Assembly: GCF_015665295.1 (NCBI RefSeq)
Contig: NZ_JADFAJ010000016.1
Coordinates: forward strand, 62,001 to 126,000
Source of the DNA: Maricaulis sp.
Lineage (GTDB): Bacteria; Pseudomonadota; Alphaproteobacteria; Caulobacterales; Maricaulaceae
Direction of reading: 5' to 3'
DNA: 64,000 bases
The notes below the pieces were generated by a model. The model saw only the letters and a program-made list of their open reading frames with translations. It had not been told where the DNA came from and ran no database searches. This document shows, in pieces, positions 1 to 64,000 of the stretch (positions are counted from its first letter, which is position 1; the number at the start of each line of letters is the position of its first letter). Position numbers and translations under genes: made by a program.

Positions 1-336
1 ACCACCATGCTGAATCTGCGCCACGCCATCGCCGAATTGCCGGGAATTCCAGGCTGGCGCTCCAATTTCGACATGCTGCTGATCATCGACGACCTGGCAA
101 CGCTGGAAACCTTCACACCGCAGGCCATGAAGGATCACCAGGCTTTCATGCGCGGCTGGAATGAGCGCTATCGCGAGGGTCACGCACCCAAGACTGCGCT
201 GGTGTGCGCTGATGACCTCAAGCGGATCATCCCGGAGCTCTGGTCTGCGATGACACGTGAAGGCTGGAAGACCAAGATCGAGGTCTTCACCAATCGCACC
301 GAAGCGCTGGCCTGGCTGGCCGAAGACCAGGCCTGA
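1..336 (+). CDS. STAS/SpoIIAA-like domain protein, probably cut by the window start
   Basis: The frame is open to base 1; the first ATG inside the window is at base 7. The visible 109 residues alternate strand and helix and end in a motif of the type VFTNRTEALAWLAED. This is how SpoIIAA-like (STAS-fold) proteins close, where a strand is followed by a helix carrying an EALAWL-type signature. The first strands of that fold are missing, so the true start probably lies upstream. These small proteins are usually cytosolic and of unknown role. The protein at 36212-36649 ends in a similar motif, so the window seems to hold two relatives. Family assignment is from fold-like pattern only. Confidence 0.6.
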   Translation, partial: TTMLNLRHAIAELPGIPGWRSNFDMLLIIDDLATLETFTPQAMKDHQAFMRGWNERYREGHAPKTALVCADDLKRIIPELWSAMTREGWKTKIEVFTNRTEALAWLAEDQA

Positions 337-360
337 TCCGCCCGCTTGACCGCAACCCGA

Positions 361-1536
361 CTAGAGGCAGCCGTAAACCGCTTCGATGATCCGGACCGGG
401 CGCGGGTCGCCGGCAAGGTAGTGATGCTGGCGGTTCATGACATAGGCGCCGGTCAGATTGTGAACCGGATCGGCAAAAGCACAGGATCCGCCCCAGCCGG
501 AATGGCCAATCGTCTCTGGCGTCGGGCCATAAAAGCCCGGCTTGGTGTTGCGCATCACCCCGGCCCCCCATGACAGGTCGAAGGGCAGGACTTTGTCCGG
601 GCCGCTGACACGTTCCTTGACCAGATCCGCCAGCGTCGCCTCGGAGATGAAACGCTTGCCGTCCAGTCGGCCGTGGTCGGCATAGACCGTCATCAGACGC
701 GCCAGGGCTGCAGCGGTTGCATGGGCGTTGGCCGCCGGAAACTCGGCCTTGCGCCATTCCGTTGCCCCGCGTCGGCCCGGTGAGGACCAGGGTTTCAGGA
801 AGGCGAGCTCGCGCGGAAGGTTACGGTCACCCAGGTCCGGCACCTGACGCGGCATGGCGTGTTCGGCCGTGCGGACATGTTCGCTTTCGGCCAGGCCGAC
901 ATGGAAGTCGATGCCACGCCGACCACAGATTTCCTCACGCAGGATCGCCCCGATCGAGCGTCCGTCGGTCCGGCGCGCCAGGGCATCTGCGATGAAGCCG
1001 AAGGTGACCGGGTGATAACCCGATCCCGTGCCGAGCTCCCAGAGCGGCGCCTGCCTGGCCAGCCGGTCCTCGATCAGGGCCGCGTCGAACCAGTCACCGG
1101 CATCCATCTCCTCGGCGATTCCGGACAGGCCGGCCTGGTGGGAGAGCGCCTGCGCGACGGTGACACTGGACTTTCCGCCCGCGGCGAATTCCGGCCAGTA
1201 GTCGGCCACAGGCGCATCATAGGACAGAAGGGCACGGTCGACGAGGCGGGCGATGACGAGCGCCGCGATCGCCTTGCCGGTCGAATAGACCGGAACCAGC
1301 GTATCGCTCTGCCAGGCGACACTCTTCTTGCGGTCAGCCCAGCCGGCATGGATATCCACGACCGACTCACCGTCGATGCTGAGCGCGAAGCCGGCGCCGA
1401 TCTCGTCCTGATCGGTCCAGTTGGCGAGAAAGGCGTCCGCGACCGGCTCGAAGCCGGCGGCGACATGGCCATGAAGGGCAGGCAGGGTGTCGATGCTCAT
1501 GGCCCTCTGGCTAGCGCGCGCCGCGACAGCGATCAA
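361..1536 (-). CDS. Serine hydrolase, beta-lactamase / EstB-like family
   Basis: The 391-residue protein has the class C beta-lactamase/esterase layout. The nucleophile motif SxxK is seen as S85-T-G-K88 and is followed by the usual helix. A GYHPVTFG stretch stands where the YxN motif is expected, and a C-terminal HSGWGG resembles the third active-site motif. Such enzymes cleave esters or amides; the substrate cannot be read from sequence. No signal peptide is evident, so it is probably cytosolic. The long start (ATG at 1536) overlaps the stop of the pyridoxal kinase gene by ATGA, implying translational coupling; an alternative ATG is at 1500. Family call is firm, function open. Confidence 0.8.
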   Translation of the reverse strand: MIAVAARASQRAMSIDTLPALHGHVAAGFEPVADAFLANWTDQDEIGAGFALSIDGESVVDIHAGWADRKKSVAWQSDTLVPVYSTGKAIAALVIARLVDRALLSYDAPVADYWPEFAAGGKSSVTVAQALSHQAGLSGIAEEMDAGDWFDAALIEDRLARQAPLWELGTGSGYHPVTFGFIADALARRTDGRSIGAILREEICGRRGIDFHVGLAESEHVRTAEHAMPRQVPDLGDRNLPRELAFLKPWSSPGRRGATEWRKAEFPAANAHATAAALARLMTVYADHGRLDGKRFISEATLADLVKERVSGPDKVLPFDLSWGAGVMRNTKPGFYGPTPETIGHSGWGGSCAFADPVHNLTGAYVMNRQHHYLAGDPRPVRIIEAVYGCL

Positions 1537-2408
1537 GCGGGCTGGGCTGGCTCGGCTTCAAGCGTCACCAGCGGCGTGGTCAGGACGTCGGCGGCGGCGA
1601 CCAGTGGCAGCTCCGGTGCGGACCATTCATGGGCCCGCATGACCAGGCTCACCGTAGCGGCGACGGATTTCTCGAGGGCGGTCTTCGCATCCTCGCCGGC
1701 GATGATCTGATTGATAAAAGCCGCAGTCAGCGCGTCCCCAGTCCCGTTCGGCGCCTTGGGGAAGCGGTCATGGGTTACCAGCCAGGCCTGGGTCTCGTCC
1801 ACATAAAGCACGCCGATCCGGCCATGGCGCGGCAGCGAGGAGACCAGAACCGGGCGACCCATCGCGCGCGCCGCGCGGACCATTGAAGCGAGATCGGTCA
1901 GCGGCCGGCCGGTGATGTGCCCAAGCTCGAACAGGTTGGGCGTGACCAGATCCGCGCGGCTGATCAGCTGGTCCTTGATTGCCGCCGCGATCGGTGCCGG
2001 GACATAGAGGCCTGCGGGTGCATCCCCCATGATGGGATCAACCACCACAATCGGGTCTCGCGAGAAGGCTTTCACGCCCTTGTTGACGCGTCGCCCCTTG
2101 CGCACGACATCGATGACCGCAGCCGTGTCGAAAACCTGGCCAACATCCGCGAAGTAACCCGTCAGCACGACATCCGTGACGTCAAGAAGCCCCTGGTCGG
2201 AGATGCCGGACAGGATGCTTTCGAACATGTCCTGTTCGACCGGGCCGCCGCCCGGCGCGCCCCAGCCGGGATGCCGGCCATACAGCACGGTCGGCACCAG
2301 CATGGTGTCGATTTTTGCGGCGTTCAGGACGCGCTGCGACGCTCCGCCTCCGACCATGGAAGCGGCGACATGACTGGAAAGGATCAGCGCCATCGGCATG
2401 GAAAACAT
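1533..2408 (-). CDS. pdxY: Pyridoxal kinase
   Basis: A 291-residue ribokinase-superfamily kinase of the PdxY/PdxK type, which phosphorylates pyridoxal with ATP in vitamin B6 salvage. Near residue 230 it carries PNGTGDALTAAF, the GTGD anion hole and catalytic Asp. Upstream are family-typical stretches: a YGRHPGWG strand, a LTGYF motif, and a VDPIMGD strand that contributes to phosphate binding. Start codons at 2408, 2399 and 2393 are all possible. It is transcribed away from the CitE-like gene and runs into the serine hydrolase with a 4-base overlap. Distinguishing pyridoxal from hydroxymethylpyrimidine kinases rests on overall resemblance. Confidence 0.85.
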   Translation of the reverse strand: MFSMPMALILSSHVAASMVGGGASQRVLNAAKIDTMLVPTVLYGRHPGWGAPGGGPVEQDMFESILSGISDQGLLDVTDVVLTGYFADVGQVFDTAAVIDVVRKGRRVNKGVKAFSRDPIVVVDPIMGDAPAGLYVPAPIAAAIKDQLISRADLVTPNLFELGHITGRPLTDLASMVRAARAMGRPVLVSSLPRHGRIGVLYVDETQAWLVTHDRFPKAPNGTGDALTAAFINQIIAGEDAKTALEKSVAATVSLVMRAHEWSAPELPLVAAADVLTTPLVTLEAEPAQPA

Positions 2409-2453
2409 GCTATATCCAAAACCTCACCGAGCAGAAGCCCCGGAAACGACTTG

Positions 2454-3302
2454 ATGCGCCGACTGATCCGTTCAGCCCTCTTCGTCCCCGCCTCCAATCC
2501 GCGCGCGATCGCGAAGGCTGCTCATGTCGGCGCCGACCTGCTGATCCTTGACCTTGAGGACGCCGTGGGCCCGGAGGAGAAACAGGACGCGCGCGAGCTT
2601 GTCGACGACACGCTGCGCCAGTGGGATGTCTCCGGCGCGATCCGTGCCGTCCGCATCAATTCTCTTGAGACCGAGTGGGGCGCAGCCGACATCCGCGCCG
2701 CCGCCAGAGCCGACGCGGTCGTACTGCCCAAGGTCGAACAGGTGGGCGATCTTCACGCCGCCCGCTCGGCCCTCAGCTCGCACGGCTCATCGGTGCCGAT
2801 CTGGGCGATGATCGAAACGCCGCGCGCCCTGATGGCGCTCAACGCCATATCCGGGGCTGTCGGTACCGGGCTTGCCGGGCTTGTCGCCGGTACCAATGAT
2901 CTTTGCAAGGCGTTGCGGTGCTCGTCAGAGCAGAACCGACTGGCCCTCGTGCCACATCTCGCCAGTCTGGTTTGTGCGGCCCGGGCCCGCGGACTTTACG
3001 TGCTGGACGGGGTCTACAACCATTTTCGCGACCCGAAAGGCTTCCGGGCCGAGGCCGAACAGGGACGCCTGCTCGGGTTCGACGGCAAGACGCTGATCCA
3101 CCCCGGCCAGGTTGACCTGGCGCATCTTTATTACGGCCCGACCTCGCGCGATCTGGAGCAGGCAGCAAAGATCGTCGCGGCCTTTGCTGATCCGCAAAAT
3201 GCCGGCAAGGGCGTGATTTCGCTGGATGGGGACATGGTGGAGCGCCTGCACCTGGAAGCCGCGCGAGCACTGCTCTCCACCGCCAGCGAAAACGATTCCT
3301 GA
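2454..3302 (+). CDS. CitE-like (citrate lyase beta / HpcH-HpaI family) C-C lyase
   Basis: A 282-residue TIM-barrel protein. It shows RSALFVPASNPR at the N-terminus, then DLEDAV, a metal-binding Glu in MIETP, the Asp in VAGTNDL, and a C-terminal GFDGKTLIHPGQV block. All are hallmarks of CitE, malyl-CoA lyase and related (3S)-acyl-CoA lyases. Genes for citrate lyase alpha/gamma subunits are not next to it, so it is more likely a stand-alone acyl-CoA lyase or thioesterase than part of a citrate lyase complex. The ATG at 2454 was chosen over upstream open frame because the family begins here and GGAAA lies 7-8 bases before it. Substrate not determinable. Confidence 0.85.
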   Translation: MRRLIRSALFVPASNPRAIAKAAHVGADLLILDLEDAVGPEEKQDARELVDDTLRQWDVSGAIRAVRINSLETEWGAADIRAAARADAVVLPKVEQVGDLHAARSALSSHGSSVPIWAMIETPRALMALNAISGAVGTGLAGLVAGTNDLCKALRCSSEQNRLALVPHLASLVCAARARGLYVLDGVYNHFRDPKGFRAEAEQGRLLGFDGKTLIHPGQVDLAHLYYGPTSRDLEQAAKIVAAFADPQNAGKGVISLDGDMVERLHLEAARALLSTASENDS

Positions 3303-3387
3303 ACCGCAAAATGCAGATGAAACGCAGGCCCAGACTTGATGTTGCAGTACAAGACCGGCTTTCATGGCTGTTCTTGAGGGACACCCA

Positions 3388-3741
3388 ATGATCGATTCGA
3401 CCACTATCTGGCACAATCCGCGCTGTTCGAAATCCCGGCAGACGCTGGCCTTGCTTGAGGCCCGCGGCGGTGAATTGGTCGTGCGCGACTATATGGAAGA
3501 CACCCCCAGCGTGGCGGAACTGAAAGCCGTCATGAAAATGCTGGGCTTTGTGTCGGCGCATGAATGGCTGCGCAAGGCCGAGCCGGACTATCGCGAACTC
3601 GGGCTGAAGGCAGTCGAGGACGAGGAAGCCCTGTTCAAGGCAATGACCGACTATCCCAAGCTGATCGAACGGCCCGTCGTCATCCATGGCGGCAAGGCGA
3701 TGATCGGGCGGCCGCCGGAACAGGTCCTGGAACTTTTCTGA
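3388..3741 (+). CDS. arsC: ArsC-family reductase (glutaredoxin-dependent arsenate reductase type)
   Basis: The 117-residue protein starts WHNPRCSKSRQTLALLE, with the catalytic Cys in NPRCSKSR. It ends YPKLIERPVVIHGGKAMIGRPP, the paired Arg region of E. coli-type ArsC. These enzymes reduce arsenate with glutathione/glutaredoxin; close relatives such as YffB/Spx have other roles. The second half matches ArsC better than Spx. The ATG at 3388 was preferred because GAGGGA precedes it by seven bases; an in-frame ATG at 3364 lacks a ribosome site. No ars regulator or efflux gene is adjacent, so a general thiol-redox role is possible. Confidence 0.85.
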   Translation: MIDSTTIWHNPRCSKSRQTLALLEARGGELVVRDYMEDTPSVAELKAVMKMLGFVSAHEWLRKAEPDYRELGLKAVEDEEALFKAMTDYPKLIERPVVIHGGKAMIGRPPEQVLELF

Positions 3742-3751
3742 GCCGCGAAGC

Positions 3752-4282
3752 TCAGTCCGCCGCCAGCCTGACCTCACCTTGATACCGGATGATCTGCCCA
3801 AGCAGCGGCAATCGCAGCGCCACGTCGAAGCGGTGGCTGACCGCGTCTCCGCGCTCACTTGCCCTGATCGCCGGCGCCAGCCAGCCCGGCAACTCGATGC
3901 CCCAACACGCCACGCTGTGTTGTCGGAATTGTAGCGTGTCCGCCTCCATCTGCAGCTCGAAGCGCAACAGGAAGGGGCCGAAGCGCTCGACCAGCAGGCC
4001 AGCCTCCCGGCCCTGCCAAGTCGCAAAATGGCGGCCGTCATACCAGCGTTCCAGCAGTTCGCCATCCGGTTCGCGGCTCACCCGGACAAGTGCAGGTTGG
4101 TCGATGCCGGAGCGCGGCAAGCCGATCCCAAACGCCAGCAGGCCGGCCAGGGGGTTGGCGCCGCGCTCGATATCGACCCGCCCCTCCAGCAGAACGGCCG
4201 GATCGGGTGAATGAAGCTGCCGCGTTGCCTCGGGCAGACATTCCCAGGCAGATCCCAGCAATGCTTGATAAAGATGGCTCAT
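3752..4282 (-). CDS. DUF4166 domain protein
   Basis: A 176-residue cytosolic-looking protein. Its order of motifs (LYQALLGSAWECLP at the start, GRVDIERG, a central RWYDGRHFATWQ, a FGPFLLRFEL strand, and a closing basic-hydrophobic RYQGEVRL) matches DUF4166, a domain often found alone or fused behind saccharopine-dehydrogenase-like proteins. No catalytic residues are known. It lies 10 bases after the GbsR-type regulator on the same strand, so the two almost certainly form one operon and are controlled by the palindrome at 4836-4853. Function unknown; the regulator link suggests an osmotic, membrane or solvent-stress role, which is inference only. Confidence 0.75.
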   Translation of the reverse strand: MSHLYQALLGSAWECLPEATRQLHSPDPAVLLEGRVDIERGANPLAGLLAFGIGLPRSGIDQPALVRVSREPDGELLERWYDGRHFATWQGREAGLLVERFGPFLLRFELQMEADTLQFRQHSVACWGIELPGWLAPAIRASERGDAVSHRFDVALRLPLLGQIIRYQGEVRLAAD

Positions 4283-4292
4283 GGGCCTCGCC

Positions 4293-4817
4293 TCATCCGC
4301 CGACGAAGCGGGCGATGCGGCTGCCCATCTGCATCAGCTTGAGAAGTGTGCCCTGCGGTAGCTTGCGAATCTGGGCGTACCAGCCGGTCAGATTGCCGAC
4401 GAAGCCTTCCATCCGACGCAGGCGCTCGACCGCGAGTCGGGGCGTATCCGGATCCTGCTCAGCCGCTTCAGCGCATTCACGCAGGATCTCGATCATCGGG
4501 TCGATTTCGCGCTGTTTTCGGGCTTCGGCGATCGCCATCAGCATGTCCCAGGGCTCATGCGTGGCGCTGAAATGATCGCGCCTGTCGCCCAGCACATGTT
4601 CCCGCCGGACCAGGCCCAAAGCCTGCAACTCCTTGAGTGAGTTGGACACATTGGAGCGCGCGATCTGCAGGAGCTCGGTTATTTCTTCAGCATGCAGCGG
4701 CGCTTCGGCGAGATAAAGCAGCGCATGGATTTGGGCGATGGAACGATTGACGCCCCAGCGGGCGCCCATTTCGCCCCAGTGCAGGACAAAGCGTTGCATG
4801 GGCGCTGAGAGCTTCAT
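4293..4817 (-). CDS. GbsR/MarR-family transcriptional regulator
   Basis: A 174-residue winged-helix regulator. The N-terminus reads MQRFVLHWGEMGARWGVNRS, the signature of the GbsR branch of the MarR superfamily. It is followed by a helix-turn-helix (EITELLQIARSNVSNSLKELQ) and a wing with GDRRDHF. Family members respond to small molecules such as choline or membrane perturbation. I start at ATG 4817 because family members begin MKL here; a TTG at 4835 in frame is possible. A perfect 8-base inverted repeat 19 bases upstream is a likely autoregulatory operator. It heads the operon with the DUF4166 gene. Confidence 0.88.
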   Translation of the reverse strand: MKLSAPMQRFVLHWGEMGARWGVNRSIAQIHALLYLAEAPLHAEEITELLQIARSNVSNSLKELQALGLVRREHVLGDRRDHFSATHEPWDMLMAIAEARKQREIDPMIEILRECAEAAEQDPDTPRLAVERLRRMEGFVGNLTGWYAQIRKLPQGTLLKLMQMGSRIARFVGG

Positions 4818-4835
4818 CGGGACGACTTTCTTCAA

Positions 4836-4853
4836 TTTCTGTTTGAACAGAAA
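4836..4853. promoter_or_regulatory. Palindromic operator candidate for the GbsR-type regulator
   Basis: TTTCTGTT-TG-AACAGAAA is a perfect 8-base inverted repeat with a 2-base spacer. It sits just ahead of the GbsR-type gene, where an autorepressor site is expected. Palindromes of this size suit dimeric winged-helix proteins. Binding is inferred. Confidence 0.65.
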
Positions 4854-4932
4854 CTAACAGGCGCGGTGGATCCTGTCGCGCGCCGTCATGCCGCAGGCGC
4901 CGGGCGTCAGCGGGTCATCCGGGCCGGACCCG

Positions 4933-5841
4933 TCAGTCAGCCGCCGGTGCGTCCAGGATGTCGCGGATCGCATCGCCGAGCTGGATGGCCTCTTCGGCCC
5001 GAGCCGAACCCTTTCGCCAGGCCACGCCAATCTCGCGTCCGGCCACCGGAGGGTCAAAAGCCCTCACTTCAAGCCCCATGCGATCAACCAGCCCGGCATC
5101 CACCGCCATGCGGGGCAGCAGGGTCGCGCCCAATCCCGATTTCACCATGTGGACCAGGGTGTGCAGGCTGGTCGCGGCAAAGTCGGAGCGGGCCGACCCG
5201 GTCGAACAGGCCGTGAGGGCGTGATCACGCAGGCAGTGTCCGTCCTCCAGCAAAAGCAGCGGTTCATCGGCGAGATCGGACGGAGAGAGTGTGGCGCGCC
5301 GCGTCAGCGGGTGGTCGGGCGGTGCTGCGAAGAGGAACTCGTCCGACCAGACCGCATGGGTCTCGATCATTGGTGCATCATAGGGCAAGGCGACCAGTGC
5401 GGCATCAAGGCGGCGCTCCCGCAGCGCATCGAAGAGGCGGTCAGTCAGGTCCTCGCGCAGGAAAAGTTCGATATCGGGAAACCGGGCCCGCAGGGCGGGC
5501 AAAATCTGCGGCAGAAGGAAAGGCGCGATCGTCGGGATCACGCCGAGTTTGAACGGACCGGCCAGCGGCTCACCGGCGGCCTGGGCGGCGATGACGAGAT
5601 CCTCGGCCTCTGTCATGACCCGGCGCGCCCGCTCCAGCACGGCATCGCCCGCCGGTGTCAGAACTGCGCCACGCGCACCGCGCTCGACCAGAACCGTGCC
5701 GAGTATCGTCTCCAGCTCCTTGATCGCCGCACTCAATGTGGGCTGGGTCACAAAGACCGCTTCGGCCGCACGGGAGAAACTGCCGTGTTCTGCGAGCGCG
5801 ATGATGAATTGCAGTTGCCGGAGGGTGGGAAGCTGGCTCAT
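4933..5841 (-). CDS. oxyR: Hydrogen-peroxide sensor regulator OxyR (LysR family)
   Basis: A 302-residue LysR-type protein. The N-terminal helix-turn-helix is at residues 5-62 (GSFSRAAEAVFVTQPTLSAAI), and the ligand-type domain contains GHCLRDHALTAC. The two cysteines, C203 and C212, have the same 9-residue spacing as the redox pair of E. coli OxyR (C199/C208), which marks this as a true peroxide sensor. It is divergent from ahpC, and an OxyR-like site lies five bases beyond its start codon, so autorepression together with activation of ahpC-ahpD is likely. Identification is strong. Confidence 0.93.
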   Translation of the reverse strand: MSQLPTLRQLQFIIALAEHGSFSRAAEAVFVTQPTLSAAIKELETILGTVLVERGARGAVLTPAGDAVLERARRVMTEAEDLVIAAQAAGEPLAGPFKLGVIPTIAPFLLPQILPALRARFPDIELFLREDLTDRLFDALRERRLDAALVALPYDAPMIETHAVWSDEFLFAAPPDHPLTRRATLSPSDLADEPLLLLEDGHCLRDHALTACSTGSARSDFAATSLHTLVHMVKSGLGATLLPRMAVDAGLVDRMGLEVRAFDPPVAGREIGVAWRKGSARAEEAIQLGDAIRDILDAPAAD

Positions 5842-5845
5842 ACGT

Positions 5846-5882
5846 ATTGATAATACCTATGGGTTCGCCAGAAACAATCCAT
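5846..5882. promoter_or_regulatory. OxyR operator candidate in the oxyR-ahpC intergenic region
   Basis: The block at 5846-5860 (ATTGATAATACCTAT) matches the OxyR half-operator pattern ATAGnTnnnAnCTAT at nine of ten fixed positions. Seven bases later a weaker copy (5868-5882) matches six of ten. The spacing of two blocks by seven bases is that of a full OxyR site. The second block directly abuts a possible ahpC -35 element, the geometry for activation. Confidence 0.6.
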
Positions 5883-5910
5883 TGGATTTATCTTTTGCAG
5901 CGCAGCATAC
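5882..5910 (+). promoter_or_regulatory. Candidate ahpC promoter
   Basis: TTGGAT (5882-5887) and GCATAC (5905-5910) are spaced by 17 bases, about 54 bases before the ahpC start codon and directly downstream of the OxyR-like site. The -10 element is weak, as expected for an activator-dependent promoter. Confidence 0.4.
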
Positions 5911-5963
5911 CGCCCTCATTCCAAGGTCGGCAATCAAGCCGCCACGTCCCTAGGAGAGACACC

Positions 5964-6509
5964 ATGCTGGGTATCGGCGAAAAACTTCCGGAATTCGAAA
6001 TCACTGGCGTGAAGCCGGGCTTCAACGCGCATGAGGAAAACGGCGTATCAGCTTTCGAGCCGATCGATCAGGACAGTTTTGAGGGCAAGTGGAAGGTCAT
6101 CTTCTTCTACCCGAAGGATTTCACCTTCGTCTGCCCGACCGAGATCGTTGCCTTCGCCAATCTGGCTGAAGAATTTGCCGATCGCGATGCGATCGTCATG
6201 GGCGGGTCCTCGGACAATGAGTTCTGCAAGCTGGCCTGGCGCCGCGAACACCCGGATCTCGACAAGCTCGGAATGTGGCAGTTTGCCGACACAACCGGTT
6301 CGCTGATCGACAGCCTTGGCATCCGCTCAGACGCCGGCGTTGCCTACCGCGCCACCTTCATTGTCGACCCGCACAATGTGATCCAGCACGTCTATGTGAC
6401 CAACCTGAATGTCGGTCGCAATCCGGAAGACACGCTGCGTGTTCTCGACGCCCTGCAGACCGACGAGCTTTGCCCGTGCAACCGTCCGGTTGGCGGCGAC
6501 ACGCTCTAA
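5964..6509 (+). CDS. ahpC: Peroxiredoxin, AhpC type
   Basis: A 181-residue 2-Cys peroxiredoxin that reduces hydrogen and organic peroxides. The peroxidatic cysteine C57 sits in [14 protein letters not shown]-terminal cysteines C170 and C172 (ELCPCNRP) provide the resolving thiols, as in AhpC proteins that use AhpD rather than AhpF. Pairing with ahpD immediately downstream supports this. AGGAGA precedes ATG 5964 by six bases. Regulation by the divergent oxyR is expected from the site between them. The ahpC-ahpD gap carries two stable hairpins. Confidence 0.93.
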
Positions 6510-6521
6510 TCAGACAAAGAG

Positions 6522-6598
6522 CTGGCGGGCCATCCCTCCGGGGCCCGCCAGCGATCCCGGAGCCCGCCCGCCAGACCGCGAAGCGTATCCGGGATCGC
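6522..6598 (+). promoter_or_regulatory. Two stable hairpins between ahpC and ahpD
   Basis: First hairpin: CTGGCGGGCC (6522-6531) pairs perfectly with GGCCCGCCAG (6542-6551) over a 10-base loop. Second: GCGATCCCGG (6551-6560) pairs perfectly with CCGGGATCGC (6589-6598). They share base 6551 and have no U-tract. They could attenuate read-through to ahpD or stabilise the ahpC message; which is not visible. Confidence 0.6.
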
Positions 6599-6630
6599 CC
6601 CTCCCTGCCCAGAACACACAGGAATGCGCC

Positions 6631-7152
6631 ATGTCGCTTGATACCCTGAAATCCGACCTGCCCGAATACGCCAAGGACCTGAAGCTGAACCTGTCCTCCC
6701 TGGCGCGGGAGACCGATCTCGACGATCAGAAAAAATGGGGAAGCTTTCTCGCCTCGGCCCACGCGATCGGTGAACCAAAAACCCTCGCGGCGATCAAGGC
6801 CGAAGCCGAAGCCCATCTGAGTGCCGAAGCCATCAATGGCGCCAAGGCAGCCTCGGCGATCATGGGCATGAACAATGTGTACTACCGCTTCATCCACCTG
6901 TCGAAGAACAAGGAATACGGCACGCTGCCGGCCAGGTTGCGAATGAACATTCTCGCCAATCCGGGCGTCGACAAGGCCGATTTCGAGCTCTGGTCGCTTG
7001 CCGTGTCCGCGATCAATGGTTGCGGCCTGTGCATCGACAGCCACGAGGCCGAGCTGCGCAAGCATGGCCTGACCACCACACAGATCCAGGCCGCGGTGCG
7101 TATTGCGGCGACGGTAAACGCCGTGGCGGCAGTGATTGCTGCTGAATCCTGA
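6631..7152 (+). CDS. ahpD: Alkylhydroperoxidase AhpD
   Basis: A 173-residue all-helical carboxymuconolactone-decarboxylase family protein. It has the AhpD active site [18 protein letters not shown]: the CxxC pair is C131/C134 and the proton-relay His is H138. AhpD passes electrons from a dihydrolipoyl-type donor to AhpC. It lies 121 bases after ahpC on the same strand, across two hairpins, and is probably co-transcribed at a lower level. ATG 6631 is preceded by AGGAA, and the family N-terminus ([20 protein letters not shown]) begins here. Confidence 0.93.
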
Positions 7153-7174
7153 TTAGGCGACTTTGCTGCAACGC

Positions 7175-7200
7175 GGAAGCGGGTCTCAAGGCCCGCTTCC
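7175..7200 (+). terminator. Hairpin terminator after ahpD
   Basis: GGAAGCGGG (7175-7183) and CCCGCTTCC (7192-7200) form a perfect 9-base stem with an 8-base loop, 22 bases after the ahpD stop. No T-run follows, so termination may be partial or Rho-assisted. Confidence 0.5.
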
Positions 7201-7245
7201 AATGCGTTGTAAAACGGGAGTCAAGGCAGGTTTTCAACAGGCCCG

Positions 7246-7273
7246 TTGATTTTCATAAAAACGTCCGTACAAT
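7246..7273 (+). promoter_or_regulatory. Promoter placing transcription start at the next start codon
   Basis: TTGATT (7246-7251), a 16-base spacer and TACAAT (7268-7273) form a good housekeeping promoter. Transcription would begin about seven bases later, at the A of ATG 7280, so the message would be leaderless. No Shine-Dalgarno sequence is present. Confidence 0.5.
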
Positions 7274-7279
7274 GATCGT

Positions 7280-7582
7280 ATGTCGCTTATAGATCATACG
7301 CTCGATCCGCTACCACGCCGGACTAGCCGCACGGACCATGACATCCGCGGCGGACGGGTCTGGTTTTCGAACGACACGATCAACCGGGCCCGCTGTTACA
7401 ATGACATTTCCTGGCTGCGCACGTCGCGCACCGCCATCCTGGGCGCCGGACTGATTACGCTCGGCCTGTTTCTCGGCAGCGGCGGCGCATCATCCCTGCT
7501 GATCCTCGCCGGCATTGCCGCGATCGCGATCAATCTGCCAGCCCTCATCCTCAAGGCGGCCTATGCCGCCAGGGCCGGCTGA
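7280..7582 (+). CDS. Small membrane protein of unknown function
   Basis: A 100-residue protein that I do not recognise. The first 48 residues are hydrophilic and basic, with a WFSNDTINRARCYNDISWLRTSRT segment split by charged residues. Then come two closely spaced hydrophobic stretches (about residues 50-67 and 70-93), probably a membrane hairpin ending in AAYAARAG. No Shine-Dalgarno precedes ATG 7280 and a promoter ends seven bases before it, so translation is probably leaderless. Codon use is like the neighbours. It stands alone between ahpD and the symporter. Confidence 0.6.
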   Translation: MSLIDHTLDPLPRRTSRTDHDIRGGRVWFSNDTINRARCYNDISWLRTSRTAILGAGLITLGLFLGSGGASSLLILAGIAAIAINLPALILKAAYAARAG

Positions 7583-7601
7583 GCCCAACCACTCCGAAAG
7601 A

Positions 7602-7628
7602 TTGACCCTGACCACGCACCCACTAGTG
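7602..7628 (+). promoter_or_regulatory. Candidate promoter of the symporter gene
   Basis: TTGACC at 7602 is followed by CACTAGTG (7621-7628). The distance from TTG to CTAG is 21 bases, the same as in three other putative promoters of this window and consistent with the Caulobacter housekeeping consensus. The start codon is at 7681. Confidence 0.5.
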
Positions 7629-7680
7629 TGCGAACGCATCAGCGCGCCCGTGAGGCACGCAGGGATCGGGGAGAGACTTC

Positions 7681-8958
7681 ATGGGCTGGTGGTTCAAGAT
7701 CAAGCTGTGGCAGCGCGTTATCGGCGCCATGGCGCTCGGCGTCGCGTTCGGACTGGCCTTGGCCTCGGTCATCGGACAAGACGCAGCGGCGGCGTGGATT
7801 GACGACAATCTTCGCTGGGTCGGAACCCTGTTCATCCGGCTGATCCGCATGATGATTGTACCGCTGATCTTCTCGACCCTGGTGGCCGGAATCATCGCAA
7901 TGGGCAAGCCGTCAAAACTCGGCACGCTGGGGCTGATGACCTTCGGGATGTATCTGGCGACAACCTTCTTCGCCAATATCATCGGCCTGGTCATGGGCAC
8001 GGTCATGCGTCCCGGTGCCGGCGTTGATCTCAGTGCTGCCAGCGCCGAACCGGTCAGCTTCGGCGAAGCGCCATCGCTGATCGACCGGCTTCTCTCCATT
8101 GTCCCGGAAAACCCTGTTGCCGCCCTTGCCGATGGCGACGTCCTGGCGATCATATTCTTCGCGCTGTTGGTCGGCATTGGCATCATCGCGACCGGGGCCG
8201 CCGGCAAGCCGCTGGGCGATTTCTTCAATTCCGCGTCGGACGTGATCCTGAAAGTCACCCATTACGTGATGGAAATTGCCCCGTTCGGCGTCTTTTCACT
8301 CGTCGCCTACACCACGGTCAGCCAAGGGGTGGAAGCCCTGCAAGCCATCCTGACGCTCATCCTCGCCGTCTATCTTGGCCTCTTCATCCACGCTGTGGTG
8401 ACATATGGTTTCATCATCAGGATCGTCCTCAATCTGCCGTTGGTCCGCTTTTTCCGCGGCATGACAGATGCGATTGCGGTCGCCTACTCCACCGCCTCGT
8501 CCTCAGCGACGCTGCCGGTCACGATCGCGGCTGCCTCGGACAATCTCGGCGTCAAGAAGTCGGTCGCCGGATCAGTCCTGCCATTGGGATCGACCATCAA
8601 CATGGACGGGACCGCCCTCTATCTTGGCATTCTCGCGCTCTTCACCGCACAGGCCTTCGGCTATGACCTGACGTTCGGGAATTATCTCATGATCGCCTTT
8701 ACGGCGGCGATCGTGTCGATCGGGGCAGCCGGCATCCCATCCGCCTCACTCTTCCTGCTCGCGACGGTGCTGAGCACATTCGGCGTCAGCGCCGAACACA
8801 CAGCCATCATCGTCGGGTTCATTCTGCCGGTTGACCGGATCATGGACATGGCGCGCACGGCAGTGAACGTGACCGGCGATGCCGCAGTCGCCACCGCAGT
8901 GGCGAAGTGGGAAGGCGAGCTGGACGAGGAACGCTTCCGCGAACCGGCCGTCATCTAG
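7681..8958 (+). CDS. Dicarboxylate/amino acid:cation symporter (DAACS, GltP/GltT family)
   Basis: A 425-residue inner-membrane carrier of the glutamate/aspartate/C4-dicarboxylate family. The family fingerprints are all there: the serine-rich STASSSATLP of hairpin 1, the NMDGTALY motif of TM7, AAGIPSAS of hairpin 2, and DRIMDMARTAVNVTGD in TM8, where Asp and Asn contact substrate. Eight transmembrane helices plus two re-entrant loops are implied by length and hydrophobicity. GGGGAGAG precedes ATG 7681. The Arg of DMARTAVNVTGD suggests an acidic amino acid or dicarboxylate substrate. A 9-base hairpin follows the stop codon. Confidence 0.9.
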   Translation: MGWWFKIKLWQRVIGAMALGVAFGLALASVIGQDAAAAWIDDNLRWVGTLFIRLIRMMIVPLIFSTLVAGIIAMGKPSKLGTLGLMTFGMYLATTFFANIIGLVMGTVMRPGAGVDLSAASAEPVSFGEAPSLIDRLLSIVPENPVAALADGDVLAIIFFALLVGIGIIATGAAGKPLGDFFNSASDVILKVTHYVMEIAPFGVFSLVAYTTVSQGVEALQAILTLILAVYLGLFIHAVVTYGFIIRIVLNLPLVRFFRGMTDAIAVAYSTASSSATLPVTIAAASDNLGVKKSVAGSVLPLGSTINMDGTALYLGILALFTAQAFGYDLTFGNYLMIAFTAAIVSIGAAGIPSASLFLLATVLSTFGVSAEHTAIIVGFILPVDRIMDMARTAVNVTGDAAVATAVAKWEGELDEERFREPAVI

Positions 8959-8991
8959 CGTTGCGGCAAAAGCCGTTGAACCAGAACGAGT

Positions 8992-9032
8992 CGGCCCTCC
9001 ACCTGTCCTGACAGCGGCAGACCGGAGGGCCG
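8992..9032 (+). terminator. Hairpin after the symporter gene
   Basis: CGGCCCTCC (8992-9000) pairs with GGAGGGCCG (9024-9032) across a 23-base loop, 33 bases after the stop. It is probably the terminator of the symporter transcript. The rest of the 247-base gap up to 9205 holds no convincing gene. Confidence 0.45.
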
Positions 9033-9205
9033 TCCTGTTATGAAGATCGCCATCCACGCCTTCGGCACCCGCGGCGCAAACAGTGCCGCCCGGGCCGCCG
9101 ACCTGATTGAAGACGATGCCGTACGACGGACTCGCCTCGCAAACGCTGGAACCGCGCAAAAACATGGATGGGAATTCACGTCACGCGGATCAGGGAGGCG
9201 CCACC

Positions 9206-9484
9206 ATGAAGGCCTCGGTGATGCCCGTTGTCCAGGTCGGCCATGGCAATAACGGCGCCGACGGGACGGCCTGGATCATGACCATCAATGCCCACGATAC
9301 CGGTCTGGTACCGGCCGAAATCCGCTGTTTCGGCATGAGCCGGCAGGGTCGACGGATCGCCGATACGTCGGATTTCCTCGCGGCATGCTGTGCCCCGGAC
9401 TCGGTGCCCCCAGACCAGCGCATCGCCTTCACGCAGATCGCGTTTCGCAACGGCGCGATGTCGATGGTGTTCGACGGTTGCTGA
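9206..9484 (+). CDS. Hypothetical protein, 92 residues
   Basis: Not recognised. The reading frame is supported by a strong ribosome site (GGGAGG seven to eight bases before ATG 9206) and by third-position GC preference like the neighbouring genes. It is soluble, with a paired cysteine in the centre (AACCAPDS) and a C-terminal Cys as the last residue, plus one more Cys in EIRCFGMS. The cysteine set could bind metal or form disulfides, but no export signal is visible. It precedes a small membrane protein on the same strand. Confidence 0.5.
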   Translation: MKASVMPVVQVGHGNNGADGTAWIMTINAHDTGLVPAEIRCFGMSRQGRRIADTSDFLAACCAPDSVPPDQRIAFTQIAFRNGAMSMVFDGC

Positions 9485-9607
9485 CTGTCCCGTTTCCCGA
9501 ATACAGCCGCGAACCGGTCCGGCACGGCCCCGGCCTGCCCGACAGGGACTGACACGCCGCCACGCGACGGGCTGATCCGGATGGCTGCCACGAGCGTAAG
9601 CGCATGC

Positions 9608-9919
9608 ATGACCCTCCTGATACGCATCCTCGCCCTGGTTGGCAGCCTCGCCTTGTCCGTCCTGATCGTCTGGGCCGTCCGGAACGGTGACTTCGGCGCG
9701 GCCGGTGCCTGGCTTACCGCGCAGCCCTGGGGAATTGTGACGCTCGCCGATCTTTATTTCGGCTTTCTCATCAGCGCCGTACTGATTGCCGGCTTCGAGG
9801 ATGACTGGCGCTGGGCACTGGTGTGGATCCTTCCACTCCCGGTGCTCGGAAATGTCTGGGCCGGGGTCTGGCTTTGCGTCAGGGCGCGGCGTATCTGGCG
9901 GCGCCTGCGTCCGGCCTGA
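9608..9919 (+). CDS. Small membrane protein, DUF1475-like
   Basis: A 103-residue integral membrane protein with three hydrophobic segments: about residues 3-20, 36-62 including GIVTLADLYFGFLISAVLI, and 68-90 including WVWILPLPVLGN-type sequence. The block NGDFGAAGAWLTAQPWGIVTLADLY is typical of DUF1475-type proteins that share a WG-TLADLY motif. It ends in a basic tail (RARRIWRRLRP). ATG 9608 is chosen because the hydrophobic segment begins directly after it; an ATG at 9581 adds nine polar residues. Function unknown. Confidence 0.65.
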   Translation: MTLLIRILALVGSLALSVLIVWAVRNGDFGAAGAWLTAQPWGIVTLADLYFGFLISAVLIAGFEDDWRWALVWILPLPVLGNVWAGVWLCVRARRIWRRLRPA

Positions 9920-10315
9920 GAATTTTTTCCGTCGAGTCATCCAGGATGGCCTGGCCGGCGTATCTTCTCATGTCCCTGAGCGGGTGAGGCCTCACCCTCC
10001 AAGAACGCAGCGCCCGCTCGTCCCCGCGCCGACCTGCTCCGCCTTACTGCCCTTGGCGAGCGGGTCGGCGTACTCTTGAAAACCAATGTAAACCGGTCCG
10101 CCTGAACACGTCTGTTCGGCCGGGTCTTGAACGGCAGGTCGCCCTTCCCATATTGGCGCCACAATCATCGGGTACGTCGACACGACAAGTTGAGGCGAAT
10201 TTTATCCGTTTTTAACGCTAAAGACGCTTCGATCCCCGGCCGTAGGGCTCCGTTAACGGAGTCAGCGCTGGAATGCTCACACGTACACAGGTCGGGCAAT
10301 TGCCCCGAGGACATC
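9920..10315. other. Gene-free stretch with palindromes and a CtrA-like box
   Basis: No convincing gene. It contains a perfect 16-base palindrome GGGTGAGGCCTCACCC (9982-9997). A CtrA-like element TTTA-N7-TTAAC at 10201-10216 differs from consensus at one position. A perfect 14-base palindrome CTCCGTTAACGGAG is at 10248-10261. The last two lie 55-115 bases ahead of the small membrane protein gene and probably control it. Confidence 0.5.
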
Positions 10316-10507
10316 ATGGCCAAGGCACATTTCGCAATCAGCACGCTCGCAAAGACAGCCCTTTTGTGGCTGACGGCGGCCCTGATCTTTGCGTCGCTCT
10401 TCGGCGCCATGCTATCGGCCCGTCCGGATCGCCCTGACCTGAGCTTCAGCCAGAGTCACGACATCATCGTCGCCAGCGAGGCGGAAACGGTCGTCGAAAC
10501 ACGCTGA
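10316..10507 (+). CDS. Small single-pass membrane protein, 63 residues
   Basis: Not recognised. After MAKAHFAISTLAK comes one hydrophobic helix (about residues 14-33, LLWLTAALIFASLFGAML). A polar tail follows, rich in acidic residues (SHDIIVASEAETVVET) and predicted periplasmic. GAGGA precedes ATG 10316 by five bases. Two palindromic elements, one containing a CtrA-like TTAAC, lie upstream, hinting at regulated expression. It is followed by the promoter of the ffh operon. Confidence 0.6.
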   Translation: MAKAHFAISTLAKTALLWLTAALIFASLFGAMLSARPDRPDLSFSQSHDIIVASEAETVVETR

Positions 10508-10545
10508 CGGCCTGAACGGCCCACCGCTTGCGGCCACGGGCCGGC

Positions 10546-10574
10546 TTGACTCTTTTCCACACGCCACGTACTAG
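10546..10574 (+). promoter_or_regulatory. Promoter of the ffh-rplS operon
   Basis: TTGACT (10546-10551) and TACTAG (10569-10574) with a 17-base spacer. The predicted start near 10581 gives a leader of about 140 bases. Within this leader, around 10650-10681, a hairpin can form from CCCTGCT...AGCGGGG. Confidence 0.6.
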
Positions 10575-10722
10575 CCCCGCTTCATCATGCAAGCATCACG
10601 CTTGTCTTACCGGCACATCCGCACCAACTGGTCGGGGGAGGCCGGCGAGAACCCTGCTCGGCGAAGGTTTCGCTCAGCGGGGCTGCTTTGCTTTGTGATG
10701 ATGGCGACGGATTGAGGTTTTG

Positions 10723-12285
10723 ATGTTCGACACACTCACAGAACGACTTGGCGGCGTCTTCGACAAGCTCACCGGCCGTGGTGTGCTGTCGGAGAAGGAT
10801 GTCGATGCGGCGCTGCGCGAAATCCGCGTCGCCCTGCTCGAAGCCGATGTCGCCCTGGACGTTGTGAAGGCCGCGACAAAGCAGATCCGCGAACGCGCGA
10901 TCGGCGAGAACGTCATCCGCGCCGTGTCGCCGGGCCAGCAGGTCATCAAGATCGTGCACGACGCCCTGGTCGACCTCCTGGGCGGCGAGGGAGAGCCGGT
11001 CGGCCTGTCGCTGGACGGCGAACCGCCGATCGCCATCCTGATGGCCGGCCTGCAAGGCTCGGGCAAGACCACGACCTCGGCCAAGCTGGCCAAGCGCATC
11101 CAGGACACGCGCAAGAAAAAGGTCCTGCTGGCCTCCCTCGATACCCGTCGCCCGGCGGCGATGGAACAGCTGCAGCAACTGGCCGGCCAGATCGACGTCG
11201 CCTTCCTGCCGATTGTCCCGAACCAGCGCGCCGTCGACATCGCCAAGCGCGCCATGAGCGCCGGGCGTCTGCAGGGCTTTGACGTCGTCATCCTCGACAC
11301 TGCCGGTCGCACCTCGATCGACGAGGACATGATGGCCGAGGCGCACGAGATTGCGCGCGTCACCAATCCGCACGAGACCCTGCTGGTCGCCGACGCCCTG
11401 ACCGGTCAGGACGCCGTCGAGACCGCCCGCCGCTTCCATGAGCGCCTGCCGCTGACCGGCCTGGTGCTGACCCGTATGGATGGCGATGGCCGCGGCGGTG
11501 CGGCGCTGTCGATGCGCCATGTCACCGGCCTGCCGATCAAATTCCTTGGTGTCTCGGAAAAGCCCGACGGGCTGGACGCTTTCGACGCCAAGCGCGTCGC
11601 AGGCCGCATCCTCGGTCGCGGCGACATTATTTCGCTGGTCGAAAAAGCCGCCCAGAATGTCGACGAGGAAAAAGCCGCCCGCATGGCCAGGAAAATGGCC
11701 AAGGGCAAGTTCGACCTCGACGATCTGCGCGAGCAGTTCAGCCAGCTCAAGACCATGGGCGGTCTGGGCGGGATCATGGGCATGCTGCCCGGCATGAACA
11801 AGAAGATGCAGGCCCAGGCGGCGGCCGCCGGCATGGACGACAAGATGCTGACCCGCCAGGAAGCCATCATCCAGTCGATGACCCGCCAGGAGCGGGCCAA
11901 GCCGGAAATCCTCAAGGCCAGTCGCAAGAAGCGCATTGCCGCCGGTTCCGGCGTAACTGTCGCCGACGTCAACAAGCTGATCAAGATGCACCGCCAGATG
12001 GCGGACATGATGAAGAAGGTCGCCAAGGGCGGCCGCGGCGGCCTGGCCGGCATGATGGGCGGCATGGGCGGCGGCATGCCGCCGGGCATGGGCGGCCAGA
12101 TGGGCGGCATGAATCCGGCCGATATGGGCCGTGCCACCCAGGGCCTGCTTGGCGGCAAGACCCCGTCGGGCGCGCAACTGCCCGGCCTTGGCAATTCGAA
12201 CACCAGCAAGCCCGCGGGCCTGCCGGGTCTGGGCGGCGCGCCGCTCGGTCCGGACGGACTGCCCCTGGGCCTGCCGAAGAAGTAA
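10723..12285 (+). CDS. ffh: Signal recognition particle protein Ffh (SRP54)
   Basis: A 520-residue GTPase that binds signal sequences and SRP RNA and delivers ribosomes to FtsY at the membrane. It has the N-domain helix bundle (residues 1-85), then the G-domain with GLQGSGKTTTSAKLAKR (P-loop), DTRRPAAMEQL, DTAGR and TRMDGDGRGGAAL. The Met-rich M-domain follows, with the RNA-binding SGVTVADVNKLIKMH. A Gly/Met-rich tail of about 90 residues extends beyond the standard domain, as in many alphaproteobacteria. ATG 10723 follows TTGAGG. It is first gene of an operon with rpsP, rimM, trmD and rplS. Confidence 0.97.
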   Translation: MFDTLTERLGGVFDKLTGRGVLSEKDVDAALREIRVALLEADVALDVVKAATKQIRERAIGENVIRAVSPGQQVIKIVHDALVDLLGGEGEPVGLSLDGEPPIAILMAGLQGSGKTTTSAKLAKRIQDTRKKKVLLASLDTRRPAAMEQLQQLAGQIDVAFLPIVPNQRAVDIAKRAMSAGRLQGFDVVILDTAGRTSIDEDMMAEAHEIARVTNPHETLLVADALTGQDAVETARRFHERLPLTGLVLTRMDGDGRGGAALSMRHVTGLPIKFLGVSEKPDGLDAFDAKRVAGRILGRGDIISLVEKAAQNVDEEKAARMARKMAKGKFDLDDLREQFSQLKTMGGLGGIMGMLPGMNKKMQAQAAAAGMDDKMLTRQEAIIQSMTRQERAKPEILKASRKKRIAAGSGVTVADVNKLIKMHRQMADMMKKVAKGGRGGLAGMMGGMGGGMPPGMGGQMGGMNPADMGRATQGLLGGKTPSGAQLPGLGNSNTSKPAGLPGLGGAPLGPDGLPLGLPKK

Positions 12286-12321
12286 TCGCGTTATTCAAAG
12301 ATCAAACTGAAGGAATACCTC

Positions 12322-12780
12322 ATGTCTCTGAAAATCCGTCTCGCCCGTGGTGGCGCCAAGAAGCGTCCCTACTACCGTATCGTCGTTGCCGACAGCCGTT
12401 CGCCGCGCGATGGCCGCTTCATCGAAAAGATCGGGTCCTACAATCCGATGCTCCCGAAGGACGGCGAGCGCGTCCAGCTGGACATGGAAAAAGTGAAGGC
12501 CTGGCTGGCCAAGGGCGCCAAGCCGACCGATCGCGTGGGCCGTTTCATCCACCAGATCGAGGCTGACGCCTGGAAGTGGGAAGCCGGCAACAACCCGCAA
12601 AAGGCCGAGCCGGGCCAGAAAGCCAAGGAACTCGCTGCCGAGAAGGCCGAGAAGGAAGCCGAGCGCAAGGCGGCCGCTGAAGAAGCCAAGGCCGCTGCCG
12701 AAGCCCCGGCAGCTGAGGAAGCTCCGGCTGAAGAGGCTCCGGCCGCTGAAGCTGCTGCTGAAGAAGAAAAGTCCGAGTAG
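12322..12780 (+). CDS. rpsP: Ribosomal protein bS16 with long acidic-alanine tail
   Basis: Residues 1-85 are bS16 ([26 protein letters not shown] opening, then [12 protein letters not shown]), a 30S assembly protein. The remaining 67 residues are a low-complexity Ala/Glu/Lys tail with repeated AEEAPA-type units, probably an exposed helix or disordered. Tails like this are common in alphaproteobacterial bS16. AAGGAA lies six bases before ATG 12322. It sits 36 bases after ffh, and a T-run (12785-12791) follows soon after the stop, ahead of a structured intergenic element. Confidence 0.96.
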
Positions 12781-12801
12781 GACGGTTTTTTCTGCGACCA
12801 G

Positions 12802-12954
12802 GCGCGGATGATCCTTCCCCTTGATGGGGAAGGTGTCCGCGCGGCAGACGGTAGGGGTGAAACGCGACAGCGTTGTGGCGCGAACCGTTTCACCCACGCC
12901 GCCCCCTCCTTCGCCCGTGCTGCGGAGAGCCCACCTCGCCTGGTCAGGGCGAGG
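12802..12954 (+). repeat. Triple-hairpin intergenic element between rpsP and rimM
   Basis: Three consecutive inverted repeats. (a) Nested arms GCGCGGA/TCCGCGC (12802-12808, 12836-12842) enclose CCTTCCCC/GGGGAAGG (12813-12820, 12826-12833). (b) GGGTGAAACG (12855-12864) pairs with CGTTTCACCC (12886-12895). (c) CCTCGCC (12934-12940) pairs with GGCGAGG (12948-12954). The design resembles dispersed intergenic repeats of alphaproteobacteria, but only one copy is seen in this window, so repeat status is inferred. Confidence 0.45.
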
Positions 12955-12982
12955 ACCTGAAGACCAACCGGACAAACGCCCC

Positions 12983-13540
12983 ATGACCACGCCCGCCGAC
13001 GATCTCGTCTTCATTGCCGCCCTCGCCGGCGCACACGGCGTGAAGGGCGAATGCAAGGCCAAGAGCTTTGCCGGCAATCCGGCTGACGCCTTCACCTATG
13101 GCCAATTCCTCGATGCCGAGGGCCAGCCTTTCCTGACCCCGAAATCAGCGCGTCCGGTCAAGGACGGCTTCATTGTCCGCTTCGCCGAACCGCTCGACCG
13201 CGACCAGGCCCAGGCCCTCAAGGGCACACGGCTCTATATCCCGCGCGCAGCCCTGCCGGTGCTCGAGGATGACGAATTCTACCATGCCGACCTCCTCGGC
13301 CTGAAAGTCCAGAGCCTTGATGGCAGCCCGATGGGTACGCTGAAGGCCGTCCATGATTTCGGCTCCGGCGATCTGCTGGAAATCACCGGCACGCCCGACC
13401 GGAACGGCAGCTGGATGCTCCCCTTCACCCGCGAATTCGTGCCGCATGTCTCGCTGGCCGAGGGTCTGATCACGATCGACCCGCCGGAGGATGTGGGTTC
13501 GAAGGTCGAGGAAGAGGCGGGCGGAGCACCGGATGACTGA
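12983..13540 (+). CDS. rimM: 16S rRNA processing protein RimM
   Basis: A 185-residue assembly factor for the 30S head, which binds uS19. The N-terminal beta-barrel contains [15 protein letters not shown] (RimM [11 protein letters not shown] signature), and the C-terminal PRC barrel contains [14 protein letters not shown] and GDLLEITG...[16 protein letters not shown] 12983 opens the family N-terminus; the open frame upstream lies in the hairpin element and is not coding. Its end overlaps trmD by eight bases, so the two are translationally coupled. Confidence 0.96.
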
Positions 13541-14273
13541 CGCCCAAACCCCTTCCCTGCCATGGACCGCGACCGCGCTCACCCTCTTCCCGGAAGCCTT
13601 TCCGGGGCCCCTGGGTGTTTCGCTTATTGCAACAGCTGCGAATCATGGGTTGTGGGCGCTTGAAACTGTGGACATCCGGGATTTTTCCCGTCATAAGCAC
13701 CGCTCCGTGGACGACACCCCTGCTGGCGGAGGCGCCGGTATGGTGCTCAGGCCGGATGTCGCGACGGAGGCGATTGATGCGGTGCAGTCTCGCTGGCAAG
13801 GCGGGAAACGACCGTTGATCTATTTGACGCCGCGCGGAAAACCGCTGGCCCAGTCCCGGGTTCGGGAATGGGCGACGGGTCCGGGCGTTGTCGTGTTTTG
13901 CGGACGCTTCGAAGGCCTCGACCAGAGGGTCATAGAAAGCCGCGAGATGGAAGAGGTCAGTGTTGGCGATGCCGTGCTGGCCGGGGGCGAAGCGCCCGCG
14001 CAGGTTCTCATCGAGGCCTGTGTGAGACTTCTCCCCGGCGTGCTGGGCGACCCGATGTCGGCCGAGGATGAGAGTTTCGAGGGTGATCTCCTCGAATATC
14101 CTCACTACACGCGACCGCGCGTGTTTGAGGGTCAGGAGATCCCGGAGGTCCTGTTGTCGGGGCATCATGGTCGCATCGCGGCGTGGCGCCAGGAGCAGGC
14201 TGAGAAAATTACGAAGGCGCGTCGCCCCGACCTCTGGACGAGGTACAAGGCCCGCAAGGAGAATGCACGATGA
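13533..14273 (+). CDS. trmD: tRNA (guanine-37-N1)-methyltransferase TrmD
   Basis: A 246-residue SPOUT methyltransferase that makes m1G37 in tRNAs and prevents frameshifting. The order of motifs is canonical: [27 protein letters not shown], the knot segment [13 protein letters not shown]...[44 protein letters not shown], and [15 protein letters not shown]. The catalytic acid region reads AEDESF. ATG 13533 overlaps the rimM stop; the gene in turn overlaps rplS by ATGA. Confidence 0.96.
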
Positions 14274-14668
14274 ACATGATCGAGCAGCTTGAACAAGAAG
14301 AAGCCGCCCGCGTCCTGGGTGACAAGGAAATTCCGGATTTCAGCGCCGGCGATACGCTGCGCGTCCATGTTCGCATCAAGGAAGGCGAACGTGAGCGGAT
14401 CCAGGTCTTCGAAGGCGTCTGCATCGCCCGCAATGGCGGTGGCCTGAACGAGAGCTACACCGTTCGCAAGATCTCCTTCGGTGAAGGCGTCGAGCGCGTC
14501 TTCCCGCTCTACTCGCCGAATGTCGAGCAGATCGAGATCAAGCGCAAAGGCAAGGTCCGCCGCGCCAAGCTGTATTACCTGCGCGACCGTCGCGGCAAGT
14601 CGGCCCGTATCGCCGAGCGCGTCAGCGGCCGTGGCATCGAAAAGCGCGAGCCGAAGAAGAAGGGCTAG
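14270..14668 (+). CDS. rplS: Ribosomal protein bL19
   Basis: A 132-residue 50S protein at the subunit interface. It shows the family core [31 protein letters not shown] and [18 protein letters not shown], and a basic C-terminus ([17 protein letters not shown]). The start ATG overlaps the trmD stop by four bases. It is the last gene of the ffh operon and is followed after about 30 bases by a classical terminator. Confidence 0.97.
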
Positions 14669-14695
14669 TCCCACGCTCTTCGCGACAGCGAGACG

Positions 14696-14729
14696 AAAAA
14701 CCCCGTCAGCCTGGCTGGCGGGGTTTTTT
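14696..14729 (+). terminator. Intrinsic terminator of the ffh-rplS operon
   Basis: CCCCGTCAGC (14701-14710) pairs with GCTGGCGGGG (14714-14723; one G-U pair), flanked by AAAAA before and TTTTTT after. This is a textbook Rho-independent terminator. Confidence 0.92.
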
Positions 14730-14752
14730 CTGTGCGGGATCTGATGTGTAGG

Positions 14753-15319
14753 TCAGTCCTTGGCGGGACACTGTCGTGACAACCGGTCGGCGACCACCGC
14801 GCGCGCCTCGCTCACGACCGCACGTGCCTCGTCGAAGCTCGTCTCGGGATCATTATTGTAATCCATCATGCGGTGCGCGTAGTCGCGGCCCTCACTGCGC
14901 ACTTCGATGATGAAACGCACCTCCTGCAAAGCCGTGCGGCGATGCTCATATGTCCCGGTCACGTCGACCGAAGCACGTTGCAGGGCACAGAAAATCGACC
15001 AACGGGTATCCTGCTGGCCGCACCGGCGGTCGTCCGCCCGATCCCAGACTGCTTCGCTGGACAAATAGCCAAGGGCCGCGTCGAGAATGTCGACATCGGC
15101 CTGCGAAACCGGCCGGTCGCGCGAATCCAGAAGCGTCATCACCGACGCAAGCAACCGGCGCTGCTCGTCCGTCCGCTCCGCCTCGGGCACCGATGTGTAG
15201 ATCTGCATGCCGTAATTGATCGTTGCGATTTCGGCCTCGATATCAAGCCGGATCGCCTGATCACACGCGCCCGCGTTCGGCGTCGCAGAAGCCATCAGCA
15301 ATATCAAAGCAAGCAACAT
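14753..15319 (-). CDS. Exported protein of unknown function with four cysteines
   Basis: A 188-residue protein with a hydrophobic N-terminus (MLLALILLMASATPNAGA) that looks like a signal peptide cut before Cys-19. The mature part is helical and charged, with four cysteines: the first residue, two in the middle around RRCGQQDTRWSIFCAL, and one near the C-terminus (RQCPAKD). This suggests two disulfides in the periplasm. No known family was recognised. An in-frame GTG at 15331 would add four residues. It is convergent with rplS; the sulfotransferase lies upstream on the same strand, about 70 bases away. Confidence 0.65.
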   Translation of the reverse strand: MLLALILLMASATPNAGACDQAIRLDIEAEIATINYGMQIYTSVPEAERTDEQRRLLASVMTLLDSRDRPVSQADVDILDAALGYLSSEAVWDRADDRRCGQQDTRWSIFCALQRASVDVTGTYEHRRTALQEVRFIIEVRSEGRDYAHRMMDYNNDPETSFDEARAVVSEARAVVADRLSRQCPAKD

Positions 15320-15389
15320 GGCAGAACTCACGACAGCCCGGCTTACAGTCTAGCCGGACCACGACATGTCAACAATCCGGCAGGGCCGG

Positions 15390-17078
15390 TCAGACATTGC
15401 CCGACACGATCGGGTGACCGTCCGCCGACAGGCCATAGCCCAGTGAACTGCCCACGTCACCGCACAGCGCCCAGACTTCTGCGATATGCGGATCACCCGC
15501 CGCGAAAGAACGTGTGCGCGTCGAATCAATCGTCGGGGCGGTGAAGCGGTCGGCCGCCAGCCCGGCAAAGCCGGCGAGCCGGGCGATGACTGCTTTCGGT
15601 CGCGAGCAGAGATCCTCGTATCGCAATTCCAGATACTGGTCCGGCGGCAGGTGGTTGCGGCCGAAGTCACGAACCTGCCGGACCTGGAACAGCCAGGAGA
15701 TGGCGTTGCGCAGATAATCGGGATCGCCCCCGATCAGCGCGGTGTCGCGGCCAATCGCAGTGTATGCCTCGCGCAGGACGGCTGCGCCGACCGGATTGTT
15801 CGCGCGCGATGTCACATGGGTGCGGCGCAGGCTGGCGGTCACCGGGTGGCGCAGGATGTGAACGATACGCGCATCCGGAAAGGCCGCGGCAATCGCCGGC
15901 ATGGCCAACATGCTCTCCGGCAGTTTCCACCCCCATGCCTCACTTTTGTCCGGCTCACCGCCGGCGGTGGCCCGGTCCAGAATGGCAAGCCCGGTCCGGC
16001 GTAGCGTCCTGGCGTCGGGCGTTCCACCGTCCAGTGTCGTGATGGCGGCGCCGTAGAGCGCATCCACCCATTCGACACTGTCGCCGGTCTCGTTGATTTC
16101 ATTGCCGAGGAAAATACCGGCTGACCGGGCGAGCTCACTGAACAGGCGCGTTCCTCCGCCACCGCGACCGGTCAGGACGAGCGGGGCTTTCCCCGTTCCG
16201 GCTTCGCCGCCAGCTTCGACGACGTCACCGAACGCATACCCGAAATGCGCAGCGAGCGGGCCAGCTTCCCGGGCAATTTCGGCAAGGGATTGATCAGAAA
16301 GATCGGCCTGCCATTGCACCAGCGAGCTGGCATCGACCTTGCGATCACGCGGCGTGACCCCATCCGGACTGTGACCGACGTAAACAGCTTCATGCTCGGT
16401 CATTGCGATATCGTCTGACAGGCCGCAATGCCGGGCCATGGCCGCACAATGCCCGGACAGGTCTGCGACCAGGTCTTCGTAGCGGAAGACGAAGGGGTTC
16501 AGACCGGCCGCCCTGAACGTATCCATCAGGGACGACTTGACCTGCCAGATCAGCGCGCGTCGGCCGACGTCAGACAGGCTCCGGTCGGTCTCAAGCCGCC
16601 CCGCCAGAGGTTCCAGGCGATCAGCCAGGCTTGTCGCCGCTCGCATCCACCGAATTTGGTTGCCTATCATGTCGACATGGGTCAGCCGCCCCATCGACGC
16701 CACAACAGCCCGCGGATCGCGCACCGGATAGACGATATGGGCCTTGCGGCCGAGCCGGGCGATCCGCTCGGCCGCATAGGTCAGATTGGGGGCCTTGAGG
16801 ATGAGATGGGTAACGTCCGGTGCCGGTCGCATCTCCGTTCCCTCACCCAGCCGGACCCGCGCATCCGGGCGAATGTATTTGGTCCGGGCGCGGTGAACCA
16901 GCTTGTCAGTCGCCGCGGCAGCGGCGTCGCCACCGCTCTCGAGGGCATCAAACCAGGCGTAAAGGCCATCCTGCTCATCGACGAGAAGCGTCGATGGATG
17001 GGCACCGAGAATCTGTCCGGTCAGCGTGGTGCCCGATCTCTGGCAGCCCACAACAAAGACCAGTTCCAGCTCGCTCAT
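15390..17078 (-). CDS. Tandem-domain sulfotransferase
   Basis: A 562-residue protein with two sulfotransferase-type domains in a row. Domain 1 (about 1-275) has the 5-prime-PSB loop VVGCQRSGTTLTGQIL and a 3-prime-phosphate motif VYPVRDPRAVVASM. Domain 2 (about 295-562) repeats the pattern with VLTGRGGGGTRLFSELA and VHILRHPVTASLRR. Such enzymes move sulfate from PAPS to sugars, lipids or proteins. Each P-loop-like motif is followed by the usual helix, so both halves may be active, though the second lacks the RSGT core. ATG 17078 is chosen for its GGAGAG site. Acceptor unknown. Confidence 0.82.
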   Translation of the reverse strand: MSELELVFVVGCQRSGTTLTGQILGAHPSTLLVDEQDGLYAWFDALESGGDAAAAATDKLVHRARTKYIRPDARVRLGEGTEMRPAPDVTHLILKAPNLTYAAERIARLGRKAHIVYPVRDPRAVVASMGRLTHVDMIGNQIRWMRAATSLADRLEPLAGRLETDRSLSDVGRRALIWQVKSSLMDTFRAAGLNPFVFRYEDLVADLSGHCAAMARHCGLSDDIAMTEHEAVYVGHSPDGVTPRDRKVDASSLVQWQADLSDQSLAEIAREAGPLAAHFGYAFGDVVEAGGEAGTGKAPLVLTGRGGGGTRLFSELARSAGIFLGNEINETGDSVEWVDALYGAAITTLDGGTPDARTLRRTGLAILDRATAGGEPDKSEAWGWKLPESMLAMPAIAAAFPDARIVHILRHPVTASLRRTHVTSRANNPVGAAVLREAYTAIGRDTALIGGDPDYLRNAISWLFQVRQVRDFGRNHLPPDQYLELRYEDLCSRPKAVIARLAGFAGLAADRFTAPTIDSTRTRSFAAGDPHIAEVWALCGDVGSSLGYGLSADGHPIVSGNV

Positions 17079-17217
17079 CCAAATCTCTCCGGGCGGCAAT
17101 CGGAACACCGCGTCTTCGCGCGGCACACTAGGCCATCGCCACCCAGCCTTGAAGCCGCCTTTCAGCCGTGGCCCGCGACCGGATCAAGCCGCCAGGACCC
17201 GACAAGGTGGCAAGTTG

Positions 17218-17616
17218 TCAGCGCTCATCCTCAATCCGGTGCATATCATCATCCGAGAGACCGAAATGATGACCGATTTCATGCACCAGGACATGCGTGA
17301 CGAGCTCGCCGAGCGTGATTGCGCCATGATCAGCCCATTCGTCGAGGATGGGACGCCGGAACAGCACAACGCGATCAGGTTCGGGCGACGGATCCGCCAG
17401 TGATTTTTGCGACAAGTCGACGCCGATATAAACGCCGGTCAGCTCGAATGGATCGGCAAGTCCGACTGCCGCCAGCGTCTCGGCATCGGCGAAATCGGCC
17501 ACAAAGACCTCCACGCCCTTGCACAGGGCCAGCATTTCCGCCGGCAGGGCCTTCAAGGCTTGGTCGGCAAGACGCTCGAAGTCATCGAGGGACGGGGCGA
17601 CGCGATCAGCATTCAT
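17218..17616 (-). CDS. Zincin-like metallopeptidase family protein (COG3824 type)
   Basis: The 132-residue protein ends in THVLVHEIGHHFGLSDDDMHRIE, a minimal zincin motif HExxHxxGLSD of the small COG3824 metallopeptidase-like family. The N-terminal part begins with a helical DDFERLADQALKALP, followed by VEVFVADFA, typical for the family. It is cytosolic with no signal peptide. True proteolytic activity has not been established for this family as far as I recall. It stands alone on its strand upstream of the sulfotransferase and is divergent from the transglutaminase-type gene. Confidence 0.85.
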   Translation of the reverse strand: MNADRVAPSLDDFERLADQALKALPAEMLALCKGVEVFVADFADAETLAAVGLADPFELTGVYIGVDLSQKSLADPSPEPDRVVLFRRPILDEWADHGAITLGELVTHVLVHEIGHHFGLSDDDMHRIEDER

Positions 17617-17667
17617 TCTGGCGGGCCAATTTGTTTCATGATGTCAGTTTGAATGCAGGTTGCCGTC

Positions 17668-17694
17668 TTGCACAGGCGGGACTGCAGCCTAGTC
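17668..17694 (+). promoter_or_regulatory. Candidate promoter of the DUF3857/transglutaminase gene
   Basis: TTGCAC (17668-17673) and GCCTAGTC (17687-17694); the TTG-to-CTAG distance is 21 bases as in other promoters here. The start codon at 17727 lies 32 bases beyond. Confidence 0.5.
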
Positions 17695-17726
17695 TGGCAT
17701 AACGCGTGGGGAAGTGGGGAAGTAGC

Positions 17727-19721
17727 ATGTTGCGTCGTCTCGTTATCGGCGGCCTGGTCGGCCTGGCCATGATTTCCGATGCTTGCGCCCAGGCCGGTTT
17801 GCCAACCGTCGCGGCACCGGTTCCGGACGATGCCGTGTTCGGCCCGCCGCCCGAATTCGTGAACGAAATCGAACCCCAAGACCCCGATGCGGCTGTTTTC
17901 GATAGTTTTGGCGGCGTCCGCTATCTGTTGATCGATGACCAGCACGACGCCCGGGACGCCGAGCCTTCGCTCTACATCCGACGCGTACGCGAGGCGATCA
18001 ATTCGTCCGGGATCGATGCGCTCGCCAGTTTCCAGGTCTCCTTCGACCCGTCCTACGAAGAGGTCGTCTTCCACCATGTCCGTCTGACCCGGGATGGCGA
18101 GACGCTCGACCGGCGCGACCGGACCCAGATCGAGTTCGCACGCCACGAATCCAATCGCGACCGTCAGATGCTGAACGGCGAGGTCACAGCCCTCGCACGC
18201 ATTGATGATGTTCGTGTCGGCGATACTGTCGACTATGCCCTCACGATCCGCGGCATCAATCCGACCTTCAACGGGCGTGATTTCCGGCGCTTCGGACTGA
18301 ATTGGGGCGTCCCTGTCGAGCGCCGATCGATCCGTTCACTGTGGCCCCGCGGCGAAGCGCGTTTTCACGACATTTCACTTGCCGGGATCGAGGCTGATAT
18401 CGAACATCGCAGGCGCCGCGATTACGAGGAATTCCGCCTCGCTCCAACACCCCGGGATGTCATCAATGCCGAGCGCGGCACACCGATCGGGATTGAGCAA
18501 CATCCCGTTCTTCGTATCTCGAGCTATGCCGACTGGGCCGATGTGGCTCGCTGGGGCACGCCACTGTTCACGCTAGAGACTTCGGATGCAGTGCAATCGC
18601 TGGCCGCTGACCTGTCTGCCGCGCATGACACGCCAGAGGCACGGCTCATGGCTGCCCTGCGTTTTGTCCAGGACGAAGTCCGCTATCTCGCCCTGACCTA
18701 TGGCGAAGGTTCTTACGCCCCCGCCGCGCCGGCGGACACGCTGGAAACCCGGTACGGAGACTGCAAGGCCAAATCGGCGCTGCTGGTGGAGCTGGCCCGG
18801 GCGCTGGGTTTCGAGGCGGACGCAGCGCTCGTCAATCTGGATGCCGGGCGCGGAATCGACCGGCGCGAACCCTCGCCGGGGGCGTTCAATCATGTGATCG
18901 TGCGCTTGCGGCACGATGGGCGCACCCTATGGCTCGACCCGACGCGGTCCAGCCAGGGCGGCACCCTGGAGCATGTGACTCAGGCTGATTACGGCTTTGC
19001 GCTGCCGCTCGACGGGAGCGGCGAGGGCCTGGTCAGCATGGACGAAGCCGCCCCGGTTGCCGGACCGACTTTGATCATCAACGAAACGCTCGACCTTTCA
19101 TGCGGCCGCAACGAGCCGGCCCGTCTGACGGTCGAGACCATATTGAGCGGCGAGGACGCCGACATCAATCGCGCCCGCCTGGCCCGCCAGGGTCTTGGCG
19201 GCCTGCAGCGCGCCTATCTCGATTTCTACAACCAGAATTTCGGCGCCGCCGATTATCTGGAACCGATCGAGATCGAGGATGATCTCGACGCCAACAGGCT
19301 GGTCATCCGCGAACGTCTGGAACTGCTCGCCCCCTATGAGGATGGCGCACAGGAGGGCGCCTATGCGGTCCGCTACCGTGCTCACGGGATCAGCGAGGTC
19401 GTCGACAGCAATTCCGAGCGGCGACGCGTCACACCGCTCGACGTTGCCCACCCGACCCATATCCGGCATGTCGTTGACTTGGTCCTGACCAATAACGGGG
19501 CGGGTTGGACGCTTGATACCCAAGCGACCGTTCTAGAAAATCCAGCCTTCCGCTACAGCTACACCTCAACCCATCTCGGCGCTGTTTACCGGATGGAATT
19601 CGAGACAGAAACACTGGCCCATGACGTGCCGCCCGATGCGACCCTCGAGGTGCTGCGCGAACATCGCGAGATGATCAACAGCCTCTATTTCGGCTTCGAT
19701 ATCACCGAGCCTGTCGATTGA
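17727..19721 (+). CDS. Exported DUF3857 / transglutaminase-like protein
   Basis: A 664-residue protein with a signal peptide (MLRRLVIGGLVGLAMISDACA). It has an N-terminal DUF3857 domain (about residues 45-215) and a transglutaminase-like core. Cys in TRYGDCKAKSALLVELARALGF, His in GAFNHVIVRL and Asp in LWLDPTRS give the catalytic triad. A beta-rich C-terminal domain follows (about 450-664). Proteins of this layout act in the periplasm, probably as peptidases or amide-bond enzymes, but substrates are unknown. The ATG at 17727 follows GGGGAAG and starts the signal peptide. Confidence 0.88.
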   Translation: MLRRLVIGGLVGLAMISDACAQAGLPTVAAPVPDDAVFGPPPEFVNEIEPQDPDAAVFDSFGGVRYLLIDDQHDARDAEPSLYIRRVREAINSSGIDALASFQVSFDPSYEEVVFHHVRLTRDGETLDRRDRTQIEFARHESNRDRQMLNGEVTALARIDDVRVGDTVDYALTIRGINPTFNGRDFRRFGLNWGVPVERRSIRSLWPRGEARFHDISLAGIEADIEHRRRRDYEEFRLAPTPRDVINAERGTPIGIEQHPVLRISSYADWADVARWGTPLFTLETSDAVQSLAADLSAAHDTPEARLMAALRFVQDEVRYLALTYGEGSYAPAAPADTLETRYGDCKAKSALLVELARALGFEADAALVNLDAGRGIDRREPSPGAFNHVIVRLRHDGRTLWLDPTRSSQGGTLEHVTQADYGFALPLDGSGEGLVSMDEAAPVAGPTLIINETLDLSCGRNEPARLTVETILSGEDADINRARLARQGLGGLQRAYLDFYNQNFGAADYLEPIEIEDDLDANRLVIRERLELLAPYEDGAQEGAYAVRYRAHGISEVVDSNSERRRVTPLDVAHPTHIRHVVDLVLTNNGAGWTLDTQATVLENPAFRYSYTSTHLGAVYRMEFETETLAHDVPPDATLEVLREHREMINSLYFGFDITEPVD

Positions 19722-19737
19722 GCGCCGCTTGAAGCGT

Positions 19738-19752
19738 GAACAAAAATGGAAC
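19738..19752 (+). promoter_or_regulatory. LexA (SOS) box at mmcB
   Basis: GAAC-N7-GAAC is a perfect match to the direct-repeat LexA operator of alphaproteobacteria. It spans the first ATG (19746) of the mmcB frame, which suggests that translation starts at the later ATG 19764. Confidence 0.75.
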
Positions 19753-19763
19753 AGACTGGCGGC

Positions 19764-20243
19764 ATGAGTCTTGATGATGTCGCCTCCGCCGCCAATCCCC
19801 AGATTGACGACGCACAAGCCCTGATGCGCGGTGCCGCGCGCCTGCTCTGGCATATGGGATTCAGCGCCATCCCCGAATTCATCCTGCCGGACGGGCGCCG
19901 CGCTGATCTGGCGGCGCTCGGACGCAAGGGCGAGATCACCATCATCGAGATCAAATCCGGCATCGCCGACTTCCGTGCCGACAGCAAATGGACGAACTAT
20001 TCCGGCTATTGCGACAGGCTCTATTTCGCCGTCTCGCAACGCTTTCCCCACGACGTCATCCCCGAAGAGGCCGGCCTGATCATCGCTGACGGATTTGGCG
20101 GTGCCATAGTCCGTGAAAGTCCGGTCCTCACCCTGGCGCCCGCGCGCCGCAAGGCGCTGACCCTGCGGTTCGCGCGCGCCGCTGCCGACCGGTTGATGCG
20201 GACAGGCGAACCCGGCAGCGAGTCAAACCCCGTGGCCGGCTAG
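19764..20243 (+). CDS. mmcB: DNA repair protein MmcB
   Basis: A protein of 159 residues (165 if ATG 19746 is used) with a PD-(D/E)XK nuclease-like core: ARLLWHMGFSAIPEFILPDGRRADLAAL, then EITIIEIKSGIADFRADSKWTNY with the E-x-K pair. It matches the MmcB family, mitomycin-C-induced repair proteins of alphaproteobacteria under LexA control. A perfect LexA box precedes it. I prefer the ATG at 19764 because the operator covers the earlier one. It converges on the DJ-1 family gene with a four-base overlap at a shared CTAG. Confidence 0.9.
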   Translation: MSLDDVASAANPQIDDAQALMRGAARLLWHMGFSAIPEFILPDGRRADLAALGRKGEITIIEIKSGIADFRADSKWTNYSGYCDRLYFAVSQRFPHDVIPEEAGLIIADGFGGAIVRESPVLTLAPARRKALTLRFARAAADRLMRTGEPGSESNPVAG

Positions 20244-20929
20244 GCATCTACCGTGCCGGTGACCCGGTCGACGACCTGCAGGAAGGCCTGCCAGCGCGGC
20301 GCAAACCGGCTTTCGACGGCATCGCGGACCGGTTCGGAGGCTTTTTCAGGTGAACCGCTGTCGACAGGTGGGTGCGGATCATATTCCAGGCCGAGCTGGA
20401 TGGCCTCGGCCAGACCATCGCCGCAGACTTCCTTGACGATAGTCAGGGCGAAATCGATACCGGCCGTTACCCCGCCACCGGTAAACAACTTGCCGTCGCG
20501 CACCACGCGCTCGCGGACCGGCTCAGCGCCAAAGCGTGCCAGGGCCGGATGATATCGCCAGTGGGTCGTCGCCTTGTGGCCTTCCAGCAAACCCGCCGCG
20601 CCGAGCACGAAGGCACCGGTGCAGACCGAGGTGATGAATTGCGCGTCCTTCGCCTGGTGGCGCAGAAAGGCGAGTATTGCAGCATCCTCCATGGCGGCAT
20701 CGACACCCCAGCCGCCCGGAACACAGATCAGGTCAAGCTGCGGGCAATCCTCATAGGCGGTATCGGCAAGGATGAAGGGGCCACAATCGGTCCGGACCGG
20801 ACCCGCAGCCTGTGCGACCAGATGGACGGTTGCGCCCGGTATCCGGTTGAGCACTTGCAAGGGGCCGGTGAAATCAAGTTGGGTGAGATCGTCAAAGAGC
20901 AGAAATCCGATATGGCGCAATCTGGTCAT
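20240..20929 (-). CDS. DJ-1/PfpI family protein, isonitrile-hydratase-like
   Basis: A 229-residue class I glutamine-amidotransferase-fold protein. IGFLLFDDLTQLDFTGP opens the fold, CVPGGWGVDA gives the oxyanion strand, and the nucleophile elbow is SVCTGAFVLGAAGLLEGHKATTHW, which corresponds to isonitrile hydratase and to the sensor domains of GlxA-type regulators. There is no AraC DNA-binding domain at the C-terminus, so it is a stand-alone enzyme. ATG 20929 is preceded by GGAGG at seven bases, which decides against the ATG at 20941. True substrate unknown. Confidence 0.85.
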   Translation of the reverse strand: MTRLRHIGFLLFDDLTQLDFTGPLQVLNRIPGATVHLVAQAAGPVRTDCGPFILADTAYEDCPQLDLICVPGGWGVDAAMEDAAILAFLRHQAKDAQFITSVCTGAFVLGAAGLLEGHKATTHWRYHPALARFGAEPVRERVVRDGKLFTGGGVTAGIDFALTIVKEVCGDGLAEAIQLGLEYDPHPPVDSGSPEKASEPVRDAVESRFAPRWQAFLQVVDRVTGTVDA

Positions 20930-21006
20930 CCAGGCCTCCATTGCCAGCCGGCCGACGCTAGGCTTGGCTTGGATGAACGACCATGACAAAACCCGATCAA
21001 ATCCGG

Positions 21007-21396
21007 TCAGACCGCATCGGCGTCCTTTGGTGTGACCCGCCACGGCGGATCAATGCGGTTCTCGCCTGCATGGTAGAGCTTGATCCTGTGCCCGTCCGGA
21101 TCGATCAGGACCGCCTCACGCCATAGCCAGCTTTCGTCGCGCGGGCCGGACTCGAAAGCGAGACCCTCCGCCCGCAATCGCCCGACAACGGCATCGACAT
21201 CATCGGATTCCAGATAGATGACGGCACCCGGATGGACCGGCGTTTCGAGGTGCAGGGAGAAGGTCGTGTCGCCTTCCGGCGCCAGGAAACGGCAATAATG
21301 CGGGCTGTCGACAAGAAGCCGGAAGCCAAGGCGCTCATAGAAGGCTTTGGAACGCGCGATTTCAGCGACCGGAAGCGTGATCTGGTTAAGGCGCAT
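21007..21396 (-). CDS. VOC (glyoxalase/bleomycin-resistance) family protein
   Basis: A 129-residue protein made of two beta-alpha-beta-beta-beta modules. It begins MRLNQITLPVAEIARSKAFYERLGFRLLVDS and closes AVLIDPDGHRIKLYHAGENRIDPPWR. Metal ligands of such proteins are expected at His/Glu positions including the Glu/His of the FSLHLET and HRIKLYH strands. The family includes dioxygenases, glyoxalases and resistance proteins; nothing here decides among them. The start at 21396 overlaps the end of the DUF4340 gene by 11 bases, so it is the fifth gene of the ABC operon. Confidence 0.82.
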   Translation of the reverse strand: MRLNQITLPVAEIARSKAFYERLGFRLLVDSPHYCRFLAPEGDTTFSLHLETPVHPGAVIYLESDDVDAVVGRLRAEGLAFESGPRDESWLWREAVLIDPDGHRIKLYHAGENRIDPPWRVTPKDADAV

Positions 21397-22450
21397 CCTC
21401 CGGCTCCTCGCTCGCTTCGGGCGCCACACGGGCATCGGCAATGCGATCAAGCGGCCGGATGAGCCGGTCGACGGTCAGGTCCGACATCAGATAGGCCCAG
21501 TCCTCGGTCCGGGCATTGATCGCCGCGGTCTCGGCCTCGGCATCGTCGGTGATCGCCGACGCCGTGATCAAAGCCCAGCGCGTATCGCCAAGGGCTTTGA
21601 CATCGATCCGGACACGCAGGCCGGAGAATGTCTCGGCAGTATGGCTGGCGACGAATTCACCCCCAAGCCGATCAGCCCGGCGGACGTCGCGAAACCGGAC
21701 CCTTCCCAGCGTCGCCGCCGGGCCATTTCCTGCCGCAGCGGTGATCATCTGCCAGCCGCCCGGGCGCCGAAGCGAGAAATTGCGTACCGACGTCGCCGCG
21801 CGTTCAAGCCGATAGTCCGGACCGCTCTCCGGCTGCACGTCCACGCGCGCGATCTCGTTGATGCCGAGTTCGAGAAAGTCGAGATCAAGCCAGGCATCGG
21901 CCGGCACCAGGTCGGGCCGAACCACTGCGCCATCCCCCAACCGTGCGGCAAAAGCCCGATTGCGGCCGGGCTGACGCACATAGACCCGCTCACCGCGGGT
22001 TTCGCCCAGCAGGATGTCGGCCAGCGCCGCGCCATCGGCGCCGCTGACTGTTATCCGCGTGCCACCACCTGCCTCGCCAGGCTCGGCAAGGCCGATGCGG
22101 GCCAGTCTTTCGGGATTTGCAGTTCGCGCACCCTCATAGGTCAGGGCTGCCAGATAGGCATCCAGTTCCGCGAGACGCTCGGGACGGACCGGATAGCCAT
22201 CCCGGCTCGGCATGCGCCAGACGCCTTCGACCTGTTCGAGGCTGAACCGCTCTTCGCCGGCAATCTCGATCGCGCGCGCCGACTCGACGGCGCTGTTCCA
22301 GCCGGGCAGGACGGGGCCGCTTACGACAGGGCGCCAGGTTTCGCGGGCATCGAGGATGATGGCGGTGATTGCGAGCCCGGCCAGAATGAAGGCGGCGCCC
22401 GCGGCAATCGCTAGCTGGGTGCGACGACGCTGGTCGGGACGGGATATCAT
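21386..22450 (-). CDS. DUF4340 membrane-anchored protein of a GldG-type ABC operon
   Basis: A 354-residue protein with one N-terminal membrane helix (about residues 12-33, LAIAAGAAFILAGLAITAIIL) and a large predicted periplasmic part. The YEGARTANPERLARIGLAEP region, followed by ADILLGE and RVYVRQPGRNRAFAARL, is typical of DUF4340 domains. These proteins accompany GldG-type ABC systems of unknown substrate. It overlaps the GldG-like gene by ATGA and the VOC gene by 11 bases, so all are translationally coupled. Confidence 0.78.
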   Translation of the reverse strand: MISRPDQRRRTQLAIAAGAAFILAGLAITAIILDARETWRPVVSGPVLPGWNSAVESARAIEIAGEERFSLEQVEGVWRMPSRDGYPVRPERLAELDAYLAALTYEGARTANPERLARIGLAEPGEAGGGTRITVSGADGAALADILLGETRGERVYVRQPGRNRAFAARLGDGAVVRPDLVPADAWLDLDFLELGINEIARVDVQPESGPDYRLERAATSVRNFSLRRPGGWQMITAAAGNGPAATLGRVRFRDVRRADRLGGEFVASHTAETFSGLRVRIDVKALGDTRWALITASAITDDAEAETAAINARTEDWAYLMSDLTVDRLIRPLDRIADARVAPEASEEPEDAP

Positions 22451-24291
22451 GCGCGCCTCCGCCGACGCCGAACCACCGAGCCGAGAATGCCGAACAGTAT
22501 CACGAGAGCGGGAGGCACACCGATCGTCCAGAACTGCAGGTCCGCGTTCAGGGCATCAATATCGCGCCGGAAATCGCGTTCGATGGCGCGCAAGTCCTCG
22601 CGGGTCTGCTGGATTTCCTGACGAAGCCGCATGGCCTCCTCGCGATCACTCACCCGCGAATCCGCCAGCAATGCGGACGCCTGACCGCTTTCCAGCAGCG
22701 CGTCGAGCCGGGCCTCGGCGTCCTCGATCTGGGCCTCCAGCGCGTCCTGGGCAGCGACATAGCGCGCCTCGGCTTCCGCTCGCAGGTTCTCAACACGCGT
22801 CATCGGGCGCAGGGAGGGTGTTCGCGAGCGCAGGCTGACGAGCGCCGGATCACCGGCGGCCATGTCGACCAGATTGAGCGCGAGGGTGAGATTGTCCGCC
22901 ACATAACTGGTGCCGGTCCCGGGGTCATTGCGGACGTAAAAACTGTCATCGAGCCAGTCCACATCCGCCACGACCGCGATGTCGACCGGCCCGTCGGACA
23001 GCGCCCGATGATCGGCCGGGTTGAACGGGATGTCTGCGGCCGGCGGGCCGTCCGGGAAAGCGGTCTCGATCATGCCGGTCAGGCGAACCGCAAGCACGGG
23101 CGGTTCGTCATGCGGAACATAGGCCTCCAGCAAGGCGTCCGGTCCCGGAGCCCCAGCCGCGATATCGGCGTCAAGAAGCGCCCCTTCCAGGGATGTTTCC
23201 AGCAGCGGAGTGAGACGCAGATCCGGCAGAGGATAAAGTGCCAACGCGCCGGGCGAGCCGAAATTCAGGCCCAGATCCAGCGTCGCGGTCGCGATATCAG
23301 TCGCGCTGATCTGCGCCCGCCCGAGCGCAAACCAGAGTGGATAGGCACGGCGACGCGCCCGGCCGTCCGCCTCCACGATCTCGACAGGCAAGCCGAGCTG
23401 GCGATCCATCGCCACGGTCTCGGGATCGAAGCCAATGCCCCAGCGCGCCAGCAGCGGCCCGAGGTCGGAGGATCGCCGGGCATTGAGCGGCGGCAGCCCG
23501 TCCGGGCCCGGCCGCAGCGCCATGTGGGCGAGCGGGTCAATGAAGGCCACGACCCGGCCGCGCGACAGGGCGAACTGGTCGAGGAGATAGGTCTGAGCTT
23601 CGCTCAGCGGGCCGGGATGCAGAATGAGCAGGGCGCTGGCGTCCGGGATGGTCTCGAAATCGCGCGCCAGCCAGACCAGATCATAGGCAGCGTTGAGCTC
23701 GCCAATGAAAGTGTTGGGCGCGCCGTCATCCGGGCTCAGCGGCAGGCCTGTGAGCACGGCCAGACGCGGTCGCGACGGCCGCTCGATATCGACAATCAGT
23801 CGGGTCAGCTCATATTCAAGCCGAGCTTCGGCCTCTTCACGGAACAGCGGGATCACCGCCTGGTCGTCGACGGAGTTGCGCGCCACCAGACCGAAGAAGA
23901 GGCGGTCCCCGCCCTCGGTCGGCATTGGCGTCAGCCCCGCCGCGAGGGCGGCATCCTCATCGGCCGAGAAGGGTTCGGGATCGGTCTCCGAGAGTTGTAT
24001 CCGGCCACCGGACCGATCCGCATAGGCGATCAGGAATTCCCGGATCCGGGTCGCATAGGCGCGGATCGCCGGATATTGCGCGGCCTCGGCCCGCGAATAG
24101 TAGAAATGCCATTCAACCGGCTCGTCCAGCCGGTCCATGACCGCAATGGAGCCGTCCGACAGGCGATAGAGCCCGTCCTGGGTGAGGTCCAGCCGTGCGC
24201 CGCCAAGCCAGCGGCCTGCCAGATCATTGCCGGCGAGGAAGACCAGGACGAGGCTGATCAGCATGAGCGGCAGAAAGGCGGTACGTTTCAT
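22447..24291 (-). CDS. GldG-like auxiliary protein of an ABC transporter
   Basis: The 614-residue protein has a membrane helix at each end (residues 8-24 and about 585-605) and a long extracytoplasmic body. It has the GldG/ABC-associated layout: LDLTQDGLYRLSDGS near residue 35, a CheY-like domain with RPRLAVLTGLP, and repeated acidic linkers. A coiled coil around residues 505-580 (AEARLDALLESGQ..., QETREDLRAIERDF-type heptads) precedes the last helix and a basic end (RRRRRR). Homologues assist gliding-motility-type exporters in Bacteroidetes, but wide relatives occur in non-gliding bacteria. Substrate unknown. Confidence 0.8.
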   Translation of the reverse strand: MKRTAFLPLMLISLVLVFLAGNDLAGRWLGGARLDLTQDGLYRLSDGSIAVMDRLDEPVEWHFYYSRAEAAQYPAIRAYATRIREFLIAYADRSGGRIQLSETDPEPFSADEDAALAAGLTPMPTEGGDRLFFGLVARNSVDDQAVIPLFREEAEARLEYELTRLIVDIERPSRPRLAVLTGLPLSPDDGAPNTFIGELNAAYDLVWLARDFETIPDASALLILHPGPLSEAQTYLLDQFALSRGRVVAFIDPLAHMALRPGPDGLPPLNARRSSDLGPLLARWGIGFDPETVAMDRQLGLPVEIVEADGRARRRAYPLWFALGRAQISATDIATATLDLGLNFGSPGALALYPLPDLRLTPLLETSLEGALLDADIAAGAPGPDALLEAYVPHDEPPVLAVRLTGMIETAFPDGPPAADIPFNPADHRALSDGPVDIAVVADVDWLDDSFYVRNDPGTGTSYVADNLTLALNLVDMAAGDPALVSLRSRTPSLRPMTRVENLRAEAEARYVAAQDALEAQIEDAEARLDALLESGQASALLADSRVSDREEAMRLRQEIQQTREDLRAIERDFRRDIDALNADLQFWTIGVPPALVILFGILGSVVRRRRRRA

Positions 24292-25031
24292 CGCCCACCT
24301 CCGCGCCGTTCCGCTATCAGCACACCGGCTAGGGTCAGCGATGTCACGATCAATCCGATGAAGTAAGTCAGGTCCGACAGGCCGATCACGCCGTGGCGAA
24401 AGGCGCTGTAATGCTCGAGCGCACTCAGGCCGGCAACGAATTCAGACAGGGCGGCCGGCGCATTCTCGCCGAGCGCCGACAGCACGAAGGGTAGGCCGGC
24501 CATGGTCAGCAAGAAGGCAGCGCCAGCCCCCAGAACAAAAGCAACAACCTGGTTCGACGTCGTCGCGGACAGCGCCTGACCCACGGCAAGATAGGCCCCT
24601 GCCATAAGCCAGGCACCCAGATAGCCGGTTGCGATCGCGGCATTGTCCGGTGCGCCGAGATAATTGACGGCGATCCACATCGGAAAGGTCAGGCCGAGCG
24701 CAATTGCCGCGATCGACCAGGCGGCGAGGAATTTGCCGCCCGTTGATGCCCAGAGCGGGATCGGCAGCGCCATCAGGAATTCAAGGGTCCCGCGGTCGCG
24801 TTCCTCGGCCCAGGCGCGCATGGCCAGGGCCGGCATCAGGACGACAAAGAGCCAGGGCAGATAGTCGAACATCGGGGCCAGATCGGCCCGGTTGGTGTCG
24901 AAGAAGCGCCCGATATGAAAGGCAAAGGCCGGCGCGCAAAAGGCAAAGACGGCCAGGAAGACATAGGCCAGCGGCGTCTGGAAATAGGCGGTGAGCTCGC
25001 GCCGGTAGACGGCGTGCAGGGCATGGATCAC
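24288..25031 (-). CDS. ABC transporter permease, GldF/ABC-2 type
   Basis: A 247-residue permease with six hydrophobic segments. After MIHALHAVYRRELTAYFQTPLAYVFLA comes the conserved charged loop AMRAWAEERDRGTLEFLMALPI, which in ABC-2 permeases couples to the ATPase. It ends with a membrane segment and a basic tail (LIAERRGGGR). It overlaps both neighbours by four bases. Together with the ATPase at 25028-25771 it forms the membrane core of the GldG-type system. Confidence 0.85.
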   Translation of the reverse strand: MIHALHAVYRRELTAYFQTPLAYVFLAVFAFCAPAFAFHIGRFFDTNRADLAPMFDYLPWLFVVLMPALAMRAWAEERDRGTLEFLMALPIPLWASTGGKFLAAWSIAAIALGLTFPMWIAVNYLGAPDNAAIATGYLGAWLMAGAYLAVGQALSATTSNQVVAFVLGAGAAFLLTMAGLPFVLSALGENAPAALSEFVAGLSALEHYSAFRHGVIGLSDLTYFIGLIVTSLTLAGVLIAERRGGGR

Positions 25032-25771
25032 GCTGCCACCCCTTCGTCGCTGCCCGATCGGATCTGGGTCAGCGCCCGGAACGCCGACTCGATGCTGTTG
25101 TCCGGTCCTGTCGCTGCCAGGGCATGCGGCGTGCCATCAAACCGGACGCGGCCGCGGTCGATGACAATGGCGCGCGAACACACGGCCGGAACCTCTTCCA
25201 GGATATGGGTCGAGATAATGATGGCCTTTTCGGGCGCCATGTCGCGGATGAGCTGACGCACCCCGTCCTTCTGGTTCGGATCGAGCCCGTCCGTCGGCTC
25301 ATCGAGGATCAGCACAGCCGGATCATGGGCAATTGCGGCAGCCAGGGCGGCGCGACGCTTGTAGCCTTTCGACAGCGTCCCAATCGGTTGTCCGGCCATT
25401 TCGCCCAGATTGGCCCGCTCGAGCGCGAGGTCGGTGGCACGGTTGAGGGCTCCGCCGGAAAATCCGCGGGCCCGCAGACCGAACATCACAAATCCACGCG
25501 GCGTCATGGCCGGGTAGGCCGGCGCGCCTTCCGGCAGATATCCCAGACGGGATTGCGCCTCGAGACGGACTGTCGAACAGTCATAGCCGGCGATCGAGGC
25601 GCTGCCACCGTCAGGCTCGAGCCCGCCGGCCAGCATGCGCATGGTCGTCGTCTTGCCGGCCCCATTGGGACCGAGAAAACCGAGCACTTCACCGCGTTCG
25701 AGGGTGAAGCTCACACCATCGACCGCACGGAAGGACCCGAAATCCTTGATGAGATGATCGGCAACCAGCAT
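25028..25771 (-). CDS. ABC transporter ATP-binding protein, GldA type
   Basis: A 247-residue ATPase with Walker A GPNGAGKTTTMRML, Q-loop region GYLPEGAPAYPAM, signature LSKGYKRRAALAAAI, Walker B VLILDEPTDGLDPNQ and the H-loop STHILEEV. The signature LSKGYKRR, in place of LSGGQ, is characteristic of GldA-like and related ABC-2 ATPases. First gene of a compact operon (ATPase, permease, GldG-like, DUF4340, VOC), each overlapping the next by 4-11 bases. Confidence 0.9.
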   Translation of the reverse strand: MLVADHLIKDFGSFRAVDGVSFTLERGEVLGFLGPNGAGKTTTMRMLAGGLEPDGGSASIAGYDCSTVRLEAQSRLGYLPEGAPAYPAMTPRGFVMFGLRARGFSGGALNRATDLALERANLGEMAGQPIGTLSKGYKRRAALAAAIAHDPAVLILDEPTDGLDPNQKDGVRQLIRDMAPEKAIIISTHILEEVPAVCSRAIVIDRGRVRFDGTPHALAATGPDNSIESAFRALTQIRSGSDEGVAA

Positions 25772-26076
25772 GGTTCGCAGGGCTCATGATCTGACGGGAC
25801 TAGCGTTAGCGCGCCGCGGCCCGCTTGGCCAGAGGCAAGGCAAGTTGTCTATTTCATGAGGGGAATTGGGGGTGTCGACCGGACCGCAGCCTCTTGACCC
25901 GGGGGGCTGGGGGGGCTGTCTAAAACCAGGCTGGGAGGCATTGTTGCGACCGGCCGACCTGTGAGACGGTGGTCGGGCGGTATGGCCGCAACGCGCCCAG
26001 AATGTGGCGACTTTGCGGCACCGCGTGAAATGTTTGTAAGCTGGATGAACCGATTCAACCAGTGGGAGAAAAGCCC
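25772..26076. other. Intergenic region with G-rich tract
   Basis: No gene seen in this divergent gap between the ABC operon and the DUF2794 gene. A CTAG-containing element near 25798-25803 could be the -10 of the ABC operon. A strand-biased G-rich tract is present: GGGG at 25860-25863, GGGGG at 25868-25872, six Gs at 25901-25906 and seven at 25909-25915. Confidence 0.4.
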
Positions 26077-26412
26077 GTGCAATCCCTGACCCCATCCGCG
26101 AAACGCAAGCCGGAACCGGTCATGTGGACCCGTCGCGAGCTCGACGCGATCCTGCGGGTTTACGGCCGGTTCGTCGCCCAGGGCGAATGGAAGGACTACG
26201 CGATTGACGGGTTGAAATCGGAAGCCGTGTTCTCGATCTTCCGGCGGCATAGCGAGATGCCGATGTATTCGGTGATCAAAACCCCTGCCGACGCCCATCG
26301 CCAGGGTCAGTTCAAGGTGGTCGCCATGGGCGGCCAGATCCTCAAGCGCGGCCACGATCTCGCCCAGGTGATGACCGTGTTCGACAAGAAGAAATTCCGG
26401 GTCATCGACTGA
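26077..26412 (+). CDS. DUF2794 domain protein
   Basis: The 111-residue protein matches DUF2794, a small alphaproteobacterial family: VMWTRRELDAILRVYGRFVAQGEWKDYAIDGLK, then AVFSIFRRHSEMPMYSVIKTP and a basic end KKFRVID. The function is unknown; the family is near-universal in the class and looks cytosolic. The start is read as GTG 26077, since GGGAGAA lies seven bases before it; an earlier in-frame GTG at 26062 has no ribosome site. The gene ends at a bidirectional terminator shared with the Bax-inhibitor gene. Confidence 0.88.
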   Translation: MQSLTPSAKRKPEPVMWTRRELDAILRVYGRFVAQGEWKDYAIDGLKSEAVFSIFRRHSEMPMYSVIKTPADAHRQGQFKVVAMGGQILKRGHDLAQVMTVFDKKKFRVID

Positions 26413-26431
26413 TCATCAACGGTACGGGAGA

Positions 26432-26469
26432 CAAGAAAAACCCCGGAGCAGGTGCTCCGGGGTTTCTTG
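26432..26469. terminator. Bidirectional intrinsic terminator
   Basis: CCCCGGAGCA (26441-26450) and TGCTCCGGGG (26453-26462) form a strong stem flanked by AAGAAAAA on the left and TTTCTTG on the right. It serves both the DUF2794 gene and the convergent Bax-inhibitor gene. Confidence 0.9.
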
Positions 26470-26490
26470 ATTCAGACGTGCAGCGCGTTG

Positions 26491-27255
26491 CTATTCGCGG
26501 CTGCCGAAGAGCGACAGGATGATCTGAAACATGTTCACGAAGGCAATATAGAGGTTAAGCGCCCCCATATTGGTCATGACAGCCATTGAGCGCTGGTCGC
26601 CTGCAATCTGGTAGTAGGTGACCTTCAGGGACTGGGTTTGCCAGGCGACAACGCCCGCCATCAGAAGCAGGACTGCGAACTGGAGAAGCAGCTCCAGCAT
26701 GCCGGACTGGAAGAAGATGAAGTTCAGCACGCCGAGCGCGACAGCGCCGAACACCGCCATGAACAGAAAGCTCTGCATCGGCATCAGATTGCGCTTCGTG
26801 GTGTATCCGAAAACCGACAAGGCCATGAAAGCACCCGCCGTAATCACAAAGGCTTGCGCAATTGTCCCGAAATCAACTGACAGGCTGCGTCCGCCGACCG
26901 ACTGAACGACCTGGCCGGACGATGCGATGATCACCCAGAAGCTCAGGCTGGCACCGATCAGTGTGACGATCGCCCAATACAACACCGCGCTCCCGATCGG
27001 AGACGGGTTGCGCATGAAGAAGCTCGAGCCGATGAGCAGGGCCAGGGGCCCCCATTGAACTGCGAAAAGCAACGGCGTTCCGAACACGAGATTGGTCAGC
27101 GGGGGGTAGGTCCCCACCGCGTAGGCAATCGCAGCGGACAAAAGCAGGCCAAGGCCCATCTTGTTGTAGACGCCGAGCATGAAGCTGCGCAGGCCGGCAT
27201 CCACCGACATGTCCAGCGAGCCGGCGCCGGAATAAGTGCGGGAAAAATCGTTCAT
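26491..27255 (-). CDS. Bax inhibitor-1 / YccA family membrane protein
   Basis: A 254-residue inner-membrane protein with seven hydrophobic segments. It begins with a soluble N-terminus (residues 1-25) and shows family blocks such as LRSFMLGVYNKMGLGLLLSAAIAYAVG and YTTKRNLMPMQSF in the central loop, and ends NLYIAFVNMFQIILSLFGSRE. BI-1 proteins form calcium-leak-type or FtsH-modulating membrane proteins. It is monocistronic, with an AT-rich putative promoter around 27306-27336 (AATATA and AGGCAA on the plus strand). ATG 27255 is supported by the N-terminal family pattern. Confidence 0.92.
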   Translation of the reverse strand: MNDFSRTYSGAGSLDMSVDAGLRSFMLGVYNKMGLGLLLSAAIAYAVGTYPPLTNLVFGTPLLFAVQWGPLALLIGSSFFMRNPSPIGSAVLYWAIVTLIGASLSFWVIIASSGQVVQSVGGRSLSVDFGTIAQAFVITAGAFMALSVFGYTTKRNLMPMQSFLFMAVFGAVALGVLNFIFFQSGMLELLLQFAVLLLMAGVVAWQTQSLKVTYYQIAGDQRSMAVMTNMGALNLYIAFVNMFQIILSLFGSRE

Positions 27256-27449
27256 TGTGGACGTCTCTCTTGTCTACACGCGCCAAACCAAGGCGCTTTG
27301 TCGCTAATATATCATGTTCCCCGGGACGGAAGGCAAGTTTCCGCCGTCACAAGAAGGGGGGACTGGATGGCCGCGAATCCCCCATTCGGCCGGGCATTGC
27401 CCCGGCGCGTGAAATCGCCCTAGTTGGAAGGCCAATTGCCTGGTGACCC

Positions 27450-27989
27450 ATGACCCTGCGCCTGTTCGCCGCCATCCCTGTCCCCGACATCCTGCACGCC
27501 GAGATCCGGCGCCTGCAGAAAGGCGTTCCGGGGGCGCGCTGGCGACCGCATGAAAACTTCCACATCACGCTGCGCTATTTCGGCGAGCTGGATGAGCGAC
27601 GGGCCGAGGATCTCGATGCCGAGCTGGCCAATATAGCGATGCCCCCATTCGAGCTTTCGCTGCTGGGCTCGGGCTGGTTTGGCAAGCTGGACCCGCGCGC
27701 CTTGTGGCTCGGCGTCCGTCCCAGCGCGGCGCTGAGCGAGCTCAATGCGCGGTGCGAGCGCGCCGCCCGCAAGGCCGGGCTGGCGCCGGAACACCGCAAA
27801 TTCCACCCACACATGACGCTGGCCTACCTACAGGGAACGCCCATCGACAAGCTGACCCGCTTTGCCGAGCGCACGGGCGGGTTTGCAACCGAGCCGTGGC
27901 GGGTCACCCATTTCACGATGTACTCCAGCTGGACCTCACGCGGCGACGCCAACATCTACGAGCCGGAAGCCGACTATCCTTTGCTCTGA
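27450..27989 (+). CDS. thpR: RNA 2-prime,3-prime-cyclic phosphodiesterase (2H family)
   Basis: A 179-residue 2H phosphoesterase. The two catalytic HxT motifs are FHITLRYFGE (H38, T40) and HPHMTLAYL (H121, T123), spaced as in ThpR/LigT, and it opens with MTLRLFAAIPVPD, the family N-terminus. Such enzymes hydrolyse 2,3-cyclic phosphate RNA ends or ligate tRNA halves in vitro. Its 3-prime end overlaps the convergent phosphatase gene by 16 bases. Confidence 0.93.
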   Translation: MTLRLFAAIPVPDILHAEIRRLQKGVPGARWRPHENFHITLRYFGELDERRAEDLDAELANIAMPPFELSLLGSGWFGKLDPRALWLGVRPSAALSELNARCERAARKAGLAPEHRKFHPHMTLAYLQGTPIDKLTRFAERTGGFATEPWRVTHFTMYSSWTSRGDANIYEPEADYPLL

Positions 27990-28459
27990 TCCGGACCTGC
28001 ACCCGGGTTGGGGCCGAGGTCCGAGATCAGGCCGACGACAGCCCGCTCGATCATGTCGAGCACGTCGTCAAAGCCATCATCACCGCCGTAATAGGGGTCC
28101 GGGACCTCGACACCCGGTTCACCGGCCCAGTCCATCATCAGGCTGAGGCGAGCACCGCCTTTGGCGCCCGGCATTCGCCGCAGGAAGCGCAGATGGCTGC
28201 CATCCATCGCGATGATGTGGTCAAACCGTCGAAAGTCCGCCGGATCGACCTCGCGTGCCTGCACCACCGAGAGATCATACCCGCGGCCGGCCCCGGCAGC
28301 GGTGGCGCGAGGGTCGGGCGCCTCGCCGGCGTGCCAGCCGCCCGTCCCGGCGCTGTCGACATGCCAGTCGAGCCCGGCATCGGCGGCCCGCCGGCGCGCG
28401 ACCGCATCAGCGGTCGGCGAGCGACAGATATTGCCGGTGCACACGAAAAGAAGCCGCAT
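27974..28459 (-). CDS. Low-molecular-weight protein-tyrosine phosphatase
   Basis: A 161-residue phosphatase with the P-loop VCTGNICRSPTADA (nucleophile C7, R13) and the C-terminal general-acid motif VPDPYYGG. It dephosphorylates phosphotyrosine or small phosphoesters in the cytosol. In many bacteria such enzymes act with tyrosine kinases of polysaccharide export, but none lies adjacent here. ATG 28459 has GAGG five bases upstream, deciding against a longer reading from 28486. It follows the lipoprotein gene by only four bases and is probably co-transcribed. Confidence 0.93.
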   Translation of the reverse strand: MRLLFVCTGNICRSPTADAVARRRAADAGLDWHVDSAGTGGWHAGEAPDPRATAAGAGRGYDLSVVQAREVDPADFRRFDHIIAMDGSHLRFLRRMPGAKGGARLSLMMDWAGEPGVEVPDPYYGGDDGFDDVLDMIERAVVGLISDLGPNPGAGPDQSKG

Positions 28460-28463
28460 CGCC

Positions 28464-29102
28464 TCAGCCACTGACCGAAAAGGCACCCGGCAGGACAGTC
28501 AGGGACCAGTCATCGCCGATCGCATGCAGCCAGAAAATATCGCCATAGGCATCTTCAGGGAGACGCCCGTCACCATCACAGCCCGCAGCTTGCGCGGCCT
28601 CGGTGCCGGCATGGGCTGCCATCCACAGGCAGGAGGTGTTGGAATGCTCTCCGACCAGGGTCCAGCCTGTCGCAGCAGCATTGACCTCCGCAAAGGCCTC
28701 ACTGCGCCGACGCGATACTGTGGAACCCTCGGTACAATCGACCGCATACCCGTCCACCGCCTGGTGAGCGACCACCGGTATCCCGCCGGCAGCGGCCGTC
28801 AGGCGCGTGCGGCAGGCGGCACTGGCATAGGCGCGGTCGACCGGTGTGTCGCCAAGCAGCTCTGCCAGTCGCGTCACCATTGCCTCGCCCTCCGGACTGA
28901 GCGGGCACGCCATGTCATTGCAGTCGGGCGAAATCTTGATGGCATGGCGCACCACCAGCACATGGCGTTCGGCCGCCATCAGGTTTACGCGTTCGGCCTC
29001 TGGCGCCAGCGCCAGAAGCTCTGGACGCACGAAGCTTGCGACGGGCTCGCTGCAGGCGGCCAGGCAAAGCGCGGCGGCGGCCGCAGTCAGAATCAATTTC
29101 AT
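28464..29102 (-). CDS. Lipoprotein with histidine-phosphatase-like domain
   Basis: A 212-residue protein with a lipoprotein signal peptide: MKLILTAAAAALCLAAC, lipobox LAAC with lipidated C17. The mature domain has HVLVVRHAIKISPD, the RHG-type motif (here RHA) of the histidine phosphatase superfamily, followed by LSPEGEAMVTRLAELL, a typical second helix. Later conserved phosphatase elements are weaker, so activity is uncertain. Six further cysteines suggest disulfides, consistent with a periplasmic site. ATG 29102 has GGAGG upstream. It lies between a sensor kinase and a low-MW phosphatase gene on one strand. Confidence 0.78.
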   Translation of the reverse strand: MKLILTAAAAALCLAACSEPVASFVRPELLALAPEAERVNLMAAERHVLVVRHAIKISPDCNDMACPLSPEGEAMVTRLAELLGDTPVDRAYASAACRTRLTAAAGGIPVVAHQAVDGYAVDCTEGSTVSRRRSEAFAEVNAAATGWTLVGEHSNTSCLWMAAHAGTEAAQAAGCDGDGRLPEDAYGDIFWLHAIGDDWSLTVLPGAFSVSG

Positions 29103-29170
29103 CAAGATATCCTCCCGCGCGCACCCTAGCGCGCCGCTCCCGCGACGCGAAGTGATCAACCGGCAAGGTG

Positions 29171-30304
29171 TTATTCGCCGTCGGCGGGCTCGTCCTGGAC
29201 CCGGATGCGTACCGCGACACACGTGCCGGCACCGGGGCGGCTTTGGATCGAAATGTCGCCGTCCATCAGGCGCGCCAGGCGACGGCAGATTGACAGGCCC
29301 AGACCAAAATCGCCGCCGGCCTCCGAGGCTGCACGCCCTGTCAGGCGGGCCAGCAGTGCATCATCCATCCCGACACCGGTATCGATGATCGCATACTCAA
29401 CCCAGCATTTGCCAGCGCCGGCCGGACGGTAGCTGACCTTGAGCGTGACCGACCCGCTTGGCGTGAACTTGAGCGCGTTGGAGACGAGATTATTGAGAAT
29501 CTGGCGCACCCGAACGGGATCACCCAGCACGGATCGACCGCTTTCTTCGTCAATTTCCAGGACAAGTTCGAGTCCCTTCTCGCCGGCGAGCGGCTCGAAA
29601 AGGCCCATCACCGTCCGCGCCATTTCATCCGGCCGGAAGGGGACGCTTCGCAGCTCAACGCGATCATTCTCGAGCCGGGCAAGATCGAGCACATCGGTAA
29701 TGCGCGAAAGCATGGCCTGCGCGGATCGCTCGATGGTCGTCAGTAATTTCCGCTGCGAGGCATCAAGATCGGTATTCGCCAGAAGGCCCGACAGCCCGAG
29801 AATACCGTTGATCGGCGTCCGCAATTCATGGCTCAGCCCGAGCATGAATTCCGACCGCGAGCGGCTCCGGGCGCGCTCGGAATTGGCCCGCGCCTTGAGC
29901 TCGGCCTCAACCTCGGTGCGATTGTCGAGTTCGTGTTCGAGCGCTTGCCGAGAATTCTGCAAGCCTCCGAGGATGTCGGTCATCCGGCGGAACAACCAGA
30001 TAAAGCCTATGGCGAGAAATGCGGTCGCCAGGAAATCTGTGAACCAGCGCAGCTGGTTCTGGATGAATGCGGTGAGCGGCGGCAGGCCGGAATCTTCAAT
30101 GAAGAAAGGACCGAACAGCAGCACCACAGCATCGAGCAAGTGATAGAAGGCCCAGACCATCAGCCCGATTGTCAAAACCCCCACCGGTCGCATGGCACCG
30201 GCGTCCGCGAGGATCTGACGATGGCGATACATGTAGACGATCGCCACAACGGGTGCTGCGGCGAACAGGATATCCAGCAGCACTGTCAGCAGGATAGAGC
30301 GCAT
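29171..30304 (-). CDS. Membrane sensor histidine kinase
   Basis: A 377-residue kinase with three or so hydrophobic helices at the N-terminus (about residues 4-26, 43-66, 88-106), then a short coiled coil and the dimerisation domain with H159 in [21 protein letters not shown]. The ATPase domain has [15 protein letters not shown] (N box), IDTGVGM (G1) and [19 protein letters not shown] (G2). There is no receiver domain and no response-regulator gene beside it, so its partner is elsewhere. GGAGGG lies about 10 bases upstream. The signal is unknown; the input appears to be the membrane region itself. Confidence 0.9.
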
Positions 30305-30341
30305 CTGCCCTCACCCTCCGCTCGGACCCATTGTCGATATC

Positions 30342-30369
30342 ATGCTAGGGCCAGGCCTTGTAAGCACAA
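30342..30369 (-). promoter_or_regulatory. Candidate promoter of the sensor kinase gene
   Basis: On the minus strand TTGTGC is followed by CCTAGCAT, with TTG-to-CTAG distance of 21 bases, about 40 bases before the kinase start codon. This matches the spacing at three other promoters in the window. Confidence 0.45.
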
Positions 30370-30372
30370 TTA

Positions 30373-30388
30373 CCCCATTTTGATGGGG
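30373..30388 (-). terminator. Small hairpin between argG and the sensor kinase
   Basis: CCCCAT (30373-30378) and ATGGGG (30383-30388) form a short stem with loop TTTG. It lies about 100 bases downstream of argG, where a terminator would be expected, but there is only a short AT-rich follow-on. Confidence 0.4.
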
Positions 30389-30484
30389 CCAGATAAGGTC
30401 CGCGCTCTACCGGGCCCTGTAAAGTAGTTCTCTGCCAAAAGAATTTTTCATTCATTGCGGTTCGCCGCCCCCAAGCGATGCCCG

Positions 30485-31717
30485 TCAGTCGTTCTGACCG
30501 AGGCGGCGCTTGCGACGCGCCAGCAATTGCAGGCGCAACGCATTGAGCCGGATGAAGCCCTCGGCGTCCTTCTGGTCGTAGACGACGTCTTCCTCGAAGG
30601 TGACGTGCTCGAGCGAGTAAAGCGAATGCTTCGAGGCGCGCCCGACCACATTCACCGAACCCTTGTACAGCTTCAGCCGGACATCACCGGTGACATGGGT
30701 CTGCGACTGGTCGATGGCCGCCTGCAGCATTTCGCGCTCCGGCGAGAACCAGAAGCCTTCGTAGAGAAGCTTGGCATAGCGCGGCATCAGCTCGTCCTTG
30801 AGGTGGGCAGCACCGCGATCCAGCGTGATCTGTTCGATCCCGCGATGGGCCGCCATCAGGATGGTGCCACCCGGCGTCTCGTAAATGCCGCGCGATTTCA
30901 TGCCGACGAAACGGTTCTCGACGAGGTCAAGGCGGCCGATACCATGCACGCGTCCAAGCTCGTTGAGCCGGGTCAGAAGTGTAGCCGGGCTTAGAGCCTC
31001 GCCATCAATGGCAACGGCATCGCCTGCCTTGAAGGAGATGGTGACATATTCCGGCTTGTCCGGCGCCGATTCCGGCGATTCCGTACGCTGGTAGACAATG
31101 TCATCGGCTTCTTCCGCCGGGTCTTCCAGCAGCTTGCCCTCCGACGAGGTGTGCCAGAGATTGGCGTCGACCGAAAAGGGGGCTTCGCCGCGCTTGTCCG
31201 TGGCCACCTGGATGCCATGCTCCTCGGCATAGCTGATCAGCTTGGTCCGCGAATTGAGATCCCACTCGCGCCAAGGTGCGATCACCCGCAGGTCCGGATC
31301 GAGGGCATAAACGCCCAGCTCGAAGCGGACCTGGTCATTGCCCTTGCCAGTCGCGCCGTGAGCGACCGCGTCAGCGCCGGTGGCGTGGGCGATCTCGACA
31401 AGCCGCTTGGAGATCAGCGGTCGGGCAATCGAGGTGCCCAGCAGATAGAGGCCTTCATAGACCGCATTGGCGCGAACCATGGGAAACACGAAATCGCGGA
31501 CGAATTCCTCGCGCAGATCCTCGATGAAAATCTCCGACACGCCCGCCGCTTCCGCCTTCTTGCGAGCCGGCTCGAGTTCCTCGCCCTGGCCCAGATCAGC
31601 GGTGAAGGTCACGACTTCAGCGTCATAGGCGTCCTGCAACCATTTCAGGATGACCGAAGTGTCCAGGCCGCCGGAATAGGCAAGAACGACCTTTTTGACA
31701 GGCTTTTTCGCGGGCAT
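30485..31717 (-). CDS. argG: Argininosuccinate synthase
   Basis: A 410-residue enzyme joining citrulline and aspartate with ATP in arginine biosynthesis. The ATP pyrophosphatase loop [17 protein letters not shown] is at residues 12-28, followed by [16 protein letters not shown] and [17 protein letters not shown], then [16 protein letters not shown]. The C-terminal multimerisation domain includes [17 protein letters not shown]. It is of normal length. Start ATG 31717 follows AAGGAA; a longer frame adds non-family residues. It is transcribed divergently from the glutaminase gene. Confidence 0.97.
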
Positions 31718-31851
31718 GAGCAAATTCCTTCTCGATTTGCCCTTGCGCGTAGCGCCGCTCTTGCTGGCAGGCAAGTGTTTCGCGGCAGTTTCGGCACGAT
31801 CGTGACGCAGCGGATGCTGGACAGCGCAGCGTTCCTGCCCATTCTGGCGCC

Positions 31852-33117
31852 ATGACCGCGCCCGGAAGTGATCCCTTTGCCCGCTTTGTTGCCCGCCCGG
31901 CCCGTTTCGAGCAGGCCGCCGGCACGCCGGATTCCCGGCATGCGCTCGCCCGCGATGTCAGCGAACGCGCTGCCGCGCTGGGCCTGGCAGATATGGCGAG
32001 CCTGCGCGACTGGCTTCAAGGCACCGGCCTTGCGCCGGACCGGCTGCCCCGTCTCGCGGCGATGGGCGCACTTGGAGCCGGCCCGATCGACGAAAACAGG
32101 CTCGCATCGAGTCTCGAAACCGATGCACTAACCCTGCTGCGACACGCCTTGGACGGCAATCTGGCCATTCCGCATTTCGGACATTTTGCCAACCGGTTGA
32201 GCAATATCTTCGCTTATGCCCGCGATGCCGTCGGCGGGGCCCTTGCCGACTACATTCCCGAGCTCGCGAAACAGGATCCCGACGCATTTGGCCTGGCAGC
32301 CTGTACGATCGACGGGCAACAGATGGCGCTGGGCGATGCCGATACCGGCTTCTGCCAGCAATCGGTGATCAAGCCGCTGATCTATGCCCTCGCCATGGGC
32401 TTGAACGGCGAGAGCCAGGTTCATCGGCATGTCGGCCGGGAGCCGTCTGGTCGCCGCTTCAACGAACTGGCCCTCGACCCCGACAACCGGCCGCACAATC
32501 CGATGATCAATTCCGGCGCCATCATGTGCAGCGCCATGATCCGGCCGAACCTGCCAGTCGATGCCCGCGCCCGCCTGCTGGAGCGCTTCGTCCGCTCTGC
32601 TGCCGGCGGAGGCGAGGTGACAATGGACCAGGCGGTCTATGAGAGCGAGCGCGCCACGGCCCGGCGCAACCTGTCACTAGTCAAGCTGATGGACGAGCAT
32701 GACGCCTTCCCCGAAGGCTCCGATCCCGATGATGCGCTCGAGCTGTACTTTCGCGCCTGCGCGGTCCGGCTCGATTGCCGCCAGCTCGCAACTGTTGCCG
32801 CAACGCTCGCCAATGGCGGCGTCTGCCCGACAACCGGGCACCGGGTTATCGACAGCCGCATTGTCCGCAACACGCTGTCGCTGATGCTCACCTGCGGCAT
32901 GTATGACTATTCCGGCGAATACGCTTTCACGGTCGGCCTGCCAGCCAAGTCCGGGGTCTCCGGCGGGCTGATGATCGTTGTGCCCGGCGTTGGCGGTTTC
33001 GGCCTGTGGAGCCCGCCGCTCGACCGCCAGGGCAATCCGGTGCGCGGCATCGAGGTGTCCAGGCGCCTGGTCGAAGCCTTTCCGTTTCACATCTTTGCCG
33101 GTGTGACAGAAGCCTAG
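31852..33117 (+). CDS. glsA: Glutaminase of the animal (GLS) type
   Basis: A 421-residue enzyme hydrolysing glutamine to glutamate and ammonia. All catalytic residues known from human GLS are found: Y134 (ADYIPELAK), S171 and K174 (QSVIKP), N220 (NPMINSGAI), E266 and N273 ([10 protein letters not shown]), Y299 (LELYF), Y351 (GMYDYSG) and V369 (AKSGVSGG). Their spacing equals that of the human enzyme as I recall its numbering. Residues 1-120 resemble the EF-hand-like N-terminal domain of GLS; the C-terminal ankyrin repeats are absent. It is about 110 residues longer than ordinary bacterial GlsA. Its end overlaps the SdpI gene by four bases. Confidence 0.93.
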
Positions 33118-33806
33118 TCGACCTCGTCCGGAGTTGCGGTCTGGCGATCGGGATCGCTGCGCCAGACAAGATAGGAATAGACCATTCCCACCACCGCCGG
33201 CGTCAGGGCCAGGACCAGGACCAGAAACACCTGCCGCTCCGGCGGCACGAACCAGATCGAGACCAGGATTGCGAGGCCCGCGAGCACCATCAGCCGTCCG
33301 GTCAGCCGGTGTGTCTTGTCCCAGGCCAGATCAGAGGACAGGGTCCAGGGCGTCCGCACCCCGACGAACCAGTTCGGCCGCGCCTTGCCGAGCACATTGC
33401 CGAGCAGGACGAAGAGCGCGCCGACTGCGGCCAGGGTGAGCATCGGCACGAAGCCAACGCCCTCATTTGCGATCCAGCCCAGCCCCAGGGCCACGAACGC
33501 TGCCTGCAAGGCCAGCAGCAGCACAAGCGCGCCAAGCCATGCGGTGTTCAGCACCACCCGCGAACGTTCAAGATTGCGACCACGCGGATCGATTGCAGGC
33601 AAGACCGCGAACACGGCGCTCAAGCCGATCATGACCGCCGGCAGTAGCAGAAAGGCCTCGGCCCGGCCGCCATAGCGATCCGGTTGGCCATCCACACCCC
33701 AGTGGACCGGAATTCGGGTCTCGCCGTCGGTACCGAACCATCCCAATGCGGCCAGCAACAGGGCCGGCGCAATCAGGGCGGCCGACCGGATCAGGGCGTT
33801 TCGCAT
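33114..33806 (-). CDS. SdpI-family membrane protein (DUF1648 + SdpI)
   Basis: A 230-residue membrane protein. The N-terminal DUF1648 part has IPVHWGVDGQPDRYGGRAEAFLLLP, and the C-terminal SdpI part has GNVLGKARPNWFVGVRTPWTLSSDLAWDKTHRLTGRLMV, the signature of SdpI. Six hydrophobic helices are predicted. In Bacillus, SdpI gives immunity to the SdpC toxin and sequesters the repressor SdpR at the membrane. It follows the ArsR-type regulator gene by two bases, reproducing the sdpR-sdpI order. No sdpC-like toxin gene is seen nearby. Confidence 0.88.
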   Translation of the reverse strand: MRNALIRSAALIAPALLLAALGWFGTDGETRIPVHWGVDGQPDRYGGRAEAFLLLPAVMIGLSAVFAVLPAIDPRGRNLERSRVVLNTAWLGALVLLLALQAAFVALGLGWIANEGVGFVPMLTLAAVGALFVLLGNVLGKARPNWFVGVRTPWTLSSDLAWDKTHRLTGRLMVLAGLAILVSIWFVPPERQVFLVLVLALTPAVVGMVYSYLVWRSDPDRQTATPDEVD

Positions 33807-33808
33807 GC

Positions 33809-34090
33809 TTAGTCCTCCTCATCGGCTCGCTGGCCGCTTCCAACAAGCTCCAGCAGCCAGCCAAGGGCCTCGTCGGCCACCGTCACATTGAGCCGGTAGA
33901 CGATGGTCGTCCCGTGTCGCTCGGCGGTGACCAGTCCTGCCTCTTTCAGAATCGTGAAATGGCCGGACATGGTTGGTTTCGAAACCGGAAAGCGCGCCGC
34001 CAGGTCTCCGGCCGATTGCGGCCCGTCCCGCAAGACGCGCAACACGTCGCGGCGAACCGGGTGGGCAAGGGCCTTGAATACATCACTCAT
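33809..34090 (-). CDS. ArsR-family repressor, SdpR type
   Basis: A 93-residue winged-helix protein: MSDVFKALAHPVRRDVLRVLRDGPQSAGDLAARFPVSKPTMSGHFTILKEAGLVTAERHGTTIVYRLN. There is no metal-binding cysteine pair, as in SdpR rather than metal-sensing ArsR proteins. It is likely an autorepressor of this two-gene operon, released when SdpI binds it at the membrane. Upstream, TAATT (34119-34123) and AATTA (34136-34140) flank the palindrome GTATAC, a possible operator-promoter. Confidence 0.88.
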   Translation of the reverse strand: MSDVFKALAHPVRRDVLRVLRDGPQSAGDLAARFPVSKPTMSGHFTILKEAGLVTAERHGTTIVYRLNVTVADEALGWLLELVGSGQRADEED

Positions 34091-34118
34091 GGGCTGCGCA
34101 TTCCTCTCGCCCCGGTCT

Positions 34119-34140
34119 TAATTCGGTATACTCCTAATTA
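34119..34140. promoter_or_regulatory. Possible operator of the sdpR-sdpI-like operon
   Basis: TAATT and AATTA form an inverted repeat separated by 12 bases that contain GTATAC. The AT-rich block is conspicuous in this GC-rich sequence and lies 29-50 bases upstream of the repressor start. Confidence 0.4.
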
Positions 34141-34235
34141 CAAGCGACGCGGCGAACCCTGCCGAATCCGGCTGGACAGGCTGCGCAGCACTGGCAAGCT
34201 GCTCGCGCGCCCGCCCTGACCGCAAGGATCGACCC

Positions 34236-34862
34236 ATGCTGGACCCCGCACTCGTCCCCATTTTCCTCGCCGGCGCCGTCGCGCTCGCCCTGACGCCCGG
34301 TCCGGACATGGCCTTCACGCTCGCAACGGCCGCCTCTCGCGGCCCGAAGGCCGGCCTCGCTGCCACGGCCGGTATCATCACGGGCGGCGCGATCTGGACT
34401 CTTCTGGCGGCGGCGGGCCTCGCCGCTCTCCTGGCGACCGTGGACCACGCGCTTTTGGTCGTCCGCTATGCCGGCGCGGCCTACCTTCTCTACCTCGCCT
34501 GGAAGACATTTCGTCACCTTGATGCCCCGATGGAGGCGCGCAGCGCCGCCAGCGTGGCCCGCGCCTTCCGGCGCGGATTGATGACCAATCTCCTGAACCC
34601 CAAGGTCGGGCTCTTCTTTCTCGCCTTCCTGCCGCAGTTCACCAATGCAGAATTGTCACCGGTCTGGCTGCAGATGCTGGTGCTCGGCGGCATTTTCTTC
34701 GCAATCGGGAGCCTGGTCCTCACCGTGGTTGCGCTCACCGCAGGGCGGGCCCGGATCATGCTGGGCCGGTCGGCCACGGCGCGGCGCCTGTTGAACGGAT
34801 TGTCGGCCACCGCCTTCGGCGGGCTCGGTCTGCGCTTGATTCTGGTCGACGACGCGGCTTAA
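34236..34862 (+). CDS. LysE/RhtB-family exporter
   Basis: A 208-residue inner-membrane protein with six hydrophobic segments. ALTPGPDMAFTLATAASRGPKAGLAATAGI near the N-terminus is the LysE/RhtB fingerprint, and RRGLMTNLLNPKVGLFFLAFLPQF is the second conserved block. Such transporters export amino acids or their analogues. There is no LysR-type regulator next to it. It stands ten bases ahead of pyrF and may share its transcript. Confidence 0.92.
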   Translation: MLDPALVPIFLAGAVALALTPGPDMAFTLATAASRGPKAGLAATAGIITGGAIWTLLAAAGLAALLATVDHALLVVRYAGAAYLLYLAWKTFRHLDAPMEARSAASVARAFRRGLMTNLLNPKVGLFFLAFLPQFTNAELSPVWLQMLVLGGIFFAIGSLVLTVVALTAGRARIMLGRSATARRLLNGLSATAFGGLGLRLILVDDAA

Positions 34863-34871
34863 AAGCGCCGC

Positions 34872-35564
34872 ATGTCACATGCCGATCCCCGCCTTATCGT
34901 CGCGCTCGACCTGCCGACCACCGACGCCGCCTGGTCTCTCGTCGAGTCCATCGGCAATACCGTCAGCTTTTACAAGATCGGGCTCCAGCTGTTTCCGATG
35001 GGAGGCATGGATCTGTGCCGCAAGATCAAGGCGACCGGCAAACAGGTCTTTCTGGACTTCAAGCTGCACGACATCCCGGCAACCGTTGAGAAGGCTACAC
35101 GGTCCATCACCACGGGCGGCGCCGACCTGCTGACCATCCATGCCGAGCCCGCTGTCATGCAGGCTGCGGTGGCTGGACGCGAGGGTTCAGACCTCAAACT
35201 GCTCGGCGTGACGGTCATGACCTGTTATGACGACGCCATGCTGGCCGAGATGGGCTATGCCTTCGGCGCGCGGGACCTCGTCCTGCGACGGGTCGAGCAA
35301 TCGCTGGAAGCCGGTGTCGATGGCGTTGTGGCCAGCGCCCACGAAGCACGGGAAATCCGCGCGCGTTTCGGCAAGGACCTCCTGATCGTGACGCCCGGAA
35401 TTCGCCCGACCGGTGCCGATATCGGTGACCAGAAGCGTGTCGCCACCCCGGCCAGCGCATTGTCCGACGGGGCCAGTCATCTGGTGGTCGGCCGTCCGGT
35501 CAATGCGGCGCCGAATCCGAAAGCGGCCGCCCAGGCCATTGTCGACGAGATTGCCGCAGTCTGA
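34872..35564 (+). CDS. pyrF: Orotidine-5-phosphate decarboxylase
   Basis: A 230-residue TIM-barrel enzyme converting OMP to UMP in pyrimidine synthesis. The catalytic charge network is seen in FLDFKLHDIPATV (D62, K64, D67), with the phosphate-binding loop VTPGIRP and VVGRPVNAAPNP near the C-terminus. Length and motif order are standard for the bacterial type I form. ATG 34872 opens the family N-terminus. Confidence 0.96.
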   Translation: MSHADPRLIVALDLPTTDAAWSLVESIGNTVSFYKIGLQLFPMGGMDLCRKIKATGKQVFLDFKLHDIPATVEKATRSITTGGADLLTIHAEPAVMQAAVAGREGSDLKLLGVTVMTCYDDAMLAEMGYAFGARDLVLRRVEQSLEAGVDGVVASAHEAREIRARFGKDLLIVTPGIRPTGADIGDQKRVATPASALSDGASHLVVGRPVNAAPNPKAAAQAIVDEIAAV

Positions 35565-35587
35565 TCCAGGCGCCCGTTGCAGAAAAA

Positions 35588-36139
35588 TTACTGGCCGACG
35601 AGCTGCGTCCGCAAGGTTCCGCGGGCCTGCATGCGCAGTACCGGTACGTTGGACACCTGGCCGGGCGGCAACAGGCTGGCGCGGCCCGCTCCATCAATCA
35701 CGATAATGCCGCGATAGCCGTACTGGATGGTCGGCACCTGGCCGACCCCGCCAACCAGGCCGCCGCTGAAGAAGCTGTCATCAAGCTGAACCGTCCCGCC
35801 GGATGTCGGAGCGGTGGCCGCCGCCGGCAGCGGGCGCCCCCGGGCGGCCTGGGGCCCTTGCCGTCGAGCAAGAGGCGCCGGGGCCGACACCACGTCGGGT
35901 CGTTGCATCACGGGCGCCGCGCCGGCCAGCTGAGGCGAGGGCGCGCGGACCGACGCAGCATCGACCGTGTCCGGCATTTGCGTGAAACGGCAGGGCGGCC
36001 CGGCATAATCGCCCGCCAGGGCCTGCCGGATATCATCTGCCGAACACTCCCGCTCAAGCCGAGCCTGGGCCGATGCCGGGCCTGAAACCACCAGCAGGGT
36101 GACGGCAAGAACCGGAAAAAGGGCGACGTGATGTTTCAT
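35588..36139 (-). CDS. Exported proline/glycine-rich protein of unknown function
   Basis: A 183-residue protein with a clear signal peptide (MKHHVALFPVLAVTLLVVSGPASAQA). The mature form has two cysteines near its N-terminus (ECSADDIRQAL...PPCRFTQ), a low-complexity Pro/Ala/Arg-rich middle (about residues 65-112) and a C-terminal compact region (YGYRGIIVIDGAGRASLLPPGQV). Probably periplasmic or outer-membrane associated. No family recognised. A CTAG element ends ten bases before ATG 36139 and no Shine-Dalgarno is evident, so the message may be leaderless. Confidence 0.65.
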   Translation of the reverse strand: MKHHVALFPVLAVTLLVVSGPASAQARLERECSADDIRQALAGDYAGPPCRFTQMPDTVDAASVRAPSPQLAGAAPVMQRPDVVSAPAPLARRQGPQAARGRPLPAAATAPTSGGTVQLDDSFFSGGLVGGVGQVPTIQYGYRGIIVIDGAGRASLLPPGQVSNVPVLRMQARGTLRTQLVGQ

Positions 36140-36211
36140 TCCGGCACACTAGCAGCCGTTCAATCCGCCACGAAGTGTCTGCACCGCTGAGGCGAAGCGC
36201 TGTCCGCCGGA

Positions 36212-36649
36212 TCACGCGGCAGGCGGTGCCCGGCGAACCGAATCCAGCCACTCGAGCGCCGCCGGACGGGTCCGGAAAACCTGGACGCAGAGCCGGTCGC
36301 TGTCGCGCGGCAAGGCCGCCCAGACAGAGGCCAGCACTTCCGCAAAGGGCGACAGGACGAGATTGGCGGCATAAATGCGCTCACCCGGAGCATGCTGCGC
36401 CTGCCAGTCATCAACTGCCTGGCGGATCTCGCGCACCGCATCAAAATCGACATCGCCGACCGACATATCGACCTCAAAGACCGATAAGCGGTTGAAATAC
36501 GGACGCCATTCGAGGTGGGCCGCAGCCCGGTCATAGGCATCCATAAGCGTATCGCGGTTGATTTCACCGCGCCAGACAAACTCGGCAAATCCCGCCTCGG
36601 CGTGAATCCGGACCTCATTGCGACCGTTCCCGGCCCGGTCAGAAGTCAC
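36212..36649 (-). CDS. STAS/SpoIIAA-like fold protein
   Basis: A 145-residue soluble protein that starts with a strand (EVRIHAEAGFAEFVWRGEINRDTLMDAYDRAA), then strand FNRLSVFEVDMS, a helix and strand RIYAANLVLS, and ends in CVQVFRTRPAALEWLDSV. This strand-helix order and the closing motif match STAS_2/SpoIIAA-like proteins, and the ending resembles that of the protein at the window start. GTG 36649 is chosen: AAGGG lies upstream and the frame overlaps the DUF1674 gene by 11 bases, implying coupling. Confidence 0.6.
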   Translation of the reverse strand: MTSDRAGNGRNEVRIHAEAGFAEFVWRGEINRDTLMDAYDRAAAHLEWRPYFNRLSVFEVDMSVGDVDFDAVREIRQAVDDWQAQHAPGERIYAANLVLSPFAEVLASVWAALPRDSDRLCVQVFRTRPAALEWLDSVRRAPPAA

Positions 36650-36881
36650 AAATAATGCCCTTCTTCTCCCAATCGCCAAACCGCGTCGGCTCCGGCCCCT
36701 TGCGGCCGCCAAGCTCGGTCGGCCCGCTGTCGGCCTCCGCCGCCTGGCGTTCGGCCGTGGCTCGACGCTCCGCCGCTTCAGCGAGGGCGCGCCGGGCCGC
36801 CGGGCTCAGCGCCTTGCCGGTGCTCTGGGAGGAGGGAATTGGGCCGCTGCCGGTCCCGTCTTGCTGATCATCCTGGGTCAT
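36639..36881 (-). CDS. DUF1674 protein (SDHAF4-like assembly factor)
   Basis: The 80-residue protein ends in [27 protein letters not shown], the diagnostic C-terminus of DUF1674. Eukaryotic members (SDHAF4) assist maturation of the flavinated succinate dehydrogenase subunit. The N-terminal part is a charged helix ([21 protein letters not shown]). The start at ATG 36881 leaves the family core intact; an upstream in-frame start adds unrelated residues. It is divergent from htpX, a neighbourhood common in alphaproteobacteria. Confidence 0.85.
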
Positions 36882-36934
36882 CCCATCTAGATAATCCGCG
36901 ACGACTTCCGCGCCAAGACAAACAGGCCCCTGCA

Positions 36935-37831
36935 ATGACAGCCAACACACTTCGCACCTTCCTTCTCCTTGCCGGCATGACTGCGCTCTTCATGGGGATT
37001 GGCTATCTGCTTGGCGGATCGGCCGGCGCCTTGCTGGCGCTGGTTGTTGCGGCCGGGTTGAACCTGTTCGCCTGGTGGAACTCCGCCGACATGGTGCTGC
37101 GTCTGCACGGCGCCCGCGAGATCGGACCCGCCGAGCGCCACCCGGCGCTGCGCCAATATGCCGGCGATGTGGAGCATCTCGCACGCCGCGCCGGCCTGCC
37201 CATACCGCGCGTCTTCGTGATCGAGAGCGATCAGCCCAACGCCTTTGCCACCGGCCGCGACCCGCAACATGCTGCTGTGGCTGCCACGACCGGCCTGCTG
37301 GAGCGGCTGGGACGGACCGAGATCCAGGGTGTGATGGCGCATGAACTCGCGCATGTAAAAAATCGCGACACGCTGACCATGACAGTGACGGCGACGCTCG
37401 CCGGCGCCATCGGCATGCTCGCCAATTTCGCCTTCTTCTTCGGCGGCAACAACCGGGCGGGCCTCATCGGCTCGCTCGCCATGATGATCTTTGCCCCGAT
37501 GGCGGCCATGCTGGTACAGAGCGCGATCAGCCGCGCCCGCGAATACGAGGCTGACCGCGTCGGGGCCGAGATCAGCGGTGACCCGATGGCCCTGGCCAGT
37601 GCGTTGGAGAAGATTGAACGCTCGGCCCGGCGCACGATGAATGCCGGCGCGGAACGCAATCCGGCGACCGCGCACATGTTCATCATCAACCCGCTCAACG
37701 GCCAGCGCATGGACAATCTGTTCTCGACCCATCCCGACACCGCCAACCGGATCGACAAGCTGCGCCAAATGGCGGGCGCGCGGGCCAGTACGGTGCCAGG
37801 GCCCTGGTCACAGCGCGGGCCCTGGGGCTGA
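36935..37831 (+). CDS. htpX: Membrane metalloprotease HtpX
   Basis: A 298-residue M48 metalloprotease of membrane-protein quality control. Two N-terminal helices (about residues 8-24 and 28-47) precede the zinc motif [14 protein letters not shown] (H136, E137, H140). The third ligand is the Glu of [21 protein letters not shown]. Two further helices lie between them (about 150-195). The C-terminus carries a family-typical [17 protein letters not shown] 36935 starts the first helix; rsmB follows after 53 bases. Confidence 0.95.
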
Positions 37832-37849
37832 CAGCGCGGCTACCCGGCA

Positions 37850-37878
37850 TCGACGGGCAGGCGCCTGCGTGCTAGCTC
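37850..37878 (+). promoter_or_regulatory. Promoter of rsmB, apparently leaderless
   Basis: TCGACGG (37850-37856) and GCTAGCTC (37871-37878), separated by 14 bases, match the Caulobacter housekeeping consensus TTGACGS-N10-14-GCTANAWC at 6/7 and 7/8 positions. Transcription would begin at or next to ATG 37885. Confidence 0.5.
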
Positions 37879-37884
37879 CGCGCC

Positions 37885-39186
37885 ATGAGTGACGGACTTG
37901 CCCCGCGCCGCGCTGCGGCCCTTGCCTATCTTGCCGTGGTCAAAGAACGACGCACCCTCGAAGCGGCGCTCGACCACACGCCCGATTTCAACGCGATGAG
38001 TGATCGCGACCGCGCCTTCGCACGCGCGATTGCCGCGACCACCTTCCGCCGGCTCGGGCAGACGCGCACCGTTCTCAACGCCCTGCTGTCACGACCCCTG
38101 CACGAGACGTCTGAAGGCGCCCAGGCGCTGCTGATCACCGGGGCAACGCAATTGCTGTGGATGGAAGGGGCGCCTCATGCCGTCGTCTCCTCAACCGTCG
38201 AGCTGGCCCAGGAAAGGGCTGACGCGCGCAAGCTGAAGGGTCTGGTCAATGCCGTCCTGCGCAAGGTCGACCGCGAGGGGCGGGACCATCTCAAACAGAC
38301 ACTGCCGCGTGACAATCTTCCAGAATGGCTGCGCGAAAGCTGGCGGGCCGCCTATGGCCCCGGTACGCTGAGCCGTATTGCCAATGCCATCACAGTGCCG
38401 CCACCCCTGGACCTGACGGTCCGCAATCCGGACGAACGTGACATGTGGGCGGCGCGCCTCGAGGCACGGATACTGCCCAATGGCAGCCTGCGCCTGCCGG
38501 TTGTCGGCGATGTCCGCGCCCTGCCAGGCTATCGCGAAGGGGCTTGGTGGGCGCAGGATGCGGCAGCGGCCATTCCAGCCACCCTGCTGGATCTCAAGCC
38601 CGGTTCCAACGTGATCGACCTGTGTGCCGCGCCGGGCGGCAAGACCATGCAGCTGGCCGCTAGCGGGGCTGACGTGATTGCCCTGGACCTTTCCGACAAA
38701 CGCCTCGACCGGGTCCGGGAAAATCTCGGCCGGACCGGCCTCAAGGCGACCCTGATCGCGGACGATGCGCGCAGCTTCAAGCCGCGCCAGCTTGCGGACG
38801 CCATACTGCTGGATGCGCCCTGCACTGCTACCGGCACCCTGCGTCGCCACCCGGAAGCCGGCTGGATCAAGCGCGAGGACGACACGCTGCGCATGGCCCG
38901 CCTGCAGGACGAGATGGTCAAGGCCGCGGTCGCCATGCTCAAGCCGGGCGGTCAGCTGGTCCTTTGCACCTGCTCGCTGCAGCCGGAAGAGGGTGAATTG
39001 CTGGCTGGCCGGATTTCCGGGCGCCACAGACAGCTCAAGGAGTCGCCCGTCAGAGCGGCCGAGCTGCCTGGCCTTGAAAGCGCGATCACGCCCGCCGGCT
39101 GGGTCCGGCTGACCCCGGCGCTATGGGCCGAGCAGGGCGGAATGGACGGATTTTTCATCGCCCGGTTCGTGAAACGCACCGGATAG
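37885..39186 (+). CDS. rsmB: 16S rRNA (cytosine-967-C5)-methyltransferase RsmB
   Basis: A 433-residue m5C methyltransferase. The N-terminal NusB-like domain (about residues 1-140) includes [27 protein letters not shown]. The Rossmann domain has [16 protein letters not shown] (SAM binding), [31 protein letters not shown] with the release cysteine, and [14 protein letters not shown] with the nucleophilic cysteine. Length is normal. No Shine-Dalgarno precedes ATG 37885, consistent with the promoter directly before it. Confidence 0.95.
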
Positions 39187-39253
39187 GCTCAAAACCGGCC
39201 GCAAGGACCGCGTTCGACTTGCGCGGTTTCGGCCCCACTGTTATCGGATCGAT

Positions 39254-39913
39254 ATGGGCACTCCCGTTATCATTTCCCCGTCAATTCTCTCGGCCGATTT
39301 TGCCAAGCTGGGAGAAGAAGTTCGTGCCATCGACGAAGCCGGTGCCGACTGGATCCATATCGATGTGATGGACGGGCATTTCGTGCCCAACCTGACGATC
39401 GGTCCGGCCGTTATCAAGGCGCTCCGACCGCACACGAGGAAGCCTTTCGACGTGCACCTGATGATTACGCCGGTGGACCCCTTCATCCGCGATTTTGCCG
39501 AGGCCGGTGCCGATATCATCACCGCGCACCCTGAATCGGGACCTCATTTCCACCGCACAGTCCAGTCGATCAAGGCGGCCGGCGCCAAGGCCGGAGCCGC
39601 GCTCAATCCGTCGACACCTGTCGAGGTGATCGACTATGTGCTCGACGAGCTCGACCTGGTGCTGGTGATGAGCGTCAATCCGGGTTTCGGTGGGCAGAGT
39701 TTCATCTCCAGCCAGCTGAGAAAAATCGAAGCCATCCGGGCCCTGATCGACCAGCGTGGCCTGGCGACACGCATCGAGGTCGATGGCGGCGTGAACCCGC
39801 AGACTGCCCGCGATTGTGTGGCGGCCGGGGCCACGGCGCTTGTCGCCGGATCGGCGGTGTTCAAGGGCGGCCCGTCGGCCTATCGCGACAATATCTCAGC
39901 GCTGCGTAGCTGA
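39254..39913 (+). CDS. rpe: Ribulose-phosphate 3-epimerase
   Basis: A 219-residue TIM barrel interconverting ribulose-5-P and xylulose-5-P in the pentose phosphate pathway. Metal-binding and catalytic residues lie in [49 protein letters not shown] and [13 protein letters not shown]. All canonical residues are present. It is followed after four bases by the heparinase-family gene. Confidence 0.96.
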
Positions 39914-39917
39914 TCCC

Positions 39918-41732
39918 ATGGCTCGCGCGGTGCGTCTGTCCGACTATGCCGGCGCGATGGTCGCGGCGGCGCGGCGCGAAGCCTCTTCAACACTTCATTC
40001 GATGGGGCTGTTCTCCGGCCTGCACGATCTGGGCCCCCTGGCCAGTGAAGTCGGTCCGCTGCCAGAGGATTTCTACGCCAGTCAGCCGGCGCGCGGTACC
40101 GACATCCTGTCGGGACGCTTTCAACTCGCCGGCGATCTCCTGTCGATCGACCCGGCACACGACAATATCTGGCTGAAGCCGGCCCCGACCCGCGCCTTTG
40201 CCCGTCGCCTGCACGGCTTCGGCTGGCTGCGCGATGTCATCGCCGCACCCGCGTCGCACAATGACGATGATGATGCAGACGAGGCGCCCGCCAGTCCGCC
40301 GTACAGCGCCGTCGCGGCGCGGCAGCTGGTCGACGCCTGGATCAAGGCGTTCGGGCGCTGGAACAGTTTTGCCTGGAGCCACGGAGTGCTGTCGGCCCGC
40401 ATCATCAACTGGCTGCGCGCCGGCGAGGTCCTGTTCGAGACCGGGGAGGCCGACCGAAAGGTGCGGAATGTCCGCCTGCGCAGCCTCTTGCGTCAGGCGC
40501 GCTACCTGCAACGCACCATCCCGCTCGCTCATGACGGAGCCGTCCGGCTGCGCTGCGCCATCGCCCTGAGTTTTGCCGGCCTGTGCATTCCGCGCCAGGC
40601 GGCACTCCAGAAAGCCGGCCTCGCTGCGCTGGAAAAGGAAGTGAAGCGCCAGATCCTGCCGGATGGTGGACATGTCTCGCGCTCACCGCGGGCCGGCACG
40701 GAGGCCCTGATCGACTTGCTGGCCCTGCGTGACGTGGCCGAGAAGGCCGGCGTCGAGTTTTCGCGCGAGATCGTCCGGGCGATTGACCGTCTGGCCCCGA
40801 TGTCGCGCTTCTTCCGCATGAGCGATGGCGGTCTGGCAAGTTTTCATGGCGGTGGCGAATGTGATCACGGCGCCCTGAAACTGGCGCTGTCGCGGGACGA
40901 AACCAGCGCCAAGCCATTCGGGTTTGCGCCTCATTCCGGCTATCACCGGGCCGAAGCCGGCGGTGCAACGATCATCCTCGATGTTGGCAAGGCGCCGCCC
41001 GGTGTTCTCAGCGCCGGCGCCCATGCCAGCGCGCTGGCCTTCGAGCTTTGCACGACCGGTGGACGCCTCGTGGTCAATTGCGGCTGGCATGATGACCAGC
41101 CGTCCAGCTGGCGCGAAGCGGTGCGCGCCACGGCGGCCCATTCGACGCTGACGCTCGAGGAAACCTCATCCTCGCGCCTGTTCGCTCCGGGCTGGAGACG
41201 CGACCTGCTCGGCCCGCGCCTGGCATCGGCCCCCGGTCCGGTCACGGCGCGGCGCAATGAAGAGGAAATGGGGGTCTGGCTCGAAGGCATCCACGAAGGC
41301 TATCGCGAGGAATACGGCCTGTCGCACCGGCGACGCGTGTTCCTGGCCGCTGACGGTGGCGATCTGCGCGGCGAGGACGCCCTGTTCCGCCCGGTCTCTG
41401 ATGGCCCGCCCGACAATGTCGATGTGCGCTTCCGTTTCGCCATCCGCTTCCACCTCCATCCCGACGTCCGCGCCTCGCTGTCACGCGACAGCATGAGCGC
41501 GCTTCTGGTCCAGCCGGACGGCGATGGCTGGCGTTTCCGGACCGATGGCGGACCCATCCGGCTGGAACGGTCGGTCTATCTTGCTGCCGGCGCACCTCCA
41601 CAACGGGCCACGCAAATTGTAGTACAGGGCGAAGCTGAGCCGTTCGGCGCCGGAGACCGTCCGCCGAACCGGGTTCGCTGGGCCTTCCAGCGACTGGGCC
41701 GGGTCGGCGGGACGCAGGGGGAGGCCGGATGA
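39918..41732 (+). CDS. Heparinase II/III family protein
   Basis: A 604-residue protein. The N-terminal alpha/alpha toroid (about residues 60-330) includes WNSFAWSHGVLSARIINWLRAGE, and the C-terminal beta-sandwich domain has FAPHSGYHRAEAGGATIILDVGKAPPG and LVVNCGWHDDQ. These blocks define the heparinase II/III-like family that occurs beside purH in many alphaproteobacteria. Such proteins are predicted polysaccharide lyases, but no signal peptide is seen and substrate is unknown. Start ATG 39918 lies four bases after rpe. It overlaps the dehydratase gene by ATGA. Confidence 0.9.
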   Translation: MARAVRLSDYAGAMVAAARREASSTLHSMGLFSGLHDLGPLASEVGPLPEDFYASQPARGTDILSGRFQLAGDLLSIDPAHDNIWLKPAPTRAFARRLHGFGWLRDVIAAPASHNDDDDADEAPASPPYSAVAARQLVDAWIKAFGRWNSFAWSHGVLSARIINWLRAGEVLFETGEADRKVRNVRLRSLLRQARYLQRTIPLAHDGAVRLRCAIALSFAGLCIPRQAALQKAGLAALEKEVKRQILPDGGHVSRSPRAGTEALIDLLALRDVAEKAGVEFSREIVRAIDRLAPMSRFFRMSDGGLASFHGGGECDHGALKLALSRDETSAKPFGFAPHSGYHRAEAGGATIILDVGKAPPGVLSAGAHASALAFELCTTGGRLVVNCGWHDDQPSSWREAVRATAAHSTLTLEETSSSRLFAPGWRRDLLGPRLASAPGPVTARRNEEEMGVWLEGIHEGYREEYGLSHRRRVFLAADGGDLRGEDALFRPVSDGPPDNVDVRFRFAIRFHLHPDVRASLSRDSMSALLVQPDGDGWRFRTDGGPIRLERSVYLAAGAPPQRATQIVVQGEAEPFGAGDRPPNRVRWAFQRLGRVGGTQGEAG

Positions 41733-43630
41733 GCAAGACGCCATCCAGGGCGCGCGGGACCACGTCGTTCCGCAGCCAGATTTCCATGGTGGGGGTTGCC
41801 CTGTTCGACCTCGCGGCCGGTGCCTTTTCAATGTGGGCCGCCGTACTGCTGCGTTATCGGTTCGAGCCCACGTCCGTACCTGACGACGTTGCCCTGCAGG
41901 CGGTGGCCGTGTTTGCGCTGGCCTGCGCCATCATCTTTCCGATCGAAGGCCTGCATCGCGGCCTGTGGCGCTATACCGCGCTGAACGACGCTGCGCGCAT
42001 TGTGCGCGCCATCGTGCTTGCCAATCTGGTCTTCCTGCCGATCCTTTTCCTGATCAACCGGCTCGACGGCTTCCCCCGCACGTCGATCCTGCTGGAAATG
42101 CCGATCCTGCTTTTCATCCTGCTGGCCGCGCGATTGTCAGTCGCCGCCTTGCGGACGCAGGGCCTGCGGGGCGCCCTTCAGATCGAGGATCGCTCCAAGC
42201 CGACGGCCATCCTGGTCGGCACCGATCTGGAACTCGACGACGCCCTGCGCGATCTTGGCCGGCGCAACGGTTCAGCGCCGTTCCGGACCAAGGGGCTGAT
42301 CGAACCGGGCGCCAGTCTGACCGGACACGCCATTCGCGGCATTCCCGTGCTGGGCGGCCTGGAAGCCCTGCCGGCAGCGCTCAAGCGACTGTCTGAAGTG
42401 GAAAAGGATGCACCACGCCTGGTACTCGCCGGCGCTCATCCCGATGCCGACCTGGTCAACCAGCTGATCCGGATTGCCTCGCGCACCGGGGCGAAACTAT
42501 CCCGGGCCCGCCCGTCGGACGGGCGTGAGGCCTTCTCACCGGTCGAAGCGGCCGACCTGCTGAACCGTCCGCCACGACCGCCCAACCTGTCACCGGCCCG
42601 GCCGCTGATCGAAGGGCGCACGGTTCTGATCACGGGTGCGGGCGGCACAATCGGCTCGCAACTGGCGCGCCTTGCCGCGACCCTGGGCCCGAAAAAGCTC
42701 ATCCTGTTTGATGCCTCCGAGGCCAATCTCTACGAAATCGACCTGGAGTTTGCGAAACGCTTTTCCGGCATCGCCTGGCGTGCCGTACTGGGCGATGTGC
42801 GCGACCGCGACCGCCTGGATCAGGTATTCTGCGAGGAGAAGCCGGACGTTGTCCTGCACGCGGCCGCGCTCAAGCATGTCCCGATGAGCGAGCGCAATCC
42901 CGGGGAAGCCGCGCGCACAAACATCATCGGCACAGTCAACACGATTGAGATATCCCAGCAATACGGAGCGCGGGTCGTGGCGCTGATCTCGACTGACAAG
43001 GCCGTCAATCCGGGCAATGTCATGGGCGCTACCAAACGCGCCGCCGAGCTCTATGCCCGCGCCGCAGCCGGGCGCGCCAAGGAAACCCGTGTCTGTGTCG
43101 TACGTTTCGGCAATGTGCTTGGCTCGACCGGTTCGGTTGTTCCCCTGTTCGAGCGTCAAATCGAAGCGGGAGAACCCGTCACGGTCACGGATCCGGAAGC
43201 GACCCGCTATTTCATGACCGTCGAGGAGGCGTCCGGTCTGGTGCTCGATGCTGCAGCCCAGACAGCGGCCGACCCCGCCCTCAATGGCGCGCTCTATGTA
43301 CTCGACATGGGCCGGCCGGTCTCGATCATGCGGCTGGCGCGCCAGCTATTGCGCCTGCGCGGCCGCGATCCGGATGCGCCGGGCGCAATCCGCGTCGTCG
43401 GCCTGCGACCGGGTGAGAAGCGCCATGAAAGCCTAGTCTACGACTTTGAAAGCACGATCGCGACCTCGATTGACGGTGTCTGGGCCGTGACCGGACCTGA
43501 CCTGGATGCGACCGCGGTCAGCGCCGGACTGGATGCCATCGTCACAGCCGCCAGCAGCGGTGACGGGGCGGGCGCGTCGGCTGCACTGGAAGCCATGTGC
43601 AAGCTGCGCCCCTCGATGCTGGAAGATTGA
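41729..43630 (+). CDS. Membrane-bound nucleotide-sugar 4,6-dehydratase (CapD/PglF/WbpM type)
   Basis: A 633-residue protein. Four membrane helices (about residues 20-145) precede a CoA-binding-like domain and the catalytic SDR domain: TVLITGAGGTIGSQLARLA (NAD site), LFDASEANLYEIDLEF, HAAALKHVPMSE and STDKAVNPGNVMGATKRAAELY. The catalytic YxxxK is replaced by MxxxK, as in the long UDP-GlcNAc 4,6-dehydratases. It likely makes a UDP-keto-deoxy sugar for surface polysaccharide or glycan. It is coupled to the heparinase-family gene, hinting at joint polysaccharide function. Confidence 0.9.
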   Translation: MSKTPSRARGTTSFRSQISMVGVALFDLAAGAFSMWAAVLLRYRFEPTSVPDDVALQAVAVFALACAIIFPIEGLHRGLWRYTALNDAARIVRAIVLANLVFLPILFLINRLDGFPRTSILLEMPILLFILLAARLSVAALRTQGLRGALQIEDRSKPTAILVGTDLELDDALRDLGRRNGSAPFRTKGLIEPGASLTGHAIRGIPVLGGLEALPAALKRLSEVEKDAPRLVLAGAHPDADLVNQLIRIASRTGAKLSRARPSDGREAFSPVEAADLLNRPPRPPNLSPARPLIEGRTVLITGAGGTIGSQLARLAATLGPKKLILFDASEANLYEIDLEFAKRFSGIAWRAVLGDVRDRDRLDQVFCEEKPDVVLHAAALKHVPMSERNPGEAARTNIIGTVNTIEISQQYGARVVALISTDKAVNPGNVMGATKRAAELYARAAAGRAKETRVCVVRFGNVLGSTGSVVPLFERQIEAGEPVTVTDPEATRYFMTVEEASGLVLDAAAQTAADPALNGALYVLDMGRPVSIMRLARQLLRLRGRDPDAPGAIRVVGLRPGEKRHESLVYDFESTIATSIDGVWAVTGPDLDATAVSAGLDAIVTAASSGDGAGASAALEAMCKLRPSMLED

Positions 43631-43692
43631 CTTGCCGGCCCGCCGTGATACCTCGCCGCGGATCACCGGAATAGAGCAACGGAGACCGTTCC

Positions 43693-45288
43693 ATGTCAGA
43701 CCATGACCTCGCGCCCGTCCGGCGCGCCCTGATTTCCGTCTCCGACAAGGCCGGCCTGGTCGAGCGCGGCCGCCAGCTTGCCGATGCCGGCGTTGAATTG
43801 CTGTCGACCGGTGGGACGCTGCGCGCCCTCAAGGATGCCGGCATCCCCGCAAGGGATGTTTCCGAGGTCACCGAGTTTCCCGAAATGATGGATGGCCGTC
43901 TGAAAACGCTGCATCCGCGGGTGCATGGCGGCCTACTGGCACGCCGCGACAATAGCGAGGATCGCGCCGCCATGGGCGAGCACGGCATCCCGCATATCGA
44001 CCTCTTGTACGTCAACCTCTACCCGTTCGAGGAGACCGTCGCCCGGGGCGGCGCCTATGCCGATTGCGTCGAGAATATCGACATCGGCGGGCCGGCCATG
44101 ATCCGGGCCGCGGCCAAAAACCACGCCTGGGTCAATGTCTGTGTCGACGGCGATGATGTCGACCGGGTGCTGGCCGACATGGCAAAACATGAAGGCCATA
44201 CCGGTCTGTCCCTGCGCAAATCACTGGCCGCGAAGGCCTATGCCCGCACGGCAGCCTATGATGCCGCCATCTCCGGCTGGTTTGCCGACACACTGGAAGA
44301 CCCGGCTCCCGACTATCGCGCCTTTGGCGGCGCCCTGACCCAGGCCCTGCGCTATGGCGAGAATCCGCACCAGAATGCCGCTTTCTACACCACCGCAGAA
44401 AACCGGCCCGGCATTGCGACCGGACGTCAGGTCCAGGGCAAGGCCCTGAGCTACAACAACCTGGCCGACGCCGACGCCGCGTTTGAGCTGGCCGGCGAAT
44501 TCGACGCGGGCGACAAGGCCGCCGTGATTATCGTCAAGCACGCCAATCCCTGCGGGGTGGCCCTGCATGACGATCTGGCCGTGGCCTATGAGAAGGCCTT
44601 CGCGGCCGATCCGATCTCGGCCTTTGGCGGCATTGTCGCCACGAACCGCAAGCTGGACGCTGAAACGGCGGGCGAGTTGGTCAAAATCTTCACCGAAGTG
44701 GTGATCGCGCCGGATGCCGATGAAGACGCGTTGTCGGTCCTTTCTGCCAAATCCAACCTGCGTGTCCTGCTAACCGGTGGCATGCCGGACCCGAAGCAGG
44801 GCGGCTGGCTCACCAAGACGGTTGCCGGTGGACTTCTGGTCCAGGAACGCGATATCGGGATGATCGCCGCGTCCGACCTCAGACTTGTCACCAAACGCGC
44901 GCCGACCGACTCCGAGATGGCCGATCTCCTGTTCGGCTGGAAAGTCGTCAAGCACGTGAAATCAAACGCAATTGTCTATGCACGCAATGGTTCAACCGCC
45001 GGCATAGGCATGGGTCAGACCAGCCGGCTTGAGGCTGCCCGCCTTGCCGTCCGCAAGGCCGAGGCAACAGCCGAGGAGAATGGCTGGGACGAACCGCGTA
45101 CCAAGGGCTCGGTCTGCGCTTCGGATGCCTTCTTCCCCTTTGCCGACGGATTGCACGCAGCCGTCGAGGCCGGTGCGACGGCCGTTATCCAGCCTGGCGG
45201 CTCGATTCGCGACGAAGAGGTCATTGCAGCCGCCGACGAAGCCGGTATCGCGATGGTATTCACGGGGATGCGCCACTTCCGCCACTAG
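43693..45288 (+). CDS. purH: Bifunctional AICAR transformylase / IMP cyclohydrolase
   Basis: A 531-residue enzyme performing the last two steps of purine synthesis. The N-terminal MGS-like cyclohydrolase domain (about 1-200) begins [33 protein letters not shown] and has [14 protein letters not shown]. The transformylase domain includes [27 protein letters not shown] and [16 protein letters not shown]. Standard length. GGAG lies before ATG 43693. Purine riboswitch elements were not seen in the 62-base gap upstream. Confidence 0.97.
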
Positions 45289-45362
45289 GCGGCACGACGG
45301 GCGCCTGAACGTGAATCAAGTAAACATTGCCTGATGCGGTCGGCCTGCCGCATCGTGCCTGA

Positions 45363-46235
45363 ATGACGACGAAACCCATCCTCCACGGCGCCGGCGTACT
45401 GGCTGCCCTGATCATCAGCGGTCTGGGACTTTCCGCCACCGGCAATGCCAGTGGCTGGAGCGTTCCCGTCCGCTCTCTCGAGGCCCAGGCCGCGCTGCTG
45501 CGCGATGATATCGAGATCCGCCTGCCCGAAGCAGCGACCGGGCCGGTTCCGGCCGTGATCATGCTGCACGGCTGCGGCGGATTGCGTCAGGTCCAGGCGG
45601 CCTATACCGACGATGTGGTCGCGGCCGGCTATGCCGTTGTGATCGTCGACTCACTGTCACCCCGCAGGATCGGGCGTCTTGGCGCCATGAGCCAGGTCTG
45701 TACGGCCTTGCGTCTGTGGGGACAGGAACGGGCTGCCGACATCCCCGCCGCGATCGCCGTCGCCGCCGGCAATCCCGGCATCGACGCCAACAGGCTGGCA
45801 CTTGTCGGTTGGAGTCATGGTGGCTGGACGGTCCTGGAAGCCCTGGATTTTGCTGCAGAGGGCCGCGCCTCACCGGTTATTGATCCGGCCCCGGCCACGC
45901 CCCTGGCCGGGGTTCGGGTGGCGGTCGCGATGTATCCCTATTGCGGCTTTCCGATCCGGGCTGACGGACGCGGGTTTTCGGCCGGTATCCCGTTGCGCGC
46001 CATTCTCGCAGAGCGCGACATGATTGCGCCGCACCGTGATTGCGAACGCCTGTTCAACCGGTCCAATGCAGCCGGTGTCGCTGTCGATTTCGAGATCTGG
46101 GACGGGCTGACCCATGCCTTTGACGAGCCCGATCCGCCACCGGATCCGCGCATCGAGTACAATGCGGGCGCGGCTCAAAGAGCGCGCGCCCGTCTTGTTG
46201 TCTGGCTGAATGAAGCCTTCGCCGATCAGGGCTGA
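45363..46235 (+). CDS. Exported dienelactone-hydrolase-family alpha/beta hydrolase
   Basis: A 290-residue alpha/beta hydrolase with a probable signal peptide (about residues 1-29, VLAALIISGLGLSATGNASG). The oxyanion region is VIMLHGCGG, the nucleophile elbow is ALVGWSHGGWTVLEAL (Ser), the acid is in ILAERDMI, and the base His is in DGLTHAFDEP. This is the pattern of dienelactone hydrolase-like enzymes, though with Ser rather than Cys as nucleophile. The substrate is unknown. It converges on the glutamate dehydrogenase gene with ten bases overlap. Confidence 0.85.
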   Translation: MTTKPILHGAGVLAALIISGLGLSATGNASGWSVPVRSLEAQAALLRDDIEIRLPEAATGPVPAVIMLHGCGGLRQVQAAYTDDVVAAGYAVVIVDSLSPRRIGRLGAMSQVCTALRLWGQERAADIPAAIAVAAGNPGIDANRLALVGWSHGGWTVLEALDFAAEGRASPVIDPAPATPLAGVRVAVAMYPYCGFPIRADGRGFSAGIPLRAILAERDMIAPHRDCERLFNRSNAAGVAVDFEIWDGLTHAFDEPDPPPDPRIEYNAGAAQRARARLVVWLNEAFADQG

Positions 46236-49200
46236 ACGACGGACGCCATCTCGCCAAGCTGGGTCGAGGCAATTGCCAGTTTTGACAGGGTCCAGGATCC
46301 CGACTCATCGAGTTGACGCTGCACCGAATCGACCCGGCCCGCCTCTTCCTCATTGATCGTGTTCCAGGCTTCCACCAGCGCATCGGCCCATTCGCGGGAC
46401 GGGTCTTCAACGCCCGACGCCAGGGAACCGCCGGCCTGTACGGCAAAACGCATGGCCGAGCCGGTGAAGGCCTGCTGGCTGGCGTAGAAGTCCTCCATCA
46501 GACGGCGCACCGCGAGCCGGTCCCAGTGCAGTTCGGAGGAGACTTCCTGGCCGAGCCCGCGCAGGCGGTCGAACTTAAACCGGGCACCAACGGCGTGATA
46601 AATATAGGCCGTCGAGGCGAGTGGCCAATCCGATCCCATCGCCATATCGATTACATCCGTCGAGGATGTCAGCGGCCGCAATTCGGCCACCGCCAGGGCG
46701 ATATCCTCCGGCGCGCCGCCTTCGATGAAACGCTTCTGGCGCGCTTTGACACCCCGGCGCTCATGGGTCGAGATGATCTCGTGCACCATGGAGCGCAATT
46801 GCTGGACGCCAGGCTGATAGCCCTGGATGACATCCGTGATGGCGTCCGGCTTGGCTGATTTCTTGTTGCGGCCCCGGCGCACCAGCCAGTAGGTCTGGCG
46901 GCGCAGCAGGCGGATGATTTCCTCGTGCAGCTGGACCTGCACACTGGCCGGCGCCTTGTTGTCGAGCGCGTTGATCGCATCAGTGATTTCGGCAAACCCG
47001 AAGATCTGGCGGCCAGCCTCAAAAGCCCGGGCAATCGCCGGAACTGCAGCGGTCGTTGAATCGATAGCCCGGTGAATGAAGGTGGGACCGCCGAGATTGA
47101 TCATCTCGTTGGCCAGCACAGTCGAAATGATCTCCCGCTTCAGGCGGTGACCGTCCATGGCCTCTTCAAAGTCGTGAAGCCCTTTCGGGAAGTAGCTGAC
47201 CAGCATGGATTTGAAGTGCGGATCGTCCGGCACGTCGGACGCCACAAGCTGGTCAAACAGCGTGATCTTGGCATAGGAATTGAGGACAGCGAGCTCCGGG
47301 CGTGTCAGCCCCTGATCCCGAGCTTTCAGACCACGTACCTGCTCGACCGACGGAAGGCCCTCGACATCGCGATCGAGCTGACCCAGTTCCTCGAGCCGGG
47401 CCATGAAACGCTCATGGGCATCGAGGTCAGCCGCCGCCGTGTGTTCTGCCAGGGAAAGCGCGAGCGACTGGTCGTAATTGTGACGGAGCACATGCTTTGC
47501 CACGTCATCCGTCATGGATTCCAGCAGCTTGTCGCGATCCGCACGATTCATGTCGCCATTGCGGACCATGGGCCGAAGCAGGATCTTGATATTGACTTCG
47601 TGGTCCGAGCTGTCGACGCCGGCCGAATTGTCGATGAAGTCGGCATTGGCTCGGCCACCATTCTGGCCGTACTCGATGCGGGCAGCCTGGGTGAAGCCGA
47701 GATTGGCACCTTCACCGATCACCCTGGCACGAACCTCGGTGGCGTTGACGCGAAGACCGTCATTCGTCTTGTCGCCGACTTCCCAATGCTGTTCCGACGT
47801 CGCCTTGACATACGTGCCGATCCCGCCAAACCAGAGCAACTCGACATCGGCTTTCAGCAGGGCATTGATCAGCTCGACCGGGCTGGCGCTGTCCTTGGTC
47901 AGACCGGTCAGGGCCTTGATCTCGGCGGACAACGGAATTGATTTCGCGGACCGGGCGAAGATGCCGCCGCCCTTGGAAATCAGTGTCTTGTCGTAATCCT
48001 GCCAAGAAGTACGCGGCAGGTCGAACAGGCGTTTGCGTTCATTCCACATCGTGTCCGGATCGCCCGGATCCGGGTCGATGAAGATGTCACGGTGATCGAA
48101 GGCAGCGACCAGGCGGATCTGCTTCGAGAGCAGCATGCCATTGCCGAACACATCGCCCGACATGTCACCCACGCCAATCACGCTGAAGGGTTCGGCCTGG
48201 ATATCCTTGCCCATCTCACGGAAGTGACGCTTGACGGATTCCCAGGCACCGCGCGCGGTAATGCCCATCTTCTTGTGATCATAGCCGGCCGAGCCACCCG
48301 AAGCGAAAGCATCGCCGAGCCAGAAATCGAACTCGTCCGTGGCGAGGCCATTTGCAGTGTCCGAGAAGGTCGCCGTGCCCTTGTCGGCGGCAACAACGAG
48401 ATAGGGATCATCTTCATCCCAGCACTCGGTGGCGCTGGGATGGATGACCACGTCATCGACGATATTGTCGGTCAGGTCGAGCAGGCCTCGAATGAAGGTC
48501 TTGTAGGCCTCGCGTCCGGCCTCGAAGATTTCCTCGCGCGAGCCGTTGCGGGGCAGGGCCTTGGGGTAGAATCCGCCCTTCGAGCCCACCGGCACGATGA
48601 CGGCATTCTTGACCTGCTGGGCCTTCACCAGGCCGAGGACTTCCGTGCGGAAGTCATCGCGCCGGTCCGACCAGCGCAACCCGCCACGGGCGACGGGTCC
48701 AAAGCGCAGGTGAACGCCTTCCACATCTGGCGACCAGACGAAGATTTCACGATAGGGCTTGGGCAGCGGCAGCTCTTCCAGCAGTTCACTGGCAATCTTG
48801 ATCGCGATACGGGGCTTGGGCTGGCCGCTCGCGTCAGTCTGGTAAAAATTCGTCCGCAGCGTCGCTTCCACGAGATGGAAGATGCGGCGCAGGGCGCGGT
48901 CATGATCGAGACTGGCGACGGCGTCGAGGCGCTTGCGCAAGCCTTCCGACACGTCCCAGACTGCATCGGACCGGGTTTTCTGATCGGTGGTAAAGGCCGG
49001 GTCAAACTTGACCCGGGCCAGCTCCAGCAGGCCGCGGGCGATGTCCGGATAGGCGGCGAGCGCCTCTTCCTGGATCGCCTGGGACGGATCGAGCCCGGTC
49101 TGTTGGCGATACCGGGCGCACGTGCGCAGGAAGGCCGCCTCGCGCCAGTTCACACCGATTTCGACGATGAGGCGGTTGAAGCCATCATCCTCAGCCCGGC

Positions 49201-51151
49201 GATCCGCAATTGCCAGCAGGGCGTCTTCAATGTTCGGCGCCAGCTCCTTGAGATTTTGACCCTTGAGTGCATCCGACTTCATTTCGAAGTCATGGATATG
49301 GGCGCGGTCGAAGGGCTCGCCATTGGCGCCGCGGCGATCGACCGGAAAGCCGGTTTCCTGCACCACGTAAAGACCGAGATTCTCCAGCACCGGCATGACC
49401 CGGGACAGGGAAACCGGCTTGCCGACGCGGTAGATCTTCAGCCGCAGGTCGGTGTCGCCGTCATCGGCTTCGCGGTAGACACGAACCGCAACCTTGTCGG
49501 AACCGGACAAGGATTCAAGCTTCAGGACGTCAGCGAGCGCCTCTTCGGGATCATAGAGCTCACGATAGCCGGCCTTGAAGGCGTCCTGGTAGGCGCCCAT
49601 GCGCAGGCGGATATCTTCCGGCGCGTTGCGACGGACATGGGTTTCCAGATCATCTTCCCAGGTTCGCGCGAGGCGCGCGACCTTGCGCTCAAGCTCACCG
49701 GTCTCGGGTTCCGGGTGATCGAAAGGATTGAGGCCGATAATATAGTGAACCCGGGCCAGCGAACTGTCGCCGAATTGCGGATAGAAGGCCGACAAACGCC
49801 CGCCAAAAGCCTCGCGTATCAGCTCGCCGGCCTGTTCGCGGACCTTCGAATTGTAACGGTCGCGCGGGACAAACAGCAGGGCAGAAACGAAACGGTCGAA
49901 CTGATCGCGACGGATGAAAAGCTTCGTTCGCGGCCGATCGTGCAGGTGCAGGATGCCGAGCGAGATTTCCAGCAGATCATTCTCGTCCATCTGGAAGAGT
50001 TCATCGCGCGGGAAGTTCTCGACGGTATTTCGCAGCTTCTTGGCCGAGTGGGTACCCGGCGTCTTGCCGGCCCGTTCAAGCACGCGCCGCACCTTGCGAC
50101 GGATCAGCGGGACCGCGCTGGCAGACTGGTCATAGGCTTCAGCGGTGAACAGGCCGACAAAGCGAGCCTCGCCAATGACGGCACCGTCCTCGCGGTACCG
50201 CTTCACGCCGATATAATCCATGTAGACGCGACGATGGACGCGCGACTTCATGTTGGCCTTGGCGACGATGATCGGGCTGGGTTCGCGCAGGAATGTCTCG
50301 ATGGCCGGCGTCAGAACGGCCGGTTCGGAAGCCTTGCGCAGGACATGGCGATCCGGGTCCCGCAAAACGCCGCGGCCGGTTTCCGGCCGCACGCGCGGAT
50401 GGCGTTGGGCCATAGAGCCGCCATCATCGACCTCGAAGTCGTAGACCCGGCAGCCGAGGAAAGCGAAATGATCGTCTCGCAGCCAGCGCAGGAATTCCAT
50501 CGCTTCGGCCAGCTCGTCCGGTGCGGCATGGGTGCGGGCCGCCGAGAGGTGGGCAATGGCCTCATCCATCTGGGCGCGCATGTCGGTCCAGTCCTCGACA
50601 GCAACACGAACATCGTCGAGCGTCGCAGTGACGCCCTCGATCAGCGTACGCCGGGACAGCTCGTCGAGGGGCGGCAGGTGGACCTGGATCATGGATTCGG
50701 CGAGGCAGCGCCCGCCTTCGCCGACCCGGTCACCGGCATTGTCGCGACGGACCTGCACGATCGGGTGGAACATGGCGATGATGTCGTGACCCTGCGCCCC
50801 GACCTCGCCCATCACCGAGTCGACGATGAAAGGTCGGTCGCGGCCGATGATTTCGAGCACGTCGCGCGGCAGGTCAGAGCCGTCGACCCGGGTCGCCGTT
50901 CGCATCCGCACCAGGATGTCGTCACCCGGCCGGCTGTCGCCAAACTGCCAGAAATCAACGCTCAGTGCGGCGAGGTCGCACGGGCCAACCCGTTCGAGAT
51001 CCTCGGCCAGCGCATCATCATAGATTTGTGAGAAGAAGGAATTTCCGGGCTCACCGCATTCGGCGCCGAAAAGCTCGAGCCAGCGCTTTCGCGCCGCCTC
51101 CATGAAATCTGCGCGGCTGTAAGCGTGCGCGACTCCGACGACCGCCCCCAT
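46226..51151 (-). CDS. NAD-specific glutamate dehydrogenase, giant (GDH-180) type
   Basis: The 1641-residue protein belongs to the large NAD-GDH family (about 180 kDa) that deaminates glutamate to 2-oxoglutarate. A long N-terminal region (about 1-650) carries ACT-like regulatory modules. The catalytic core (about 700-1200) has RFGPVARGGLRWSDRRDDFRTEVLGLV, the lysine motif VIVPVGSKGGFYPK, and IHPSATECWDEDDPYLVVAADKGTATFSD...GGSAGYDHKKMGIT. A helical C-terminal region follows. Normal length for the family. GGGAG lies seven bases before ATG 51151. In Caulobacter this enzyme class is regulated with the cell cycle and nitrogen supply. Confidence 0.96.
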   Translation of the reverse strand: MGAVVGVAHAYSRADFMEAARKRWLELFGAECGEPGNSFFSQIYDDALAEDLERVGPCDLAALSVDFWQFGDSRPGDDILVRMRTATRVDGSDLPRDVLEIIGRDRPFIVDSVMGEVGAQGHDIIAMFHPIVQVRRDNAGDRVGEGGRCLAESMIQVHLPPLDELSRRTLIEGVTATLDDVRVAVEDWTDMRAQMDEAIAHLSAARTHAAPDELAEAMEFLRWLRDDHFAFLGCRVYDFEVDDGGSMAQRHPRVRPETGRGVLRDPDRHVLRKASEPAVLTPAIETFLREPSPIIVAKANMKSRVHRRVYMDYIGVKRYREDGAVIGEARFVGLFTAEAYDQSASAVPLIRRKVRRVLERAGKTPGTHSAKKLRNTVENFPRDELFQMDENDLLEISLGILHLHDRPRTKLFIRRDQFDRFVSALLFVPRDRYNSKVREQAGELIREAFGGRLSAFYPQFGDSSLARVHYIIGLNPFDHPEPETGELERKVARLARTWEDDLETHVRRNAPEDIRLRMGAYQDAFKAGYRELYDPEEALADVLKLESLSGSDKVAVRVYREADDGDTDLRLKIYRVGKPVSLSRVMPVLENLGLYVVQETGFPVDRRGANGEPFDRAHIHDFEMKSDALKGQNLKELAPNIEDALLAIADRRAEDDGFNRLIVEIGVNWREAAFLRTCARYRQQTGLDPSQAIQEEALAAYPDIARGLLELARVKFDPAFTTDQKTRSDAVWDVSEGLRKRLDAVASLDHDRALRRIFHLVEATLRTNFYQTDASGQPKPRIAIKIASELLEELPLPKPYREIFVWSPDVEGVHLRFGPVARGGLRWSDRRDDFRTEVLGLVKAQQVKNAVIVPVGSKGGFYPKALPRNGSREEIFEAGREAYKTFIRGLLDLTDNIVDDVVIHPSATECWDEDDPYLVVAADKGTATFSDTANGLATDEFDFWLGDAFASGGSAGYDHKKMGITARGAWESVKRHFREMGKDIQAEPFSVIGVGDMSGDVFGNGMLLSKQIRLVAAFDHRDIFIDPDPGDPDTMWNERKRLFDLPRTSWQDYDKTLISKGGGIFARSAKSIPLSAEIKALTGLTKDSASPVELINALLKADVELLWFGGIGTYVKATSEQHWEVGDKTNDGLRVNATEVRARVIGEGANLGFTQAARIEYGQNGGRANADFIDNSAGVDSSDHEVNIKILLRPMVRNGDMNRADRDKLLESMTDDVAKHVLRHNYDQSLALSLAEHTAAADLDAHERFMARLEELGQLDRDVEGLPSVEQVRGLKARDQGLTRPELAVLNSYAKITLFDQLVASDVPDDPHFKSMLVSYFPKGLHDFEEAMDGHRLKREIISTVLANEMINLGGPTFIHRAIDSTTAAVPAIARAFEAGRQIFGFAEITDAINALDNKAPASVQVQLHEEIIRLLRRQTYWLVRRGRNKKSAKPDAITDVIQGYQPGVQQLRSMVHEIISTHERRGVKARQKRFIEGGAPEDIALAVAELRPLTSSTDVIDMAMGSDWPLASTAYIYHAVGARFKFDRLRGLGQEVSSELHWDRLAVRRLMEDFYASQQAFTGSAMRFAVQAGGSLASGVEDPSREWADALVEAWNTINEEEAGRVDSVQRQLDESGSWTLSKLAIASTQLGEMASVVQP

Positions 51152-51185
51152 GTGGCGCTCCCTGGACTGTTATGTTTGTGATCCG

Positions 51186-51213
51186 ACCCTAGTCCTGTTT
51201 GAAATGCGTGCAA
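51186..51213 (-). promoter_or_regulatory. Promoter of the glutamate dehydrogenase gene
   Basis: On the minus strand TTGCACG is followed by 13 bases and ACTAGGGT, a good fit to TTGACGS-N10-14-GCTANAWC, 35 bases before the start codon. The TTG-to-CTAG distance is 21 bases. Confidence 0.6.
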
Positions 51214-51444
51214 CCCGCCTACGCCGTTGAAAACGCAAACATGCCATTCTTTTTCTCAAGTCTTGAAAAGGTAGCGATAACGGCGCCGCCGGGTAGGGAC
51301 AGGGGAACCCGGCGGCGCCTGGCAGACCTCATAGGCAGGCTGGGGGGACGCACATTGAGGCCTGATCTTCGCGAGCGGCCACCGGCAGGCGGGAATGGGG
51401 GGACACCACGCCGACCGGTTTGCCGCTACGACTTCCATGTAGAA

Positions 51445-51477
51445 AGCCCGTCCGGGATTTAAAGCCCGGGACGGGCT
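51445..51477 (-). terminator. Terminator of the GNAT/isochorismatase operon
   Basis: AGCCCGTCC (51445-51453) and GGACGGGCT (51469-51477) pair perfectly, with an inner GGG/CCC and loop ATTTAAAG. On the minus strand TTTCT follows the stem. It lies 75 bases after the isochorismatase-like gene. Confidence 0.7.
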
Positions 51478-51552
51478 GATTTCACATGAATTCGCACCGG
51501 GTGCGGCAAAATCACCCAGATGTGATCGGGAGTACGGTAACCGGCGGCGCAA

Positions 51553-52095
51553 TCAAGCGGTCGTTGCCTCGACCGGCCAGTCACGCGTCAGACTCTGCCA
51601 ATCCATCAATGGCGCCATGCGGGCGACAAGGTCGAAGGCCATCGCCCGCGTCTCGCCGACATCCCGGGGCTCTACCGCAAGGGCCCCGACAGCGTCGGGC
51701 ACCACGGTGATCGCCTTGTCGCGATTGGCATCGTCAAAAACGGTCGCGAGGATCGAGAAGGGCGCAGAGAAACCGACAAGCAGGGCGGTCGACCCGGCGC
51801 TGCGCGCCAGCACCTGGTGAAAATACGGGTCCGAGAAGGCGGACAGGCCGCGACGCTGGAAGACCGCTTCCTGGGCCGTCGGGCGAAGTCCGTCGATCGG
51901 CGCGCGGCCAGCGGCCGACCCCTCGCCCTGGAACTGGCAATGGCAGACCCGCCAGCCCGATTGACGCGCATGACGCAACAGCTCGCGAATGCGATCGAGG
52001 ACAACGCGGTTCTCCGGATCGATCTTGCCATTGGGACCGGTGACCTGGTCGCGCTGGCAGTCCAGCAGGACCAGGCAGGGATCAGAGAAGCTCAT
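51553..52095 (-). CDS. Isochorismatase-fold protein lacking the catalytic cysteine
   Basis: The 180-residue protein has the cysteine-hydrolase fold: CLVLLDCQRDQ with the first acid D12, a strand WRVCHCQ, and ALLVGFSAPFSILATVFDDANR, where the family nucleophile sequence reads VATDVCVLAT. Here S114 replaces the Cys. The catalytic Lys position around residues 79-82 (VFQRRGLSAF) is Gln/Arg. It is therefore probably inactive or of changed chemistry. It overlaps the upstream GNAT gene by ATGA and belongs to a three-gene operon with two acetyltransferase-fold proteins. Confidence 0.75.
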   Translation of the reverse strand: MSFSDPCLVLLDCQRDQVTGPNGKIDPENRVVLDRIRELLRHARQSGWRVCHCQFQGEGSAAGRAPIDGLRPTAQEAVFQRRGLSAFSDPYFHQVLARSAGSTALLVGFSAPFSILATVFDDANRDKAITVVPDAVGALAVEPRDVGETRAMAFDLVARMAPLMDWQSLTRDWPVEATTA

Positions 52096-52694
52096 GCGGC
52101 CTCCTCAGGCTTGCGGGCATCTTCGTCCTCTTGCATGCGCGCAAGCGAAAGGTCAAACGGGCCGGGCCGATCCCAGTCGCCATCCGGGCGGATCACCATC
52201 ATCGGGTCGGCATCCATCGTGATCGCATTGGCCGGCGGCACGAGATCGCGCTCGATCTCGACATATTTATAGTCCGAGAAGCCGAATTCCGGACGATCGG
52301 CGCGAATCCGGAAGCCATGCGTCCGCCAGTATTTCACCCGGTTGAGCTGGGCATGCCCCAGCATTTTCCTGTAGCCGCGCCGCGCCGCATAGCGTTGCGC
52401 CTCCTGCATCAAAACCCGCATCACCCCGAAGCGGCGGTACTGGCGAAGGACAGCGGCACGCTCGACCTTGGCGAAACCAGCAAAGAAGCGCAGCCGCAGC
52501 ACGCCGACCGGCTCGCGGCCCCGCCAGGCGATGAGGTGAGAGGCGCCAACAAAGTCATTGCCGTCATATTCCTCGGCAAACGGTGCGAACTGTTCGCCCA
52601 GATAAATTACGCCGCGCAGTGTCATCGCCATCACGACATGGTCGAGTGAACGGGCGATGGTCACTTCAAGACTATCGGGTATCGCGTTTTTCAC
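52092..52694 (-). CDS. GNAT-family acyltransferase
   Basis: A 200-residue GNAT protein. FVGASHLIAWRGREPVGVLRLRFF gives strands beta3-beta4, and KVERAAVLRQYRRFGVMRVLMQEAQRYAARRGYRKMLGHAQLNRVKYWRTHGFRI covers the acyl-CoA loop and following strands. This looks like a complete acyltransferase; the core motif (Q/R)xxGx(G/A) appears as QYRRFGV, so binding is plausible. GTG 52694 is preferred because GGGAG lies eight bases upstream and it overlaps the preceding stop by GTGA; an ATG at 52709 is possible. Substrate unknown. Confidence 0.75.
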   Translation of the reverse strand: MKNAIPDSLEVTIARSLDHVVMAMTLRGVIYLGEQFAPFAEEYDGNDFVGASHLIAWRGREPVGVLRLRFFAGFAKVERAAVLRQYRRFGVMRVLMQEAQRYAARRGYRKMLGHAQLNRVKYWRTHGFRIRADRPEFGFSDYKYVEIERDLVPPANAITMDADPMMVIRPDGDWDRPGPFDLSLARMQEDEDARKPEEAA

Positions 52695-53329
52695 GAGCGG
52701 GACTCCCATTCACCGAGGACTGTGCGCTTGAGCAGCATGTCGCCAAGCTTCTGCGGAAAGCCGGTGCTGCCATAGAGCGGGTTTTCGCCGTCCGGATAGG
52801 AACAGATTTCGAAATTCAATTTCCGCATCAGGGCTTTGCCCTCGGTTGTGCGAGCTCGAGCATAGACCCGGACATCGGAGTAGAAGCCGCGCCAGCCGAC
52901 GAGCAGGGCGCGCAGGGCGGCGGCCTGGGCATGCGGCGTTCGGCCAGCCAGACCCCAGGACAGCAGGGCGGCGGCCCGCTCCCCGGTGCCACAGACCCAC
53001 TCGCGACGTGCATTTGCAAAGCCGAATTCGCCCCGAAGCAAGGCGGAAACGCCGGAATCGCTCAGCGGGATTGAAGCAACGAAACCGTCAGGTCGGCCAT
53101 TCCATCGGCGCATATGGAGCGATCTGCGGGTCCATTCCTGCACACGGCCAATATCCGTGGCGCTTGCGATCTCGCCATCAATCAGCTCATTGGCCAAGGC
53201 GTGAAACTCGTCGATTTCGGTCAGCTTTACAGGCTTGAAGTCCAAGGAACCAAAGGCTTGGTCGAGACGTTCGAGCGGAAACTCGAACCCTGTTTCTGTC
53301 GAGCCGAACCGCAGCTCACTGCCCACCAT
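52691..53329 (-). CDS. GNAT-like protein of unknown function, first gene of the operon
   Basis: A 212-residue protein not matching a named family that I know. The C-terminal half has GNAT character: RPDGFVASIPLS, a long SWGLAGRTPHAQAAALRALLVGW helix, SDVRVYARARTTEGKALMRKLNFEIC, the end pattern of a GNAT fold. The acyl-CoA-binding RxxGxG motif is not obvious, so it may be degenerate. The N-terminal half is helical (FHALANELIDGEIASATDIGRVQEWTRRS). ATG 53329 has GGAG eight bases upstream. It begins the operon, close to the CtrA-type box. Confidence 0.6.
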   Translation of the reverse strand: MVGSELRFGSTETGFEFPLERLDQAFGSLDFKPVKLTEIDEFHALANELIDGEIASATDIGRVQEWTRRSLHMRRWNGRPDGFVASIPLSDSGVSALLRGEFGFANARREWVCGTGERAAALLSWGLAGRTPHAQAAALRALLVGWRGFYSDVRVYARARTTEGKALMRKLNFEICSYPDGENPLYGSTGFPQKLGDMLLKRTVLGEWESRS

Positions 53330-53350
53330 TACGCACACTCCGCCCTGTAG

Positions 53351-53366
53351 TTAATTCTTCGTTAAC
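53351..53366. promoter_or_regulatory. Perfect CtrA-type box in a divergent promoter region
   Basis: TTAA (53351-53354), seven bases and TTAAC (53362-53366) give the exact CtrA consensus TTAA-N7-TTAAC. It lies between the GNAT operon (start 53329) and the LysR-XRE pair (start 53419). A GCTAGCTC element (53373-53380 on the minus strand) next to it may be the -10 of the GNAT operon. Confidence 0.65.
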
Positions 53367-53418
53367 ACCGGCGAGCTAGCTGTTCTTCTGCAAAGTTGGA
53401 ATATAGGGTAGTCAGAAC

Positions 53419-54390
53419 TTGGATAACGACCTTCGGCGGAACGTGTTCGACTGGGATGATCTGCAGATCTTCCATGCGGTCGCCACCACCGGCTCGATGA
53501 GTGCGGCGGCAACTGTGCTCGGCTGCCAGCAATCGACCGTGTCGAAACGCATGCGGCAGCTGGAAAGTCGCCTGTCCGCACAGCTGATCGAGCGACGCGC
53601 CGATGGCGTCGTCCTGACCCGGGCCGGCTCTGCAGCGCTTGACTATGCCGTCACCATGCAGCGCTCGGCCCAGCGTCTGGAGACCGAGCTCGCCGGCATG
53701 GACCGCAGCCTCGCCGGACAGGTGTCCCTGCGCGTACCGGACGGGCTCGCGACCTATTGGCTCGCTCGCCACATCCCTGAATTTCAACGGGTAAATCCGG
53801 AGGTCGTGCTCAAACTCATCAATGACCGCTCGGCCGCAGCGAGCGATACGGCCGCCGCGCTGAGCCTGACTTTCACACCGGACAAGTCGATGGATACCGA
53901 GGCCCGCGCCCTGGGCAGCGTTCACTACATGCCGATGGCTTCGCGCGAATTCATCGCCACCTATGGCGCGCCGCGCTCGCTGGAGGACGTTCTGACACTG
54001 CGCTTTCTGCGCCTCGAACAATATGATCCATCACTCCACCTATGGCAGCGAAAGGCCACGGCGACTGATGAGGTTGTAAGATATTCATTCACCGCGGATA
54101 TCAGTTCGGTGTTATTTGAAACCATACGTCATGGCGGTGGTATTGCCATGGCCCCGACCTACTTGGCGTCCTTGTACCCGGACGAACTGGTTGTTCTTGA
54201 CTATGACTTCCATCAAGACGTCCGGTTCTGGCTCAAGAACTCGCCTGGCAGCCTTGGAATAACCAGAATAAAGTGCGTTGCTGACTGGATTGCCGAACTG
54301 TTCAACCGTAGACTCCATCCTTGGTTCCGCGAAGAGTTCTGCCATCCGAGCGAGTTTTGCGACGTGGAAGTCATCAAACCACAGACGTGA
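53419..54390 (+). CDS. LysR-family transcriptional regulator
   Basis: A 323-residue LysR-type regulator. The winged helix is FDWDDLQIFHAVATTGSMSAAATVLGCQQSTVSKRMRQLESRLSAQLIERRADGVVLTRAG. The effector domain includes SLRVPDGLATYWLARHIPEFQRVNPEVVLKLIND and an unusually long C-terminus. Start is TTG 53419; a GTG at 53443 would begin nearer the conserved FDWDDLQ and is possible. The XRE gene follows seven bases after the stop. It faces the GNAT operon, which it may regulate by the usual LysR divergent arrangement. Confidence 0.85.
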   Translation: MDNDLRRNVFDWDDLQIFHAVATTGSMSAAATVLGCQQSTVSKRMRQLESRLSAQLIERRADGVVLTRAGSAALDYAVTMQRSAQRLETELAGMDRSLAGQVSLRVPDGLATYWLARHIPEFQRVNPEVVLKLINDRSAAASDTAAALSLTFTPDKSMDTEARALGSVHYMPMASREFIATYGAPRSLEDVLTLRFLRLEQYDPSLHLWQRKATATDEVVRYSFTADISSVLFETIRHGGGIAMAPTYLASLYPDELVVLDYDFHQDVRFWLKNSPGSLGITRIKCVADWIAELFNRRLHPWFREEFCHPSEFCDVEVIKPQT

Positions 54391-54397
54391 GGACGCA

Positions 54398-54784
54398 ATG
54401 AGTGCACGAGGCCCAACCAGTATTGATCAGCATGTAGGGGCCAGATTGCGCCTGCGGCGCAGCCTGCTCGAAATGAGTCAGTCTGAACTGGGCGAGAAGC
54501 TCGGTGTTACCTTCCAGCAAGTCCAGAAGTATGAGCGTGGCACCAACCGGATCGGCGCCAGCCGCCTGTTCCATGTTGCCAAAGTCATGGAAGTGCCGGT
54601 CGCCTATTTCTTCGAAGGGCTCGAAGAAGACGGCTCATCTGAACTCAAGGGCGGCGATTCCGACACGCTCTATGATTTCATCGCCAGCCCCGACGGCCTG
54701 GCCCTGGCGTCAGCCTTCTCCGGCATCAAGGACCAGACGGTCCGTCGCCGTGTGATCGACCTGCTGCGTTCGCTCGCTGTCTGA
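54398..54784 (+). CDS. XRE-family regulator
   Basis: A 128-residue protein with a Cro/CI-type helix-turn-helix (IDQHVGARLRLRRSLLEMSQSELGEKLGVTFQQVQKYERGTNRIGASRLFHVAKVMEVPVAYFFEGL, described here in parts: recognition helix FQQVQKYERG) at residues 8-75, and a C-terminal helical part that ends RRRVIDLLRSLAV. This is the common alphaproteobacterial single-domain XRE type. TGAGGA precedes ATG 54398. It is co-transcribed with the LysR gene and ends at a perfect 10-base hairpin. Confidence 0.88.
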   Translation: MSARGPTSIDQHVGARLRLRRSLLEMSQSELGEKLGVTFQQVQKYERGTNRIGASRLFHVAKVMEVPVAYFFEGLEEDGSSELKGGDSDTLYDFIASPDGLALASAFSGIKDQTVRRRVIDLLRSLAV

Positions 54785-54790
54785 AGATCC

Positions 54791-54817
54791 AGCGCCCGGC
54801 CGACCGTGCCGGGCGCT
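54791..54817 (+). terminator. Hairpin after the XRE gene
   Basis: AGCGCCCGGC (54791-54800) and GCCGGGCGCT (54808-54817) form a perfect 10-base stem with loop CGACCGT, six bases after the stop codon. No T-run follows. Confidence 0.55.
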
Positions 54818-54946
54818 GTCCTCAGGTGAGGGCAGCGCGATTTCTGATGCCGCGATGAACGCAATCGCCGGAAAATGGCCTTGACCGCGCCCCGTGATCG
54901 CCCCCGTGACGCGCGATTATGTCTCCTCAACGCAGAGGAGGCCGAC

Positions 54947-55108
54947 ATGACGATCCGCCCGCAAAAACCGACCCGCCCGATGATCCAGGCGCCCGCAGCC
55001 CTGCGGATCGGGCTGCCCCATCTCCTGTTCAGCCGACGCAAGCCACTGCCCGCCATCGATGTGCGGCACGAGACCTATGTCCGCCTGCGCGAGCTCAAAC
55101 TGTCCTAG
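54947..55108 (+). CDS. Small basic protein, 53 residues
   Basis: Not recognised. ATG 54947 is preceded by AGAGGAGG at optimal distance, a much stronger ribosome site than usual here, which supports reality. The protein is rich in Arg, Pro and Leu: MTIRPQKPTRPMIQ, a central AALRIGLPHLLFSRRK and an end VRHETYVRLRELKLS. No signal peptide or membrane segment. It lies between the XRE gene and tRNA-Gly on the plus strand. Confidence 0.5.
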   Translation: MTIRPQKPTRPMIQAPAALRIGLPHLLFSRRKPLPAIDVRHETYVRLRELKLS

Positions 55109-55176
55109 AGCGCCGGATGATGTCCGCTCGGCTCGTCACGGACCGGGCAGACAGGACTACTGGACAAGGAAGAGAA

Positions 55177-55251
55177 TGGAGCGGGCGATGAGATTCGAAC
55201 TCACGACATTCACCTTGGCAAGGTGACGCTCTACCCCTGAGCTACGCCCGC
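55177..55251 (-). tRNA. tRNA-Gly (anticodon GCC)
   Basis: The minus-strand sequence folds as a tRNA. The acceptor stem GCGGGCG/CGCCCGC is followed by D-arm GCTC-AGGGGTA-GAGC. The anticodon arm TCACC/GGTGA has loop TTGCCAA (anticodon GCC), and the T-arm loop is TTCGAAT. Discriminator T at 55180 and an encoded CCA end (55177-55179) complete it. Confidence 0.95.
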
Positions 55252-55371
55252 TCACGATTTGCGGGGCATGGCCCCGCCGGGGAGCGGGGTATATCGCGCA
55301 AAGCTTGGAAGATTGCAAGCGTCTGTTTCCGTCCTCTTGCACATGGGCTGCAGCCGCGCTTCAACAGGGGC

Positions 55372-55893
55372 ATGACAGCCAACCGGACAGATCTCCTCGC
55401 GCGCCTCGATGCTCTGGGCATTGCGCACAAGACCTATGAGCACGCGCCAATCTTCACCGTGGCCGAAGGCGACGGCATGAAGGACGATATGCCCGGCGGC
55501 CACAGCAAGAATCTTTTCCTCAAGGACAAGAAGGGCCAGCTCGTCCTGATATCGGCCCTGGCCGAAACCACCATACGGATCAACCGCCTGCACGGCGCGA
55601 TCGGCTGTGGGCGCCTGTCCTTCGGCAATCCCGACCTGCTGTTCGAGACCCTGGGCGTACGGCCGGGATCGGTGACCGCCTTCGCCTTGATGAATGACCC
55701 GGACGGAAAGGTCCGTTTCATCCTCGACGCCGCGCTGCTGCAGCACGAGATCGTCAACTTCCACCCGCTGAGCAATGACGCGACGACTGCCTTGCGCGCC
55801 GATGACCTTGTCCGCTTCGCGCGCGACACCGGCCACGAGCCGCTCATTCTCGATCTCGCCGCGCTTGCTGCAGCAGAGGATGCGGCGCAGTGA
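55372..55893 (+). CDS. ProXp/YbaK-type aminoacyl-tRNA deacylase
   Basis: A 173-residue member of the YbaK/INS editing superfamily. It begins [27 protein letters not shown] and has [27 protein letters not shown], the ProXp-ala (PrdX) type signature, which hydrolyses Ala-tRNA(Pro). The C-terminus includes [16 protein letters not shown] and [10 protein letters not shown], the editing-site glycine-rich loop. It stands divergently upstream of tRNA-Gly. Confidence 0.85.
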
Positions 55894-55969
55894 CCGCTTG
55901 CATCGCGCTCCGCCAGGGGCCACTTAGACTCTCCCAAACACGATATCTGGCAATGACAAGGAATCCGGC

Positions 55970-56887
55970 ATGACCCTGATCAGCGGCGCCAACGGACAGG
56001 ACACCCAGGCGAACGATCTGGTTCGCGACAGCTCCGACCAGACCTTCATGCAGGACGTGATCGAACCGTCGCGCGAAGTCCCCGTCCTGGTGGATTTCTG
56101 GGCACCCTGGTGCGGCCCGTGCCGCCAGCTCGGCCCGATGATCGAAAAGACGGTGCTCGCGGCAGGCGGGGCCGTCCGCCTGGTCAAGATCAATATCGAC
56201 GAGAATCCCGGCGTCGCGCAGCAATTGCGCGTGCAATCCATTCCGGCCGTCTTCGCCTTCAGGAATGGTCAGCCGGTTGACGGTTTCACCGGGGCGCTGC
56301 CGGAAAGCCAGATCAAGGATTTCATCGCCCGCATTTCCGGCAAGGGTCCCGGCGAAGCTGAAGTTCGCGCGCTCATCGAGCGCGGGCTCGCCGCTATCGA
56401 GTCGGGCGATCTCAACGGGGCCTCGCAGGACTTTGCCACGGTGATCCAGGCCGACCCCGGCCATCCCGGCGCGATGGCCGGCCTGTGCCGGATCTGGCTG
56501 AAGGCAGGCGATGTTGAGAAAGCGAAACAGATTCTCGCACAGATCCCCCAGGATCGGGCGGATGATCCGGCCGTCGATGGTGCCCGTGCCGCCCTGGAAC
56601 TGGCGACGGGTGTCCCGGCAGACGACGCGGCAACCGCCGCTCTGCGCCAGGCCGTTGCCGCCGATGCCAGCAATCTTGAAGCCCGCTTTGAGCTTGCCGA
56701 AGCGCTGGTCGCTGCCGGAGACCACAAGGGAGCGGTCGATCAGCTGATCGCCATTACGGCGCTTGATCGTGAATGGAATGATCAGGCTGCCCGAACCCTG
56801 TTGCTGAAAGTCTTTGACGCGGCCGGACCCGCGTCTGACATCACGCGCGACGGACGCCGTCGGCTGTCCGCCATCCTGTTTTCCTGA
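55970..56887 (+). CDS. cnoX: Thioredoxin-TPR protein CnoX
   Basis: A 305-residue protein. The N-terminal thioredoxin domain (about 1-125) has an intact redox motif in [17 protein letters not shown] (C48, C51). A TPR-like domain (about 130-305) follows with [21 protein letters not shown] and [20 protein letters not shown]. CnoX protects substrates of GroEL from oxidation. In alphaproteobacterial CnoX the cysteines are kept, unlike in E. coli. The next gene is the Trm112-like protein. Confidence 0.92.
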
Positions 56888-56898
56888 GGCGCAACACC

Positions 56899-57090
56899 AT
56901 GAGCGATACCGAAATCCGTGACGTCGACCCGAAGCTGCTGGAAATCCTGGTCTGCCCGGTGACGCGCGAAACCCTGCACTATGACCGCGACGCCCACGAA
57001 CTGATCTCCAAGGGTGCCGGCCTGGCCTATCCGGTCCGCGATGGCATCCCGATCATGCTGCCGGAAGAAGCCCGGCAAATCGAGGATTGA
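56899..57090 (+). CDS. Trm112 family protein
   Basis: A 63-residue protein with the Trm112/UPF0434 signature [18 protein letters not shown] and [18 protein letters not shown]. Eukaryotic Trm112 activates methyltransferases; bacterial members are small and probably similar adaptor proteins. It keeps only one Cys of the zinc motif, as is common in the bacterial family. The gene lies 11 bases after cnoX and just before the DUF971 gene, all in one transcript. Confidence 0.9.
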
Positions 57091-57092
57091 CC

Positions 57093-57395
57093 ATGTCCCG
57101 CCCCTGGCCCGAAAAACTCGACTTCTCCAGTCGCGACAAGGCCTTGCACGCCCGTTTTGACGATGGCTGCGCCTTCACCATCCCCTATGAGACGCTGCGG
57201 GTCGAAAGCCCCAGCGCCGAGGTCCAGGGCCATGGTCCGGGCCAGAAAAAACTGATCACCGGCAAGCAGAATGTCGACATCACGAAGGCCGAACCGGTCG
57301 GCCGCTATGCCGTCCGCCTCACCTTTGATGACGGGCATGACAGCGGCATCTTCACCTGGGACTATCTCTACGCGCTTGGCGAAGCAGCCCGCTGA
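57093..57395 (+). CDS. DUF971 family protein
   Basis: A 100-residue protein with the DUF971 pattern: FDDGCAFTIPYETLRVESPSAEVQGHGPGQKK, then VDITKAEPVGRYAVRLTFDDGHDSGIFTWDYLYALG. The domain also forms the N-terminus of gamma-butyrobetaine hydroxylases and occurs with Fe-S carrier (Mrp/ApbC) proteins. GAGGATT precedes ATG 57093. It overlaps nothing but follows Trm112 by two bases. Confidence 0.9.
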   Translation: MSRPWPEKLDFSSRDKALHARFDDGCAFTIPYETLRVESPSAEVQGHGPGQKKLITGKQNVDITKAEPVGRYAVRLTFDDGHDSGIFTWDYLYALGEAAR

Positions 57396-57522
57396 GCCTC
57401 TGGCGACTGGCATGCAGCGCGCGGTTCCAGGGCCCATGCGCCGAGGCCATGGCGGCCGGCAGACAGGACAAGATGACCGCACATGGCTAGGCTGGCTTCA
57501 AATCACATCGGAGCTCGTCATC

Positions 57523-58050
57523 ATGCCTGTTTTCAAAGTTCGCAGCCTGCCGCTTGCCGCACTCGGCCTCGCCTTCACAACGCCCGCCCTCGCCGGTCCG
57601 GATGATTTCGGTCCCGGCCCCCTGATCCCGGAATACGGCCAGATCGCCCGTGTCGACACGACGACAGCCTTGCCCGACGGGCTCACCTTGCAGATTGCAT
57701 TTGACACCGCAACACGGTCGGAGACGGACAGCCTCAACCGCACCCTCACCAGCGCGGCCCGCCTGCTCAACATGCACGTCGCCAATGGCGTCGCAGCCGG
57801 TGACATCCGCATCGCCGTCGTCATCCATGGCGGCGCCGTGCACGACGTCACCGCGGCGTCCGCCGGCCCCAACGCCGAGCTGGTAGCGGCCCTGCAGACG
57901 CAGGGTGTCCGTGTGATCGTCTGCGGCCAGAGCGCGGCCTATCTGGATGTCGACCGCGAGGACTTGCTGGCCGGTGTCGAAATGGCCCTGTCGGCCATGA
58001 CCGCCCATGCCCTGCTGCAACAGGGTGGCTACACGCTCAATCCGTTCTGA
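57523..58050 (+). CDS. Exported DsrE-like protein
   Basis: A 175-residue protein with signal peptide (MPVFKVRSLPLAALGLAFTTPALAG) and a DsrE/F-like alpha/beta fold: LTLQIAFDTATRSETDSLNRTLTSAARLLNMHVANGVAAGDIRIAVVIHGGA, and GVRVIVCGQSAAYLDVDREDLLAGVEMALSAMTAHALLQQGGY, described here in parts. The single Cys in VIVCGQS is where DsrE-type proteins carry their functional cysteine. It is predicted periplasmic. Function unknown; GGAG nine bases before ATG 57523 supports the start. Confidence 0.8.
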   Translation: MPVFKVRSLPLAALGLAFTTPALAGPDDFGPGPLIPEYGQIARVDTTTALPDGLTLQIAFDTATRSETDSLNRTLTSAARLLNMHVANGVAAGDIRIAVVIHGGAVHDVTAASAGPNAELVAALQTQGVRVIVCGQSAAYLDVDREDLLAGVEMALSAMTAHALLQQGGYTLNPF

Positions 58051-58061
58051 GCCTGCCTGCT

Positions 58062-59336
58062 TCAGGCGGCGTCGAGACGACGGCCTTTCAGGAGGCGTGG
58101 CGGATCGCCGGTTTCGCCGCCCGCCTGACGCATGAAGAAGCGGCGGGCCGGGCCGATCCTGTTGACCAGCGACAGGCCGAGACCGCGGAGCTGGCGGATC
58201 GGTTCGATATCGTTTGAAAACAGGCGGTTGAACATGTCCGTCCCCGCTGCCAGCGAGGCACTGTCAAATTTCCGCCAGTCCTCATAGCGCCGCAGGGTGA
58301 TCAAGGCGCCGATATCGAGACCAACACGTTTGGCTTCACCGGTCACTTCCGCGAGGGCCGCCGCATCGCGGATACCCAGATTGAATCCCTGACCCGCGAG
58401 CGGGTGGATGCCGCGGGCGGCATCGCCGACAAAGGCAATCCGCTCATCGCAGAAACGCTCGGCATAACGCAGCCCCAGCGGGTAGGCGAAGCGCGGCCCC
58501 TCGGCGCGGACATCCCCGAGGAAATCACCGAACCGGTTCTCGAGTTCTTCCTGGAAGACCGCTTCCGGCGCCGCCTTGAGGGCATCGGCGATCGCATCCG
58601 GTTCGGTCCAGACGAGGGAGGCCCGATTGTCAGGAAGTGGCAGGATGGCAAAGGGCCCGGACAGCAGAAAATACTCATAGGCGACGCCATGATGCGGCTC
58701 GGCATGGCGCACTGTCGCCACCAGACCCTTCTGGCCGTACTGCCAGCCGGCGGTACGGATGGCGGCCCGCCGGCGAAGCCGGGAGAATTTGCCGTCGCAG
58801 GCGACCAGCAGCTGGCCGGACAGGATGCGGCCATCTTCGAGGAACAGGTCCACCCCGTCGCCGCGTGTCTCATATCGATCGGCGCGGGCTGGCGCGATAA
58901 CCGTTATGCCGCGCCGCGTCCGGATGGCCTGGATGAGGGCATGCCGGGAATGCCGGTTCTCGGCCATCCAGCCCAAGGGCTCGCCATCCTCGCCCTCGGA
59001 GATCTCGCGGCGATCGAAATGCAGCGTGTGCGGACCGGGACCGCCCGGCTTGTCGCCGCCATAGGGGCGACCATCACAGACCAGGATATGCTCGATGCGC
59101 TGGGTGAAGGGCTTGAGGTGCTCGGCCACACCCAGCGCCTCGAACATGCGCCACGAAGTGTAGGCCAGCGCCGAAGCCCGGCCATCAAAGGTCGGGGCCA
59201 GCTGGTCGTCAATTTCCAGCGCGTCCACGAGCGCAACACTGAGACCGGCCTGGTCCATCGCGAGGGCGAGCGTCATTCCGGCCAGACCGCCGCCGGCGAT
59301 CACAACATCGCCATCAAAATATGCTGTCTTGTTCAT
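58062..59336 (-). CDS. UbiH/UbiF/COQ6-family FAD monooxygenase
   Basis: A 424-residue flavoprotein hydroxylase, probably of ubiquinone biosynthesis. The FAD-binding motif VVIAGGGLAGMTLALAMDQAGLSVALVDA lies at the N-terminus (described in part), the DG motif is VACDGKFSRLRRRAAI, and the GD motif is FVGDAARGIHPLAGQGFNLGIRDAAAL. These three motifs and the length define the UbiH/UbiF/COQ6 group; the ring position hydroxylated cannot be read from sequence. It converges on the DsrE-like gene with an 11-base gap and is divergent from ftsK. Confidence 0.9.
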   Translation of the reverse strand: MNKTAYFDGDVVIAGGGLAGMTLALAMDQAGLSVALVDALEIDDQLAPTFDGRASALAYTSWRMFEALGVAEHLKPFTQRIEHILVCDGRPYGGDKPGGPGPHTLHFDRREISEGEDGEPLGWMAENRHSRHALIQAIRTRRGITVIAPARADRYETRGDGVDLFLEDGRILSGQLLVACDGKFSRLRRRAAIRTAGWQYGQKGLVATVRHAEPHHGVAYEYFLLSGPFAILPLPDNRASLVWTEPDAIADALKAAPEAVFQEELENRFGDFLGDVRAEGPRFAYPLGLRYAERFCDERIAFVGDAARGIHPLAGQGFNLGIRDAAALAEVTGEAKRVGLDIGALITLRRYEDWRKFDSASLAAGTDMFNRLFSNDIEPIRQLRGLGLSLVNRIGPARRFFMRQAGGETGDPPRLLKGRRLDAA

Positions 59337-59393
59337 GGCTGCAGAATAGGCGCTTTGATGCGGGTGAAAAGCGGCCAGAGCGTCGCAGTGCCG

Positions 59394-59408
59394 TTAACCT
59401 TTGTTTAC
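59394..59408 (+). promoter_or_regulatory. CtrA-like box upstream of ftsK
   Basis: TTAA-N7-TTAC, one mismatch from the CtrA consensus, 35-49 bases before the ftsK start codon. The position would overlap a -35 element if transcription starts near 59425-59435. Confidence 0.4.
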
Positions 59409-59442
59409 CGACCGGGAAGACTTGCAGCGTTAGGAAGTGAGT

Positions 59443-61875
59443 ATGAGCCGCAAACCCTCGACCCGCAAAGCCAAGGCGCCCGCATCCGCGCCCAGACCGA
59501 CACCGCGCTGGCGGCTGCGTCTGGCTGACCTTGTCTTCGGCAGCATGATGCTGGTTGCCGGCGCCTTTCTTATGCTCGCCCTGCTGTCACACAATGTGCT
59601 CGACCCGAGCTGGAACGTGGCATCCGACGGCGAAATCGGGAACTGGATGGGTCGCCCGGGCGCCTCGGTCAGCGATGCCTTCCTGCAGGCACTCGGCTGG
59701 GCCGCTGGCGGACCGGCCATCGCGCTGGTGATCTGGGGCGGCATCCTGGTCTGGCGCACGCCGGACATGCGCGGCGGATCGGTTGCCGTCTTCCGGTGGA
59801 TTTTCGCCGCGCTTGGAACCACCGGCTTTGCCGCAGCCGTGGCATCCCTCCCCGTCCCGCAGGCCTGGCCGCTGGCGCCTGGCCTTGGCGGCGTGATCGG
59901 CGACGCTGCGCTTGGCGCGTTGGCCGCACTGCCGGCGCGCCTCGACCTGCCGGCGCCAGCCGCGATTGCGGCCGGGTTTGCCCTGCTTCTGTCGATCGCC
60001 GGAATCTTTTTCACCTTCGGCCTGCGTGCCCGGGACCTCAGCGCAGCGGTCGATGCCGGCGGTCTGGCCTGGGCGACGCTGCGGGTCTGGATCGACCAGA
60101 TTCGGGGTCAGCTCGGTGGCTGGGGTGAGGGCCGCCGCGAAGACCCCGATGAGGACGCCGCCGAAGACGCGGGCATTGCCCGCAATGAGCCGGTACTGAA
60201 ACGGGCCATGCGCGCTGCCGACAGCGATCCCGTTCAGGCAGCCGACCGCGACAGCGAGCTTGATGGTCCAGGTTACAATCCATCGGTGAAAGTTGCTCCA
60301 TCGCGCAAGTCCAGGGCCTCCGACCGCGATGTCCGCGAAGCCCAGGGCGCACTCCCCTTCGCCCGCAGCGAAGGCTTCAAGCTGCCGCGCCTCGACCTGC
60401 TGGCCAAGCCGGCGGTTCGCAATGACGCGATTGACGAGCTGGCGCTGCGTCAGAATGCCGAATTACTACAGGGTGTCCTGTCGGATTTCGGGGTCAAGGG
60501 CGAGATCGTCCAGGTTCGACCCGGCCCGGTGGTCACGCTTTATGAATTCGAACCGGCGCCCGGCGTGAAATCCTCACGCGTGATAAATCTGGCCGACGAT
60601 ATCGCCCGCTCGATGAGCACGATGGCCGCCCGGGTTGCTGTCGTGCCGGGGCGCAATGCGATCGGCATCGAACTGCCCAATCCCAAACGCGAGACGGTCT
60701 TCCTTCGCGCCCTTTTCAACTCCAAGGCCTTCGAGGATGCCAAGGCCGAACTTCCCTTTGCCCTCGGTGAGACCATTGGCGGCGAGCCCTTCGTGGCCGA
60801 CCTCGCCCGCATGCCGCACCTCCTGATCGCCGGCACTACCGGCTCGGGCAAGTCGGTCGGCATCAATGCCATGATCCTGTCCCTGCTCTACCGGCTGCCG
60901 CCGGAGGATTGCCGGATGATCATGATCGACCCGAAAATGCTGGAACTCTCGGTCTATGACGGCATTCCCCACCTGCTGAGCCCGGTGGTCACCGATCCCA
61001 AGAAAGCCGTAGTCGCCCTGAAATGGGCGGTCCGGGAGATGGAAAGCCGCTATCTGCGCATGTCCAAGGTCGGCGTCCGCAATGTCGCCGGTTTCAATGA
61101 ACGCGTGGCGGAAGCCCTGGCATCCGGCGACGAACTCTCGCGCACGGTCCAGACCGGCTATGACAAGGAGACAGGCGAACCGGTCTTCGAGACGGAAACG
61201 ATTACCGCCGAAAAAATGCCCTATATCGTCGTCGTCATCGACGAGATGGCCGACCTGATGATGGTCGCCGGCAAGGAAATCGAAGGCGCCGTCCAGCGCT
61301 TGGCGCAGATGGCTCGGGCTGCGGGCATTCACCTTGTCACGGCAACCCAGCGCCCGTCAGTCGATGTCATTACCGGTACGATCAAGGCCAATTTCCCGAC
61401 CCGGATCTCCTATTCAGTCACCTCGAAGATCGACAGCCGCACCATTCTGGGCGAGCAGGGAGCGGAACAGCTTCTGGGCATGGGCGATCTGCTTTACATG
61501 GCCTCCGGCGGACGGGTGCGCCGTCTGCACGGCCCCTTTGTGTCGGACAAGGAAGTCGAGGACGTCGCTGCCTTCCTCAAGCGCCAGGGCGCACCGGAAT
61601 ATCTCGAAGCGGTAACGGCGGGCGGTGAGGACGATGAGGGCGGGCTGCCGGGCATGGAAGATGGCGAGGGCAGCGGCGATGCCCTGTTCGACCAGGCCGT
61701 GGCCCTGGTTGCCCGCGATCGCAAGGCTTCAACCTCCTATATCCAGCGCCGGCTGCAGATCGGCTATAACCGCGCCGCGACCCTGATCGAGCGGCTCGAG
61801 GAAGAAGGCATGATCGGCCCTGCTGATCATGCCGGCCGGCGCGAGATCTATCTGCCCGAGCCCGGCGAGGGCTGA
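59443..61875 (+). CDS. ftsK: DNA translocase FtsK
   Basis: An 810-residue chromosome-segregation motor. The N-terminal membrane domain has about four helices (residues 25-200), followed by an acidic linker. The motor has Walker A GTTGSGKSVGINAMILSLLY (around residue 463), Walker B VVVIDEMADLMMV and ATQRPSVDVITGTIKANFPTRI. The C-terminal gamma domain (last 70 residues) includes TSYIQRRLQIGYNRAATLIERLEEEGMIG. ATG 59443 follows AGGAA at six bases, and a GTG six bases earlier is less likely. Confidence 0.96.
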   Translation: MSRKPSTRKAKAPASAPRPTPRWRLRLADLVFGSMMLVAGAFLMLALLSHNVLDPSWNVASDGEIGNWMGRPGASVSDAFLQALGWAAGGPAIALVIWGGILVWRTPDMRGGSVAVFRWIFAALGTTGFAAAVASLPVPQAWPLAPGLGGVIGDAALGALAALPARLDLPAPAAIAAGFALLLSIAGIFFTFGLRARDLSAAVDAGGLAWATLRVWIDQIRGQLGGWGEGRREDPDEDAAEDAGIARNEPVLKRAMRAADSDPVQAADRDSELDGPGYNPSVKVAPSRKSRASDRDVREAQGALPFARSEGFKLPRLDLLAKPAVRNDAIDELALRQNAELLQGVLSDFGVKGEIVQVRPGPVVTLYEFEPAPGVKSSRVINLADDIARSMSTMAARVAVVPGRNAIGIELPNPKRETVFLRALFNSKAFEDAKAELPFALGETIGGEPFVADLARMPHLLIAGTTGSGKSVGINAMILSLLYRLPPEDCRMIMIDPKMLELSVYDGIPHLLSPVVTDPKKAVVALKWAVREMESRYLRMSKVGVRNVAGFNERVAEALASGDELSRTVQTGYDKETGEPVFETETITAEKMPYIVVVIDEMADLMMVAGKEIEGAVQRLAQMARAAGIHLVTATQRPSVDVITGTIKANFPTRISYSVTSKIDSRTILGEQGAEQLLGMGDLLYMASGGRVRRLHGPFVSDKEVEDVAAFLKRQGAPEYLEAVTAGGEDDEGGLPGMEDGEGSGDALFDQAVALVARDRKASTSYIQRRLQIGYNRAATLIERLEEEGMIGPADHAGRREIYLPEPGEG

Positions 61876-61973
61876 CCGGGCACCGGCTTCCGGCTCACCT
61901 GATCGTGACTGGCCGTGCTGTCTCCTGCCTGCAAGTTTCTCGCGGCCCGGGGGGCTTGAATTCGGGGAGATCC

Positions 61974-62849
61974 ATGAGAGAGATTGTATTGGCCGCCGGG
62001 CTTGTATTGGCAGGGTCCACTGCCCAGGCGCAGGACGTACCGCAGGCGACCGCCCTCTGGCGCAGCGAGAATTTTGCCCGCCCGGAAGCGGTCCACGTCC
62101 CGCCGGGCAGTGACTGGGCCTATATCGGCAACCAGTCCGGAGACGGTGAGGAAACAGACCCGCCGGGACAGGGCTATGTCTCCCGCCTCAATCTGGTGAC
62201 CGGTGAATGGCAGGCCCGCTGGGCAGCCGGATTTGATGATCCGCTGGGCATCGTCTCACAGGGTGATCGTCTCTACATGATCGATGCGGGCCGGCATGTG
62301 GTCATGCTCGACCTGGAAAGCGGCATCGAACTCGGTCGCTGGACGATCAGCCAGGACAATGTCTTTCTCAATGACATCGCGATCGAGCCGGATGGCCGCC
62401 TCTGGGTGACCGATACGCGCGGCGGTGCGCTGTTTGATCTTGTCGGAGGTCGCTGGCGGCAATTGTTCGAAGGCGAGCCCTTCACCGGCGCCAATGGTGT
62501 CGAATATGCCGATGGCTGGATCTATGTTGTCTGCTCCGGCGGCGAGGGCAATCTGATCCGGATTCATCCCGACACGCTTGAAACAACACTACTGCTCGAG
62601 GACGAGGGTTCGCTCGACGGCGTCGTGACTGACGGTCGGGGCGGACTGGTGCTGAGCGATTTGCGCGGCCGATTGCTGCACTGGTCGGAAGCAGGCGGCG
62701 TGACCGTGCTGGACGGATTTGAGGGCGAGGACATCATGCTCAACTCGATCGGCGGCACACCGGACGGACGGTTCATTTTCGCGCCGCACTGGCGCAGTTC
62801 GCAATTGTCGGCCTATGAGATCAGCTACCCGCCATCACCGGGCGGCTGA
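61974..62849 (+). CDS. Exported SMP-30/gluconolactonase-like beta-propeller protein
   Basis: A 291-residue protein with signal peptide (MREIVLAAGLVLAGSTAQAQ). The body has repeating propeller blades, seen in repeated strand pairs such as GSDWAYIGNQSGDG, VFLNDIAIEPDGRLWVTDTRGG, GANGVEYADGWIYVV, and LDGVVTDGRGGLVLSDLRGRL. It resembles SMP-30/gluconolactonase and strictosidine-synthase-like proteins, in which a metal site is formed by Asn/Asp/Glu residues. Substrate unknown. GGGGAGA before ATG 61974 fixes the start. It sits between ftsK and lolA. Confidence 0.8.
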   Translation: MREIVLAAGLVLAGSTAQAQDVPQATALWRSENFARPEAVHVPPGSDWAYIGNQSGDGEETDPPGQGYVSRLNLVTGEWQARWAAGFDDPLGIVSQGDRLYMIDAGRHVVMLDLESGIELGRWTISQDNVFLNDIAIEPDGRLWVTDTRGGALFDLVGGRWRQLFEGEPFTGANGVEYADGWIYVVCSGGEGNLIRIHPDTLETTLLLEDEGSLDGVVTDGRGGLVLSDLRGRLLHWSEAGGVTVLDGFEGEDIMLNSIGGTPDGRFIFAPHWRSSQLSAYEISYPPSPGG

Positions 62850-62925
62850 TAAGCCGGCTGCAAGCTGATACAATGATGAACATGAGGGTCTTGCTCATGC
62901 CGCAATCCCGGGCCAGCTTGGTGGC

Positions 62926-63591
62926 ATGATCACTCTGCTTGCCACCCTCGCCCTGTTTCAGGCGACCGACCCTGCACCTGCCAGCGAACCGCCTGTCACA
63001 GAGCCTGTGGCCACGGCCGAAGCTGCCGCAGCGGTTGAACTCGACCGCGAGCGGGTCCTGTCAGGCATCAATGACTATCTCAACTCGGTCGACACACTGC
63101 GTTCGCGCTTCATCCAGATCGCGCCGGACGGATCCATGGCGGAGGGCAATCTGGCGCTCGCCCGGCCGGGCCGACTGCGCCTCGATTATGATGATCCCAA
63201 TCCGCTGCGCATTATCGCAGACGGAACCACAGTTGCCGTCGAGGACCAGGCGCTTGAGACGGTGGACCGGATTCCGCTGCGATCAACCCCGCTCTGGTGG
63301 CTTCTCAAGCCGGAAATCGACATCGCCGAAGATGCTGCCATCGTCTCGATGGAGCGGGAATTCGGCTTTCTCTACCTCACCCTGCGCGACCCGTCCGAAG
63401 AGATGGAGGGCGAGATCATGTTCGTTTTCGCCGAGCCAAGCTATGAATTGCGCGAGTGGTATGTCACGGATGCACTTGGGGAAATTACCCGAGTCACGCT
63501 CTCCGGTGTTCAATCCGGCGAAGCACTTAGCCCGCGTCTGTTTGTGATCCCAGAGCCGGAGAGCCGGCGCGATTCCCGGCGCGGCCGCTAA
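62926..63591 (+). CDS. lolA: Outer-membrane lipoprotein carrier family protein LolA
   Basis: A 221-residue LolA-family periplasmic carrier that moves lipoproteins from LolCDE to the outer membrane. SGINDYLNSVDTLRSRFIQIAPDGSMAEGNLALARPGRLRLDYDDPNPLRIIADG is the family core (given in parts), followed by DRIPLRSTPLWWLLKPEIDI. The N-terminus (MITLLATLALFQATDPAPASE) is a short signal-like region; an acidic/Pro-rich segment follows. Position downstream of ftsK fits other alphaproteobacteria. Gene symbol is by family. Confidence 0.87.
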   Translation: MITLLATLALFQATDPAPASEPPVTEPVATAEAAAAVELDRERVLSGINDYLNSVDTLRSRFIQIAPDGSMAEGNLALARPGRLRLDYDDPNPLRIIADGTTVAVEDQALETVDRIPLRSTPLWWLLKPEIDIAEDAAIVSMEREFGFLYLTLRDPSEEMEGEIMFVFAEPSYELREWYVTDALGEITRVTLSGVQSGEALSPRLFVIPEPESRRDSRRGR

Positions 63592-63676
63592 AAGGTTGCG
63601 GCTTTTTGGACACACGCAATTTCTTTCTCATTTTTTATTTGTAAAAGACTGGACGCTGTGGCGTTATTGTAACGCT

Positions 63677-63830
63677 GACTGAGAGGCAATGGATCGGCGT
63701 CGTCCCCCCGCTTGCGGATCCTTATCTCAGTCGCGCCGGATTGATCCCCTCCCGGCGCTGCGCTCTTACAGACAAGCGCATGGCTTTGCGCCCGGTCTCC
63801 TCCCCCTCGAGACCGGGCGCAATTCGTTTT
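63677..63830 (+). ncRNA. Four-hairpin small RNA candidate ending in an intrinsic terminator
   Basis: Four back-to-back hairpins. HP1: GACTGAGA (63677-63684)/TCTCAGTC (63725-63732), with inner GGATC/GATCC (63691-63695, 63717-63721) and a loop containing CGTCCCCCCGC. HP2: GCGCCGG (63733-63739)/CCGGCGC (63752-63758), loop containing GATCCCCTC. HP3: TGCGCT (63759-63764)/AGCGCA (63775-63780). HP4: GCGCCCGGTCTC (63788-63799)/GAGACCGGGCGC (63809-63820), loop CTCCCCCTC, then AATTCGTTTT as terminator. HP1-HP3 are contiguous. Three loops are C/U-rich and could pair with ribosome binding sites. The start point is unknown. Confidence 0.55.
63788..63830 (+). terminator. Intrinsic terminator (HP4 of the small-RNA candidate)
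   Basis: A perfect 12-base stem with a 9-base loop followed by AATTCGTTTT. It could end the small RNA and any read-through from lolA. Confidence 0.7.
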
Positions 63831-63913
63831 GCCCCCTGGCCACCGCGACCCGTTCCCCGCTTCTCGCATCTACACCCCTGTTGCGCGGCGGGATTGAAGG
63901 TTAAATACGGTCC

Positions 63914-64000
63914 ATGCAGTTCCACGATGACCCCGACGACGCGGACATTCCGCGCCTGCTCGAAGAAATCCCGCTTCTCTACAAGGCCAAGGCCTTCGCG
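63914..64000 (+). CDS. Unidentified gene, cut by the window end
   Basis: The frame from ATG 63914 is open to the last base. Twenty-nine residues are visible, starting MQFHDDPDDADIPRLLEEIP and continuing LLYKAKAFA. The start is acidic and soluble, and no ribosome site is obvious (GAAGG lies about 17 bases upstream). The fragment is too short to name. Confidence 0.45.
   Translation, partial: MQFHDDPDDADIPRLLEEIPLLYKAKAFA

Follow-up and report, generated by a model that had tools for sequence, protein, structure and literature searches.

A probable RusT-type small RNA downstream of lolA in Maricaulis and its relatives across Alphaproteobacteria

The Maricaulis genome examined here encodes a covarying four-stem-loop RNA at the locus of the Caulobacter small RNA (sRNA) RusT, and this RNA is recognised by a model of Caulobacteraceae type. 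It lies within what we call the window, the whole 64,000-nucleotide stretch of DNA that was analysed, and the stretch it occupies is a conserved RNA gene that is not explained by chance. We consider it very likely that this gene, near positions 63676-63830 on the forward strand and about 150 nt long, is the Maricaulis RusT-type sRNA, an identification that follows from the shared locus, the architecture, the seed in stem-loop 2 (SL2), the best match of the Caulobacteraceae-type model, the covariation, and the exposed loops.

Structure and upstream region of the RNA

The MFE fold of positions 63677-63845 reaches -80 kcal/mol, compared to -56.4 +/- 4.0 for shuffled sequences (z -5.97, with 0 of 200 shuffles as good), and four stem-loops are predicted within 63677-63830, the last of them a terminator. 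This confirms the four consecutive hairpins of the original prediction, which had described them as perfect and as joined with zero or near-zero gaps. SL1, SL2, and SL3 abut directly with zero bases at their junctions in the MFE fold. SL1 itself is not a single perfect hairpin, its 8-bp outer stem being separated by an internal loop from an inner stem that is imperfect. SL1 (63677-63732, +) contains covarying helix 1 and carries the loop block CCCCCCGCU at 63704-63712, and SL2 (63733-63758, +) contains covarying helix 2, its loop being the part that matches the target-pairing loop of RusT. SL3 (63759-63780, +) is a short GCGC...GCGC hairpin whose arms recur in many rows of the class-wide alignment described below. 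SL4 (63786-63830, +), which contains covarying helix 3, is an intrinsic terminator with a long stem at approximately 63786-63822 and UUUU at 63827-63830; its U-tract is weak in the species of the window (AAUUCGUUUU), while many relatives have longer T-runs. A simple terminator scan omitted SL4, as its 9-nt loop and fewer than 5 T beside the stem fall outside the scan rules. All three C/U-rich loops that had originally been quoted, those of SL1, SL2, and the terminator, are present in the sequence.

A search of Rfam 15 found no family reaching its gathering score at the RNA, and the sole gathering-score match in the window is a tRNA gene (55180-55251, -). No second copy of the RNA was found in its own genome, where the next DNA match has an E value of 1.29.

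The RNA is preceded by a putative promoter (63636-63676, +), an AT-rich region with -35/-10-like character that recurs upstream of the relatives and in which we recognise ATTTGTAA at 63637-63644, TGTGGC at 63657-63662, and a -10-like TTATTG at 63664-63669. The motif TGTG[GT]C occurs upstream in 25 of 62 homologues, against a mean of 1.5 and a maximum of 6 in shuffled sequences, and since the shuffles ignore relatedness we attach no probability to this excess. A consensus promoter scan listed nothing upstream of the RNA, and the available text of PMC9731502, in which we sought an NtrX motif, yielded none.

Distribution and covariation

LolA was found in 56 of the 59 genomes of the window's family, and GGCGTCGTCCCCCCGCT, with at most 3 changes, follows lolA in 12 of the 30 family loci examined, the window's own included. 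A model built from those 12 loci (R1), which adds loci L023 and L033, matched 32 of 385 genomes of the class at an E value of at most 0.001 and 96 of 150 genomes of the order at an E value of at most 0.1, the latter count including chance matches. Two R1 matches (L230 and L236) were counted as chance because they have no gene context of the lolA/xthA type, and no such context was seen at L060, L061, L063, or L065-L068 either. We then use an alignment of 44 class-wide sequences (A5), 34 rows of which came from a pattern scan, and a model built from it (R3). R3 matched 51 of the 385 class genomes at an E value of at most 0.001; in a draw from the phylum it matched 28 of 299 genomes, of which the 7 that do not belong to the class reach at most 35.4 bits, and 39 of the 385 class genomes, under 20 family labels, score above this background. 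Named genomes among the matches listed include Maricaulis maris, M. alexandrii, M. salignorans, M. parjimensis, Hyphobacterium indicum, Aquisalinus luteolus, Parvibaculum, Parvularculaceae, and others, and four listed names from other phyla look like chance; the pattern scan of named genomes gives a spread that is at least this wide. Judged from sequence matches, the RNA family is spread widely over Alphaproteobacteria, far beyond Caulobacteraceae.

We note that one genome, G819 (family f25), has four R3 matches of 28-45 bits at different places, of which one (L315) has no lolA nearby and could represent a repeat or a chance match.

The stems of A5 show extensive compensatory change, in that both partners have changed with pairing kept in 23 of 25 pairs, and 96.2% of cells pair. 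None of 500 shuffles reached any of five covariation measures, and sliding the partners lowered pairing to 35-48%. Both-side changes were found in all 7 counted pairs of helix 1 (SL1), in 5 of 6 pairs of helix 2 (SL2), where 100% of cells are paired, and in 11 of 12 pairs of helix 3 (SL4), and the pattern did not select on these stems, apart from some loosely specified positions in the 3' arm of SL2. The covariance check attached to the original prediction was thus strongly positive, and conserved, covarying stems point to an sRNA gene after lolA, as had been proposed.

The loops are still more uniform. CCCCCCGCU in SL1 and CCCCU in SL2 are invariant in A5 and AUCCCCUCC in SL2 is nearly so, a fixity that is partly due to selection, since most of these letters were required by the pattern scan that supplied 34 of the 44 rows. 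R1 matches obtained without the pattern often share the loops (L041-L047, L049-L054, L057, and L059), and two others (L056 and L058) have a different SL1 loop. The terminator loop CTCCCCCTC is not conserved across the rows of A5, so that of the three loops first singled out, those of SL1 and SL2 are conserved class-wide and the third is not. In 44 of 44 MFE folds the SL1 C-run is at least 50% unpaired and the SL2 CCCCUMC at least 70% unpaired, which agrees with the idea that C/U-rich loops are exposed and could pair with G-rich regions around translation starts.

Relationship to Caulobacter RusT

As described in the available text of PMC11005374, RusT (CCNA_R0199) is a 118-nt sRNA encoded between lolA (CCNA_03820) and xth (CCNA_03821), with four stem-loops by probing, the terminator last, and Hfq bound at SL3. 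C53 in its SL2 loop pairs with TonB-dependent receptor (TBDR) and ompW mRNAs, acting in trans, and outer-membrane transporters are repressed; this iron-starvation RNA is induced by dipyridyl and zinc, has NtrX at its promoter, and has reported homologues in Caulobacteraceae (PMC11005374). The suggestion that the Maricaulis RNA is a new regulator therefore has to be given up in favour of a counterpart of RusT at the same locus (PMC11005374). A search of the literature on sRNAs at lolA/xthA and on follow-ups of RusT, covering the main texts of papers open without subscription, returned the RusT paper alone for this locus and, among the papers listed, none that describes the broader distribution or the loop of SL1.

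Among the loci we recovered, L225-L227 (and similarly L229), which we take as Caulobacter, fit RusT in both place and sequence. Counting 118 nt back from the T-run of L225-L227 puts a C at nt 53, in agreement with C53 of RusT, and nt 45-57 of these loci read GGAYCUAUCCCCU, with which the window counterpart, AUCCCCUCCC at 63744-63753, aligns. The RNA of the window shares with RusT its place after lolA and before xth on the same strand, its four stem-loops ending in a Rho-independent terminator (with the weak U-tract of Maricaulis), and its SL2 loop, which is UAUCCCCUCCC in Caulobacter-like loci. The two differ greatly in SL1, which is longer in Maricaulis and has the exposed CCCCCCGCU loop where Caulobacter types have CCGACCCGCU, and Maricaulis, unlike Caulobacter, has a hypothetical open reading frame (ORF) between the RNA and xthA. 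SL3 corresponds in RusT to the Hfq-binding stem-loop, a role known for Caulobacter only (available text of PMC11005374).

A model built from 10 loci of family f2, taken as Caulobacteraceae, with no Maricaulis row (R2), found the window RNA as its best match, at 27.7 bits, both in the window (where the next match has 12.1 bits) and in the whole genome (where the next match has 21.0 bits and the E value of 0.0036, on a rough calibration, is modest). R2 also detects the lolA-xthA RNA of genome G121 (59.8 bits), which R1 missed. The model is not fully blind, as its rows were located with R1, the window-family model, and some likeness is built in. This counts in favour of the least unlikely alternative, a separate sRNA that occupies the intergenic place of RusT and resembles it by convergence on C/U-rich anti-Shine-Dalgarno (anti-SD) loops and G+C-rich hairpins. 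Anti-SD loops arise easily, ar14 and ar7 score weakly on the window RNA by such likeness (E 0.015 and 0.019), and the chance matches of R3 outside the class, at up to 35.4 bits, exceed the 27.7 bits of R2, though these are different models. We nevertheless regard convergence as unlikely, given that strand, gene order, four-stem-loop layout, and SL2 loop are all shared with RusT, that R2 ranks the window RNA first genome-wide, and that intermediate loci (L239-L242) bridge the two types, carrying a CCGAC(6-8)GCUGUG loop in SL1 together with UUCCCCUCC in SL2.

Comparison with other sRNA families

Both ar14 (RF02344) and ar7 (RF02342) resemble the window RNA in having C/U-rich loops on stable hairpins and a terminator, but the scores are 23.6 bits for ar14 (E 0.015) against a gathering score of 58.8 and 22.0 bits for ar7 (E 0.019) against 60. 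We rejected kinship with these families, as RF02342, run against 372 genomes of the class, produced just 5 weak matches, with 0 above the cut-off and none in the window's genome. Four of the weak matches (L071-L074) look unlike the window RNA, and the fifth (L070) has C-rich hairpins. The term C-rich loop itself is reportedly used in the paper on GsrN of Caulobacter (PMC5869019).

Two further RNAs, CcnA and EcpR1, were considered for their loops and cell-cycle links. CcnA of Caulobacter has a CCCC loop that pairs with GGGG in mRNA leaders, but according to the available text of PMC8959179 it is a 182-nt RNA in the origin of replication that regulates ctrA and gcrA, and identity with it is ruled out by the locus, lolA-xthA versus origin of replication. 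EcpR1 of Sinorhizobium is similar to the window RNA in being a trans-acting sRNA whose conserved loop base-pairs at translation starts, but is described in the available text of PMC4414408 as having two stem-loops, a loop UCCGCCGCAUCU, and a position downstream of divK-pleD, and this different locus excludes identity.

Gene neighbourhood

The RNA begins approximately 85 nt past the stop of lolA (62926-63591, +; outer-membrane lipoprotein carrier, PF03548, E 5.4e-26) on the same strand. A pattern scan placed a terminator-like hairpin with a T-run (63580-63607, +) where lolA ends, ahead of the putative promoter of the RNA, which is no evidence alone because 1 was found against 1.1 expected in shuffled sequences. 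Downstream is the start of a conserved hypothetical ORF of 202 aa (63914-64000 in the window; L009:5915-6523, +), for which no Pfam family was found up to E 1 and no NCBIfam family above the cut-off, and then, beyond the window, xthA (L009:6556-7368; TIGR00633, E 6.2e-54). The order ftsK-lolA-[RNA]-(hypothetical)-xthA is conserved, and the placement of the ORF after the RNA recurs in relatives. Many families of Alphaproteobacteria have the 202-aa ORF in this position, with the RNA before it and xthA after it.

A further ORF (61905-62849, +) lies between ftsK and lolA and has no Pfam match at E 0.001; ORFs resembling it are found ahead of lolA in several relatives. It may be SMP30-like.

Across the matches listed from the named collection (75 matches, being 81 listed rows minus 6 second or opposite-strand rows), LolA lies at most 1.2 kb upstream in 52 of 75, and at least one of LolA, the hypothetical ORF, and XthA is where expected in 66 of 75, with many loci ending before one neighbour. 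Five of the 80 listed loci fall outside the 75; L093, L101, L115, and L127 were excluded as having names from other phyla and looking like chance, and L137 ends at the RNA. At least one neighbour was recognised in families f1, f2, f3, f6, f7, f12, f19, f42, f46, f63, and f93, and also in f118, f123, f125, f128, f130, f168, f175, f179, f180, and f181. None of the three was seen near the RNA matches L062 and L069 (f45), L327 and L329 (f89), and L330 (f166), and a LolA fragment approximately 1.5 kb upstream of L328 is the sole neighbour trace among the three f89 loci. The f45, f89, and f166 loci (L062:1501-1602, L069:1501-1640, L327, L329, and L330) have RNAs of several hairpins, with C-rich loops and a terminator of the GCGCCCG type, which may be different sRNAs with C-rich loops or copies that have moved.

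In many relatives the RNA immediately precedes the hypothetical ORF, a position that would also suit a cis-acting leader of that ORF or of xthA, such as a riboswitch or attenuator ending in a terminator. Four genomes of the window's family (G013 at L244, G014, G029, and G041) fit this reading, in that their RNA accompanies the ORF and xthA and is away from lolA. In the light of these four genomes we dropped an earlier idea, namely that the window's family had lost the RNA along with the hypothetical ORF. A cis-acting leader is nevertheless very unlikely, as the RNA is found with several arrangements of downstream genes. Hyphobacterium-type genomes keep it with no hypothetical ORF or XthA after it (L016-L018, and L125 with 3.7 kb downstream), and in Caulobacter types xthA follows directly. 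The ORF is at lolA in none of L022-L039, two of which (L023 and L033) retain the RNA without it (33.6 and 26.7 bits). The Caulobacter RNA, moreover, is trans-acting (available text of PMC11005374).

That the hairpins are a 3' untranslated or terminator region of lolA without separate function is scarcely credible despite the short distance, the same strand, and the intrinsic terminator at the end, as the loops are more conserved than the stems, the stems covary, a promoter-like conserved region lies upstream, lolA is 692-870 nt distant in L075, L105, and L145, the RNA is found away from lolA in G013, G014, G029, and G041, and an independent sRNA is known at this spot in Caulobacter; lolA read-through is unlikely for the same reasons of promoter, distance, and gene order.

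Proposed function and candidate targets

By analogy with RusT, the Maricaulis RNA would be transcribed from its own promoter upon disturbed iron homeostasis, under NtrYX control, and would be held by Hfq at SL3. The exposed SL2 loop would then pair with G-rich translation-start sites of transporter mRNAs and repress them. We propose in addition that SL1, with its CCCCCCGCU loop, may be a second binding site, a feature that is new here. An exposed C-tract in SL1 is present in many members of the family and seems to be shortened in Caulobacter types. A more speculative reading, which we put forward tentatively, is that Caulobacter RusT might derive by reduction from an ancient sRNA of Alphaproteobacteria in which the SL1 loop (CCCCCCGCU), and not SL2, is the main and most conserved recognition site and has a dedicated partner of its own, such as iron-uptake mRNAs or a protein.

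Exact sites for SL2 (GGGRGGGGAT) number 5 in the genome including the gene itself, compared to 0 for a reversed-pattern control. Of the four non-self sites, three are inside longer open frames and one is directly before a start codon. The latter is a candidate target, a start region complementary to the SL2 loop over 11 nt (L310:1495-1510), in which CGGGAGGGGAUUCCAUG precedes the ATG of a signal-peptide-like metallo-hydrolase (PF00753), a metallo-beta-lactamase-fold protein and not a TBDR. Exact sites for SL1 (AGCGGGGGGR) number 2 including the gene itself, and the sole non-self site falls within a FecCD-family transport permease gene (nt 76-85; PF01032), which itself follows a TBDR gene; with 8 sites for the reversed-pattern control there is no excess, and we treat this site as a lead only.

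A comparison of 20 TBDR starts with 38 control starts gave no significant preference for SL2 pairing. Pairing was somewhat better at TBDR starts (p = 0.10), with the same trend for a plain anti-SD control (p = 0.09), and the corresponding values were p = 0.10 for SL4 and p = 0.80 for SL1. These sets exclude 3 of 23 TBDR loci (L290, L297, and L302) with a predicted start that is cut off or doubtful and 3 of 41 control genes with no usable start.

Implications

Few sRNAs that act in trans are known whose conservation spans an entire class with the genomic place unchanged. The kind of RNA that RusT represents was already known; what is new is its reach past Caulobacteraceae and the exposed SL1 loop. 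A family whose members include Caulobacter types, Maricaulis, Parvibaculum, Parvularculaceae, and many uncultured families would provide a tractable case of sRNA evolution, in which a seed loop may be gained or lost while gene order is kept, and it points to a second pairing loop that has been invisible to work in Caulobacter.
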